From positions 1 to 40,724 of the IMG/VR virus record IMGVR_UViG_3300044591_001615: a DNA stretch of 40,724 nt; one strand, given 5' to 3'. The notes under the pieces were generated by a model. It saw only the letters and a program-made list of their open reading frames with translations, was not told where the DNA came from and ran no database searches. Numbering within the stretch: position 1 is the stretch's first letter; each line of letters starts with the position of its first letter. The stretch comes from a virus. The translations under genes were made by a program, and so were the position numbers. This document shows positions 1 to 40,724 of this stretch, piece by piece.

Positions 1-204
1 GGGTTGATGCCCGGCGCACCCGATTTAATCGTGCACATCGGCTTTAACCACTTCGTGCCGATTGAGGTGAAAGCACCGGGCGGGAGGCTATCCCAAAGTC
101 AAAAAAACTTAAATCGCTTTTGGGGTGCGAGGGGAACTCAAATACACGTCGTATATTCGTTAGAGGATTTCCAAAAAGTCATAAGCCCATGGATGAAGAA
201 ATAA
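1..204 (+). CDS. VRR-NUC nuclease, C-terminal part (cut by window edge)
   Basis: The reading frame is open from base 1, so the gene enters from outside the window. The full-length second copy lies at 39900-40244. The visible part holds the core nuclease motif: Asp in GAPDLIV, then Glu-x-Lys in PIEVKAPGG, followed by the QSQKNL helix. VRR-NUC proteins are PD-(D/E)xK structure-specific nucleases. In phages they sit near replication or packaging genes and may resolve branched DNA before packaging. The stop lies inside the next gene, a 16-nt overlap. The N-terminus is missing only because of the window edge. Confidence 0.8.
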   Translation, partial: GLMPGAPDLIVHIGFNHFVPIEVKAPGGRLSQSQKNLNRFWGARGTQIHVVYSLEDFQKVISPWMKK

Positions 205-410
205 GCGTAGAAGCCTACCAAAAAGGGCTGCGTAACATCGAAGTGATGGAGTTTGATCGATGGTACAGGGTTAGCAGCGAAGAGATAGATGCAGCCATGC
301 GGCACGCGCAGGAAACGGGGGTGCTGGCTCATGCTGGCTTCATGCTGGAATGGAATTTTAAAGAAACCTTGGTACGCAAAGTAAAAAACCTTAACTTTGT
401 TTCCAACTAA
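189..410 (+). CDS. Small hypothetical protein (73 aa)
   Basis: I do not recognise this family. The protein starts at ATG 189 inside the end of the nuclease gene. Upstream codons remain open back to position 120, but they overlap the nuclease in another frame and are less likely coding. The sequence is amphipathic with a conserved centre (MEFxRWYRV) and a conserved C-terminal half ending NFVSN. The second copy at 40229-40450 differs mostly at silent sites and at a few residues (for example DRWYRVSSEEIDA versus ERWYRVSEPEIDS). This indicates that it is translated and under purifying selection. It is probably coupled to the nuclease. Confidence 0.7.
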   Translation: MDEEISVEAYQKGLRNIEVMEFDRWYRVSSEEIDAAMRHAQETGVLAHAGFMLEWNFKETLVRKVKNLNFVSN

Positions 411-429
411 TAAACCGAAACACGAAATC

Positions 430-792
430 ATGGCAAAAATGTACTGCGGGCAGGCCGCAATCAGACAAACGAAAATCGGGCAGGTGGTCAGCATTGAGCT
501 GGATTTGACCGAATTAAGGGTAATTTTGGGAGAGGCCGCACAAGGTCAAAGCGAAGCACAAATCCGCGAATGGACGGACAAAGGTGGAGTAGTACACAAG
601 ACCATTAAACTCGAAGCTGTCCCAATGAAAGAGCCGGGCAAGTACAGCACTCACACGATTAAGCTAAACACTTACGTCAAGGACATTGCCGCGCCGGGTG
701 CTGCCGCCCCCGTGTTTGACAAGCGTAACGAGTACATCCATGATGCGGTAGTTACGCCCCAAGTGGTGGATGACGGAGGCTTACCATTTTAA
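430..792 (+). CDS. Putative phage SSB-like protein with acidic C-terminal tip
   Basis: A 120-residue protein whose last residues are DDGGLPF. This resembles the acidic tip of bacterial single-stranded DNA-binding proteins (DDDIPF in E. coli, DDLPF-like in many others), which docks replication and repair partners. The body contains alternating hydrophobic stretches (QVVSIELDL, HTIKLNTYV) compatible with a beta-barrel, followed by an Ala/Pro-rich linker. Size, linker and tip fit an SSB, but I cannot confirm an OB fold by eye. An in-frame start at 397 is ruled out because the right-hand copy has a 2-nt insertion just upstream of the ATG that would break the frame. It lies between the nuclease and terminase genes. 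Confidence 0.6.
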   Translation: MAKMYCGQAAIRQTKIGQVVSIELDLTELRVILGEAAQGQSEAQIREWTDKGGVVHKTIKLEAVPMKEPGKYSTHTIKLNTYVKDIAAPGAAAPVFDKRNEYIHDAVVTPQVVDDGGLPF

Positions 793-798
793 AGAATT

Positions 799-1149
799 AT
801 GACCGCGCGTGAGGCTTATGCCATAGTGTGGTCGGCAGTATGCAAGGGCGACCTAATTGCAGCCGCTGGGAGGACGGCAGCAAAGGGTGGCCCTTCTTCT
901 ATTTCTGAATTGGTTGCCCTGTTAAAGTCCGAAGAGGGCGTATGGGAAGACCACCTATTGACCGACCGAGAACGCGCTAAGAACACATTGAGATTTGTAA
1001 CCGAGCGAGGCCGTTCGGAATTGGCACGCGTAACCGCTGCGCGCACCTTGGTGGATATGCTGGAGGTAGACGGGCTAAACCCGAACGCTGACCGCGCCAA
1101 GATGCCAAGCGAAATCATATTTAAAGTCCACGCGCCGAATGTTGAATGA
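799..1149 (+). CDS. Putative terminase small subunit
   Basis: A 116-residue, mostly helical protein directly upstream of the large terminase and overlapping it by 11 nt, the classic TerS position. The C-terminal half (ERAKNTLRFVTERGRSELAR, then AARTLVDMLE) looks like the helical oligomerisation region seen in small terminases. The N-terminal part could hold a DNA-recognition helix, but no clear HTH is visible. TerS recognises the packaging site and loads TerL. The call rests mainly on position and size. Confidence 0.6.
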   Translation: MTAREAYAIVWSAVCKGDLIAAAGRTAAKGGPSSISELVALLKSEEGVWEDHLLTDRERAKNTLRFVTERGRSELARVTAARTLVDMLEVDGLNPNADRAKMPSEIIFKVHAPNVE

Positions 1150-2455
1150 CCTTATACTAAACCTTAAGCAGAATGAAACCCTAACTGAAAGCCTAAAGTA
1201 TAGGCTTTTTGCGTTTGTTGGGGGGATTAGGGGAGGTAAGACTATAACGGGCAGTCATTGGGCTTTGCGGAACATATTGTCGCGCCCAAACGAAAAGGGC
1301 GGGATATTTTCCAACACTAACAAGCAGTTGAACCAAGCTACCCTAAGCGAGTTTATCAAGGTGCTGGATTATTATGGGCTGCATAGGGGAGTGTACTACG
1401 TTACCGGAAAAGACCCCGAAAGATTCTTTGGTTACAAGTCCAAGTTCGATAGGCATGATGGCGTTTGGTCGTTTGCCAATGGTGCGCAGGTCATTGTGTT
1501 TAGTATTGAAACCATGATCCGCGGAATTGAGTTAGGCTGGTGCTGGGGGGATGAAGTACAGGACGCACCCGTTGAGAGCCTTAACGTGGTGCTGGGGCGT
1601 ATGAGTGGTAGCGCGACACCAAACACGCTGTGGACAATGACGCCTCCAGCGAATAACCCCGGCATGGATAACCTCATTTACGGCGAAAACCCCATACCCC
1701 ATGTTATCAGTACTACCTACGACAATGCGGCGAACCTACCAGAGGGCTACGTGGAGGGACTAAGGGAGCGATACGATGACCTGTGGTTTGATAGAGAGGT
1801 GCTGGCGAAACGCGTAACCATGTCGGGCAGGAATTGGCTTTATGCTTTCGACCGGACGCGGCACGTGGGGAAAGTGGAGTATGTGCCTGACCTCCCCGTT
1901 TACGTGTCCATCGACTTTAACGTGTCCCCCTTCGTAGCGGTGCTGGCGCAGCGCGGCGGCGGTGGTAGACAGGCATGGGTGCATTATTTCGATGAGGTGG
2001 TGATGCGGGATACCGAGGTAGGGAGTAGAACCTACATTGAGGCGTTATGCGAAGCCATACGGCACAGGACACCCCAAGCGGCGGAAAGGAATTTATACTA
2101 CGTTACGGGCGATGCCAGTGGGCGCGCGCAGTCGGTCATAAGTAGACCGGGCGTAAACTATTGGACGGAGGTAGCGCAATACTTACGGGTGGGGTACAAC
2201 AAGATGAACGTGCCGTCATCTAACCCGCCGTTGGTGGAGAGCAGGCGGTTATGCAATGCGATATTTGCGAAGTTTCCGGATATTAAGATTTCGCCGAAGT
2301 GTGCCACGTTGATCATGGATTGCGAGTTTGTAAAGGCCAAGAACGGCGCGGAGATAGACAAGAGCAGCCGGGCGAATGTGCACCAGCGGGCGGATGCGTT
2401 GGACGCGCTTAGGTACGACTTGCAGGCAAACAATGCGGGGTGGGTTGAGCGTTGA
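1139..2455 (+). CDS. terL: Terminase large subunit (ATPase and nuclease)
   Basis: The DNA-packaging motor, 438 residues. The N-terminal ATPase shows Walker A GGIRGGKT at residues 28-35 and a Walker B ending in Asp138-Glu139 (GWCWGDE). The C-terminal RNase H-like nuclease shows Asp259 in VSIDFN, Asp325 in VTGDASG, and the terminal ADALDALRY signature with Asp419 and Asp422. All key acidic residues are present and the length is typical, so it looks functional. It acts at the portal vertex of the prohead, translocating DNA and cutting unit genomes. Portal and capsid genes are not next door but more than 20 kb downstream, an unusual arrangement. Confidence 0.95.
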   Translation: MLNDLILNLKQNETLTESLKYRLFAFVGGIRGGKTITGSHWALRNILSRPNEKGGIFSNTNKQLNQATLSEFIKVLDYYGLHRGVYYVTGKDPERFFGYKSKFDRHDGVWSFANGAQVIVFSIETMIRGIELGWCWGDEVQDAPVESLNVVLGRMSGSATPNTLWTMTPPANNPGMDNLIYGENPIPHVISTTYDNAANLPEGYVEGLRERYDDLWFDREVLAKRVTMSGRNWLYAFDRTRHVGKVEYVPDLPVYVSIDFNVSPFVAVLAQRGGGGRQAWVHYFDEVVMRDTEVGSRTYIEALCEAIRHRTPQAAERNLYYVTGDASGRAQSVISRPGVNYWTEVAQYLRVGYNKMNVPSSNPPLVESRRLCNAIFAKFPDIKISPKCATLIMDCEFVKAKNGAEIDKSSRANVHQRADALDALRYDLQANNAGWVER

Positions 2456-2478
2456 GCGTGTTAAAAGGTGTTAATGTC

Positions 2479-2509
2479 TTGGCACTTGGTGGGGAGTTTT
2501 GTAGGTTTG
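2479..2509 (+). promoter_or_regulatory. Bacteroidota-type promoter for 2524-2949
   Basis: TTG at 2479-2481, a 20-nt spacer, then TAGGTTTG at 2502-2509. This matches the -33/-7 consensus of the Bacteroidota primary sigma factor. The box ends 14 nt before the ATG, so the mRNA leader would be very short. Confidence 0.7.
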
Positions 2510-2523
2510 TGAAAACGTAACCC

Positions 2524-2949
2524 ATGAAATACACACACGAAGATTATTTGAAAGCTGGGTTAAGCCCAAACCAAGTACTAACTGCCTATGAGGCTGCATT
2601 TGGTAATGTTACCGAGCCAATAAAAACATTGAGCCTTATAAAAGATGTTTTTGAAGAATTCGATAACCCTTTTAACGGATGGGAGATTTTTTACGCTGAA
2701 CTTGATAAGTACCTTGACCAAATCAAGGCGGACGCATCTGCTAAGAACGTAAACCACCCTACCCACTACGGCGGCGAGGACAACCCATACGAAGCGATTA
2801 AAGTGATTGAGGCATGGGACTTAGGCTTTAACCTTGGCAATGTGGTTAAGTACCTTTCCCGTGCCGGAAAAAAGGGCGAAACGCTGGAAGACCTACGCAA
2901 AGCAGCGTGGTATTTGCAGCGCGAAATTCAAAACCGCGAAAATGAATAG
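2524..2949 (+). CDS. DUF3310 domain protein
   Basis: A 141-residue protein. The C-terminal half (about residues 75-138) carries the DUF3310 pattern: VNHPTHY, EAIKVIEAW, the NVVKYLSRAGKK stretch and an EDLRKAAWYL helix. The N-terminal 70 residues are an extra helical region without a family I recognise. DUF3310 proteins are frequent in phages and have been annotated as nucleotide kinase-like, but their reaction is not established. It has its own promoter and overlaps the next gene by 8 nt. It sits in the gap between packaging and tail genes. Confidence 0.85.
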   Translation: MKYTHEDYLKAGLSPNQVLTAYEAAFGNVTEPIKTLSLIKDVFEEFDNPFNGWEIFYAELDKYLDQIKADASAKNVNHPTHYGGEDNPYEAIKVIEAWDLGFNLGNVVKYLSRAGKKGETLEDLRKAAWYLQREIQNRENE

Positions 2950-3226
2950 GTACACTTTGCTTTCCGAAAACTACGCCGAGCGAAAGAAGCTAAGACAGGA
3001 CTTCCACAAGGAAGCGCGAATAGGTGCGCTGGATAAGCTGGTGGTGTATTGCGCATGGCTGGAACACAAAGCCACGACCGAAACCAAGATAAGCAACGCT
3101 CAATTAAGGCGGCTATTTGGTAGCATATCGCGATTGGACATTCACGACGACTTTTGTTTTATCGAATACACCCTGTTTTTGGAAAACGAGTTAATCATAT
3201 CCCGCAAGGCGGCATTAAAAAAATAG
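2942..3226 (+). CDS. Hypothetical protein (94 aa)
   Basis: Not recognised. It starts at ATG 2942, overlapping the DUF3310 stop by 8 nt, so the two are translationally coupled. The protein is basic and predominantly helical (ENYAERKKLRQDFHKEAR, then ISNAQLRRLFGSISRLD), with no membrane segment or cysteine motif. The region around residues 55-75 might form a small DNA- or RNA-binding helical unit, but this is only an impression. A terminator follows 50 nt downstream, closing the unit. Confidence 0.6.
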   Translation: MNRYTLLSENYAERKKLRQDFHKEARIGALDKLVVYCAWLEHKATTETKISNAQLRRLFGSISRLDIHDDFCFIEYTLFLENELIISRKAALKK

Positions 3227-3278
3227 TTACCTTTGGGCGTTCATGGTTTTTGTTTTGTTTTGTTTTTATGCGTTTTTG

Positions 3279-3305
3279 GCGGGGTGTAACAGCCCCGCTT
3301 TTTTT
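3279..3305 (+). terminator. Rho-independent terminator
   Basis: GCGGGG (3279-3284) pairs with CCCCGC (3293-3298) around an 8-nt loop and is followed by seven T. The loop is TGTAACAG, the same octamer repeated in the noncoding region at 39464-39832. It closes the unit ending at 3226. Confidence 0.85.
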
Positions 3306-3306
3306 G

Positions 3307-3314
3307 TACCTTTG
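3307..3314 (+). promoter_or_regulatory. TAnnTTTG box abutting terminator
   Basis: TACCTTTG starts one base after the terminator T-tract and ends 3 nt before ATG 3318. No TTG lies at the usual -33 distance. A similar TACCTTTG occurs at 3228-3235. It may start a leaderless tail-operon transcript. Confidence 0.45.
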
Positions 3315-3317
3315 GGT

Positions 3318-3917
3318 ATGGCCATGACGATACAGCAGTATATCCAAAAAATAAACAAGGCGGTCAAGGAATTGGAGAACGGCAAAGCGTTTACAGATGC
3401 CATAAGTACGACCATTGTAGACCAAGCGGACAGGATATTTAATGATGGGTTGGACGCGACAGGCGGGCCGATTGACAAGTACAGCACTAAGCCGACATAC
3501 ATACCAGTTGATGCTGGCCCTATTAAGGTGAAGCCCTTGGGTAAGCCACACGGCAAACCAAAGCGAGCGCGCTCTGTTTACGAAACGGGAAAGAGGGCAG
3601 GCAAGCCATATAAATCGCGGTACTATAAAGGTGGCTATGCCGAATTTAAGGTCAAGATGCGGCGGACTGGTAAGTTTAGGCTTTTCCTGTTTGGTAACTT
3701 CAACCGCGCGTTTTTGCGGTATGGTAAGTTTCCAACGCTGCTGAAAGAGCCTAACCGCATGGTGGCAATCTTTGCTATAAAGCCGGATGAAAGTAACCCA
3801 CAGGGTAAAATAAACGGCCTGCTGAAAAACTACCCCAACGCGTTTAAGCTAAGCATAAACGAAAAGGTAAACCACCGCGCGCGCATTTCCGCTTTGTGGA
3901 ACAACGCCTTTAAATAA
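3318..3917 (+). CDS. Putative virion morphogenesis / tail completion protein
   Basis: A basic protein of 199 residues resembling phage virion morphogenesis or gp10-like connector proteins: an N-terminal helix, a flexible Lys/Pro/Gly-rich centre (about residues 65-110) and a C-terminal part with the KINGLLKNYPNAFKLS stretch. Such proteins help complete or join head and tail. The start is ATG 3318 (Met3 at 3324 is an alternative). An in-frame ATG at 3243 is rejected because it would translate straight through the terminator. First gene of the connector/tail block. Confidence 0.5.
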   Translation: MAMTIQQYIQKINKAVKELENGKAFTDAISTTIVDQADRIFNDGLDATGGPIDKYSTKPTYIPVDAGPIKVKPLGKPHGKPKRARSVYETGKRAGKPYKSRYYKGGYAEFKVKMRRTGKFRLFLFGNFNRAFLRYGKFPTLLKEPNRMVAIFAIKPDESNPQGKINGLLKNYPNAFKLSINEKVNHRARISALWNNAFK

Positions 3918-3921
3918 TTTG

Positions 3922-3929
3922 TAACTTAG
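3922..3929 (+). promoter_or_regulatory. TAnnTTAG box 4 nt before start
   Basis: TAACTTAG ends exactly 4 nt before ATG 3934, the same spacing as at 8359, 11089, 16929 and 29507. No clear -33 TTG. Possible leaderless start. Confidence 0.35.
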
Positions 3930-3933
3930 CCAC

Positions 3934-4599
3934 ATGATTGCAGAGGTCATTTCCGAATTATTGCCAGCAGTTGAAGCCACGGGGTTAATAAGTAACGCCT
4001 ATGGCTTATGCGAGCTGGTCAATAAGGACGAGCGCGAGTTTCCGGTTTACTATATTGGCAGGGATAACGCTGTCAGCGTAAGCGAGCAAGACCCCCATAA
4101 CGGGGTGGCTTGGTTTATGCGGAACGGCGAAACCACCACGGAAGATTTGGAAAGCCCACGCGAGAATGACCGCATCATACGGCAAACTATACCCGTGCGC
4201 TTTTACGCATGGAGTGGCCGCAAAGTCTACGACGATGACGCGCCGCAGTCCCCCGAAATATTAGCGCAAAATATGCGTGCTGCATTGGTACGGGCTACCA
4301 TGCCACAGCTTCGGCAGGTGTTGGGGATTTCCCGAGCGTTCACCGAGGCCACCTCCGTAAACACTAACACGCGTGAAGTGTTGGAGATTTACGCAAATAT
4401 ACCCGTACAGCGGCTTGACCATGTGGCGGTTTACATTGACCTAAACGTGGTGTTAATTGGCCGCGAGGAATGTTTTGTGCAGTATGCCTGCAAGACGCGT
4501 AACAGGGTTATTTTGCCCGCCGGAATATTAACGACAAGCCCATTGGGTGAAGCATTAACAATTAGCCCAAGTGGCGATTACATACTACCAAGTTTATGA
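3934..4599 (+). CDS. Hypothetical connector/tail protein (221 aa)
   Basis: Not recognised by sequence. It is a soluble, mixed alpha/beta protein without signal peptide or membrane segment. The middle (RIIRQTIPVRFYAW, about residues 84-97) and the stretch VAVYIDLNVVLIG near residue 170 look like core beta strands. Its place between a virion morphogenesis gene and fibre-like genes suggests a tail terminator or connector role, which is inference only. It overlaps the next gene by ATGA. Confidence 0.5.
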   Translation: MIAEVISELLPAVEATGLISNAYGLCELVNKDEREFPVYYIGRDNAVSVSEQDPHNGVAWFMRNGETTTEDLESPRENDRIIRQTIPVRFYAWSGRKVYDDDAPQSPEILAQNMRAALVRATMPQLRQVLGISRAFTEATSVNTNTREVLEIYANIPVQRLDHVAVYIDLNVVLIGREECFVQYACKTRNRVILPAGILTTSPLGEALTISPSGDYILPSL

Positions 4600-5963
4600 G
4601 CCAAAAACGAATAAATCAACTGCCGGAAAACGTAAACGCGGCAAATAGTACGAATGACTACCTTGTTAGGCAAACGTGGGAGGGGCAGGGAAACCCAAAC
4701 CTTCAAACCAACACAGGGTGGAAAACTTACGTAAGCAACTTTGGCGATTTTTTTGCGGGTATACTAACCCCGCTTAACCAAGTTTTAAACTGGATTATTT
4801 CGCCGATTTCTACGGACGCGCTGAACACAGCCAGCCTTGGAAGCGACCTTAAAATATATGTACCGCCTGCGCCTGCAAACGCTGCATTCTATGCGACTAC
4901 GGCGGCTTCGGACGTGGTAGGGTACACTAAGTTAGTGATAAGCACGGTTGATCCTTCATACGATAACCCTGCCGTGGATGTAAGCACGGGTGCAATAACG
5001 GCTTTCGGCCAAGCGGCGGGCGCATTGGTCAGCGCGCCGGGCGTGTTTGTTGGAAATCCGGGTGTTGTAACAATAACGACTACGGGAGAAATACGCCGCG
5101 TAAGCGGAAGCGGCACGGCCGAGTTTTATTTTGAGGTGTACCACAGGGATGCAGGCGGAACGGAAACCTTGATAGGTACCTCCAACGTAACGCCGCCTAT
5201 TTCCACGAGCGCATACACGCAGTTTACGGCCAACTGCCTCGTAAACAACGGAGATTTTTTAGCGACAGATAGGCTGGTAATTAAGTATTTTGCCAACCGC
5301 GTGGCTGGCGGTTCAAACCCCGTCTATCAGTTTTTGTTTGGCGGTGCTAACCCTGTAACAACGCTGTTTCCTGTACCCGCTGGCGTGATTGCGCCGCCGA
5401 TTTCAAGCGACCCCGGCAATAATGCCACAATTGGTACAGATGGTAAGATATTCGTACCAACGCCTGTTATAGCACAAGACTTTGAAACCTTGGCAACCCA
5501 AAGCAGCCCTGTAACGATTAGCAATACAAGCGCGGAAACTATCTACCCCACCAACCTACTGGTGCAGGGGGCAAAAAACTTAGTTGGCGCGATGTATGAA
5601 TTGCACTTTAATTTGAGCAAGGGCGCGGCGGGGCATTCGTCTACAATCCGAATTTACATTAACACGGCAAACAACTTAACTGGAAGCCCTGTTAAGGTGC
5701 TGGAATATGGAAGCGGGTTTAACTCTAACACTTCATTCCCGTTCTTTTTTAGGTATTTCAGAAACAGCGTAGGTTTGGTTGTTCCAAGGGATGTAAATGC
5801 GGCGGGCACGGTGCTTGGCAACATAGTCACCCAATCTTTGGTTAGCACAACGCCTATAACCTTTAACCCTAACCTGACCTATTATTTCATAATTACCACG
5901 CAGATGAACGTAACAACGTCGTCCGAAACCTTACAATTCGCCAAGCTATGCCTGAACAAATAA
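4596..5963 (+). CDS. Putative tail fibre / virion decoration protein
   Basis: A 455-residue protein, Ser/Thr/Asn/Gly/Pro-rich and dominated by short beta strands, a composition typical of receptor-binding or decoration proteins. After a short N-terminal region (KRINQLPENVNAA) come at least two beta-sandwich-like segments (about residues 105-250 and 295-455) joined by Pro/Gly-rich linkers. A phrase recurs: PISTDALNTASLGSDLKIYVP near residue 70 and PISSDPGNNATIGTDGKIFVP near residue 265. This suggests an internal duplication of a linker/attachment module. No catalytic motif seen. Confidence 0.55.
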   Translation: MSQKRINQLPENVNAANSTNDYLVRQTWEGQGNPNLQTNTGWKTYVSNFGDFFAGILTPLNQVLNWIISPISTDALNTASLGSDLKIYVPPAPANAAFYATTAASDVVGYTKLVISTVDPSYDNPAVDVSTGAITAFGQAAGALVSAPGVFVGNPGVVTITTTGEIRRVSGSGTAEFYFEVYHRDAGGTETLIGTSNVTPPISTSAYTQFTANCLVNNGDFLATDRLVIKYFANRVAGGSNPVYQFLFGGANPVTTLFPVPAGVIAPPISSDPGNNATIGTDGKIFVPTPVIAQDFETLATQSSPVTISNTSAETIYPTNLLVQGAKNLVGAMYELHFNLSKGAAGHSSTIRIYINTANNLTGSPVKVLEYGSGFNSNTSFPFFFRYFRNSVGLVVPRDVNAAGTVLGNIVTQSLVSTTPITFNPNLTYYFIITTQMNVTTSSETLQFAKLCLNK

Positions 5964-6118
5964 CATGGGCTGAACCTAACAGGCCACAAATCCCCGAAGA
6001 TTACGCCGTACTTATTGACGGCGAAAACGGAACAGCTTACGAAAGCGTAAGCGAGTACCTCCAAGCGGTGGCCACATTGGAGGCAAGCCAAACGCCAAAT
6101 ACGCCGCCCAATGAGTAG
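5948..6118 (+). CDS. Small hypothetical protein (56 aa)
   Basis: An acidic 56-residue protein starting at ATG 5948 (MPEQITWAEP) and ending in a Thr/Pro/Asn-rich tail. It overlaps the preceding gene by 16 nt and the following gene by 8 nt (ATGAGTAG), so it fills an otherwise unused 150-nt gap in the right phase for translational coupling. That packing is the main evidence that it is real. It resembles the short chaperone-like or connector peptides often found beside fibre genes, but no family is recognised. Confidence 0.65.
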   Translation: MPEQITWAEPNRPQIPEDYAVLIDGENGTAYESVSEYLQAVATLEASQTPNTPPNE

Positions 6119-6485
6119 TTGTTTAGCCTCATGTACGCCCGCCGAATGTTTGGCCATGCCAAGCTGCACAGCGGGTACTACACTAACCTTGGGTACCGCC
6201 ACTGGTGCGGGTACTTACCGCGTCTACTTGGAAAACCTCGCAACGGGTTATGTAAGCGGCGTGCAAGTGGTGGTTGATAATACCTTGGTGGTGGCCGTTG
6301 ACCCAACAACGCTGCAACGCGTCAACCCTGCCAACGTGTACCGAATTTGGATGACCTTGGCGGTGGATAGCCTGTACGACACGCAGCCAATTTTAGTGAA
6401 TGGAAATTCGTATGATTGTTTTTTGCTTAACTTTGTTAGGACTAACAACACACCGAATAACCAAACACTAACACCACTAACATGA
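6111..6485 (+). CDS. Small Cys-rich structural protein
   Basis: A 124-residue protein with four closely spaced cysteines near the N-terminus (Cys4, Cys8, Cys13, Cys19), then a Gly/Thr-rich stretch and a beta-rich C-terminal part. Composition resembles virion accessory proteins, and the neighbours are fibre-like and tail genes. It overlaps the previous and next genes by 8 and 4 nt. Function unknown. The N-terminal cysteines could bind a metal or form disulfides after release from the cell. Confidence 0.55.
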   Translation: MSSCLASCTPAECLAMPSCTAGTTLTLGTATGAGTYRVYLENLATGYVSGVQVVVDNTLVVAVDPTTLQRVNPANVYRIWMTLAVDSLYDTQPILVNGNSYDCFLLNFVRTNNTPNNQTLTPLT

Positions 6486-6820
6486 AGTTAATTGACATTG
6501 GATTGTTTTCCTTTGCTGCTGCAATAATGGCTATGGCCGTTTACATTGCGCGCTGGGAGGGAATGATTTTAGAACCATTGGATAAGTACCTGCGGGAAGC
6601 CCTGCCGAAGTATGTTTACAAGCCCTTGATTGGATGCGTGTACTGCAATGCTTTTTGGTGGGGTGTCCTTGCTGGGTTTGGTCATTGCGTGTGGCAGATG
6701 CACGCGATTTTCCAAGATGCAGGGACGCTGGCGCTGCCGTTTGGCATGGTGGCGATTGTGCTGCATGGCTGCGTGGCTATGGTGCTTACAGCGTTAATGG
6801 TTGGCATATCCTCCAAATGA
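6482..6820 (+). CDS. Small membrane protein with CxxC motif
   Basis: A 112-residue protein with about three hydrophobic segments (residues 3-23, 57-77 and 83-108). A CVYC motif at residues 52-55 lies just before the second segment. It sits within the tail operon, coupled by ATGA overlaps on both sides. The topology would fit a holin-like or superinfection-exclusion protein, but a separate, better holin candidate lies at 22556. I leave the function open. Confidence 0.55.
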   Translation: MKLIDIGLFSFAAAIMAMAVYIARWEGMILEPLDKYLREALPKYVYKPLIGCVYCNAFWWGVLAGFGHCVWQMHAIFQDAGTLALPFGMVAIVLHGCVAMVLTALMVGISSK

Positions 6821-7491
6821 TTTTCCGGTTATTGTACAGGGCATTCCCCCGCGCATATGCGGCGGCTATGCCAAACTTTAGCTTTCCGAATTACAAGGAT
6901 AAGCTGGAGTTGCTATTCAAGGAAGGTGAGCATGGGTACTATAAGTTCCCCGTGGCGCAGGACATACCGAACGAAAGGTACTTAATCCTGCAAACGCACA
7001 TCCAAGAACACCAAGCGCGGTTAAGCGATGAAGACCAAGGGGTGTTTGTGGAATTGTTGGAAAAGGCTTACGCGGATCTGTTAAGCCCAAGGGAGGCAAC
7101 GCAGGTGCAGGCAAAAAAGGAGATAGGCTACCTGATTGACGAAATTAAGTTCCGCCATAAGGAGTTACCTATACACACGCGCGTGCTATGCGATATCGGG
7201 GCGGTGTGCCTCATACGCGATGACGAAGACCCGGCTAAATTCGACAAGCAAATCCATGAAGAGAAGGTGGCTGTGTTGCGCGGCCACATCACAGACCATG
7301 GTTTTTTTTTGAAGATTGGCTTGGCGCAGTTTATTCCCAACTTCGAGCAATTAGCATCGCATTGGCAAGCATTGGCGGCGGTGGCGGAACGGATGTTGCA
7401 GGAGAGCGACGCAAGGTTAAGCGACTTCAAGACGTTGAAATCAGGGGGCGGATTTTTCGCCAAGAACAAAACTACAAAGAGTTCCTCCTAA
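6817..7491 (+). CDS. Tail assembly chaperone, frame-0 product
   Basis: A 224-residue helical protein upstream of the tape measure gene, the standard position for tail assembly chaperones (lambda gpG/gpGT type). It ends in a low-complexity tail (SGGGFFAKNKTTKSSS), as if the true continuation were in another frame. Immediately there, the -1 frame is open for about 65 codons (7443-7640). Start ATG 6817 is taken for its ATGA overlap with the preceding gene, but Met18 (6868, MPNFSFPNYK) is a good alternative. The chaperones hold the tape measure during tail tube polymerisation and are normally absent from virions. Confidence 0.6.
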   Translation: MIFRLLYRAFPRAYAAAMPNFSFPNYKDKLELLFKEGEHGYYKFPVAQDIPNERYLILQTHIQEHQARLSDEDQGVFVELLEKAYADLLSPREATQVQAKKEIGYLIDEIKFRHKELPIHTRVLCDIGAVCLIRDDEDPAKFDKQIHEEKVAVLRGHITDHGFFLKIGLAQFIPNFEQLASHWQALAAVAERMLQESDARLSDFKTLKSGGGFFAKNKTTKSSS

Positions 7492-7640
7492 TATTGGCCG
7501 GTGGCGATTTAAGCGCGTACCGGTTATTGCTTGACGGCACGATTGACGACGTGCTGGTGGCGTACAAGCGCAAAGCGAAGGAAAACGAAAAGGCGGAGGC
7601 GGAATTAGCGCAGGCGAAGGCGCGGAATAAACGCCGCTAA
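7443..7640 (+). CDS. Probable -1 frameshift extension of tail assembly chaperone
   Basis: This frame is -1 relative to the gene ending at 7491. It encodes a protein-like stretch (NYKEFLLILAGGDLSAYRLL, then a charged helix ending AKARNKRR). It has an ATG at 7362, but the codons from there to about 7440 give an unlikely Gly-rich peptide. Expression by a -1 shift near 7443-7458 is more plausible. Candidate slippery runs are GGGGG at 7444-7448 and TTTTT at 7453-7457; neither is a perfect X XXY YYZ heptamer. The fused product would be about 275 residues. The end overlaps a minus-strand gene by 36 nt. Confidence 0.45.
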   Translation, partial: RGRIFRQEQNYKEFLLILAGGDLSAYRLLLDGTIDDVLVAYKRKAKENEKAEAELAQAKARNKRR

Positions 7641-7940
7641 TGGACGTTTGCCGTTTTGGATGTAGTGCTTTTCCAAGGTGAACAGCAGCTCATTGGCGGT
7701 ACACAAATCGGAAATTAGGTATGGGTTGTTGGTTAGTTTGGTTCGAAACTTTTGGAGTTCAGACTGACAAACGCCGCCCTGTGGGTAGGTGTGCGGGGTA
7801 ACCAAAGCATGGTTATTACACCCAAGGTAGCGGTTCATGAAATACATGGCCGCGCCCTTAATGGTGTATTTGCGTGTGTCCCCACCAAGGTTTCCTGCGG
7901 CGTCACACACGGCGTAGAATATGCGGGCTTTTAGTTCCAT
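7605..7940 (-). CDS. Hypothetical protein (111 aa) of minus-strand cassette
   Basis: One of only two credible leftward genes in the genome. The product is a soluble protein rich in aromatic and Asn residues (RIFYAVCDAAGNLGG, YFMNRYLGCNNHAL) with a basic C-terminus, and four cysteines. It has the balanced composition of a real protein, and no rightward gene occupies this interval except the last 36 nt of the chaperone extension. Probably co-transcribed with the gene at 7992-8270, 51 nt upstream of it. Function unknown; a cargo gene unrelated to tail assembly is the simplest reading. Confidence 0.55.
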   Translation of the reverse strand: MELKARIFYAVCDAAGNLGGDTRKYTIKGAAMYFMNRYLGCNNHALVTPHTYPQGGVCQSELQKFRTKLTNNPYLISDLCTANELLFTLEKHYIQNGKRPLAAFIPRLRLR

Positions 7941-7991
7941 GAGGTGCTTGGCTGGAGGGTTATTTTGTTTATATCTGTGTTGTCGGCAATG

Positions 7992-8270
7992 CTACAAATC
8001 TGCAAGCCTATCACAAAAAAGGTCAACTTCTTTATCCGTCATTTCAGTATTCACGTCCTCAATCACACGGCTGACAATTTTATCCCAATAAATTTCCCTG
8101 ATTTTCCAATCGGGTGTGTCGATATAATGACTATCACCGTTAGCCTTATAATGATATAACCAATAGTTAATCATATCTTCAAGTTGACCGTCCGAGAATG
8201 CGCCGCACACAACAGCACCTAAAGAAGATGGCTGGTTGTCCTTTTCTGATAAAGTTTTCTTTGTACTCAT
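7992..8270 (-). CDS. Hypothetical protein (92 aa), first gene of minus-strand cassette
   Basis: A 92-residue soluble acidic protein with no recognised domain (LEDMINYWLYHYKANGDSH, then a Trp-rich middle and an acidic C-terminal helix). It is preceded by a textbook Bacteroidota promoter on the minus strand, so it is transcribed leftwards against the tail operon. Its codons and base composition are more AT-rich than the surrounding tail genes, consistent with recent insertion. It has the features of a phage 'moron': own promoter, opposite strand, unrelated to its structural neighbours. Confidence 0.65.
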   Translation of the reverse strand: MSTKKTLSEKDNQPSSLGAVVCGAFSDGQLEDMINYWLYHYKANGDSHYIDTPDWKIREIYWDKIVSRVIEDVNTEMTDKEVDLFCDRLADL

Positions 8271-8295
8271 AATTTTGTTTCGTTTTTCGTTTAAG

Positions 8296-8326
8296 CAAAT
8301 GTATACACCCGCCCTTTCCCCTGCAA
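8296..8326 (-). promoter_or_regulatory. Promoter of minus-strand cassette
   Basis: Read leftwards: TTG (CAA at 8324-8326 on plus), a 20-nt spacer, then TACATTTG (plus 8296-8303). This is a perfect -33/-7 match. It lies 25 nt from the ATG at 8270, back to back with the tape-measure promoter box. Confidence 0.75.
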
Positions 8327-8358
8327 TAGCCCGCGCCCCATAGCGTGTTAAAAATCGT

Positions 8359-8366
8359 TAAATTTG
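8359..8366 (+). promoter_or_regulatory. TAnnTTTG box of tape measure gene
   Basis: TAAATTTG ends exactly 4 nt before ATG 8371. No TTG at the -33 distance. Likely a weak or activator-dependent leaderless promoter, divergent from the minus-strand cassette promoter. Confidence 0.45.
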
Positions 8367-8370
8367 CTTT

Positions 8371-11091
8371 ATGGCCATAGATAATATCATAGCGCGGTTT
8401 GAACTACAAACAGGACAAGCGCAAACCGAAATACGTGAATTGACCGCGCGGTTAGACGCGATGGATAAGGAGTTGAAGACCACCGCCAAGGATGGTAAAA
8501 AAGCCTTTTCGGACATTCAGCAGGGGGCGAAGCAAACGGGCGGCGCGTTTGGAAACATGAAGGCGCAGCTAACATCCTTTGCGGCAACTATGGGTGTAGC
8601 GTTTGGGGCGCAGGAAATCATACAATTTACAAAGGCCAGCATTGACGCGGCGGCGGATTTGGGGGAAACGCTCAACAAAGTGGGCGTAATCTTTGGAGAA
8701 AACGCATCGGACATTGACGCATGGGCAAGCACGGCAGCGCAAAGGCTTGGGCAAAGCAAACAGCAGGCTTTAGACGCGGCTTCCACTTTTGCGATTTTCG
8801 GAAAGAGTGCAGGAAAAACGGGCGAAGACTTGTCGGGGTTTGCAATGGAAATGACGGAACTGGCCACCGACTTATCTTCATTCCACAACACGACACCACA
8901 GGAAGCGGTAGAGGCATTGGGGGCTACCTTTAGGGGAGAAATGGAACCTATCCGTAAGTATGGGATAGTGTTGGACGATGCGACTTTGCGGCAGGAGGCT
9001 TTAAGAATGAAACTTATTCAAACCGATAAACAAGCCCTAACACCCCAGCAGAAAATTTTGGCAGCCCATGCGGCCATAATGAGAAAAACCAACTTAGAGC
9101 AGGGGGACTTTGCCAACACAGCGGACAGCCTAAGCAACAAGCAAAAGATTTTAACGGCTGAATTTGCGGATTTCCAAACCCTGTTAGGCCAAAAACTTGC
9201 ACCTACCTACGAAAAACTTGTTGATGCGGGCGGGGATTTGCTAAAAGCGTTTGATTGGGGCGCGGTGTTTGAGCAACTCATGCAGATTGCGCGGGATAAC
9301 TTTAAGCCTTTAATGGACATAGGTTCGGCATTGGGCGACCTATTCAACGCGTTTGGTAAGTCCGAGGAAGGTGGCCGTAAAATGACAGGCTTGTTTACCG
9401 TCCTTCGCGGCGTGGTTAATGCCACGCTTATTCCGCTTAAAATCATTGCGGCGGTTTTAAGGCTGTTTGTGGATAATGCAATTATTCCAGCGGTGCAAAC
9501 AGGCCAACGCCTTATAGCATGGTTTAATGAGGTGCGAGAGGGCGGGGGTTTTGTGGCAGACGTCTTTAACGTAATCGCTAAAGCGGTAGGCGGGTTGGCA
9601 CGCATGGTGGGCAGCGCGCTCGAAACCATTGGGATATTGTCTAACGATTCCAACGTGGTAGACATTGTCGGCAACCTACGTGAACAGCTTTCCAAGTTGG
9701 GTGATGAAGACCAAATCAAGCAGCTGGAGGAATGGAAAAAGCAGTTTGCCGGAAATATGCAAATGGTGCAGGTATTTGAGAATGAGATTAAGGCGGTACG
9801 GGCGCGCATGGCTAAAGCGGCGGCGCAGGCGGCAAAAGAAGAAGGAGCGGCGGTGAGTGCGGAAGCGAAGAAAGCCTACGAAGATCGCATTAAGCAGCTG
9901 GAGGATTTGGAAAAGGCCGTGCAGGATGCAAACTATGAGATACTCCAAGCCAGCCTAAGCGCACAAGAACAAGAGGAATTAGCAGTTGAGAAAAAGTACA
10001 AGGCGCAGATTGACTTAGCCAAGCAGTACGCAAACGATTCTACCGCCGAGGGGCGTAGATACGCGGCGGTCTTGGCGGCATTGCAAGAGGCTTCGGAAAC
10101 CGAAGTGTTAGAAATCCAAAAGAAGTATGCAAATCTTAAAGAATTGGCGCGTATTGAGGAGCGGAACAAGGAGCGCGAAGCCGAGAAAAAGCGGGCGGCG
10201 GAACGGATGGAGTTTTTAAATAGCCAAGAGGAACAAGAGGTTGTGGCGTATGACGAAGCGGCAAATAAATTACTTGACCAATATAACCGCCGGATAATTA
10301 GCCATGAGGAGTTCCTTAATGCTATGGCCAAACTCGACGAAGACTACCAAGTTAAGGCAAAAGACGCGGCACAAAAACTTGAAGAGCAACGGCAAAAGGA
10401 CATTGAGCAGCGTGAACAAACCATTGTCCAAAGCGTTCAGCTATTCGGCGAAACGCTCACTAATATCATGTCCATAACAGGGCGAAACAGCGCGGCATTT
10501 GCGGAATTTCAAAAGTTTGTTGGGCTTGCTGAAATTGCGGTATCACAGGGCGTGGCAATTGCTAAGGCTATCAGGGTTATTGCGGGCACGGCGGTTACAC
10601 CCATTGACCTTATCGCAAACATTGCGATTATTACGGCTTCCTTGACTTCGATTTTTGCGGGGCTTGCACAAGCGGTTGGCCAATCGCAGACACCCGAAGT
10701 ACCGGAGTTTGAAAGTTACAACACGGGAACGCCATATTTGGAGCGTGGCAGCAACCCGCGCGGCATAGACACCATACCCATTATGGCGAATGAGGGGGAG
10801 GCGATTATCCCAACCGCCGAAAACGCGAAGCACCCCGGACTTGCACGGGCGTGGATTAACGGAAACTTGGATGACTATATCTTCAGAAACTACGTTATCC
10901 CACAACTGGAGGAACAGGCAGCAAGCGCAGCGGCAGCACGCATGGAGGCCTTTGGTATCACGGGGCAAAACGTAGCCGGATTCGATGACTTTAGGTTGTT
11001 CACACAAGCGCGCAGGCAGACGGGGGCATTGGAGGCGATTGTGGAAAACACCAACCCCAAGCGGCAAAGCAGGAAGCGTTATTATTCGTAA
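8371..11091 (+). CDS. Tail tape measure protein
   Basis: 906 residues, the longest gene in the genome. The N-terminus is helical and coiled-coil (MAIDNIIARFELQTGQAQTE), followed by the conserved tape-measure region with the GVIFGENASDIDAW, AMEMTELATDLSSFHNTTP and EALGATFRGEMEPIRKYGI stretches. Hydrophobic, probably membrane-active segments follow (about residues 345-430), then long charged coiled coil (about 470-690), hydrophobic Ala/Ile-rich helices (about 720-770) and a C-terminal globular part. At about 0.15 nm per residue it predicts a tail near 135 nm, so a long non-contractile tail. It sets tail length and helps DNA entry. Confidence 0.9.
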   Translation: MAIDNIIARFELQTGQAQTEIRELTARLDAMDKELKTTAKDGKKAFSDIQQGAKQTGGAFGNMKAQLTSFAATMGVAFGAQEIIQFTKASIDAAADLGETLNKVGVIFGENASDIDAWASTAAQRLGQSKQQALDAASTFAIFGKSAGKTGEDLSGFAMEMTELATDLSSFHNTTPQEAVEALGATFRGEMEPIRKYGIVLDDATLRQEALRMKLIQTDKQALTPQQKILAAHAAIMRKTNLEQGDFANTADSLSNKQKILTAEFADFQTLLGQKLAPTYEKLVDAGGDLLKAFDWGAVFEQLMQIARDNFKPLMDIGSALGDLFNAFGKSEEGGRKMTGLFTVLRGVVNATLIPLKIIAAVLRLFVDNAIIPAVQTGQRLIAWFNEVREGGGFVADVFNVIAKAVGGLARMVGSALETIGILSNDSNVVDIVGNLREQLSKLGDEDQIKQLEEWKKQFAGNMQMVQVFENEIKAVRARMAKAAAQAAKEEGAAVSAEAKKAYEDRIKQLEDLEKAVQDANYEILQASLSAQEQEELAVEKKYKAQIDLAKQYANDSTAEGRRYAAVLAALQEASETEVLEIQKKYANLKELARIEERNKEREAEKKRAAERMEFLNSQEEQEVVAYDEAANKLLDQYNRRIISHEEFLNAMAKLDEDYQVKAKDAAQKLEEQRQKDIEQREQTIVQSVQLFGETLTNIMSITGRNSAAFAEFQKFVGLAEIAVSQGVAIAKAIRVIAGTAVTPIDLIANIAIITASLTSIFAGLAQAVGQSQTPEVPEFESYNTGTPYLERGSNPRGIDTIPIMANEGEAIIPTAENAKHPGLARAWINGNLDDYIFRNYVIPQLEEQAASAAAARMEAFGITGQNVAGFDDFRLFTQARRQTGALEAIVENTNPKRQSRKRYYS

Positions 11092-11096
11092 CTTAG
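11089..11096 (+). promoter_or_regulatory. TAnnTTAG box 4 nt before start
   Basis: TAACTTAG ends 4 nt before ATG 11101 and overlaps the tape measure stop codon. It is the same variant and spacing as at 3922. Possible internal leaderless start. Confidence 0.35.
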
Positions 11097-11100
11097 CGTC

Positions 11101-13467
11101 ATGCTAAGGATAAACCTTGACGGACAAAATTTCGAAGGAGAGGTCAATGGCCTAACCGAACTTGAAGAGCGCATATTCCGCAGCGATGAACTAAAGGGAT
11201 TCCTAACCGAAATAACGGGAAGCGTGGAAGTTTATGGCGCGGCCTATGACTACGTGCGCACCACCTTTAAGGAGCAGTTATTCTCCCGCATTTCGGTTCA
11301 GATAGATGAACAAGACCCCACCAATGGCGTGTGGACGCGGATATTCAACGGAGAGATAAAAGGCGAGAATATTCAATTCGACATGATTGAGCGCAAGGCA
11401 ACTTGCGAAGTAACAGACCTTGGATTCTTTGGGCTAATTGACGCTAACCGCAAAGTTGATGCAGACCTATCCGCGCCTAATAGCTTTTCGGGTGCGTTTA
11501 TATCCCCCGCCCCCCTGTCGGATTTTTCGACCTTTAACCTAACCAACCACCTAAGCACTAACAACACTTACACGGGTGGGCCAAGCGGAACGCTTACCAT
11601 CCCGGCGGCTAAGGGTTATTTCACTTGGGATGCGCTAAAGTTTTTAACGGAGTTTATGACCGATGGGCGCGTGCGATTTCGTTCGGACTTTTTCGACTAT
11701 ACCAACATAAACAACTTTTTTGCGTTTTCCGGATTGTTCACCGGGCGGCAGCTGCACCTTGTAAATGACAATAGCCTAATCATAAATTGGGACGACCTTT
11801 TTACAGACCTTCACCGAATTTTCAATGTATGGTTCACCATTGAGGACGATGGTGGAGGCCCGATATTACGCGTTGAGCCTTATAGCTATTTCCAACAGGC
11901 GGGAAACCAGCAAGTCATTGAGGCGGCAAGCCTAAACGAAAGCCTTGACAAGGGCAAAATGTTTAACCGGATTGAGGTAGGGTGCAGCCGGGAAGATAGA
12001 GGCTTTGTGCCAAGGCAGTCGTATAAATTCCATTGGCAGGAAACCTTTACCACGCTGACGCCCGCTAAGGAAGACAATATTTTAGACCTACGTCTTAAAA
12101 AGCTAATCATAAACTCTAACAGCATTAAGCGTGTTTTGCCTGTGCAGCTTAGGGGCGGCCATGAACTTACGCCGTTTGTTTTGGCTAAGGGCTTGCAAAC
12201 GGGTAGCCCTACTTCGTTTGTTTTGTCCGATAGCGCGGGGCGTCAATGGCGGGAAGCAAACGTAAATGGATCGGGATTTTTAGCCGTAAACTACACGAGT
12301 GATTTAGCCTGTGCAACGGGCGCGGTAAGCGGTTCGGACATTGACACGGAGCAAAACATATTCTTTGGTGGTGATGTGTACCACGTTTTCGACACAGATG
12401 ATGAACTATTTGATGAGGTGTTTTTTATAACCTTCGTAAATAACGCCGTGCCATTTACACGCGAGGCGCGCTCGGTTATAGCTGGGCCACCGGTTGGCAC
12501 AGGTTCGCCTGATTTAAGGGCGTACAACCCCGACATAAACAACAGCAGGGTTTTGAATAACCACCTAAGCAGTTTTCCCGCGAGCGTGTTTCAAGTGAGC
12601 GGGCCTGTGGCTTCGGATTTTAATGTGGGGATAACTTGGTTGCAAAACCAAAACAACTTTATTGATGCAACGGCGTTTAGTGTTGTGCCAGCTGCACCAA
12701 TTGCTGGGCTTACTTTTGCCATTCCCGGTGCATGGGTATTTCGGGTAATGACATTGCCCGAAGATTCGCAAACACCCTCAACCAATACAGGGGCTTACAA
12801 CCCGGCAACCGGAAGGTTTACTTGTCCTCCCGGCAGCGGTGGGCCATACAGCTTTGCGGCATCACTGAACCTTCTTAAAAACCCACCTTTAAGCGGCCCT
12901 GTATTAGCACCATTTGCGGAGTGCGTTGTAGCTATTCAGCATTATGACGCGACCAATGTTCTTTTGGGTGAGTCTTTAGCAAGTGGGCCATTTTTGTTTC
13001 CCAATGGTTCGCAGCGAATAGTAAACGCATCGGCCAACTTTAACCTTGCACCAAGCGACTATGTAGTATTGGTGGTTGGCATTGCGGTTGTTCCGCCATT
13101 TGGGTATGAGGGATTTCGGGTTTTAGACCACAACCAACAGGTAGGCCCATTTTCAACCAATGATGCACAGCGTTGGGTTAATCGCAGCTTCTTCCGCTTA
13201 CTAAGCGACCCCGACACGACAGGCGTGGTGGTTGTACCGGATTCCAACCAAGTGGAGGTAGTGCTTAACGATGTGGAGGGCTACGTAAGTCAAGACCAAT
13301 GGAACGCGATTAAGGCGCAGCCATACACAGGGGTGCAGCTTGTTTACGGGCCAAACAAAAGCATTACAGCGAGGATTCGGGAAATAACGCGGAACATTAG
13401 CACAGGCGAAATAAGCGCGCAGTTACAGCGCGTATATGACAATTCAACCAACTTACTTAACGAATAA
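11101..13467 (+). CDS. Putative distal tail / baseplate protein
   Basis: 788 residues. Directly after the tape measure, where siphoviruses encode the distal tail and tail-associated proteins. The N-terminal 290 residues (LDGQNFEGEVNGLTELEERI, VEVYGAAYDYV, RIFNGEIKGENIQFD) look like the beta-rich barrels that form the baseplate hub. The rest is Ser/Thr/Pro-rich beta sandwich, probably carbohydrate- or receptor-facing. The C-terminal 60 residues (ITARIREITRNISTGEISAQ) return to hub-like strands. No protease or lyase motif seen. It joins the next gene by a TAATG stop/start. Confidence 0.6.
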   Translation: MLRINLDGQNFEGEVNGLTELEERIFRSDELKGFLTEITGSVEVYGAAYDYVRTTFKEQLFSRISVQIDEQDPTNGVWTRIFNGEIKGENIQFDMIERKATCEVTDLGFFGLIDANRKVDADLSAPNSFSGAFISPAPLSDFSTFNLTNHLSTNNTYTGGPSGTLTIPAAKGYFTWDALKFLTEFMTDGRVRFRSDFFDYTNINNFFAFSGLFTGRQLHLVNDNSLIINWDDLFTDLHRIFNVWFTIEDDGGGPILRVEPYSYFQQAGNQQVIEAASLNESLDKGKMFNRIEVGCSREDRGFVPRQSYKFHWQETFTTLTPAKEDNILDLRLKKLIINSNSIKRVLPVQLRGGHELTPFVLAKGLQTGSPTSFVLSDSAGRQWREANVNGSGFLAVNYTSDLACATGAVSGSDIDTEQNIFFGGDVYHVFDTDDELFDEVFFITFVNNAVPFTREARSVIAGPPVGTGSPDLRAYNPDINNSRVLNNHLSSFPASVFQVSGPVASDFNVGITWLQNQNNFIDATAFSVVPAAPIAGLTFAIPGAWVFRVMTLPEDSQTPSTNTGAYNPATGRFTCPPGSGGPYSFAASLNLLKNPPLSGPVLAPFAECVVAIQHYDATNVLLGESLASGPFLFPNGSQRIVNASANFNLAPSDYVVLVVGIAVVPPFGYEGFRVLDHNQQVGPFSTNDAQRWVNRSFFRLLSDPDTTGVVVVPDSNQVEVVLNDVEGYVSQDQWNAIKAQPYTGVQLVYGPNKSITARIREITRNISTGEISAQLQRVYDNSTNLLNE

Positions 13468-15344
13468 TGCCACGTAGAGATATAAGATTATTGGATTATC
13501 AACCCGTTGTTTTTCGGTTGGTAGAGCCTGATACCGACAGCATAGCGGATAACTTTACGGATGAGGAAACAACGCTGTACGACAAGATATTAGGTAAGTG
13601 CCGCGTGTTTGGGGCTAACTGGTGTCAGGTGGCGGAGTTGAACGATCCTGTCAACGTGCAATGGAAAGCGAGCGAGGTGGGGGCGAACTTGTGGGAAGGA
13701 AACGTATTTAGGACTGCAACCGTAACAAGTACTGCGTCAAATAAACTTATTGATTCTACTGCCACGTTTAGCACTACGCCGGGCGCGTTTCCATTTAACC
13801 TTTTGGTATTAAATACGGCAACGGGACAAAGCGCATGGATTACCGCCGTAGATAGTGCTACGCAGTTAAGCCTAAACGCAAACATTTTCACAAGCGCGAG
13901 CGAGCCTTATGTAATATATAGAACAAGGGTAAACACGGCGGGATGGAGTTTAGATTTCAGTAGCGGCATTGGGTACATTGTGCAGTATGCGGGTGGTGGG
14001 CCAAGTACCTTGGAAGCGTCAAACCCATCGCCATTGTCACCAATGCTAAGGGCAAACAAATGGAACAGGGTAACTCTTAAAGTGCCTCAATACAACTATG
14101 GCAGTTTTGATGTGGTGGTGAATGGGCCAAGTGGCCCGCTGGCTACATACACCATTGCGAGCGCGGGTGAATTTGAATTTTACGTTTGGGGTGAGCCGCT
14201 TTTCGTAACCACCTTTTCCTTCATTGTCAGCGTAGACTTTTCGGGAACGATTGACCTATTTTCCTTGGAAATCTACGAAGTCAACGATTCATACTCCCTC
14301 GTAGCCCTTGACCTTGCGGGAAACCCAATAGGCGGCCAAACGATAACCTATGGTGATTCCGCGAGCGACACCGCTATGTTTACGGGTAACGTGGTTTATC
14401 AAGGAACTTGGGGGGATTTCACCGAGGAATGCGGATGCATTCGCTTGGCACTAATTGATGAAGGAAACCCGCCCGAATGTGAGGGGGAGTTAATTAGCGA
14501 CCCGAACTTTGAAAACCCAGAGGTAAACTGGAACTATACCGACGGGCTTTTCGACCCATGTGAGGGTGAGTGTTGTGGTATGTGTTTCACCGAAACAAGC
14601 GCACCATTTGCAGGGGCGGGAACTTCTTTATTATGTCCATTGGAGGTAGGTAGAGAGTATTGCGTTACCATTGAGGTTTGCGGCGTTACAACAGGCATAG
14701 GTGATTTTGCGCAAATTGGCGTGGACATTGTAGAAGGGCCAGCATTATTAATTGGCACAATTCCAGCCAGCAGCAGTAGTGGTACATACACCTTTAGCTT
14801 TACGGCGGATGAAGCGTACACCAACTTTTCCATAGGCTTCAACGACCTTAACCTATACGGGTGCATCACTTCGGTATCATTGGCGGTGTGCGAGGTTTCC
14901 ATACCTTACTACGCCCTTAGCGAGTGCTTCAAACTTTGTCCACAGGGATGTACTACCGAGATAAGCTACCGGAACGATTCCAACGCCTACGGCTTAAACT
15001 ATGAGTTTGACCCCCTTTACCGGAACTTTACGCGGAACACCTCTCGCATAATTAACCAAACGCTGCGGGATAACTCTTTGTCGGTGTTCAAGTCCGGTCG
15101 CGGCATAGGAAACAACCCGTACCATGATGGCTTGCGCGTGGCGGACTTCAACCAAGGGCCAGCCCCGGCATACTACCACATGGTGTTAAGCACAGCGTTA
15201 GCCCACAGCGACTGCCGCGTGGATGGTGTACGGGTAATGCGGATTTCAGAATACCAGCCGGATTGGTCAGACAGCTACGAATTAGCCCGCGCCAGCACCG
15301 AGGTGCAATTCCGCAACCAAGATAACCTACGTAACACGCGATGA
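13467..15344 (+). CDS. Putative tail protein with carbohydrate-binding-like domain
   Basis: 625 residues. The N-terminal half is beta-rich tail protein sequence. Residues about 335-475 look like a CBM4/9-type jelly roll: it opens with LISDPNFENPEVNW, contains GREYCVTIEV and GTYTFSFTADEAYTNFSIGF strands, and ends in CEVSIPYY. This is the architecture of domains that bind glycans. The region is strikingly Cys-rich (the CEGECCGMC cluster near residue 365 and others), which may mean disulfides or metal in the mature virion. The C-terminal 130 residues form a separate conserved-looking domain. Likely role: host surface attachment. Confidence 0.55.
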   Translation: MPRRDIRLLDYQPVVFRLVEPDTDSIADNFTDEETTLYDKILGKCRVFGANWCQVAELNDPVNVQWKASEVGANLWEGNVFRTATVTSTASNKLIDSTATFSTTPGAFPFNLLVLNTATGQSAWITAVDSATQLSLNANIFTSASEPYVIYRTRVNTAGWSLDFSSGIGYIVQYAGGGPSTLEASNPSPLSPMLRANKWNRVTLKVPQYNYGSFDVVVNGPSGPLATYTIASAGEFEFYVWGEPLFVTTFSFIVSVDFSGTIDLFSLEIYEVNDSYSLVALDLAGNPIGGQTITYGDSASDTAMFTGNVVYQGTWGDFTEECGCIRLALIDEGNPPECEGELISDPNFENPEVNWNYTDGLFDPCEGECCGMCFTETSAPFAGAGTSLLCPLEVGREYCVTIEVCGVTTGIGDFAQIGVDIVEGPALLIGTIPASSSSGTYTFSFTADEAYTNFSIGFNDLNLYGCITSVSLAVCEVSIPYYALSECFKLCPQGCTTEISYRNDSNAYGLNYEFDPLYRNFTRNTSRIINQTLRDNSLSVFKSGRGIGNNPYHDGLRVADFNQGPAPAYYHMVLSTALAHSDCRVDGVRVMRISEYQPDWSDSYELARASTEVQFRNQDNLRNTR

Positions 15345-16234
15345 CGCGGGAGCAAAACCAAATAATTAAGGACTTGCAGGAAGGTATAGACAACTTTCCT
15401 GCTGCTCTGTCCAGCGGCACAATGCGCGTGCAGCGGGAGGCGTTTGATAAAATTATCGGTAGCCTGTCAAGCCTTGCACTAAACCCCGACGGAAGCGTGA
15501 TAACCAACACGGCGAACTTCGGGCAAATTGAAACCATAATAAATGATCTTCGCTCGGCGTACCTTTCGCCTAAGTACAGAGAGTTTTTGCGGGAGTACCT
15601 TGGGGGCTACGACCTCATGGCAGAAATGACCATAAGGCTTTTTGACACCTACGGTATAACGCCAAACATTACAGACGCGGCTAACGCTATTTTAGCCAAC
15701 GCGAAAACAAACGCCACGCGGCTATTAACCCAAGGCGCGGTGGACACAGCCTTACCTTCCTTCCGCGAAATCCTAAACAATGCGGTGGCGCGTTCCGAAA
15801 AATTCACGGATGTAATCCGAAACGTACGGCAAAACATCGAAGGGAGCGAGGATTTTCAAGGCCGCATGGAACGCTACGCAAAGCAAAACGCCAAGGATAT
15901 TTTTGCCGTCGGCCATGCGCAGTACATGACCGCGGTAGGTGATGCTATGGGGTTTGAGTTTTACGAGTACGCGGGCGTCAATACTTTGGATAGCCGCGAA
16001 TTTTGCCTACACAGGAAGGGCAAAGTGTACCATACCGAGGAAATCCGGAAATGGGCTACTTTGGATTGGGACGGCAAAAACAGAGCAACCACGGCAGACA
16101 CTATATTTTCGCTGCGGGGTGGCTACAACTGCAACCACTTACTTGTGCCTATTGCTACGGCGTTAGTTCCGGAAGACGTAATCACCCGCGCAAAACGAAA
16201 GGGATATATTACCGATGACGACCCCGACGCGTAA
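15341..16234 (+). CDS. Mu gpF-like minor head protein
   Basis: 297 residues. The C-terminal 90 residues show the phage head morphogenesis (Mu gpF-like) signature: LDSREFCLHRKGKVYHTEEI with Cys222 and His224, and GGYNCNHLLVPI with Cys264 and His266. This pattern probably binds zinc. The N-terminal 200 residues are helical. Such proteins are minor head components made with the portal and are usually encoded beside it. Here the portal lies 6.8 kb downstream and the gene closes the tail operon, coupled by ATGA to the preceding tail gene. Confidence 0.75.
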   Translation: MTREQNQIIKDLQEGIDNFPAALSSGTMRVQREAFDKIIGSLSSLALNPDGSVITNTANFGQIETIINDLRSAYLSPKYREFLREYLGGYDLMAEMTIRLFDTYGITPNITDAANAILANAKTNATRLLTQGAVDTALPSFREILNNAVARSEKFTDVIRNVRQNIEGSEDFQGRMERYAKQNAKDIFAVGHAQYMTAVGDAMGFEFYEYAGVNTLDSREFCLHRKGKVYHTEEIRKWATLDWDGKNRATTADTIFSLRGGYNCNHLLVPIATALVPEDVITRAKRKGYITDDDPDA

Positions 16235-16267
16235 TTGTAATTTGTATCTTAAAAAATGTTAAATTTG
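16235..16267 (+). promoter_or_regulatory. Promoter of monocistronic virion gene
   Basis: TTG at 16235-16237, a 22-nt spacer (slightly long), then TAAATTTG at 16260-16267. A 38-nt AT-rich leader ends in TTTAAAAAAATG, the A-rich start context of well-translated Bacteroidota genes. Confidence 0.55.
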
Positions 16268-16305
16268 TGCTTAGTGTTTAACGTTAATCCTTAATCTTTA
16301 AAAAA

Positions 16306-16836
16306 ATGTCTTATTGTCTTAATGCACTCCCAGCGTACAGCGAGAACCAATGCGGTGAACTTCGCGTGCGCGGTATCGGTGATGTCTTTGTCCTTGCACA
16401 AGGCGTAACCTTCATTGACCCCACCGACCCCGCAGAATGGGCGGCAAAGCTGGCGGCCAACGATGTTGTAATTGTAAAGAACATCAAAGGGCAGTACGCC
16501 AACCCCGAAGCTGAAAACGCGGCCAACCCACGCGAAAGAGGCCCAGAGGAAATCCTCATGAAGCTAAACCACACTTTGGCGTTGACCGATGCCAACGTAA
16601 ACGCGTCTAACGACAGCTTCTATGAAATCCTAAACACGCAAACCTTCGGCGGTATCGGGTGGCACAACCCCAACGAAAGCGAGATCCGTTTGGCTTACGC
16701 TGACGTAAGGGCGATGGCTATGCCAGCCTCCAACATTGACGCTGAATTTCAGCTTTACAATGTTTCGTTCATGTGGGAGTCAAATCCTAACGACTTCCCA
16801 ACATTGTATAACGCACCTGCTGGGGTATTCGCCTAA
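16306..16836 (+). CDS. Probable major tail tube (or other abundant virion) protein
   Basis: 176 residues, soluble, mixed beta. It stands alone between its own promoter and a strong terminator and has an A-rich start, an arrangement typical of highly expressed structural genes. Its size fits a tail tube subunit, and no other gene in the tail block looks like one. Sequence stretches such as VRGIGDVFVLAQGVTFIDP and NIDAEFQLYNVSFMWES would suit a tube beta barrel. The two N-terminal cysteines (Cys4, Cys16) are noted. No family recognised directly; a decoration protein is the main alternative. Confidence 0.5.
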   Translation: MSYCLNALPAYSENQCGELRVRGIGDVFVLAQGVTFIDPTDPAEWAAKLAANDVVIVKNIKGQYANPEAENAANPRERGPEEILMKLNHTLALTDANVNASNDSFYEILNTQTFGGIGWHNPNESEIRLAYADVRAMAMPASNIDAEFQLYNVSFMWESNPNDFPTLYNAPAGVFA

Positions 16837-16860
16837 AAGGAATAACGCACACACACGAAG

Positions 16861-16885
16861 AAGGGGGTTTAATGCCCCCTTTTTT
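16861..16885 (+). terminator. Rho-independent terminator
   Basis: AAGGGGG (16861-16867) pairs with CCCCCTT (16875-16881) around a 7-nt loop and runs into T. It separates the virion gene from the accessory region. Confidence 0.85.
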
Positions 16886-16905
16886 AGTTAAAAAAAGTTA
16901 AGGAA

Positions 16906-16936
16906 TTTGGAGGGAAGCGGCGGCGGTGTAACTTTG
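16906..16936 (+). promoter_or_regulatory. Promoter of accessory operon
   Basis: TTTG at 16906-16909, a 19-nt spacer, then TAACTTTG at 16929-16936. This is a full consensus match. The box ends exactly 4 nt before ATG 16941, so the mRNA is predicted to be leaderless. Confidence 0.75.
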
Positions 16937-16940
16937 GTGC

Positions 16941-17252
16941 ATGAAAAAACCAATCACACAATGGCTGGCGGAAATGCCCCAGCCTTACGCCGAACTCGCA
17001 CTTAAAGAATATGCACCCATATTGGAGGCAAGCGGCGAACCTGACGAAGACGTGGCCACTATGCCCGATGCGTTTATGTGTTCTGTGCTGTGCTTGGACT
17101 GCCCACAAAAAACAAACTTTTGGAATGATGTGCTGTACTTCATGGGCGAGGAAAGCGCATGGCCACCGATTGAGGTATATGGCAGGGCGTTTACGTCCAT
17201 GAAGGATATGGATGCACCCAAGCGCGAAATGTCAATGTTTTGGAATGAGTAA
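16941..17252 (+). CDS. Small 'WLxxLP' phage protein, paralogue A
   Basis: A 103-residue acidic protein. Its opening (ITQWLAEMPQPYAELAL) and the later DAF-to-CPQKTNFWNDVLYFM stretch line up with the next gene (IKEWLEELPDGYRERAI and DAIYGAFIWEDSPEGHWFWK). The two are therefore diverged tandem paralogues. The family seems common as small accessory proteins of Bacteroidota phages, but no function is known to me. The aromatic-rich centre suggests a compact fold. First gene of an operon with a leaderless promoter. Confidence 0.6.
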   Translation: MKKPITQWLAEMPQPYAELALKEYAPILEASGEPDEDVATMPDAFMCSVLCLDCPQKTNFWNDVLYFMGEESAWPPIEVYGRAFTSMKDMDAPKREMSMFWNE

Positions 17253-17253
17253 A

Positions 17254-17484
17254 ATGAGCAACATGGAAAAGACAATTAAAGAATGGTTGGAAGAATTGCC
17301 TGACGGGTATCGGGAACGAGCCATTGTAAACACGGAAGAAGGCATGCTAGACGCGAGTCGTTCAACACTTTTAGATGCGATTTATGGAGCTTTTATTTGG
17401 GAAGATTCACCGGAGGGTCATTGGTTTTGGAAAGACGTTTTCGACCACTACGCCAAAGGCACACCCCTACCCCCACTGCCATGA
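17254..17484 (+). CDS. Small 'WLxxLP' phage protein, paralogue B
   Basis: A 76-residue protein starting at ATG 17254, one base after the stop of its paralogue. It shares the WLEELPxxY opening and the FWKDV centre and ends in a proline-rich tail (PLPPLP). It lacks the 20-residue C-terminal extension of the first copy. Function unknown. It overlaps the next gene by ATGA. Confidence 0.6.
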   Translation: MSNMEKTIKEWLEELPDGYRERAIVNTEEGMLDASRSTLLDAIYGAFIWEDSPEGHWFWKDVFDHYAKGTPLPPLP

Positions 17485-17864
17485 AACACCAATCAAAAAA
17501 CGAAACAAAACCCCGCCCGTTGTTTGACGAAATCGACAGGAAAGTCATTATTGAATTTTACAAGGAAAGCAAGCGCAGGGGCGCGTGGTGGACTTGGCGG
17601 AATGAAAACAGCATTGTTACTCGATATGAACAAATAAAGGCTTTTCGTGATTTTGAAAGAACTTGCTACAAAAACAGGAAGCAAATAATAGCAACTATAC
17701 TTTATTTGGCGTTTGTTTTGCTTATTTTAATTTCGCTTTTTATAAAAATAGACGTTCTCGTATCAGGAGGTAATTTGAAATGGTGGCAATGGGCTACATT
17801 AATCACATCGCCATTTTGGTTAATTAGAAGCCTAATAGAGCTAAGCAAAATCATTTACATATGA
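17481..17864 (+). CDS. Two-TM membrane protein (127 aa)
   Basis: A basic, charged N-terminal 70 residues are followed by two hydrophobic segments (about residues 73-94 and 102-118) near the C-terminus. The coding DNA from about 17600 on is clearly more AT-rich than neighbours. Topology suggests an inner-membrane protein with a cytoplasmic N-terminal domain. Superinfection exclusion or a lysis accessory role are possibilities, but nothing in the sequence proves either. It starts with ATGAAACACCAA, the same 12 nt as the next gene. Confidence 0.55.
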   Translation: MKHQSKNETKPRPLFDEIDRKVIIEFYKESKRRGAWWTWRNENSIVTRYEQIKAFRDFERTCYKNRKQIIATILYLAFVLLILISLFIKIDVLVSGGNLKWWQWATLITSPFWLIRSLIELSKIIYI

Positions 17865-18190
17865 AACACCAACTCACAAAACTAACCACCCGCCATGCGA
17901 TCGCTTTTGATATGTGCATTACCGAAATCTATAACGCCTCGCTTGGAATACTGCCGCCCGGCGTTGGTGAACCTGACCAAATGTTAAGGCAGGCGAAGCA
18001 GGCAATTTCAATCTACATAAGCGAAGTATTAAAGAATGTTAACTGGTTGGTGGATAACGAGGAAATGGCATATCTTAGCCACTATTCCACGCACAATGAT
18101 GTGATGATAAAACTACTCGACATACACGCGAACGCCCACGTTTACAGCGTTACGGGCGCAACCGCAAAACAAGCAAAACCGATATTATGA
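17861..18190 (+). CDS. Hypothetical protein (109 aa)
   Basis: A mostly helical soluble protein without recognisable domain (RQAKQAISIYISEVLKNVNW is one clear helix). It overlaps both neighbours by ATGA, indicating coupled translation in the accessory operon. No signal peptide and no cysteine motif. I cannot assign a function. Confidence 0.55.
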   Translation: MKHQLTKLTTRHAIAFDMCITEIYNASLGILPPGVGEPDQMLRQAKQAISIYISEVLKNVNWLVDNEEMAYLSHYSTHNDVMIKLLDIHANAHVYSVTGATAKQAKPIL

Positions 18191-18507
18191 AACTATACTT
18201 GACTGAAACAAAGGAAATCTTGGACTTTGAAAAAGAAATCGGCTACGAATTAGAAGTCCATGAGCGTAAGTACAAGCATTGGTTTGTTAGCTCAAAAAAC
18301 AGATATTATGCCTGCTTTCAAGGTGCAGAATTGGCAGATAATGGGAGGCTTATTGGCAAGCAGGGGAACGGCGACACCATTGATAGCGCAATAAAAGACT
18401 ATTGCGTCAAAGTGTCCAGTGAAACAATTGTTTTTTACGCTGGAACGCCAAACCGAAAAGAGATAAAATTCCCAAGACTTGTCCACACGCAATCCGTTAA
18501 ATTATGA
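18187..18507 (+). CDS. Hypothetical protein (106 aa)
   Basis: Soluble, basic, alpha/beta in appearance. One stretch (KHWFVSSKNRYYACFQGAEL) reads as two beta strands with a turn, and another (NGDTIDSAIKDYCVKV) as a helix, a layout seen in small RNA- or protein-binding folds. No known family. ATGA overlaps on both sides place it between a helical unknown and the glycosyltransferase. Confidence 0.5.
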   Translation: MKLYLTETKEILDFEKEIGYELEVHERKYKHWFVSSKNRYYACFQGAELADNGRLIGKQGNGDTIDSAIKDYCVKVSSETIVFYAGTPNRKEIKFPRLVHTQSVKL

Positions 18508-19370
18508 CCACCGGCATACTTTTACTTTTAGTTGGCAGTAACAGGACTTACCAGCATTGGGCGGAAAACCTTGTTACCAGCATACGCCACTACTCGCCTG
18601 ACCTACCGATTACGATAGTTACATCCGGTATGTACTTGCAGCCTATGTATAACAAGGGCGTGTCTTATGTTACTTGTCGTCCTTCCGACCATTACACCGA
18701 CAATGGAAGGTTCGCGCCCGGCAAGGCTAAACTTCATTTAAACCTTTACACGCCATACGAGCGCACTATTTACTTGGATGTAGACGGGATAGCTTGTGGC
18801 CCATTGGAAGACGTGGCCGCGATGTTTGGTGAAATTGGCGCGGTGTCCAACGAATTTACACCCGTGGAGGCTGACAAGTGGAAGTGCCAATGGATGTCGC
18901 TGGCAGACGTGCGCAAAACTTACACCATTCCCGAAGGCGCGCTACTGCCGGAGATAAATTCATCGCTGTTGGTTTGGACCAAAAACGAAACCTCGGATAG
19001 GTTTTTTGAGCAGGCGCGGGCGAACTTTATACCCGCTTTCAATGGCCGCGTTTGGGGTAATGCTTTCCCCGATGAATTAGCATTTAACGTAGCGTTTGCT
19101 CAGCTGGGCTTGCTGCCATGCGAAGCAGCGGGAACACCCGAACCGATTGTTTTTAACATTGGGTGGAAGGGTTGGTCAACGGCGGGTGAAGCGATTAACG
19201 CAGGCGTGCGCGTGCTTGGGCTATACGGCGAAACCAACGCGGCATTCAAGCGGCAGTACCAAGCCTATGACGCGGTGCTAAGCGCAGCACATAAAGCGGT
19301 GCATGGTTGCTGGCCGCCGCTAAAGAGCCACCAATTAATGAAGTCTAAATTTATTCGGTTGAACAAGTAA
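18504..19370 (+). CDS. GT8-like glycosyltransferase
   Basis: 288 residues. An N-terminal nucleotide-sugar fold (GILLLLVGSNRTYQHWAENL) leads to the metal-binding DxD motif in TIYLDVDGIACGP (Asp92, Asp94), and the preceding Lys-rich KAKLHLNLYTPYERT stretch matches glycogenin/LPS-type GT-A enzymes. The reaction would be transfer of a sugar from a nucleotide donor; the acceptor is unknown. In a phage, candidates are host surface glycan (receptor masking), virion protein, or modified DNA bases. It lies in a small-gene accessory operon with no other sugar gene; other possible sugar and methyl transferases lie at 37916 and 38496. Confidence 0.65.
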   Translation: MTTGILLLLVGSNRTYQHWAENLVTSIRHYSPDLPITIVTSGMYLQPMYNKGVSYVTCRPSDHYTDNGRFAPGKAKLHLNLYTPYERTIYLDVDGIACGPLEDVAAMFGEIGAVSNEFTPVEADKWKCQWMSLADVRKTYTIPEGALLPEINSSLLVWTKNETSDRFFEQARANFIPAFNGRVWGNAFPDELAFNVAFAQLGLLPCEAAGTPEPIVFNIGWKGWSTAGEAINAGVRVLGLYGETNAAFKRQYQAYDAVLSAAHKAVHGCWPPLKSHQLMKSKFIRLNK

Positions 19371-19385
19371 TCAAAAACCATAAGT

Positions 19386-19604
19386 ATGTTTACATCAGAT
19401 TTTACGAAAAGGTTATTTGCCTACTATCGCAAGCCTAAAAAATACATTGTTAATGTGGTTATCGAACTGCATAACACCAAGGCTTATATTGACGTAGCGG
19501 TGGTAGCGCGTGCAAAGTGGGAGGCCAAACAAAAGGCAGAGGAACTTGTTAAAAACGAACTTCAAGTAAGGGCGTATGGATTTAAATCACTCGGAAGACA
19601 ATGA
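19386..19604 (+). CDS. Hypothetical protein (72 aa)
   Basis: A small basic protein. Two beta strands (KKYIVNVVIELHN, KAYIDVAVVAR) are followed by a long charged helix (KWEAKQKAEELVKNELQVR). This beta-beta-alpha layout is seen in small nucleic-acid- or protein-binding modules, but no family is recognised. It starts 15 nt after the glycosyltransferase and overlaps the next gene by ATGA. Confidence 0.55.
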   Translation: MFTSDFTKRLFAYYRKPKKYIVNVVIELHNTKAYIDVAVVARAKWEAKQKAEELVKNELQVRAYGFKSLGRQ

Positions 19605-19972
19605 AACACATAAACGACATCGTTGTGGAATTGCATAAGGCGGCAAACTCAAAGAAGTGGGTGGCCGATCCACCAATGAAGGATGCAACGGATTACTTAA
19701 ACTCCACGAAGTGGGGATATAGCTTAGTGCATGACGCGTTTTTAATTGCGGGAAACAGCGTGATTGAGGAAGCGGGGCAATATGGCAGGAAGCATGGCCT
19801 AAGCGTTGAGCAAGCCTTGACCATTGACTTTATTTTAGAACGGGTGGCCAACATCATGGCATACATGAAGCTGACCAACGGCTTGTTGGAAAAAGCCGAA
19901 CTAAAGGGCGTGGTGTTTTTTGTGGAGCGAATTGAAAAGACTGACACCATGAAAAGGGAAGGCATACGATAA
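19601..19972 (+). CDS. Hypothetical helical protein (123 aa)
   Basis: A soluble, almost entirely helical protein (DAFLIAGNSVIEEAGQYGRK, ALTIDFILERVANIMAYMK) with no recognised domain. Coupled to the preceding gene by ATGA. It ends the tightly packed accessory run; after it comes a 154-nt gap with at most a very short reading frame. Confidence 0.55.
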   Translation: MKHINDIVVELHKAANSKKWVADPPMKDATDYLNSTKWGYSLVHDAFLIAGNSVIEEAGQYGRKHGLSVEQALTIDFILERVANIMAYMKLTNGLLEKAELKGVVFFVERIEKTDTMKREGIR

Positions 19973-20039
19973 CGCACAACAAACCATTCATTAACCATAA
20001 TTGCACCCATTAAGGTGTGATTAATCATGCAGAAACGAT

Positions 20040-20114
20040 ATGAAAAACGAAGCAGAAACCCCAAATGGCGCTGTTATGACCAGTGCCTCTTTCAACGGAA
20101 TTATTAACTTTTAA
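20040..20114 (+). CDS. Possible micro-gene (24 aa)
   Basis: A 24-codon frame from ATG 20040 (MKNEAETPNG) to TAA, preceded by AT-rich sequence. It is the only reasonable coding content of the 19973-20126 gap. Without homologues it cannot be told from chance. Confidence 0.2.
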   Translation: MKNEAETPNGAVMTSASFNGIINF

Positions 20115-20126
20115 ATACAAATCAAA

Positions 20127-20315
20127 ATGGAAATTAAAGTAAGAAGAACACACGCCTTTGTAGAATTACAGGTTGATGAAATTGAAACAACTATTTTTAA
20201 ATCAAGTCCCAAAGAAATGGAGGATATGATTAACCACCTGCTAAATGTCGTAAATGATTTAGCAAGTTATACAGATAAGTCAGTTCAGGAATTTGTCCAA
20301 GAAGGCGGTTTTTAG
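20127..20315 (+). CDS. Hypothetical protein (62 aa)
   Basis: A small acidic protein: an N-terminal beta hairpin (IKVRRTHAFVELQVDEIET) and a C-terminal helix (EMEDMINHLLNVVNDLASY). It is in AT-rich sequence with an A-rich start context (aatcaaaATG). Function unknown. It precedes the spanin gene by 37 nt. Confidence 0.5.
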   Translation: MEIKVRRTHAFVELQVDEIETTIFKSSPKEMEDMINHLLNVVNDLASYTDKSVQEFVQEGGF

Positions 20316-20352
20316 GGTTGCTTATAACACCAACAAAACAACCCCCAACACC

Positions 20353-20790
20353 ATGAAAAACCTAATCTTATTTTTACCATTATTGGCAGGCTGCTACACC
20401 GAAAGCCAATGTTCCAAGATGTTTCCACCAACAACGAAAACGGAAACGATTACCAATGTCATCCAACGGGATAGCGTTATTCAGGGTGCGACAATTACGC
20501 ACACTATCACCAACCGCGACACTATCTTTATGCAGACCAACCGCGTTTTTGTGAAACAAGACACCAGCGGACGCGCGGAACTTAGGTACTGGATGGATGA
20601 GGCTGGCCGCCTTAACATGGAATGTACAGCGAAGGACGCAGCCATCAAATGGGTGGAGAGGCACGTGGCAACTAATACTACCGAAACAAGGCGGGAACTT
20701 GACAACATTTGGTGGAAGGTCGTGGCCGTTATCGCCGCCGTGTTTTTAGGCTTCTTTTTATTTGAACGATTTAATAAATCAAAACTATGA
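20353..20790 (+). CDS. Putative unimolecular spanin (lipoprotein with C-terminal TM)
   Basis: 145 residues. The N-terminus is a lipoprotein signal peptide with lipobox LAGC (MKNLILFLPLLAGC, lipidated Cys14). The C-terminus has one membrane segment (about residues 122-137) followed by a short basic tail. A protein anchored in the outer membrane by lipid and in the inner membrane by a TM is the hallmark of u-spanins, which fuse the two membranes in the last step of lysis. The periplasmic stretch is rich in Thr and beta-like repeats (RDSVIQGATITHTITNRDTI). Start ATG 20353 is chosen because upstream codons would destroy the signal peptide. Confidence 0.7.
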   Translation: MKNLILFLPLLAGCYTESQCSKMFPPTTKTETITNVIQRDSVIQGATITHTITNRDTIFMQTNRVFVKQDTSGRAELRYWMDEAGRLNMECTAKDAAIKWVERHVATNTTETRRELDNIWWKVVAVIAAVFLGFFLFERFNKSKL

Positions 20791-20849
20791 ACTACCAAGA
20801 TCACAGAAGAAACTAATTATTCACCGAGAAGTGTCAGGCAGCTTTTGCC

Positions 20850-20876
20850 AAACCGCTTTTACCTGCTGGGCGGTTT
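20850..20876 (+). other. Intergenic hairpin and remnant start
   Basis: AAACCGC (20850-20856) pairs with GCGGTTT (20870-20876) around a 13-nt loop, without a T-tract, so it is not a standard terminator. Just upstream, 20787-20816 encodes only MNYQDHRRN. Its first 14 nt (ATGAACTACCAAGA) equal the start of the gene at 21196, so it may be a relic of a deleted duplicate. Confidence 0.35.
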
Positions 20877-20903
20877 ATCAGTAGGAATTTTAAAACAACA
20901 AAA

Positions 20904-21143
20904 ATGCAAGATTTATTAAACACTGAAAATTTAATTGAACTCCACAAAAAACTTAATGAGTTCGCAAAGCACCATCATAATAAAGGTGGACAAGAAGCAC
21001 ATCAAACAATTAAAAAAGTGCTTATTGATAATTTAAAAGACAACCCAAGAGATGGTTCGCCTGAAGGTAAATTAAGAGATGAAGGTTACGATAAAGCATT
21101 GAAAGATGTGCTTTCATTACTTCATAGGGTTTTCGTTCCGTAG
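20904..21143 (+). CDS. Hypothetical protein (79 aa)
   Basis: A small, highly charged helical protein (LIELHKKLNEFAKHHHNKGG) in AT-rich DNA, with a His-rich patch and many Lys and Asp. No recognised domain. It lies downstream of the hairpin at 20850. Confidence 0.45.
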   Translation: MQDLLNTENLIELHKKLNEFAKHHHNKGGQEAHQTIKKVLIDNLKDNPRDGSPEGKLRDEGYDKALKDVLSLLHRVFVP

Positions 21144-21195
21144 CATTACCCCTAACACCAACATAAACGAAACCCAACTATTTAAACAAACCAAC

Positions 21196-21450
21196 ATGAA
21201 CTACCAAGACTACATTAATTTAGGCTTTGAGCGCATTGACCTTGACGATGGCGTAGAATTTAAACAAACCGGATATGGCGGCTTTGCTCTAACCAAAAAG
21301 CTAAACGAAAACATTATGGTGGAGGTGGCATATCCAAACCTAAACGAGCCGAACCTTTACATCCGCAAAGGCGAAAGCGATGCATGGCATATTTTCCCGA
21401 TACCGATTGCCGCCATTAAAGACTTGTTCCGAGAACAACCCGCCACATAA
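21196..21450 (+). CDS. Hypothetical protein (84 aa)
   Basis: A small acidic, beta-rich protein (VEFKQTGYGGFALTKKL, ENIMVEVAYPNL) starting at ATG 21196; earlier in-frame codons cross a non-coding-looking spacer. It is the last gene before a strong terminator. No family recognised. Confidence 0.55.
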   Translation: MNYQDYINLGFERIDLDDGVEFKQTGYGGFALTKKLNENIMVEVAYPNLNEPNLYIRKGESDAWHIFPIPIAAIKDLFREQPAT

Positions 21451-21455
21451 GTTTT

Positions 21456-21483
21456 AGCCCCGTTTTAGGGGCTTTCTTTTTTT
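21456..21483 (+). terminator. Rho-independent terminator
   Basis: AGCCCC (21456-21461), loop GTTTTA, GGGGCT (21468-21473), then a T-rich run to 21483. It ends the accessory operon. A TACTTTTG box (21487-21494) follows directly and may start the next unit. Confidence 0.85.
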
Positions 21484-21516
21484 GGTTACTTTTGGGAGGG
21501 AATCAACATCAACACC

Positions 21517-22545
21517 ATGCCAAACAGCCAAAAAGGGGAAATTGTCGTGGACTATATTAAGTCCATGACTTCCGATTTTAACAACCGAACCTTAGCCAAA
21601 AAAATAGTGCAGGAAAACCCGCACGTTTTTGACCAAACCGAAAAGGAAGTTGAAAACGTAAGGGGGCGCATAAGACAATACAGAGGCGCGTCAGGGAAGC
21701 TACATCGAAAAGAATTTAAAAACAAACTTTGGGTGCGCGAGGAAAAGAAGGTAAGCGAGTACATGGCCGACTACATGGCCAAGGGCGAAGAAAACGACAC
21801 GCCGCCCATTTGGCACTTGCCGCCGCATTTAAAGAAGGTTTTAATATTGTCCGATATACACATCCCATACCACGTTTACGAGGCTGTCATGGCCGCGTTA
21901 GACTATGGAATGGAACAGGGCGTGGATGCTATCTACCTTAACGGCGACATCGTAGACTTCAAGGACATTTCCCGCTGGGATAAAGAGCCAGACGCTATCA
22001 GGCTGCACGATGAAATCGACATGGTGCGCGAATTTCTACAAGGGCTGGCGGGAGTTGGCCTGCCTGTGTTTTATAAGTTGGGAAACCATGAAGACCGCTG
22101 GCAAAAGAAGATCATGCGGGACGCACCGGAATTCGCTAAACTTGACGCGCTAAAACTCGAAAACGTGCTGGGGCTAAATGACCTTGGAATTGAATTAATC
22201 GCATCTGGAACGCGTGCGCAGTTTGGGAATTTGACCGTCATACATGGCCACGAATTTGGGGAAACCTTGTTTAGCCCGGTAAACCCTGCGCGCGGTTTGT
22301 TTTTGCGTGCCAAATCTTCGATTTTGTCCGGCCACTACCACCAGCGCAGCCAGCATGGGGAAGCAAACATCATGGGCGAGGAAACCCGCTGCTACTCTAC
22401 TGGGTGCCTGTGCGACCTTTCGCCCAAATACCGCCCCTTCGCCTTCACAAAATGGAAGCACGGCGCGGCAATCGTGGAGGTAAACCCCGATAAAACCTTC
22501 CAAGTCTTTAACTTTGAGATTAAAGAGGGTCAAATTATTTATTAA
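21517..22545 (+). CDS. Calcineurin-like metallophosphoesterase
   Basis: 342 residues. The catalytic domain (about residues 105-320) has all classic motifs in order: LSDIHIPYH (Asp113, His115), LNGDIVDF (Asp144), LGNHEDR (Asn190, His191), VIHGH (His243, His245) and SGHYH (His273, His275). A two-metal phosphoesterase is therefore well supported; the substrate is unknown. An extra N-terminal 70 residues (TLAKKIVQENPHVFDQTEKE) look like a winged-helix or HTH module that could give nucleic acid specificity. It is preceded by a terminator and a TACTTTTG box and followed by the holin and portal genes. Confidence 0.85.
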   Translation: MPNSQKGEIVVDYIKSMTSDFNNRTLAKKIVQENPHVFDQTEKEVENVRGRIRQYRGASGKLHRKEFKNKLWVREEKKVSEYMADYMAKGEENDTPPIWHLPPHLKKVLILSDIHIPYHVYEAVMAALDYGMEQGVDAIYLNGDIVDFKDISRWDKEPDAIRLHDEIDMVREFLQGLAGVGLPVFYKLGNHEDRWQKKIMRDAPEFAKLDALKLENVLGLNDLGIELIASGTRAQFGNLTVIHGHEFGETLFSPVNPARGLFLRAKSSILSGHYHQRSQHGEANIMGEETRCYSTGCLCDLSPKYRPFAFTKWKHGAAIVEVNPDKTFQVFNFEIKEGQIIY

Positions 22546-22550
22546 CTTTG
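22543..22550 (+). promoter_or_regulatory. TAnnTTTG box before holin gene
   Basis: TAACTTTG overlaps the phosphoesterase stop and ends 5 nt before ATG 22556. No TTG at the usual -33 distance, so any activity would need an activator. Confidence 0.35.
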
Positions 22551-22555
22551 TAAAC

Positions 22556-22993
22556 ATGAAGACAATGGCCACGGCTTCGGCTTTCCTTATAGCTTTTTTC
22601 GCTCCTGTTGCACCCGTTTTGCTGGCAGTTGGTGCGTTCATCGCACTTGACACGCTCACAGGCATACTAAAATCAATCAAACTTAACGGGTGGTCCTCCA
22701 TAAAGTCCAATAAACTCGCACGGATAGCCACAAAAAACATATCTTATTGCGGCAGCGTGTTGGTTTTTTTCCTTTTGGACAAGGCCATGTTCAATGAAGT
22801 CCTTATTGGCTTCATTCCTACGCCCTATGTACTAACAAAAATAACAGGCCTTGTGCTTTGTGGTATAGAGTTGAAGTCAATAGATGAAAACTTTAAGGTG
22901 GTTTTTGGCGTATCTTTGTGGGAGGGCTTTGAAAATATCATTAGGCGCGTCAAATCAATAGTAAGCCAAATTCAAGAAATTAAAAAAGCATAA
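22556..22993 (+). CDS. Putative holin
   Basis: 145 residues with about three hydrophobic segments (residues 8-36, 62-80 and 95-108) and a soluble, charged C-terminal tail. The AFIALDTLTGILKS stretch after the first segment and the later LCGIELKSIDENF stretch resemble the toxin-secretion/phage-lysis holin family (phage_holin_4 type). Holins form inner-membrane holes that release or activate the endolysin. Start ATG 22556 is preferred because the first hydrophobic segment then begins near the N-terminus. It sits just upstream of the portal, away from the endolysin at 28864. Confidence 0.7.
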   Translation: MKTMATASAFLIAFFAPVAPVLLAVGAFIALDTLTGILKSIKLNGWSSIKSNKLARIATKNISYCGSVLVFFLLDKAMFNEVLIGFIPTPYVLTKITGLVLCGIELKSIDENFKVVFGVSLWEGFENIIRRVKSIVSQIQEIKKA

Positions 22994-22995
22994 GC

Positions 22996-25056
22996 ATGGA
23001 TGTCGTTTCATTGGTGGCAGCTGCCACTTCCAAGATAAAAAAGTGGAAAACATCTAAGGCTTGGTCGCGGCCGCAAACCTATGACCCAAAGTTTAAAACC
23101 AGCCAATGGATTGCGTCTTTGCCCGATTTTTCCGAAGGGTACAAGGCGGCTATTTTGGAACACGAGAAGGTTGCACCCCACGCGGAAGCGGATTATTTCC
23201 CGTATGGTATATTAAAGTCCAAAGCACCCAACCAAGACGAGAAGGAATGGGAGTACCAAATGCACCTTTACGAAAGCGTTACAAACAGCGATTGGGGGCG
23301 CGCTTTGAACAAAACCAAGGCGGTAGGAAATAAGCAAAATTACAACATCAAGTGGTCAAACCCTGACCAAAAAAAATACTTTTACGAGGATTACCCGATC
23401 TACCAAAGCGTAGAGGCTTTCTTTATGGACATTGTCCGCGAGGAAAAAATCAACTACCCTAATAAACTTATGGTGGTTGAACCGGAGCGCTTGAACTACT
23501 ACCAAACCGAAGACGGCGTGCGCATTGATGATACGGAAGCCGTTTCCCCTGTTGTCCGCATCTACGAGGAATTTCAAACTATCTACTTTAAGGAGCGCAG
23601 CCATGCTTTGGTACTTGTAAGCATGGATGAACACTATACCGACACGCTCAAAAACGAAAAGCATGACGGGTTAAGGTTTCGCTATTTCGACACCACAATG
23701 ATTATGGACATTGTGCAAGTGGGCGAAGATGAAAAGAAAAACCCCGTTTATGAATTTTTACCAGCATACGTTCACGGGTGGGGGTGGCTACCTTGCACAA
23801 AGCTAAAAGGGCCGTCTAAAATTATCGGCGGTGAAGTGGTATATCAATCTGCTTTCGCTTCCGCTATACCCGACCTAAACGAAGTCATACGCATTAACTC
23901 TACATCGCAGGTGTCTATACACACCCAAGCCTTTCCTGTGCGCATTATGGTCGTTGACCCGTGCGACTATAACGACGGGCAGGGGAACGCGTGCGGGGGC
24001 GGCAGCGTTTGGTCACCTATTGAAAAAACAAACGTGTCTTGTCCTTCCTGCAAAGGCAGCGGCAAAAAATCTTTAGGGCCTACATCCGTAATTGAAGTGT
24101 TGGCACGCGACCCGCGTCCCGGCGCAGGGCCAACCGAACTACCAACTGACCCTTTGAAGTTTGTTGCGCCTGACCCGACTATTTTAGAGTATTTGGACAA
24201 GCGAATTGAGAAACACCGGAACAAAGCCTTTTCCATGTTTTTCGATACGGACAAGGCTACATCCGAAACGGCCACGGGCAAACAACTGGAAAAAGAGGAG
24301 TGGCAGACATTTATGGCGGGCTTTGCGCGGGAGTTGTTTGGATTGTTAGGTTTTGCGATTGAAGCTATTGGCTTCATGAGGTTTGGGGCAGATTTTGCGC
24401 AGGTGGAAATATCATATCCCAAAACTTTTAACTTCCGTACTCCGGAAAGCATTACCGCCGAAATTGCCACCGCAAAAAAGGAAGGGCTTCCAGCCACCTA
24501 CCAAAAGGCACTAACCTTGGAGGCTGTTGAAACGCGGTTTGGTTCGGATAAGGTTACCATGTCCGACATTGAATTGCAAATGGCAATCGATAAGCTGTGG
24601 TACATGGACGCGCTACAAGTACGCGCAGGACTTGGTGTAACTATTTCCACGCCGGAGGCATTGCTGCACCAAAACTTTACCACTTACTTAGAACAAGCCC
24701 GCATCGAAGATGAAGGGTTTGATGAATTGGACACTACGGCTAAGCGTGCTGTACTATTGGCATTGGCACAAGTGGATAACTTAATCATTAACCCTGCTGC
24801 CGCAGAGATTGACGGAGGGGCTGCAATGGCCGCCGCCGGAGGTGATAGCACAGGGGCACTACGCGGAAGCGTTGGGGGACTTACCGGAATGATTGAAATA
24901 GTTAAAGCGGTGGCATCCGGTTTGTATGACCTTGACGCGGCGGTATCGCTGGTAATGGATAGGTTCGGGCTAACCGAGGAACAGGCCAAAGCACAATTGG
25001 GAACGCCAAACGCTACCGCCTCGGTAGTAGAGGGCGTGCAAGATTTAAACCTTTAA
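22996..25056 (+). CDS. Portal protein with four-Cys insert
   Basis: 686 residues, longer than most portals. Position (just before scaffold and capsid genes) and architecture fit a portal: an N-terminal wing region, a long central stem region (about residues 385-470, with QLEKEEWQTFMAGFARELFG) and an Ala-rich C-terminal crown. A possible zinc site interrupts the middle: Cys323, Cys333 with a following Gly run, and Cys349-x2-Cys352 in the CPSCKGSG stretch, the CxxCxGxG pattern of DnaJ-type zinc fingers. The portal forms the dodecameric DNA channel and binds TerL. The N-terminal phrase QWIASLPDFSEGYKAAI faintly recalls the WLxxLP small proteins at 16941 and 17254. Confidence 0.75.
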   Translation: MDVVSLVAAATSKIKKWKTSKAWSRPQTYDPKFKTSQWIASLPDFSEGYKAAILEHEKVAPHAEADYFPYGILKSKAPNQDEKEWEYQMHLYESVTNSDWGRALNKTKAVGNKQNYNIKWSNPDQKKYFYEDYPIYQSVEAFFMDIVREEKINYPNKLMVVEPERLNYYQTEDGVRIDDTEAVSPVVRIYEEFQTIYFKERSHALVLVSMDEHYTDTLKNEKHDGLRFRYFDTTMIMDIVQVGEDEKKNPVYEFLPAYVHGWGWLPCTKLKGPSKIIGGEVVYQSAFASAIPDLNEVIRINSTSQVSIHTQAFPVRIMVVDPCDYNDGQGNACGGGSVWSPIEKTNVSCPSCKGSGKKSLGPTSVIEVLARDPRPGAGPTELPTDPLKFVAPDPTILEYLDKRIEKHRNKAFSMFFDTDKATSETATGKQLEKEEWQTFMAGFARELFGLLGFAIEAIGFMRFGADFAQVEISYPKTFNFRTPESITAEIATAKKEGLPATYQKALTLEAVETRFGSDKVTMSDIELQMAIDKLWYMDALQVRAGLGVTISTPEALLHQNFTTYLEQARIEDEGFDELDTTAKRAVLLALAQVDNLIINPAAAEIDGGAAMAAAGGDSTGALRGSVGGLTGMIEIVKAVASGLYDLDAAVSLVMDRFGLTEEQAKAQLGTPNATASVVEGVQDLNL

Positions 25057-25065
25057 TTCACACAT

Positions 25066-25500
25066 ATGAACACACCAAGCGTTGTACTCGTAAGAGTGGC
25101 ACACCGGAAAGCCCTAAGGCCAACCGAGCGGCTTAGACCCCGAGATTTCGGAAGCGAAAAAACCTTCGCCCACATGGAACTAAAACAAGTAGGCTCCCAG
25201 CCCTTCAACAAATGGTTGGCGGATTTCGGGAGAAACGGCTACATGATTAAAGCCGACTATGAGGCTGGCAATTATGCGCCCTATGGCTTTGACCCTGCAA
25301 CAATCCAAAGCATTGAAGACGGCAGGCGCGGCGGCGTTTCACGCGAAGCGGAACTGCAAATGGAACTCATGGAGAAGGAAGCCGAAATCGCACGCCTGCG
25401 CAAAATTGCCGAAGCCGCCGAAAAGCCAAAAGGCAAAGCCAAGGCACAACAAGAAGTAATTGAGCCACAAGGCTACGACACACCAAACACACCCGAATAA
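25066..25500 (+). CDS. Hypothetical head-region protein (144 aa)
   Basis: A basic N-terminus, a globular centre (FNKWLADFGRNGYMIKADYE) and a C-terminal coiled coil (residues about 90-120) ending in a Lys/Pro-rich then acidic tail. It sits between portal and scaffold and shares a TAATG stop/start with the scaffold gene. It may be a head-assembly factor; no family recognised. Confidence 0.55.
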   Translation: MNTPSVVLVRVAHRKALRPTERLRPRDFGSEKTFAHMELKQVGSQPFNKWLADFGRNGYMIKADYEAGNYAPYGFDPATIQSIEDGRRGGVSREAELQMELMEKEAEIARLRKIAEAAEKPKGKAKAQQEVIEPQGYDTPNTPE

Positions 25501-26279
25501 TGGAAACACCCGAAATCTTAAAAACCCTTGGCATTGAATTGGCCGAGGGAGAAACCCTAAGCGCGGATTTATTGACCACTAAGCTGGGCGAAAAATACGT
25601 TGATGTTAGCCTCCATAAAAAAGAGGTGGACGCGGCATTTGGAAAGGCCATGGGCACTATGGAAACCAAGTTAAAACCATTGTTGGGCGAAGACGCCAAG
25701 GGGCTAAAAGGTGAGCAAATGGCCGAGAAATTGGCCTCCAAGTTTGCCGACATGGCCGCGCTAGTGGACGCCGCTAAAAAAGACGGGGCTGGCACGGCAG
25801 AAATCGCTAAGCTGCAAAAGAAAGCCGACGACCTCGCGGGGCTATTGGAGCAGGCCAACGCCGCTGCCGAAGCCGCCAAGGCAGATGCTGCCACCGCGCG
25901 CGAAAAAGCGTTTGAGGAACTTGGCAAAGAAAGACTGAACGCGAAAATTACCGAAACCTATAACCGGATCAACTGGAGCGAACAGGCCAACGAGTACGCC
26001 AAGAAAGGGTTGTACCTTGATATTTCCGCCAAGTATGATTTTAAAGAGGAAGCGGGAAAACTCATGGCATACGACAAAGAGGGAAACCTTGTTAAAATTG
26101 GCACTTCCCATGCGACCGCTGACCAAATCTTCCAACAGGAAGCCAAAGCCGCCAAGCTATGGAAGGAAGTCCAGCAAGCCGCCGGAGGCCAACGCGTAAC
26201 CATTGACCCCGCAGACAAGCACGCGGCCAAGCGAGCCGAGCGGCTGGCGTTTGCGGAAAAGTTGAAACCAAAGGCGTAA
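25500..26279 (+). CDS. Putative capsid scaffolding protein
   Basis: 259 residues, Ala/Lys/Glu-rich and almost wholly helical, with a coiled coil at about residues 95-150 (KLQKKADDLAGLLEQANAAA). The C-terminus is strongly basic (DKHAAKRAERLAFAEKLKPK), as in scaffolds that bind the capsid protein through a basic helix. It lies directly upstream of the major capsid gene, the usual place. Scaffolds guide procapsid assembly and leave before or during packaging. No protease gene was recognised nearby, so exit without cleavage is likely. Confidence 0.7.
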   Translation: METPEILKTLGIELAEGETLSADLLTTKLGEKYVDVSLHKKEVDAAFGKAMGTMETKLKPLLGEDAKGLKGEQMAEKLASKFADMAALVDAAKKDGAGTAEIAKLQKKADDLAGLLEQANAAAEAAKADAATAREKAFEELGKERLNAKITETYNRINWSEQANEYAKKGLYLDISAKYDFKEEAGKLMAYDKEGNLVKIGTSHATADQIFQQEAKAAKLWKEVQQAAGGQRVTIDPADKHAAKRAERLAFAEKLKPKA

Positions 26280-26297
26280 ACCCGCGCCATATTTTAC

Positions 26298-26322
26298 AGC
26301 CTCCTTGGGGAGGCTTTTTTTT
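26298..26322 (+). terminator. Rho-independent terminator
   Basis: AGCCTCC (26298-26304), loop TTGG, GGAGGCT (26309-26315), then T to 26322. It insulates the capsid gene from upstream transcription, so the capsid has its own promoter. Confidence 0.9.
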
Positions 26323-26332
26323 GCACTATAAT

Positions 26333-26361
26333 TTTGGTTTAACATTTTTTAACTATATTTG
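26333..26361 (+). promoter_or_regulatory. Promoter of major capsid gene
   Basis: TTTG at 26333-26336, a 17-nt spacer (short), then TATATTTG at 26354-26361. It gives an mRNA leader of about 80 nt, unusually long for this genome, holding the tandem hairpins at 26366-26409. Confidence 0.6.
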
Positions 26362-26365
26362 TAGC

Positions 26366-26409
26366 GGCGGTGGCGACCGCGCCCAAATACGCATGGCGGT
26401 GGCGACCGC
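26366..26409 (+). repeat. Tandem 29-nt repeats with hairpins in capsid mRNA leader
   Basis: GCGGTGGCGACCGC occurs at 26367-26380 and 26396-26409, each able to fold into a GCGGT/ACCGC stem with a GGCG loop. The flanks also repeat (GCCCAAATACGCA, then ACCCAAATCACGCA), giving a 29-nt period. The element is transcribed with the capsid mRNA and could stabilise it or bind a regulator. Confidence 0.8.
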
Positions 26410-26448
26410 ACCCAAATCACGCACCCGTAAAATTTTAAATCCAAATCA

Positions 26449-27510
26449 ATGTCATACGCATCTACTCTTATTGCGTGTAATGCCGTACAGGAATCCTTGG
26501 CAAACACGTGGGCTTACAACAACTTGAGAGCCGACCAAACAACCCTTATGCAGGTGTTGCTTTCCGAAATCAACCGCCGCGATACCATTCAGCGCATCGT
26601 TTCCAACAATGGCAAACGCCGCGCCGTAGAGGTTATTTATGAGCAGCGTTTCTTAGAATCTATCGTGGATAGCGGTGGACGCATCGTTTGTGGTGGTGGT
26701 TCAACTTCCGGCGAACTTTCCAAAACTTATGACGTAGCCCCCTCCGATGGCTTCAACATCAAGTGGAGTGTGGATATGCAAACCTTGGAAGAGCGTTGTG
26801 AAGCCGACCAGGACTACATCGCACGTCAAATCCTCAAGAACATGAATGTCCTTTTGGAGCGTGCCGAAACCTACGTGGCTGCGCAAATCGCCCTCAACCT
26901 TGGTTTCTTTGCTTCCGATGTAGACGCCGGGAACCCTGCTGGAACTTCTACCTTGAAACAAGGTACAGCTTTCAACACCAACGGCACTATTTCTTACGAC
27001 CTTTCCAACGTCGTGAAATACGAATTCACCGCCAACGAATACAACGGCCCTATCGTGGCTTTGGGTGGCGAAGACCTTTGGAAATATGCCAACGCTTTGC
27101 AAGCATCTACAGGCGAAAACGACCTCGGCGTACAACCCGAAATCCTTCGCCAAAACGCTGGAATCAACTATGGTTACAGCCGCAAAATGGCTTCCGCTTT
27201 GGGTGGTAAAGAGTTTTTCCTTGGCATGATGCCCGGTGCAATTCAGTTGTTATCCTTCAACGAATTTGCAGGAGCGGACGGAAACCCACGGGTAATTGAC
27301 GACAATGCCTTGAAGCAAGGCGTTATCATGCACCCCGAACTTCCAGTAATGTTTGACTACTACGCCGAGTACGCTTGTTCCGGTAGCAGCCGTCAATGGA
27401 ACTTCGGACTTGCTTACAACTTCGACACGGCTTTCTTGCCAAATGACATGTTCCAAGTGGGAGACCGCATGGAAGGTGTTAACGGACTCCTTGAGTTTGA
27501 AGTTATCTAA
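26449..27510 (+). CDS. Major capsid protein
   Basis: 353 residues, soluble. The gene is monocistronic: own promoter, structured leader, A-rich start and a terminator 25 nt after the stop. Codons look optimised (many GGT, TTC and AAC) relative to neighbours, as expected of the most abundant virion protein. It follows scaffold and portal. The sequence shows an N-terminal helical arm, an E-loop-like stretch and a long alpha/beta core compatible with an HK97 fold, but I identify it by context rather than by a motif. No cleavage site is evident. Confidence 0.8.
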   Translation: MSYASTLIACNAVQESLANTWAYNNLRADQTTLMQVLLSEINRRDTIQRIVSNNGKRRAVEVIYEQRFLESIVDSGGRIVCGGGSTSGELSKTYDVAPSDGFNIKWSVDMQTLEERCEADQDYIARQILKNMNVLLERAETYVAAQIALNLGFFASDVDAGNPAGTSTLKQGTAFNTNGTISYDLSNVVKYEFTANEYNGPIVALGGEDLWKYANALQASTGENDLGVQPEILRQNAGINYGYSRKMASALGGKEFFLGMMPGAIQLLSFNEFAGADGNPRVIDDNALKQGVIMHPELPVMFDYYAEYACSGSSRQWNFGLAYNFDTAFLPNDMFQVGDRMEGVNGLLEFEVI

Positions 27511-27534
27511 AATCGTGTGTGTTCGGTTAGAATG

Positions 27535-27564
27535 GGGGTGGCTTCGGCTGCCCCTATTTTTTTT
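27535..27564 (+). terminator. Rho-independent terminator with UUCG loop
   Basis: GGGGTGGC (27535-27542), loop TTCG, GCTGCCCC (27547-27554), then eight T. It ends the capsid transcript. TACCTTAG at 27566-27573 follows directly and may start the next unit. Confidence 0.9.
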
Positions 27565-27591
27565 GTACCTTAGCGAAGTAATCCTGAAATC

Positions 27592-27672
27592 ATGGCCACT
27601 AAAAAAACTTACACCCCTACAACCGTTACCAAGCCCCGCCCCGCCAAACCATGTAGCACTTGTGGAAGATGA
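27592..27672 (+). CDS. 26-aa micro-protein with CxxC
   Basis: ATG 27592 to TGA 27672: a Lys/Thr/Pro-rich 20 residues (MATKKTYTPTTVTKPRPAKP) followed by CSTCGR. The stop overlaps the next ATG in an ATGA, as for fifteen other gene pairs here, which strongly suggests that it is translated. The CxxC could bind metal as a dimer or pair with the Cys-rich next protein. It may act as a translational coupler. Confidence 0.6.
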   Translation: MATKKTYTPTTVTKPRPAKPCSTCGR

Positions 27673-28664
27673 ATTGCCTAACAGAACTTATTGGACTGGA
27701 TGAATGCGGCACGCGGGTAGCTGGAAAGCTATACATTAATGATATGCCGGGGTGGAATAGTTCGCTGTTGGGATACCTAACAACGGATGAAAAGCCAAAC
27801 ACCACCGATGTATTTAACGCGGCCGCGCTTCGTGCTGCCATGCGTTTGGAAGATGACTGGCGGCAGGCTATTACATCCAAGATTAGCGCACCCTCTATTA
27901 TTGGCAGGGGCAACATTGGGATGTATCAAGACGGCAAGCGCATACGGACAGCAAGCGCAGGGAAGCACGCAGGTATTCGTGTAACCGCTAACGGATCGGC
28001 ATTCACCCAGCTAAACATTGACCAGATTAAGGTGTTTTGGCCTGTGGCCGTTTCATCCTCGGTCATTGTGGTGGACTTGTTGCAGGGGGCTATCTTGGCT
28101 ACCTACCCATTCACAAGTGTGGCTGGCGGATATGCCACCATTGACGCAAACCTTGCCGTAAGAAGCATGGGGCAGGCTATGGATATAGCTATACTTGCAC
28201 CAGCTGACAATGGCAGCTATGATGGTGCTATCACATACGGCGGATGTCGGGAATGTGGAACTAAGTGGGAAGCTGCCGGAAAAAATGTCTACGCGCAAAC
28301 CACAGCGTTTGCAACGGGCGGCCCTTACACCGATGCCACCACGACCAGCTTAGGACATATTAACGGCGTATCGGCCACCTATGCGCTGTCCTGCGACTAT
28401 GAGGCCGTGCTGTGCCAATACGCCCACAGGCTTAAACGCGCTATGGTTTACGCGGCTTTGGTGGAGGTGCTGAATGAGGCGTTGTTTTCCAAACGTCTTA
28501 ACTCCTTCACGAGCGTAAATCGCGAAGACGTGGTAGAGCAGCGCGATATTTACGCCGGACTTTACAATGAGGCGGTTGGCAGCGTGTTTGCGAACTTGGT
28601 GCTACCAAACGACATTTGTTTTGCTTGTCGGCCAGCAGTTAGGGCAGCGACATATATTCCTTAA
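27669..28664 (+). CDS. Putative head-associated structural protein
   Basis: 331 residues, starting at ATG 27669 through the ATGA overlap (an ATG 9 nt upstream lies inside the micro-gene). Several cysteines are paired in CxxC-like patterns (Cys3 with Cys12, and the CRECGTKW stretch near residue 197), suggesting metal binding. The N-terminal part (GTRVAGKLYINDMPGWNSSL) and the central beta-rich part look like a virion component. Its place after the capsid gene suggests a head-tail connector or head vertex protein. No family is certain. Confidence 0.55.
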   Translation: MNCLTELIGLDECGTRVAGKLYINDMPGWNSSLLGYLTTDEKPNTTDVFNAAALRAAMRLEDDWRQAITSKISAPSIIGRGNIGMYQDGKRIRTASAGKHAGIRVTANGSAFTQLNIDQIKVFWPVAVSSSVIVVDLLQGAILATYPFTSVAGGYATIDANLAVRSMGQAMDIAILAPADNGSYDGAITYGGCRECGTKWEAAGKNVYAQTTAFATGGPYTDATTTSLGHINGVSATYALSCDYEAVLCQYAHRLKRAMVYAALVEVLNEALFSKRLNSFTSVNREDVVEQRDIYAGLYNEAVGSVFANLVLPNDICFACRPAVRAATYIP

Positions 28665-28666
28665 TC

Positions 28667-28867
28667 ATGAAAGTAACGCAAACAGGGCACATTATTGAAC
28701 ACGAAATTGGGGATGTTGTCTACCTCAAGACAGACGAAGAACCGATTAAAAGAATAGTTGTAAGCATACACCTTAAGCCACATGGCGCGGTGGTTTATGT
28801 CTTGGCACAAGGCATGAATGAATCGCACCATTGGGGAATTGAAATTACCAACACACCTTGTATATGA
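28667..28867 (+). CDS. Small beta-barrel-like protein (66 aa)
   Basis: A 66-residue protein with alternating beta strands (IIEHEIGDVVYLKTDEEP, RIVVSIHLKPHGAVVYVLAQ). Pattern and size resemble small SH3-like barrels often found near phage structural or lysis genes. It overlaps the endolysin start by ATGA. Function unknown. Confidence 0.6.
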   Translation: MKVTQTGHIIEHEIGDVVYLKTDEEPIKRIVVSIHLKPHGAVVYVLAQGMNESHHWGIEITNTPCI

Positions 28868-29436
28868 ACCGATGCTACCTATCGCCGCGAATCACAGCGG
28901 CAACATCCATGCAGCGCGCGCACTCTTTTGCGGACGCTAAACAAAGCCACGCCCAAATTTCGGGTTGGTTAGACGTGGAAAAAAACCCGCGCTATGCACC
29001 AACCAAGACAAGCACGTTTTGCAACGTAGCAGCGCACGACTTCGCTACGCTGGCAGGGCATTACATCCCGCGCGTATGGTGGACTATTGAGGCCATGACG
29101 CGCAAAGACACCGCCGCGAGTTACGGCAAAAACTGCGTGGAACTTAACGCAAACGCCCTGCATGATTGGTTTATTTCTCATGGCAGGCTGTTTGGGTGGG
29201 GGCGTACAGACATTATCGAAGCCCAAGAAATAGTAAACAAAGGGGGCTTTGCTATTATTGTAGCGCGTAACAAAAACCGCAGGCAAAGCGGACATATTTC
29301 CGTTATTATTCCCGGCGAGGTGCAGGCAATACCCCTGCAATGGAACGCAGGGCGCGTAAATAAAGCCTCGTTCAGGTCGTCTTGGTACACGCGTGTAACA
29401 TTCGACAGCTGGGGAGTGTATGCGATACAGCCGTAG
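28864..29436 (+). CDS. CHAP-like peptidase endolysin
   Basis: 190 residues. The catalytic triad pattern of CHAP/NlpC-type cysteine peptidases is visible: Cys53 in STFCNVAAHDF, His144 in RQSGHISVI, and a polar residue in PLQWNAG (Asn161). These enzymes cleave peptide bonds in peptidoglycan. No signal peptide or membrane segment, so export would need the holin at 22556. No separate cell-wall-binding domain; it is a single-domain lysin. Start ATG 28864 by ATGA overlap. The catalytic Asn assignment is less sure than Cys and His. Confidence 0.7.
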   Translation: MNRCYLSPRITAATSMQRAHSFADAKQSHAQISGWLDVEKNPRYAPTKTSTFCNVAAHDFATLAGHYIPRVWWTIEAMTRKDTAASYGKNCVELNANALHDWFISHGRLFGWGRTDIIEAQEIVNKGGFAIIVARNKNRRQSGHISVIIPGEVQAIPLQWNAGRVNKASFRSSWYTRVTFDSWGVYAIQP

Positions 29437-29482
29437 GCGTAACAGATTTTAACACTTTTTAAGAATTAAGCGCGTTCGCCCT

Positions 29483-29500
29483 ATTGTAAGATATTACAAT
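29483..29500. promoter_or_regulatory. Candidate operator palindrome
   Basis: ATTGTAA-GATA-TTACAAT is a perfect 7+7 inverted repeat that covers the -33 TTG of the following promoter. A dimeric repressor bound here would block transcription of the replication operon. The HTH protein at 29880, in the same operon, is the obvious candidate binder. Confidence 0.6.
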
Positions 29501-29514
29501 GGGGCTTACTTTTG
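29484..29514 (+). promoter_or_regulatory. Promoter of replication/modification operon
   Basis: TTG at 29484-29486, a 20-nt spacer, TACTTTTG at 29507-29514: a full consensus match. The box ends exactly 4 nt before ATG 29519, so transcription should begin at or near the start codon (leaderless). Confidence 0.8.
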
Positions 29515-29518
29515 CTTC

Positions 29519-29638
29519 ATGAACAACACCAAAAAAGCACTAATAGCAATTGTTGCAGTTTTTGCATTAATTGCGCTCAACGTAGCCGTAGGCTACGCCG
29601 ACAAACAATGTTTTACACATAAAACCGAGCACCCATGA
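29519..29638 (+). CDS. Small single-TM protein (39 aa)
   Basis: ATG 29519: a short basic N-terminus (MNNTKKALIA), one hydrophobic helix (about residues 7-25) and a polar tail. First gene of the early operon and translationally coupled to the next by ATGA. A small inner-membrane protein made first after infection could alter the host membrane or exclude other phages, but its sequence alone does not say. It could also be a secreted peptide if the helix is a signal sequence (VGYA-D cleavage). Confidence 0.6.
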   Translation: MNNTKKALIAIVAVFALIALNVAVGYADKQCFTHKTEHP

Positions 29639-29883
29639 ACATCAGAATTAACCCATTCGACGGCATCAACCTTGAAGTTGAAACAAAGGAACTTAACCTT
29701 AACATCTGCCTATCCAAAGGCAGCGGGCTGGAAGCCGACACCGCCATGAAGTTTGTCCAAACCGCTTACCACGCGGTTAGCTTCGTGGATGACCAAGAAA
29801 TGGATACCGCCATGTTTATCATGGAACTTATCCGCCGCTTACCACAGGACAAGAAGGAACTTTTTAAAAACCTCAACCCATGA
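29635..29883 (+). CDS. Hypothetical early protein (82 aa)
   Basis: An acidic soluble protein with two beta strands (INLEVETKELNLNICL) then helices (TAMKFVQTAYHAV and a C-terminal helix). Coupled by ATGA on both sides in the early operon. No recognised family. Its position before the HTH gene suggests an early regulatory or host-interaction role. Confidence 0.55.
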   Translation: MNIRINPFDGINLEVETKELNLNICLSKGSGLEADTAMKFVQTAYHAVSFVDDQEMDTAMFIMELIRRLPQDKKELFKNLNP

Positions 29884-30161
29884 CCCAAGTAAAAACCACA
29901 ACCGCGCACTTTACCGCCATGACCCTCAAAGCTGGCACTAAAGCGCATATCTTACGACACCATAAGCAATATACCGACCGGTTCGGAATATCCCGCAAAA
30001 CGCTCTATAATTGGGTAAATGACGTATCTATGGTTGGCCCTGCTTACTCTTACGCATTCCTGCACTTTACCGCAAACATGCTGAACTGCCAAATCCCCGA
30101 AATGCTGGAATTTATTTACGGAAAAACCACTTTACAAACCAAAACACAAGTTGAATTATGA
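29880..30161 (+). CDS. Putative HTH DNA-binding protein
   Basis: 93 residues. A helix-turn-helix-like stretch spans about residues 24-50: a helix at ILRHHKQYTDRF, a turn at GIS and a recognition-like helix RKTLYNWVND. The C-terminal half (YAFLHFTANMLNCQIPEMLE) resembles the tail of bacterial HTH regulators. It could bind the palindrome at 29483-29500 and autoregulate the operon. It may instead be a replication accessory protein. Confidence 0.6.
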   Translation: MTQVKTTTAHFTAMTLKAGTKAHILRHHKQYTDRFGISRKTLYNWVNDVSMVGPAYSYAFLHFTANMLNCQIPEMLEFIYGKTTLQTKTQVEL

Positions 30162-30694
30162 TCACTACCGAAATCCAAAAACTACCGGACGCTGCCGCTG
30201 CCACACAAGCCATGCAGCAACTCGATGAACTCTTAACCATGCTGGGGGAGCAACCAGACAAGCGGTTTATTAAGACCAACAAATACGCCAACAACGCCGA
30301 ATATTTGCCAATAGGCTACATTGAGGCAAAACTCGACCAAATCTTTAGAGGCTTATGGAAGTTGGAAATCGTAAACCAGCAACAAGTGGCCAATGGCTAT
30401 GTCGTTTCCGTACGCTTGTCCGTTTACAATTGGGTAGCAAACCTTTGGTTAGTCCGCGACGGCATCGGGGCAAAAGCCTTTGAAATGGAAAAAGGAGCGC
30501 ACCCGACCGACTTTACCAAAATTAACGCCAAAGGCATCGAAAAAATCGTACCTATTGCCAAAGCGGAAGCATTCAAAAACGCGGTGAAGTCCTTAGGCAA
30601 TATTTTTGGGCGAAACCTCAACCGAGAATTTAAGCACGGACACGCACCCGACAAGCGCGTGAAGGAAATTATTGAAGGGCCTATTAATGCGTAA
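30158..30694 (+). CDS. Rad52-like single-strand annealing protein
   Basis: 178 residues. The core matches the Rad52/22 annealing family: YLPIGYIEAKLDQIFRGLW, a beta strand VSVRLSVYNW, RDGIGAK, and the AKAEAFKNAVKSLGNIFGR helix at about residues 134-152. Such proteins form rings on single-stranded DNA and anneal complementary strands. The next gene encodes a nuclease, giving the usual annealing protein-nuclease recombination pair. Coupled by ATGA to the HTH gene. Confidence 0.75.
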   Translation: MITTEIQKLPDAAAATQAMQQLDELLTMLGEQPDKRFIKTNKYANNAEYLPIGYIEAKLDQIFRGLWKLEIVNQQQVANGYVVSVRLSVYNWVANLWLVRDGIGAKAFEMEKGAHPTDFTKINAKGIEKIVPIAKAEAFKNAVKSLGNIFGRNLNREFKHGHAPDKRVKEIIEGPINA

Positions 30695-30704
30695 TACCAC
30701 AACC

Positions 30705-31454
30705 ATGAACCTATCACAATCCGCCGTTAAAACTTGGGAAGCGGCAACCCAAACAACCCCAGAGGGCGTAAACCACTACCAATCCCCCGCGTGCAAGCAC
30801 TACTGGAAACTCATCTACATTGACGGCAACGAAACGCCGCCAAGCGATGCGCAGTTACTCGGCCAAGTTTTCGAGTATAAACTCACAGGACAAAAAACGC
30901 TACACGGGCAAACCCCCGAACTGCCTAAACTTAAAAAAGGCAAGCCCTGCGAAAAAGAACGCCTTATTATTGAACGCGTGGAAGCTACCAAAGCATTTTT
31001 GGAGCATCATGGCATCGTGCTGCGAAACGGCAGCGTTTTCATAAAAGACGGCATCACCGGACACATTGACGCCGAAAGCGAAGTAGACGGCAAACCCGCC
31101 ATTATTGACATCAAGTTTACCGAAACCAAAGAGGATGACAAATGGCACGGCTGGGGGGATATGGATAAAATAGACCTCTTGCAGCCCGCCACCTACGTTT
31201 GGGGAATGGGGCTACCATACCGCCGTTTTTATTACCTAATTGTTGGTAAAACATGGCTTAGGCTGGTGCAGGTGCTACTTACACAAGCAGACCTTGAAGA
31301 TATGCACGCGCGGTTTGCGGCCGTGCGCGAAGCCGTAGCCCAAGCAGACTTCTCCCCAACACCAACGTGGAAAAATTGCAAGTCCTGCAAGCTGGCGGAC
31401 ATCTGCCAACACGCGGTGAAGTTTCCGGAAATAGAAACATATCAAAGAGGATAA
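30705..31454 (+). CDS. PD-(D/E)xK nuclease with probable Fe-S cluster (Cas4/AddB-like)
   Basis: 249 residues. The nuclease core is visible: TGHIDAESE (His120, Asp122), IIDIKFT with Asp135 and Lys137, and a later Gln160. Four cysteines, Cys30, Cys225, Cys228 and Cys234, follow the spacing of the Fe-S cluster of Cas4 and AddB (one N-terminal, three near the C-terminus in CKSCKLADIC). This family trims DNA ends. Start ATG 30705 (MNLSQSAVKTWE) is preferred over 30687 as it begins the domain directly. Paired with the annealing protein, it likely serves phage recombination. Confidence 0.75.
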   Translation: MNLSQSAVKTWEAATQTTPEGVNHYQSPACKHYWKLIYIDGNETPPSDAQLLGQVFEYKLTGQKTLHGQTPELPKLKKGKPCEKERLIIERVEATKAFLEHHGIVLRNGSVFIKDGITGHIDAESEVDGKPAIIDIKFTETKEDDKWHGWGDMDKIDLLQPATYVWGMGLPYRRFYYLIVGKTWLRLVQVLLTQADLEDMHARFAAVREAVAQADFSPTPTWKNCKSCKLADICQHAVKFPEIETYQRG

Positions 31455-31457
31455 AAC

Positions 31458-32141
31458 ATGAGTATAAAAAATAAATATCAAGTCAAGCCCATTGCATCAT
31501 ATTTATGCAAAGAGTGGATTTTGAAAAAACATTATGCTAAAAGAATACCTCCCATTGAATATGCCTTTGGTTTATTTAATTGTAATGGAGTAATGAATGG
31601 AATTGTAACTTATGGCACTCCTGTTAGTAGCACTTTAAGAGACTTATGGAAAGGAGAATTTAAACTTATTGAGTTGAATCGCCTTGTTATTAATGAGGGA
31701 CTTGAAAAAAATGTGCTTTCTTTTTTGGTCAGTCAATCATTACGCAATCTTTCAAGCCCGTTAGTTGTTGCATCTTATGCAGACACATCTCAAAATCATA
31801 ACGGATACATATATCAGGCTACAAATTGGATGTACACAGGTTTATCATTACCTTTTAAAGATTATTATATAAAAGGTATGGAGCATCTTCACAATGGAAC
31901 AATAATGGATATGAGCAGGGGGCAAGAAAACAGGGTGCAATGGTTAAGAGAAAAGTTTGGAGATAATTTGATAATGATTGATAGGCCAAGAAAGCACCGA
32001 TATTTCTATTTTATTGGAAACAAAAAAGAGATAAAGAAAATGAAAAGCATGATGCCATACGATGTAATTCCATATCCCAAAGGTGAAAATAAGCGATACG
32101 ATGCAAGTTATACTCCTTCAACACAAATGCAATTATTTTAA
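31458..32141 (+). CDS. Mom-like DNA modification protein with C-terminal clamp-binding motif
   Basis: 227 residues. The sequence resembles the Mom family (N6-adenine carbamoylmethylation-type modification; GNAT fold): HYAKRIPPIEYAFGL, IVTYGTPVSSTLRDLW, ELNRLVINEG, and SYADTSQNHNGYIYQATNW. In phage Mu, Mom modifies DNA and blocks restriction. The DNA is clearly AT-rich (about one third G+C by eye, versus around half in the neighbours), suggesting a recent import; the Mu gene is AT-rich too. The protein ends exactly in QMQLF, a QxxLF beta-clamp-binding pentapeptide. A clamp homologue lies at 36467. Confidence 0.65.
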   Translation: MSIKNKYQVKPIASYLCKEWILKKHYAKRIPPIEYAFGLFNCNGVMNGIVTYGTPVSSTLRDLWKGEFKLIELNRLVINEGLEKNVLSFLVSQSLRNLSSPLVVASYADTSQNHNGYIYQATNWMYTGLSLPFKDYYIKGMEHLHNGTIMDMSRGQENRVQWLREKFGDNLIMIDRPRKHRYFYFIGNKKEIKKMKSMMPYDVIPYPKGENKRYDASYTPSTQMQLF

Positions 32142-32146
32142 GCATA

Positions 32147-33535
32147 ATGCTTTTTGACTACCAAACAAAGGCGGTTAGCGACACCCGCGCCGCCTTTTTA
32201 AACCACCGAAGGGTCATACTAACCATGCCAACTGGCAGCGGCAAAACCTATACCGCCGCCACAATGGTTAAGGCAGCAGCCGAAAAAGGTCGCGCCCTTA
32301 TGTGGGTGGCACACCGGAACGAACTACTTGACCAAGCGCGCGCCTCACTCGCAAACGTAGGCGCACCGCCCGAAATTTGCACAAGCATACAAAAGTGGAA
32401 CAGATCCGGCGGACGCATCAAACGACCAGACTTCATCGTTATAGACGAAGCCCACTTAAGCATCGCCGACACCTACAAAAAGCTAATCGAAGCCTACCCC
32501 AAAGCCTATGTGCTGGGGCTTACCGCCACGCCATACCGCTTAGACGCGCAGGGGCTGGGCGAAATCTACGACACTATTGTGGAAGGTCCCGCTACCCAAC
32601 ACCTCATAGACATCGGCAGGCTATCCCCGCCAATGTACCGCGTACCCTCGCAGCTGAATTTCGCCGAACTAAAAAAAGCTGGCCGCGACTTCGACCCGCG
32701 CCAAATGGCCGCAATGTGGGATAAGGCTAAAGTATTTGCAGGCGTAGTAAGAAACTTCACGCAAATGTGCGCAGAGGCCAAAGCAATAGCGTTTTCATCT
32801 AGCGTGGAGCAGTCCCAAAAGTTAGTAAATGAATTTGCAGCGGCTGGTTACATCGCCGCCCACGTAGACGCCGAAACGCCACCAAAAGAACGTGCAAGGC
32901 TGTTAGACCTTTTCCGCAAAGGGCAAATCCAAATACTATGCAATGTGGCTTTATTTACAGAGGGCTACGACCTACCCGACATTCAATGCGTAATCCTTAA
33001 CCGCGCTACACTATCCCGCGCCCTATATATGCAAATGGTTGGCAGGGGCGGCCGTTCCGCGCCCGGCAAAACAGGCTTTTGGGTTTTGGACTTTGGGGGC
33101 AACGTCCTGCGGCATGGCAGGTGGGAATCCCCCGTAGAGTTTAACCTTGACGGCACGCCGCCAGCACCCAGCGAAGGGGTCGCACCCATGAAGGTGTGTA
33201 AATCATGCTTTATTATAAACCCCATCCAAGCCAAAGTTTGCACCGCTTGTGGTTGGGTTTTTCCCACACACACGGGCAACGCCGAAGAAACTGAACTTGT
33301 TTCTTTGGATGACCGCCCAAGTGTCTTAGAATTTGTCGAAATTTGCAATTCCGCCACCGCCCAAATGCGACCCGAAGCAGCAGCCCATAGGCTCGCATCC
33401 GTAGCCGAAAACCCCGCCGAATACCGAAAGGCTTTGCAGCAGCTGGCTACCATGCGGGGATATTCCGCAGGTTGGGTGTGGCGGACGCAAAAGAATATCC
33501 CTTGGAAAGGCAAGGAAAAAATTATTAATGAGTAA
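32147..33535 (+). CDS. SF2 DEAH-box helicase
   Basis: 462 residues. Motif I TMPTGSGKT (residues 26-34), motif II DEAH (100-103), motif III TATP (126-129) and motif VI QMVGRGGR (296-303) are intact. A four-Cys zinc ribbon follows (Cys351, Cys354, Cys365, Cys368). It is a superfamily 2 helicase of the XPB/SSL2 or type I-restriction type, probably acting in replication or recombination. It begins 5 nt after the Mom-like gene. Confidence 0.85.
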   Translation: MLFDYQTKAVSDTRAAFLNHRRVILTMPTGSGKTYTAATMVKAAAEKGRALMWVAHRNELLDQARASLANVGAPPEICTSIQKWNRSGGRIKRPDFIVIDEAHLSIADTYKKLIEAYPKAYVLGLTATPYRLDAQGLGEIYDTIVEGPATQHLIDIGRLSPPMYRVPSQLNFAELKKAGRDFDPRQMAAMWDKAKVFAGVVRNFTQMCAEAKAIAFSSSVEQSQKLVNEFAAAGYIAAHVDAETPPKERARLLDLFRKGQIQILCNVALFTEGYDLPDIQCVILNRATLSRALYMQMVGRGGRSAPGKTGFWVLDFGGNVLRHGRWESPVEFNLDGTPPAPSEGVAPMKVCKSCFIINPIQAKVCTACGWVFPTHTGNAEETELVSLDDRPSVLEFVEICNSATAQMRPEAAAHRLASVAENPAEYRKALQQLATMRGYSAGWVWRTQKNIPWKGKEKIINE

Positions 33536-33555
33536 ACAATAACGCCGAAGCAACC

Positions 33556-35841
33556 ATGAACTTCAACCTATCTTTTTACCCTAACGTGCGCGCTCCTAAG
33601 CCGTCGCACAACATGACCTTCGAGGACTTTATTGATAATGTCCAAGCCAACCCAGAGTGGCAGGAAGCCGCAGAGCAAATCCAAGCCATAAGCGACAAGG
33701 CAGAACGCCGCGAAGCCAAAACCAAACTGCCCGGCGTACGCCTCTCGGGTACGTTTTCCGGCCAAAGCGATGACAGCATCATTACCAAGTCCGGCCTAAT
33801 TGGCATGGACATAGACGACTTCTCCGGCGACCTACAACTTTTAAAAGAACAGCTTTGCCATGATCAATTTGTAGCGGGTGCGTTTTTTAGCGTTTCCGGA
33901 AATGGCTTATGCGCTGTTTTCCGGATAACTACGGACGACTACGCCGAAGCATACATTCAAATATCGGCTTACCTAAGGAAAGAATACAACATCACCTGCG
34001 ACCCCGCGTGTAAAAACATTTCCCGCTTCCGCTTTATTACCCATGATACCCTCCCATACATCAACCTCAACGCCGTTGTTTTCGACATCAAGCCGCCCAA
34101 AAACCAAAAGAAAGCGGATTTTGTGCCATACTCGAAGGACAGCGACGTGGAGTACATCATAGGCCAAATCCAAAATTTAGGCATTGACATCACCACCTCC
34201 TACGAAGATTGGCTTAAAGTTGGGTTTGCCATAGCTGACGAGTACGGCGAAAATGGCCGGAACTTTTACCACATCCTTTCCCAAAACCACCCGGAGTACA
34301 ACGAAAACACAACCAACAAAAAGTACGACTCCCTCTTACGCGGTCGCAATTCGTCTAAACGCGTATCAATTCGTTCACTTTTTTACATCGCAGCACAACA
34401 CGGCATTCGCACCGTGTCCCCCGAACGCGCCATGATTGACGCACAAGCCCAGCGTGTTTCCAAAACCACCAACACCACACAAGACCTCGTAGGCTCGCTC
34501 GCTGCCGTGGGCGTAAACATTTCAGAAGATAATGCCAAAATAGCACTCGAAGCCGCCAAAACATCCAAGGTGTCCGGCAACGCTATGGACTTAATTGGCC
34601 AGTTTATTATTTCCAACTTCGACCTATACCGCAACGGCGTAACCCAGCGCATTTATTGCAAGGCAGACCCGCTGCACCACAAATTCATAGGGGAACAGGA
34701 AATTAACTCCATGTTTGTCCGCCTTAAGCAAATTGAACCAAAGGTTAAAATCCAAGACATTAAAGCCTACATCAACTCTGAAAACACGCCAACCTTTCAC
34801 CCGTTTGCGGACTTTATCGCCGAGAAACAAGGTTACGAAGGAAAAGACGTGGTAGCCCAGCTTATTGACTGCATTAAGGTTGAGGAGGATAAAGCATACG
34901 GCACAACGTGCCAGCATGGCATTTACAAACAGGTGTTCCTGCGTAAGTGGCTTTTAGGCGTGGTCGGCTCTATGCAAGGCCACCACAACGAACTTATGCC
35001 TATCCTTTGCGGGGCTGGCGGCATAGGTAAGACCGTTTTCGTACGGGAACTTTTACCAAAATCCATGCGCTATCTTTTCGGAAGCGGCATCATTGGAATG
35101 GGTAAAGATGACCAAATGAAAATGAATGAGTTTCTTATCCTTTTGGATGACGAATTTTCCGGAAAAACCACCCGCGACTTTAAGACGCTTAAGCAGGTGC
35201 TGTCCTTAGATTACGTTACCATTCGCCTACCATACGCTGCCACCACCGAGAAGCTCCAGCGCATCGCCTCTTGGATTGGAACATCAAACGAAACGCAAAT
35301 CATTGACGACCCCACTGGAAACCGCCGCTTTGTACCCATGACCATAACTGAAATTGACCAAAAAGGCATGGAAAAAATAGACCGCGAAGCCCTTTGGTCG
35401 CAGCTTGTTACCGAATATACGAAAGCAGACACCGAGGAACTACGCAAACCCCACCACCTTACACGCGAGGAAATGAAGTTTCTTAACATGGTTTCCGCCG
35501 CATACGCCGTTACATCAGCTGCCCAAGACCTTGTTTCCTTAATCGTAGACCTCCCGCAAATCGGGCAAAAAGTGGAGTATCTTTCCTCATCCGAAATCCT
35601 CGCACTCATGAAAATGAAGTACCGCGTTGATCAAGTCAACCCCCAGCAAATTGGGCGCGTGCTAACATCTTTAGGCTTTGAGCAAAACCTAAAGCGTACC
35701 GGAACAATGGTAAAGCGTATGTGGAAGGTGTCTTTGGTAAACACCGCCGACCTTGGTTTAATTGGCCGAGAAGTAGCGTTGCCCGGTTTAACACCCTATA
35801 ACACTTTAACTAACGAAGATTTTTTAACTTTACCGAATTAA
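33556..35841 (+). CDS. Primase-helicase: BT4734-like primase N-terminus, PriCT-2 and VirE-type ATPase
   Basis: 761 residues in three parts. Residues 1-180: a BT4734-like archaeo-eukaryotic primase domain with MDIDDF (Asp85, Asp87) and SVSGNGL. Residues 195-285: a PriCT-2-like linker (EDWLKVGFAIADEYG). Residues 370-640: a VirE-type P-loop ATPase with Walker A GAGGIGKT (486-493) and Walker B LILLDDE (527-533), followed by the TSNETQIIDDPTGNRRF sensor region. Such fusions prime and unwind DNA at the phage origin. No polymerase gene was found, so it likely feeds the host replisome. Confidence 0.85.
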   Translation: MNFNLSFYPNVRAPKPSHNMTFEDFIDNVQANPEWQEAAEQIQAISDKAERREAKTKLPGVRLSGTFSGQSDDSIITKSGLIGMDIDDFSGDLQLLKEQLCHDQFVAGAFFSVSGNGLCAVFRITTDDYAEAYIQISAYLRKEYNITCDPACKNISRFRFITHDTLPYINLNAVVFDIKPPKNQKKADFVPYSKDSDVEYIIGQIQNLGIDITTSYEDWLKVGFAIADEYGENGRNFYHILSQNHPEYNENTTNKKYDSLLRGRNSSKRVSIRSLFYIAAQHGIRTVSPERAMIDAQAQRVSKTTNTTQDLVGSLAAVGVNISEDNAKIALEAAKTSKVSGNAMDLIGQFIISNFDLYRNGVTQRIYCKADPLHHKFIGEQEINSMFVRLKQIEPKVKIQDIKAYINSENTPTFHPFADFIAEKQGYEGKDVVAQLIDCIKVEEDKAYGTTCQHGIYKQVFLRKWLLGVVGSMQGHHNELMPILCGAGGIGKTVFVRELLPKSMRYLFGSGIIGMGKDDQMKMNEFLILLDDEFSGKTTRDFKTLKQVLSLDYVTIRLPYAATTEKLQRIASWIGTSNETQIIDDPTGNRRFVPMTITEIDQKGMEKIDREALWSQLVTEYTKADTEELRKPHHLTREEMKFLNMVSAAYAVTSAAQDLVSLIVDLPQIGQKVEYLSSSEILALMKMKYRVDQVNPQQIGRVLTSLGFEQNLKRTGTMVKRMWKVSLVNTADLGLIGREVALPGLTPYNTLTNEDFLTLPN

Positions 35842-35845
35842 ACGC

Positions 35846-36463
35846 ATGGAAACGAACACACCAATATCCGAAGCCTACAACATGGACTGCATGGAGTTAA
35901 TGGCTCAATATCCTGATAACTATTTTGATTTAGCCGTGGTTGACCCGCCGTATGGGATAGACAGAAATGGTATGACTATGGGTAACTCTGTTTTTAACAA
36001 AGACAATAAGTTATGGGATAAACAATCACCAAACGCAAATTATTTTAATGAATTGTTTAGGGTTTCTAAAAATCAAATAATTTGGGGCGGAAATAATTTT
36101 GTATTACCTCCTTCGCAATATTTCGCGATTTGGGATAAGGGTGAAACTATGTATGCGCGCGATTTTGCAGAGTGCGAGTATGCTTGGGTAAGAAGCGGCG
36201 GCACACGCATATTAAAAAAATCGCCCAACCAGTCCAACCGCATCCACCCAACTCAAAAACCCGTAGCCCTTTACGACTGGATTTTTCACAACTACGCAAA
36301 GCCAACGGACAAGATTTTGGACACCCATTTGGGCAGCGGCAGCAGCCGCATTGCCGCCTACAAAAACAAACTGCACTTCGTTTCCTGCGAACTTGACCAA
36401 GAATACTTCCAAGCCCAAGAAAAAAGGTTTGCTAACTTTAAATCACAATTAACACTTTTCTGA
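35846..36463 (+). CDS. DNA N6-adenine/N4-cytosine methyltransferase with clamp-binding motif
   Basis: 205 residues. The catalytic DPPY motif is at residues 33-36 and the SAM-binding motif follows later in DTHLGSGSS (160-168), the order of beta-class MTases. A target recognition region lies between. The first half of the gene (to about 36130) is strongly AT-rich (one 60-nt line has about 27% G+C) while the second half is near the genome average, a mosaic joint. The protein ends exactly in QLTLF, a near-ideal beta-clamp-binding pentapeptide; the clamp gene begins 4 nt later. Target sequence unknown; no restriction partner. Confidence 0.85.
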   Translation: METNTPISEAYNMDCMELMAQYPDNYFDLAVVDPPYGIDRNGMTMGNSVFNKDNKLWDKQSPNANYFNELFRVSKNQIIWGGNNFVLPPSQYFAIWDKGETMYARDFAECEYAWVRSGGTRILKKSPNQSNRIHPTQKPVALYDWIFHNYAKPTDKILDTHLGSGSSRIAAYKNKLHFVSCELDQEYFQAQEKRFANFKSQLTLF

Positions 36464-36466
36464 ACC

Positions 36467-37465
36467 ATGAACACCACCACCGACATCACCAGCCTACTAT
36501 CAAACGTAGCCAAGGCAGCCGCCCCAACAACCATCCCCTCAACCCAAAACCTTTGCTTCCGAAATAACCAAGTGGAGGCAACCGACCTGCAAACGCACAT
36601 TGTCGCGCCGCTGCCCAGCGAGCTGAACTGCCAAGTAAACGCTTCCGCGCTAATCGCGGCACTTAAGCAAATCGAAAACCCAACCATCACCCAGCATGAG
36701 GGCTACATCCTCTTAAAAACCGCCAAGGGTAAATACAAAATGCCGTGCTACCCAGCGGACGAGTTTCCAGCTGCACCTTCCGTACAGGGTCAACCCCTTC
36801 AAGTGTCTTCGGAAGTTTTCGCATCCGCCATGCAGTATTGCTCCAACATGGTGGGCAAGGATGACCTGCGCCCCGTCATGTCCGGCATATACTTCGGCGA
36901 AAACGAAATCGCTGCCACCGACGCCACCCGCCTCGGGAAAATTAGCCAAGAACAGCCCCTTTCCGGCATCATTCTACCCGTTAAGCCTATCCGCTTAACC
37001 CAAGACTTTATCCGCTCAAATTTCGCTGTTACCCAGTCAGACAACCACATCAAAATAGAAGCATTTAACGCGACCATCTACGCGCGGTTAATCTCAGGTA
37101 ACTACCCGAAATACCAAGCCGTGTTCCCCTCACACCATGCCGAGTTCCAAGCGGACGCCGTCGAACTTTCAACAGCTATTCGCCGACTGCTTCCGTATGC
37201 CAATAACTCAACCAGCCTCATTATTTTTGACTTTGAGAAACAATGCCTAACCGCGTTTGACATCGACCTTAACAAAGAGGCAAGCGAAGCCTTCCCGCTA
37301 CCTTCGTCCGCCAAGCAAATCGGCGTTAATGGCCGTTTTCTTTCCGACATCCTGCGCACCATCGAAACGCCCAGCATCACCATAGCCCACGGCGAGCCAA
37401 ACCGCCCCATCATTATTAAATCCAAAAACGCAGAGTTTCTTTTAATGCCTATAATTTTACAATAA
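36467..37465 (+). CDS. DNA sliding clamp (DnaN-like)
   Basis: 332 residues with beta-clamp hallmarks: LRPVMSGIYF (residues 134-143), ATDATRLGK, GNYPKYQAVFP (211-221), NGRFLSDIL (288-296) and a terminal FLLMPI. It is about 30 residues shorter than the usual 366. Clamps encircle DNA and tether polymerases and other enzymes through QxxLF peptides. No phage polymerase is encoded, so it may recruit the host polymerase III, or serve the two phage modification enzymes that carry the motif. Last gene of the early operon. Confidence 0.8.
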   Translation: MNTTTDITSLLSNVAKAAAPTTIPSTQNLCFRNNQVEATDLQTHIVAPLPSELNCQVNASALIAALKQIENPTITQHEGYILLKTAKGKYKMPCYPADEFPAAPSVQGQPLQVSSEVFASAMQYCSNMVGKDDLRPVMSGIYFGENEIAATDATRLGKISQEQPLSGIILPVKPIRLTQDFIRSNFAVTQSDNHIKIEAFNATIYARLISGNYPKYQAVFPSHHAEFQADAVELSTAIRRLLPYANNSTSLIIFDFEKQCLTAFDIDLNKEASEAFPLPSSAKQIGVNGRFLSDILRTIETPSITIAHGEPNRPIIIKSKNAEFLLMPIILQ

Positions 37466-37478
37466 TATTTTGAAAATG

Positions 37479-37509
37479 TTTGCAAATTCAAAAAAGGCCT
37501 GTATATTTG
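37479..37509 (+). promoter_or_regulatory. Promoter of small early/regulatory unit
   Basis: TTTG at 37479-37482, a 19-nt spacer, TATATTTG at 37502-37509: a perfect match. The leader to ATG 37535 is about 20 nt and A-rich. Confidence 0.8.
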
Positions 37510-37534
37510 TAGTGTTAAATCAAACAAACGCAAA

Positions 37535-37711
37535 ATGATCAACTTAAACACAATCACCAAAAGGGAATTTGTAGACGAATTAGTCCTTTCAGATGATGCT
37601 GCCGGTTTTTACAACCCAAGAGAACAAAAACTTTTATCACTTGATTTTGATTTTGAAGAAATGAAAGTCGAATTTGAAAACTGGATGATTGAAAACTGTG
37701 ATAATGAATAA
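37535..37711 (+). CDS. Acidic small protein (58 aa)
   Basis: ATG 37535 (MINLNTITKR) to TAA 37711. 15 of 58 residues are acidic against 5 basic, and hydrophobic residues are spread evenly. Strong promoter directly upstream. Small acidic phage proteins can mimic DNA and block restriction or polymerase (Ocr-type), but the same composition has other causes. Not matched to any family. Confidence 0.6.
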   Translation: MINLNTITKREFVDELVLSDDAAGFYNPREQKLLSLDFDFEEMKVEFENWMIENCDNE

Positions 37712-37748
37712 AATATGACAGACACAAATTACAAAGACCAGCATAAAT

Positions 37749-37919
37749 ATGCGGAAAAAAAAAACAAGGGGAGGCGCTCGCAAAAATGCGGGCGCTAAAA
37801 CCAAATACAACGAAGCAACAAAAACCATCTCCTTCCGCTGTCCAGCATCAAAAGTTGATGAAATGCAGGCAATAATTAAAAACCAACTCTTACAATACCA
37901 AGCCATCACCATCGCATGA
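37749..37919 (+). CDS. Small RHH-like DNA-binding protein (56 aa)
   Basis: ATG 37749: a very basic N-terminus (MRKKKTRGGARKNAGAKTKY), a beta strand (TKTISFRCP) and a helix (ASKVDEMQAIIKNQLLQY). The layout resembles small ribbon-helix-helix regulators of Bacteroidota, with a Lys/Arg tail that could contact DNA. It overlaps the next gene by ATGA. An alternative 27-codon frame from 37716 overlaps its start and is less convincing. Confidence 0.65.
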   Translation: MRKKKTRGGARKNAGAKTKYNEATKTISFRCPASKVDEMQAIIKNQLLQYQAITIA

Positions 37920-38485
37920 CCACTACCATTATAGGGAAACACCCCTCCGCATACCAACACATTCACCGCGTTTCCGGCACTACAATCGGCCTTAACCAAG
38001 CAGCCCTCGCATTTCACACCGATTTCGCCATGTCGGGCCATGACGTAGTTATCGATATGTTCAAGCTGACCGGGTTTTTTCCGGAGCGCACCATTGCCTG
38101 CTACCCTTCCTTCGAAGGAACAAACCACCGCACACCACATTGGATTAAAAATGGCCAATACCGCCAAACAATAGAGCGCAAAGAAATGCCCTTGGAGTGG
38201 ATTGAAAACTTTGTTATTTCCGCTGTAAACCGCGACACCAAGGAACTATACCCAAACTTTTGGAGTATACTGCATTTAGCCATGTTTTACGCCGTTTCGC
38301 ATGGGGCTACCAAGCTAATCCTTATAGGCGTAGACAACACGCCAAGCGGCTCTGAAATGTACCCCGACATGGTACACCATGATTACGTTCGAAAGCATAC
38401 GGCCCTGTTGGTGGAACTTTTCCAAAAGCACGGCATAAACGTGGAATGGCTTAGGGACAACACCTCTTCACTTTGTAACCAATAA
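37916..38485 (+). CDS. Putative glycosyltransferase-like protein (189 aa)
   Basis: 189 residues. The stretch SILHLAMFYAVSHGATKLILIGVDN and the following SGSEMYPDMVHHDYV resemble DUF115/sialyltransferase (GT42-like) proteins, and the N-terminal NQAALAFHTDFAMSGHDV stretch may form the nucleotide-binding start. If so, it transfers a sugar from a nucleotide donor; the acceptor is unknown. Context: it is followed by a SAM methyltransferase. I give low confidence on the exact reaction. Confidence 0.4.
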   Translation: MTTTIIGKHPSAYQHIHRVSGTTIGLNQAALAFHTDFAMSGHDVVIDMFKLTGFFPERTIACYPSFEGTNHRTPHWIKNGQYRQTIERKEMPLEWIENFVISAVNRDTKELYPNFWSILHLAMFYAVSHGATKLILIGVDNTPSGSEMYPDMVHHDYVRKHTALLVELFQKHGINVEWLRDNTSSLCNQ

Positions 38486-38495
38486 ACCAAATATA

Positions 38496-39068
38496 ATGGC
38501 CAAGAAAAAACCAGCCATAGAAATGCCGGAAACCCTGCCGGATAGCTTTACGCCCCCGGGCTACCGCCCCGCAGACCCCGCCACCAACCGCCCTGCGATT
38601 TGGTCAAGCGAGCCGGAAATCGCACAGCTAATTCTCGCTATCGCAGCCAACACCAAAGCCAAAACCATTATCGAAGTAGGATGTTTTCGGGGGGCTACAA
38701 CCACTCAATTAGCTGCATCAGGCTTGGACATCCATGTCGTGGACATCGCTCCTGAATTGCCACCAATGCCGCCCAATGTAACCGTATACGTGGGGGATAG
38801 CATCGCACTCGCGCCCAAGCTACCCAAAGCAGACATTATCTTCTTTGACAGCGTGCATGAGTTTAAGCGGCAGCGGGACGAGTTCCAACGCTACGAGCGC
38901 ACCTGCGGCAACCCCAACACCACTTATATCTTCCATGACGCTATCCATATCTTGGACGTAGCGGCGTTTTGCGCATGGCTTCGGGAGTGGTATGACGTGG
39001 TCATTATCAACACCACCGATAATCGCGGTTTAGCCATTGCCAAGTGGAAGGGAAGCCGTAAAAAGTAA
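38496..39068 (+). CDS. Class I SAM-dependent methyltransferase
   Basis: 190 residues. A Lys-rich N-terminus and a Rossmann-type methyltransferase core: motif I IIEVGCFRGATT (residues 58-69, Glu60), VVDIAPE (81-87), a later IIFFDSVHE strand (about 113-121) and FHDAIH. It resembles Methyltransf_24/CmcI-type small-molecule or glycan methyltransferases rather than a DNA methylase (no DPPY). It could methylate a sugar made with the preceding gene. A terminator follows. Confidence 0.7.
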   Translation: MAKKKPAIEMPETLPDSFTPPGYRPADPATNRPAIWSSEPEIAQLILAIAANTKAKTIIEVGCFRGATTTQLAASGLDIHVVDIAPELPPMPPNVTVYVGDSIALAPKLPKADIIFFDSVHEFKRQRDEFQRYERTCGNPNTTYIFHDAIHILDVAAFCAWLREWYDVVIINTTDNRGLAIAKWKGSRKK

Positions 39069-39089
39069 CATACCTAACCCCCATTTTTT

Positions 39090-39112
39090 AGCCCCTTCAA
39101 TGGGGCTTTTTT
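39090..39112 (+). terminator. Rho-independent terminator
   Basis: AGCCCC (39090-39095), loop TTCAAT, GGGGCT (39102-39107), then T to 39112. It ends the last gene before the noncoding region. Confidence 0.9.
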
Positions 39113-39899
39113 GTGCCTAAAAATATAGTTTACCCTTTATCGCCACTCGCGATATATAAGTTTTATTTATACTTTACCCGCCACCCATAAACCCAGCTTA
39201 TAATAGCCCTATTTTGCTTACTCGTTTTATGGGTAATGGTTACAACTTTTAGGGGGTGCATATCATACCCCTGTATTTTCGGTGAAAGTTTCAAACGATT
39301 TTTGCACTTTTTTTCATTTTTTTTCAACAGCCGATTTTTGTCAATTTTAAATTTACACACCCCAGCGTTTTTTCCGATAAATTGCACAGCATATTCCTTT
39401 TTATATCAACCACTTACGCCAATTTTCCGCCATATTTTACCCCGCTTTTTTCCGATAAAAGTTTGTAACAGTGTGTTTTTTTACTGTTACACTCCAACCC
39501 CCGCAGCTTCAATGCGTTACAAGGGTTTTGTAACAGATATTTTTTCGCTGTTACACGCTACAGCCCTACTGCCACGGGCGTTTCCCGCGTTTCTGTAACA
39601 GATATCGACATTTCAAAAACTATATAAAAAATAGGGGTATTCAAAGTACCAAATTTTACTATTTATTATTAAGTTTCTATTAGGGCATATATCTTACAAC
39701 ATATAGTTGTAACCATTTCTATACAATGTTTACTAATATTTTCTGTTACCTGTTACAGAGTATTATATTATATAGTAAAGACGGGGGTTGTAGGCTGTAA
39801 CAGATTTTTTTTATCTGTTACAATCTGTTACAATTTGGTGGAATGGAAAAATTTGTTTTATTTGGTGGCCGAACAAAAACCGAAAATAACGCATAGTTT
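39113..39899. other. Noncoding AT-rich region, candidate replication origin
   Basis: About 790 nt with no convincing gene. It contains the TGTAACAG array (39464-39832), a 14-nt direct repeat TTTTTTCCGATAAA (about 39368-39381 and 39446-39459), a perfect inverted repeat TTACAAC/GTTGTAA at 39694-39712, and a very AT-rich core at about 39605-39780 that could melt. This is the layout of an iteron origin. Confidence 0.6.
39464..39832. repeat. TGTAACAG/CTGTTACA iteron-like array
   Basis: Plus-orientation TGTAACAG at 39464, 39529, 39594 and 39796; reverse CTGTTACA at 39484, 39548, 39743 (one mismatch), 39750, 39815 and 39825. Three pairs form inverted repeats with starts 19-20 nt apart (39464/39484, 39529/39548, 39796/39815), the last with 10-nt arms. 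Two tandem pairs step by 7 and 10 nt. This suggests cooperative binding of a dimeric protein, as at phage origins or partition/regulatory sites. Confidence 0.8.
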
Positions 39900-40244
39900 A
39901 TGAAAAGGCAAGAAGACCACATCCAAGCGGAAATAGTTAAGTGGTGGCAGACCACCTACCCAGCGAGAGCAGCTGACCTTATCCACATCCCAAATGAGGG
40001 CAAAAGGAGCGCACAGGAGGCAGGAAGAATGGCGGCCTTAGGGTTGATGCCCGGCGCACCCGATTTAATCGTGCACATCGGCTTTAACCACTTCGTGCCG
40101 ATTGAGGTGAAAGCACCGGGCGGGAGGCTATCCCAAAGTCAAAAAAACTTAAATCACCATTGGGGGGCGCGTGGAACTCAAATCCACGTCGTATATTCGT
40201 TAGAGGATTTTCAAAAAGTCATATCCCCATGGATGAAGAAATAA
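39900..40244 (+). CDS. VRR-NUC domain nuclease (complete copy)
   Basis: 114 residues, a minimal stand-alone VRR-NUC: an N-terminal helix (EDHIQAEIVKWWQTTYPARA), then GAPDLIV with Asp55, PIEVKAPGG with Glu69 and Lys71, and the Gln-containing QSQKNL helix. The PD-(D/E)xK residues are all present. It is likely a structure-specific nuclease resolving branched DNA. First gene after the candidate origin. It is the same gene as the truncated copy at 1-204. A TTATCCACA (DnaA-box-like) string lies inside at 39979-39987 but is explained by its codons. Confidence 0.85.
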   Translation: MKRQEDHIQAEIVKWWQTTYPARAADLIHIPNEGKRSAQEAGRMAALGLMPGAPDLIVHIGFNHFVPIEVKAPGGRLSQSQKNLNHHWGARGTQIHVVYSLEDFQKVISPWMKK

Positions 40245-40450
40245 GCGTTGAAGCCTACCAAAAGGGTTTAAGAAACATCGAGGCGATGGAGTTTGAGCGA
40301 TGGTACAGGGTAAGCGAACCGGAGATAGATTCGGCCATGAGGCACGCGCAGGAAACGGGGGTGCTTGCTCACGCAGGCTTCATGCTGGAATGGAATTTCA
40401 AAGAAACCTTGGTCAGGAAAGTAAAAAACCTTAACTTTGTTTCCAACTAA
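40229..40450 (+). CDS. Small hypothetical protein, second version (73 aa)
   Basis: Same gene as 189-410 in a diverged form. It starts at ATG 40229 within the end of the nuclease gene. Silent changes dominate (for example the codons of the AYQKGLRNI stretch), and the conserved C-terminal 38 residues (AMRHAQETGVLAHAGFMLEW onward) are unchanged, indicating selection on the protein. Function unknown. Confidence 0.7.
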   Translation: MDEEISVEAYQKGLRNIEAMEFERWYRVSEPEIDSAMRHAQETGVLAHAGFMLEWNFKETLVRKVKNLNFVSN

Positions 40451-40471
40451 TAAACCGAAACACACGAAATC

Positions 40472-40724
40472 ATGGCAAAAATGTACTGCGGGCAAGCCGC
40501 AATCAGACAAACGAAAATTGGTCAAGTGGTCAGCATTGAACTGGACTTGACCGATTTAAGGGCAATTTTGGGAGAGGCCGCACAAGGCCAAAGTGAGGCA
40601 CAAATCCGCGAATGGACGGACAAAGGTGGAGTAGTACACAAGACCATTAAACTCGAAGCTGTCCCAATGAAAGAGCCGGGCAAGTACAGCACTCACACGA
40701 TTAAGCTAAACACTTACGTCAAGG
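40472..40724 (+). CDS. SSB-like protein, second version (cut by window end)
   Basis: The same gene as 430-792, truncated by the window edge after 84 codons. It differs from the other copy at a few residues (ELDLTDLRAILG versus ELDLTELRVILG) and at silent sites. The 2-nt insertion upstream (CACACG versus CACG) places any earlier start out of frame and confirms ATG 40472. The acidic tip lies beyond the window. Confidence 0.75.
   Translation, partial: MAKMYCGQAAIRQTKIGQVVSIELDLTDLRAILGEAAQGQSEAQIREWTDKGGVVHKTIKLEAVPMKEPGKYSTHTIKLNTYVK

Follow-up and report, generated by a model that had tools for sequence, protein, structure and literature searches.

The question raised by this locus is why two DNA-modifying enzymes of one phage should end in nearly the same five residues, and whether the sliding-clamp homologue encoded beside one of them has anything to do with it. 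The window, by which I mean the whole stretch of 40,724 nt that was analyzed (IMG/VR record IMGVR_UViG_3300044591_001615), appears to be a nearly complete genome of about 40 kb, since its two ends (1 to 682 and 40041 to 40724) overlap over 687 nt at 93% identity. The ends differ within the overlap and may represent two strain variants that were joined. The features at issue are as follows:

30672 to 31454, + strand: PD-(D/E)XK nuclease, the 5' neighbor of the Mom-like gene (PF12705; sibling synteny)
31458 to 32141, + strand: Mom-like DNA modification protein with a GNAT-like fold, 227 aa (PF25680, E 1.6e-33; PHROG 1384, E 4e-50; PDB 8bv8; S124; GC 32.5%)
32124 to 32138, + strand: QMQLF, the C-terminal clamp-binding-like pentapeptide of the Mom-like protein (translation; conservation in the Mom clade)
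32147 to 33535, + strand: DEAD/ResIII-type helicase in the interval between Mom and primase (PF04851, PHROG 16)
33556 to 35841, + strand: primase-helicase of the VapE/PriCT_2 type, 5' of the methyltransferase (PF05272, PF08707; sibling synteny)
35846 to 36463, + strand: solitary class-beta N6/N4 DNA methyltransferase with a DPPY motif, 205 aa (PF01555, PHROG 67)
36446 to 36460, + strand: QLTLF, the C-terminal clamp-binding-like pentapeptide of the methyltransferase (translation; near-invariant glutamine in 36 relatives; column entropies)
36467 to 37465, + strand: phage homologue of the beta sliding clamp (PHROG 947, E 3e-53; PDB 8dt6, E 2e-17; pocket residues kept)

The two tails are present as described in an earlier, sequence-only reading of this DNA: the Mom-like protein ends in PSTQMQLF and the methyltransferase in FKSQLTLF, and the clamp gene begins 3 nt after the methyltransferase stop (a gap previously given as 4 nt). 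Both pentapeptides match the consensus for binding the beta clamp, as had been proposed, fitting the form Q-phi-x-[LM]-[FL], of which Q-phi-x-[LM]-x-[FL] is the six-residue counterpart (PMC11139829). The bacterial motif QL[SD]LF, known from Pol II, Pol IV, Hda and others, has the same pentapeptide consensus and often lies at the extreme C-terminus (PMC11139829), but the bearers known from that review are replication and repair proteins, whereas here they are modification enzymes. No methyltransferase, transposase or modification enzyme was found in the text of that review. The statement that no other replication-type protein of the phage ends in such a motif was borne out for the window, and a scan of its proteins found no internal clamp motif in the helicase, the primase, the nucleases or the clamp.

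The best match in the PDB to the predicted model of the Mom-like protein is Mom of phage Mu (8bv8, E 7e-11), and the position corresponding to Mu S124, the serine that is mutated in the structure of inactive Mu Mom, is serine in all 22 aligned relatives. By profile, fold, and conserved serine, the protein is thus assigned to the Mom family. It shares with Mu Mom its fold, its family and S124, but Mu Mom ends in VQPYPK, with no clamp-like tail, and the gene in the window lies amongst replication genes, a position that fits expression together with replication. The methyltransferase (with DPPYG and THLGSGSS motifs in its translation) is solitary, in that its neighbors are the primase and the clamp and no cognate restriction enzyme adjoins it, judging by profile matches.

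The clamp homologue also matches all three clamp domains (PF00712, PF02767, and PF02768), more weakly, the last with a score of 23.5 bits where its cut-off is 27. The pocket that receives clamp-binding peptides is identical to that of E. coli DnaN at R152, T172, R176, L177, P242, V247, N320, M362, and P363, conservatively changed at L155, Y323, and V360, and different at G174, H175, R246, and S346. Compared with DnaN from two Bacteroidota, the phage clamp is 25% to 27% identical overall but matches at some two thirds of the pocket positions that were compared, and the substitutions L155M, Y323F, V344N, and V360L are common to all three. To judge from these residues, the phage clamp could still bind the tails. 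A fusion of methyltransferase and clamp by in-frame read-through was considered and set aside, the two-residue linker being judged too short to allow the tail to reach the pocket in cis. Among the PHROG matches in the window there is neither a DNA polymerase nor a clamp loader, so the loading and function of the phage clamp would rely on replication proteins of the host.

Are the tails conserved? Relatives of the methyltransferase scoring above 120 bits in IMG/VR number 144, of which 84 end in strict QxxL[FW] (as does about 58% of the family at 90% redundancy) and 131 end in some motif-like form, and the glutamine is nearly invariant among 36 of the relatives. Within the 46 non-redundant tails of relatives that end in [LMI][FW], the entropies of the Q, L, and F columns are 0.45, 0.68, and 0.35 bits, as compared to 2.2 and 3.1 bits for the two residues between them and 2.4 to 3.2 bits for the seven positions preceding the glutamine. 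The earlier reading asked whether the motif is conserved in homologues, and among these relatives it is: Q, L, and F are kept while their neighbors vary. A control sample of PF01555 proteins from bacterial genomes, drawn from the order of a Runella genome (an order of probable hosts) and consisting mostly of other subfamilies unmatched by ancestry, numbers 24 proteins, of which 3 have a comparable tail and none has the strict form.

Other arrangements occur at methyltransferase ends. One from a phage of 107 kb that encodes a clamp (L120:8001-8651) ends in the six-residue form QLQLDF, and a tandem pair (L103:7318-7995 and 7944-8666) carries a couple of motif-like peptides close to the end of each member, QTNLF followed by QIKIF or QLQIF.

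The pattern in the Mom clade is looser. The strict form is found in 65 of 131 distinct tails (and in about 42% of the Mom set at 90% redundancy), the others being hexameric, near matches, or extended by one residue, and a glutamine followed by a hydrophobic residue (Q..[hydrophobic]) lies within the last 14 residues of 84 of 99 non-redundant members, six-residue forms included. At 50% redundancy the strict tail remains in only 4 of 26 Mom clusters, because distant branches such as those of Mu and A511 have no tail, and it follows that the tail is not required for Mom activity in general. Nor is an origin ancestral to all Mom proteins supported, since those of Mu, A511, Riggi, PM87, JeffCo, EauM-23, and CRP-902 do without it. 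The clamp-like tail is thus the property of one Mom branch. In many Mom tails the second residue is not aliphatic (QGVLF, QTTLF), a suboptimal match for E. coli beta.

Chance does not account for the tails when they are set against the background of viral open reading frames, which has strict QxxL[FW] C-termini in 1 of 1,916 gene clusters (frames of at least 100 aa) and in 4 of 2,518 frames of at least 70 aa. The probability of two strict tails arising by luck among some 55 genes is about 0.0004 to 0.004, even before requiring that both belong to modification enzymes. The background screen turned up few tailed genes beyond Mom and the methyltransferase, two of which are C5-cytosine methyltransferases (PF00145). 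Of 77 distinct tails from relatives of one such phage enzyme, 75 have the motif, in forms such as QTELF, QLEMF, and QTSIFDE; the relatives are close to one another and are counted here as a single lineage. About 20 loci carry two of the three enzyme families together, often with both tailed.

The peptide might instead belong to the enzyme itself, serving to cap a helix, to dimerize or as a stability tag. There are signs of this in the AlphaFold model of the methyltransferase, where the last helix runs on into QLTL with moderate confidence (pLDDT about 79), so that this tail may not be freely disordered, and in the Mom clade, where the linker is also fairly conserved. The last 17 or so residues of the Mom model are low-confidence coil (pLDDT 52 to 56). 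Against a structural or stabilizing role, the same peptide sits on the unrelated folds of GNAT-like Mom, class-beta methyltransferases, and C5 methyltransferases, and five- and six-residue forms alternate, as they do in clamp motifs. The motif moreover persists despite short C-terminal extensions (QTSIFDE, QGVLFT), as it should in a docking peptide but not in a tag read through its free carboxylate. I regard the structural explanation as very improbable. Since Mom and the methyltransferases have unrelated folds, their common peptide is most simply attributed to convergence.

Two side observations concern neighboring genes. Adjoining methyltransferase and Mom genes (L047:3996-4637 and 4641-5270) are identical over their last 21 nt (tail QLRIPC), which suggests that the tail of one gene was copied into the other. 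Elsewhere, a small winged-helix (HTH_39) protein encoded directly 5' of Mom (L161:1424-1738) also ends in LQLKLF.

The arrangement of the window makes it tempting to suppose that the tails evolved alongside the phage clamp in order to bind it, the three genes constituting a dedicated module, as the sequence-only reading had it. All three lie in one replication cluster, the clamp almost abuts the methyltransferase, and the pocket of the phage clamp is intact. The relatives of the phage tell a different story. Five siblings have clamps 91% to 93% identical to that in the window and near-identical neighboring genes but neither Mom nor methyltransferase: in those with both flanks present the clamp comes directly after the primase, and in the two inspected at the level of bases the helicase comes directly after the nuclease. 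The GC content of Mom (32.5%) and, to a lesser extent, of the methyltransferase (41.7%) departs from that of the window (47.9%); Mom, AT-rich and compositionally foreign, looks like recent cargo. The retention of the clamp by siblings without the enzymes, together with the GC content, indicates that the enzymes are accessory cargo, and on this comparison the adjacency of methyltransferase and clamp is incidental. The earlier reading would have counted against itself any homologues that lack the pentapeptide in phages that keep the clamp. A sibling (L003) comes close to this, with a different methyltransferase in the same cluster, between helicase and primase, that ends in APTLFSTL, without glutamine.

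A second test comes from the distribution of clamps. The PHROG 947 profile, which recovers a clamp from 13 of 14 control genomes, finds one in 4 of 48 long records, two of them siblings of the window phage, and in 3 of 40 further records. Many of these records are fragments, and absence from them is weaker evidence. That limit does not apply to the complete genomes of Flavobacterium stinky9-1, Cellulophaga Nekkels_2, Tetrasphaera TJE1, and Streptococcus Javan139, in which PHROG 947 detects no clamp and which carry motif-bearing methyltransferases; their hosts come from three phyla. The proposed co-occurrence of tail and phage clamp is thus not seen in most tail-bearing phages. As a general partner of the tails the phage clamp is ruled out by the siblings and the clamp searches together, and a module dedicated to it, as an evolutionary claim, is largely refuted and improbable.

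If not the phage clamp, then the clamp of the host is the more likely usual partner, to judge from these distributions. A whole-genome scan with the methyltransferase matched only four cellular records, and from the nearest of these and from the named phages I infer that the host belongs to the Bacteroidota. The Y-family polymerases (Pol IV) of the host order end in QLTLNF, QLTLDF, QLSLEF, QLQLFG, and QMGIF, which places docking peptides of this type in the probable hosts themselves.

The same resemblance to Pol IV would serve a quite different function, in which the tails occupy the host clamp to shut off host replication or to keep repair polymerases away, and do nothing to aid modification. 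Clamp-binding inhibitors do exist, the Caulobacter toxin SocB for example, and there are phage-encoded inhibitors of DnaN. Clamp inhibitors are usually small dedicated proteins, while the tail is found on DNA-modifying enzymes of three kinds and seldom on the other genes of phages (1 of 1,916 background gene clusters), and for these reasons a blocking function seems unlikely.

There remains docking in aid of modification. The sequences show conserved tails that have converged in unrelated families of enzymes, a clamp pocket that is preserved, and an absence of linkage between the tails and a phage clamp, and the explanation that best accommodates these findings is that the tails are, quite probably, beta-clamp-binding motifs that dock both enzymes on a sliding clamp and so couple modification to replication. 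That part of the earlier proposal, the tethering, survives on the strength of the conserved tails and preserved pockets, while its dedicated system of clamp, Mom, and methyltransferase does not, given siblings that keep the clamp without the enzymes, tails in phages in which no clamp is detected, and a compositionally foreign Mom. In the docking scheme, the tails of the Mom-like protein and the methyltransferase would enter the hydrophobic pocket of a sliding clamp of the bacterial type. In most phages carrying these families that clamp would be host DnaN; in the window phage it may be that of the host, that of the phage, or both. Enzymes so docked would stay on freshly copied phage DNA, and bases would be modified during or just after replication, before restriction enzymes of the host could cut. 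The physical binding, the timing of modification, and the protection from restriction are what I infer.

Partial precedents exist. In eukaryotes, a short peptide brings the DNA methyltransferase DNMT1 to the sliding clamp PCNA, where new DNA is methylated (PMC9690074), but through a PCNA-binding motif and PCNA in place of Q-x-x-L-F and beta, in the maintenance methylation of a host and not in a phage. Transposases of several families are mobile-element enzymes that contact the host clamp (PMC4549789), but they relocate DNA and leave its bases unmodified. The plasmid methyltransferases M.EcoGIX and M.BceJIII likewise belong to mobile elements and work with host replication proteins (PMC7736820), but the partner found was DNA polymerase I, and the link to the clamp was merely suggested. 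An open-access library, as distinct from subscription journals and preprints, yielded no account of phage methyltransferases or Mom proteins that bind the clamp. The class of motif and its analogues are already known, and the apparently new part is the presence of such tails on phage modification enzymes.

If the docking explanation is true, it would explain how Mom and the solitary methyltransferases of phages might modify newly made genomes fast enough to escape restriction, it would provide a bacterial counterpart to the link between DNMT1 and PCNA, and a C-terminal QxxLF would be a simple sign by which to find more replication-coupled modification enzymes. Extended to phages generally, the evidence leans towards a common strategy in which Mom, class-beta methyltransferases, and C5 methyltransferases would have independently gained clamp-binding C-termini and ride the host clamp.

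The siblings of the window phage offer two further observations. The methyltransferase of L003 (4875-5690), with its relatives L467-L546, represents a different family within PF01555 with a conserved C-terminal xPTL[FW] that has no glutamine. This end is possibly a variant docking tail, and the family was left out of the count of tailed families. Another sibling has a PAPS-reductase-like gene 3' of the clamp region (L005:10240-11127) that is absent from the window.
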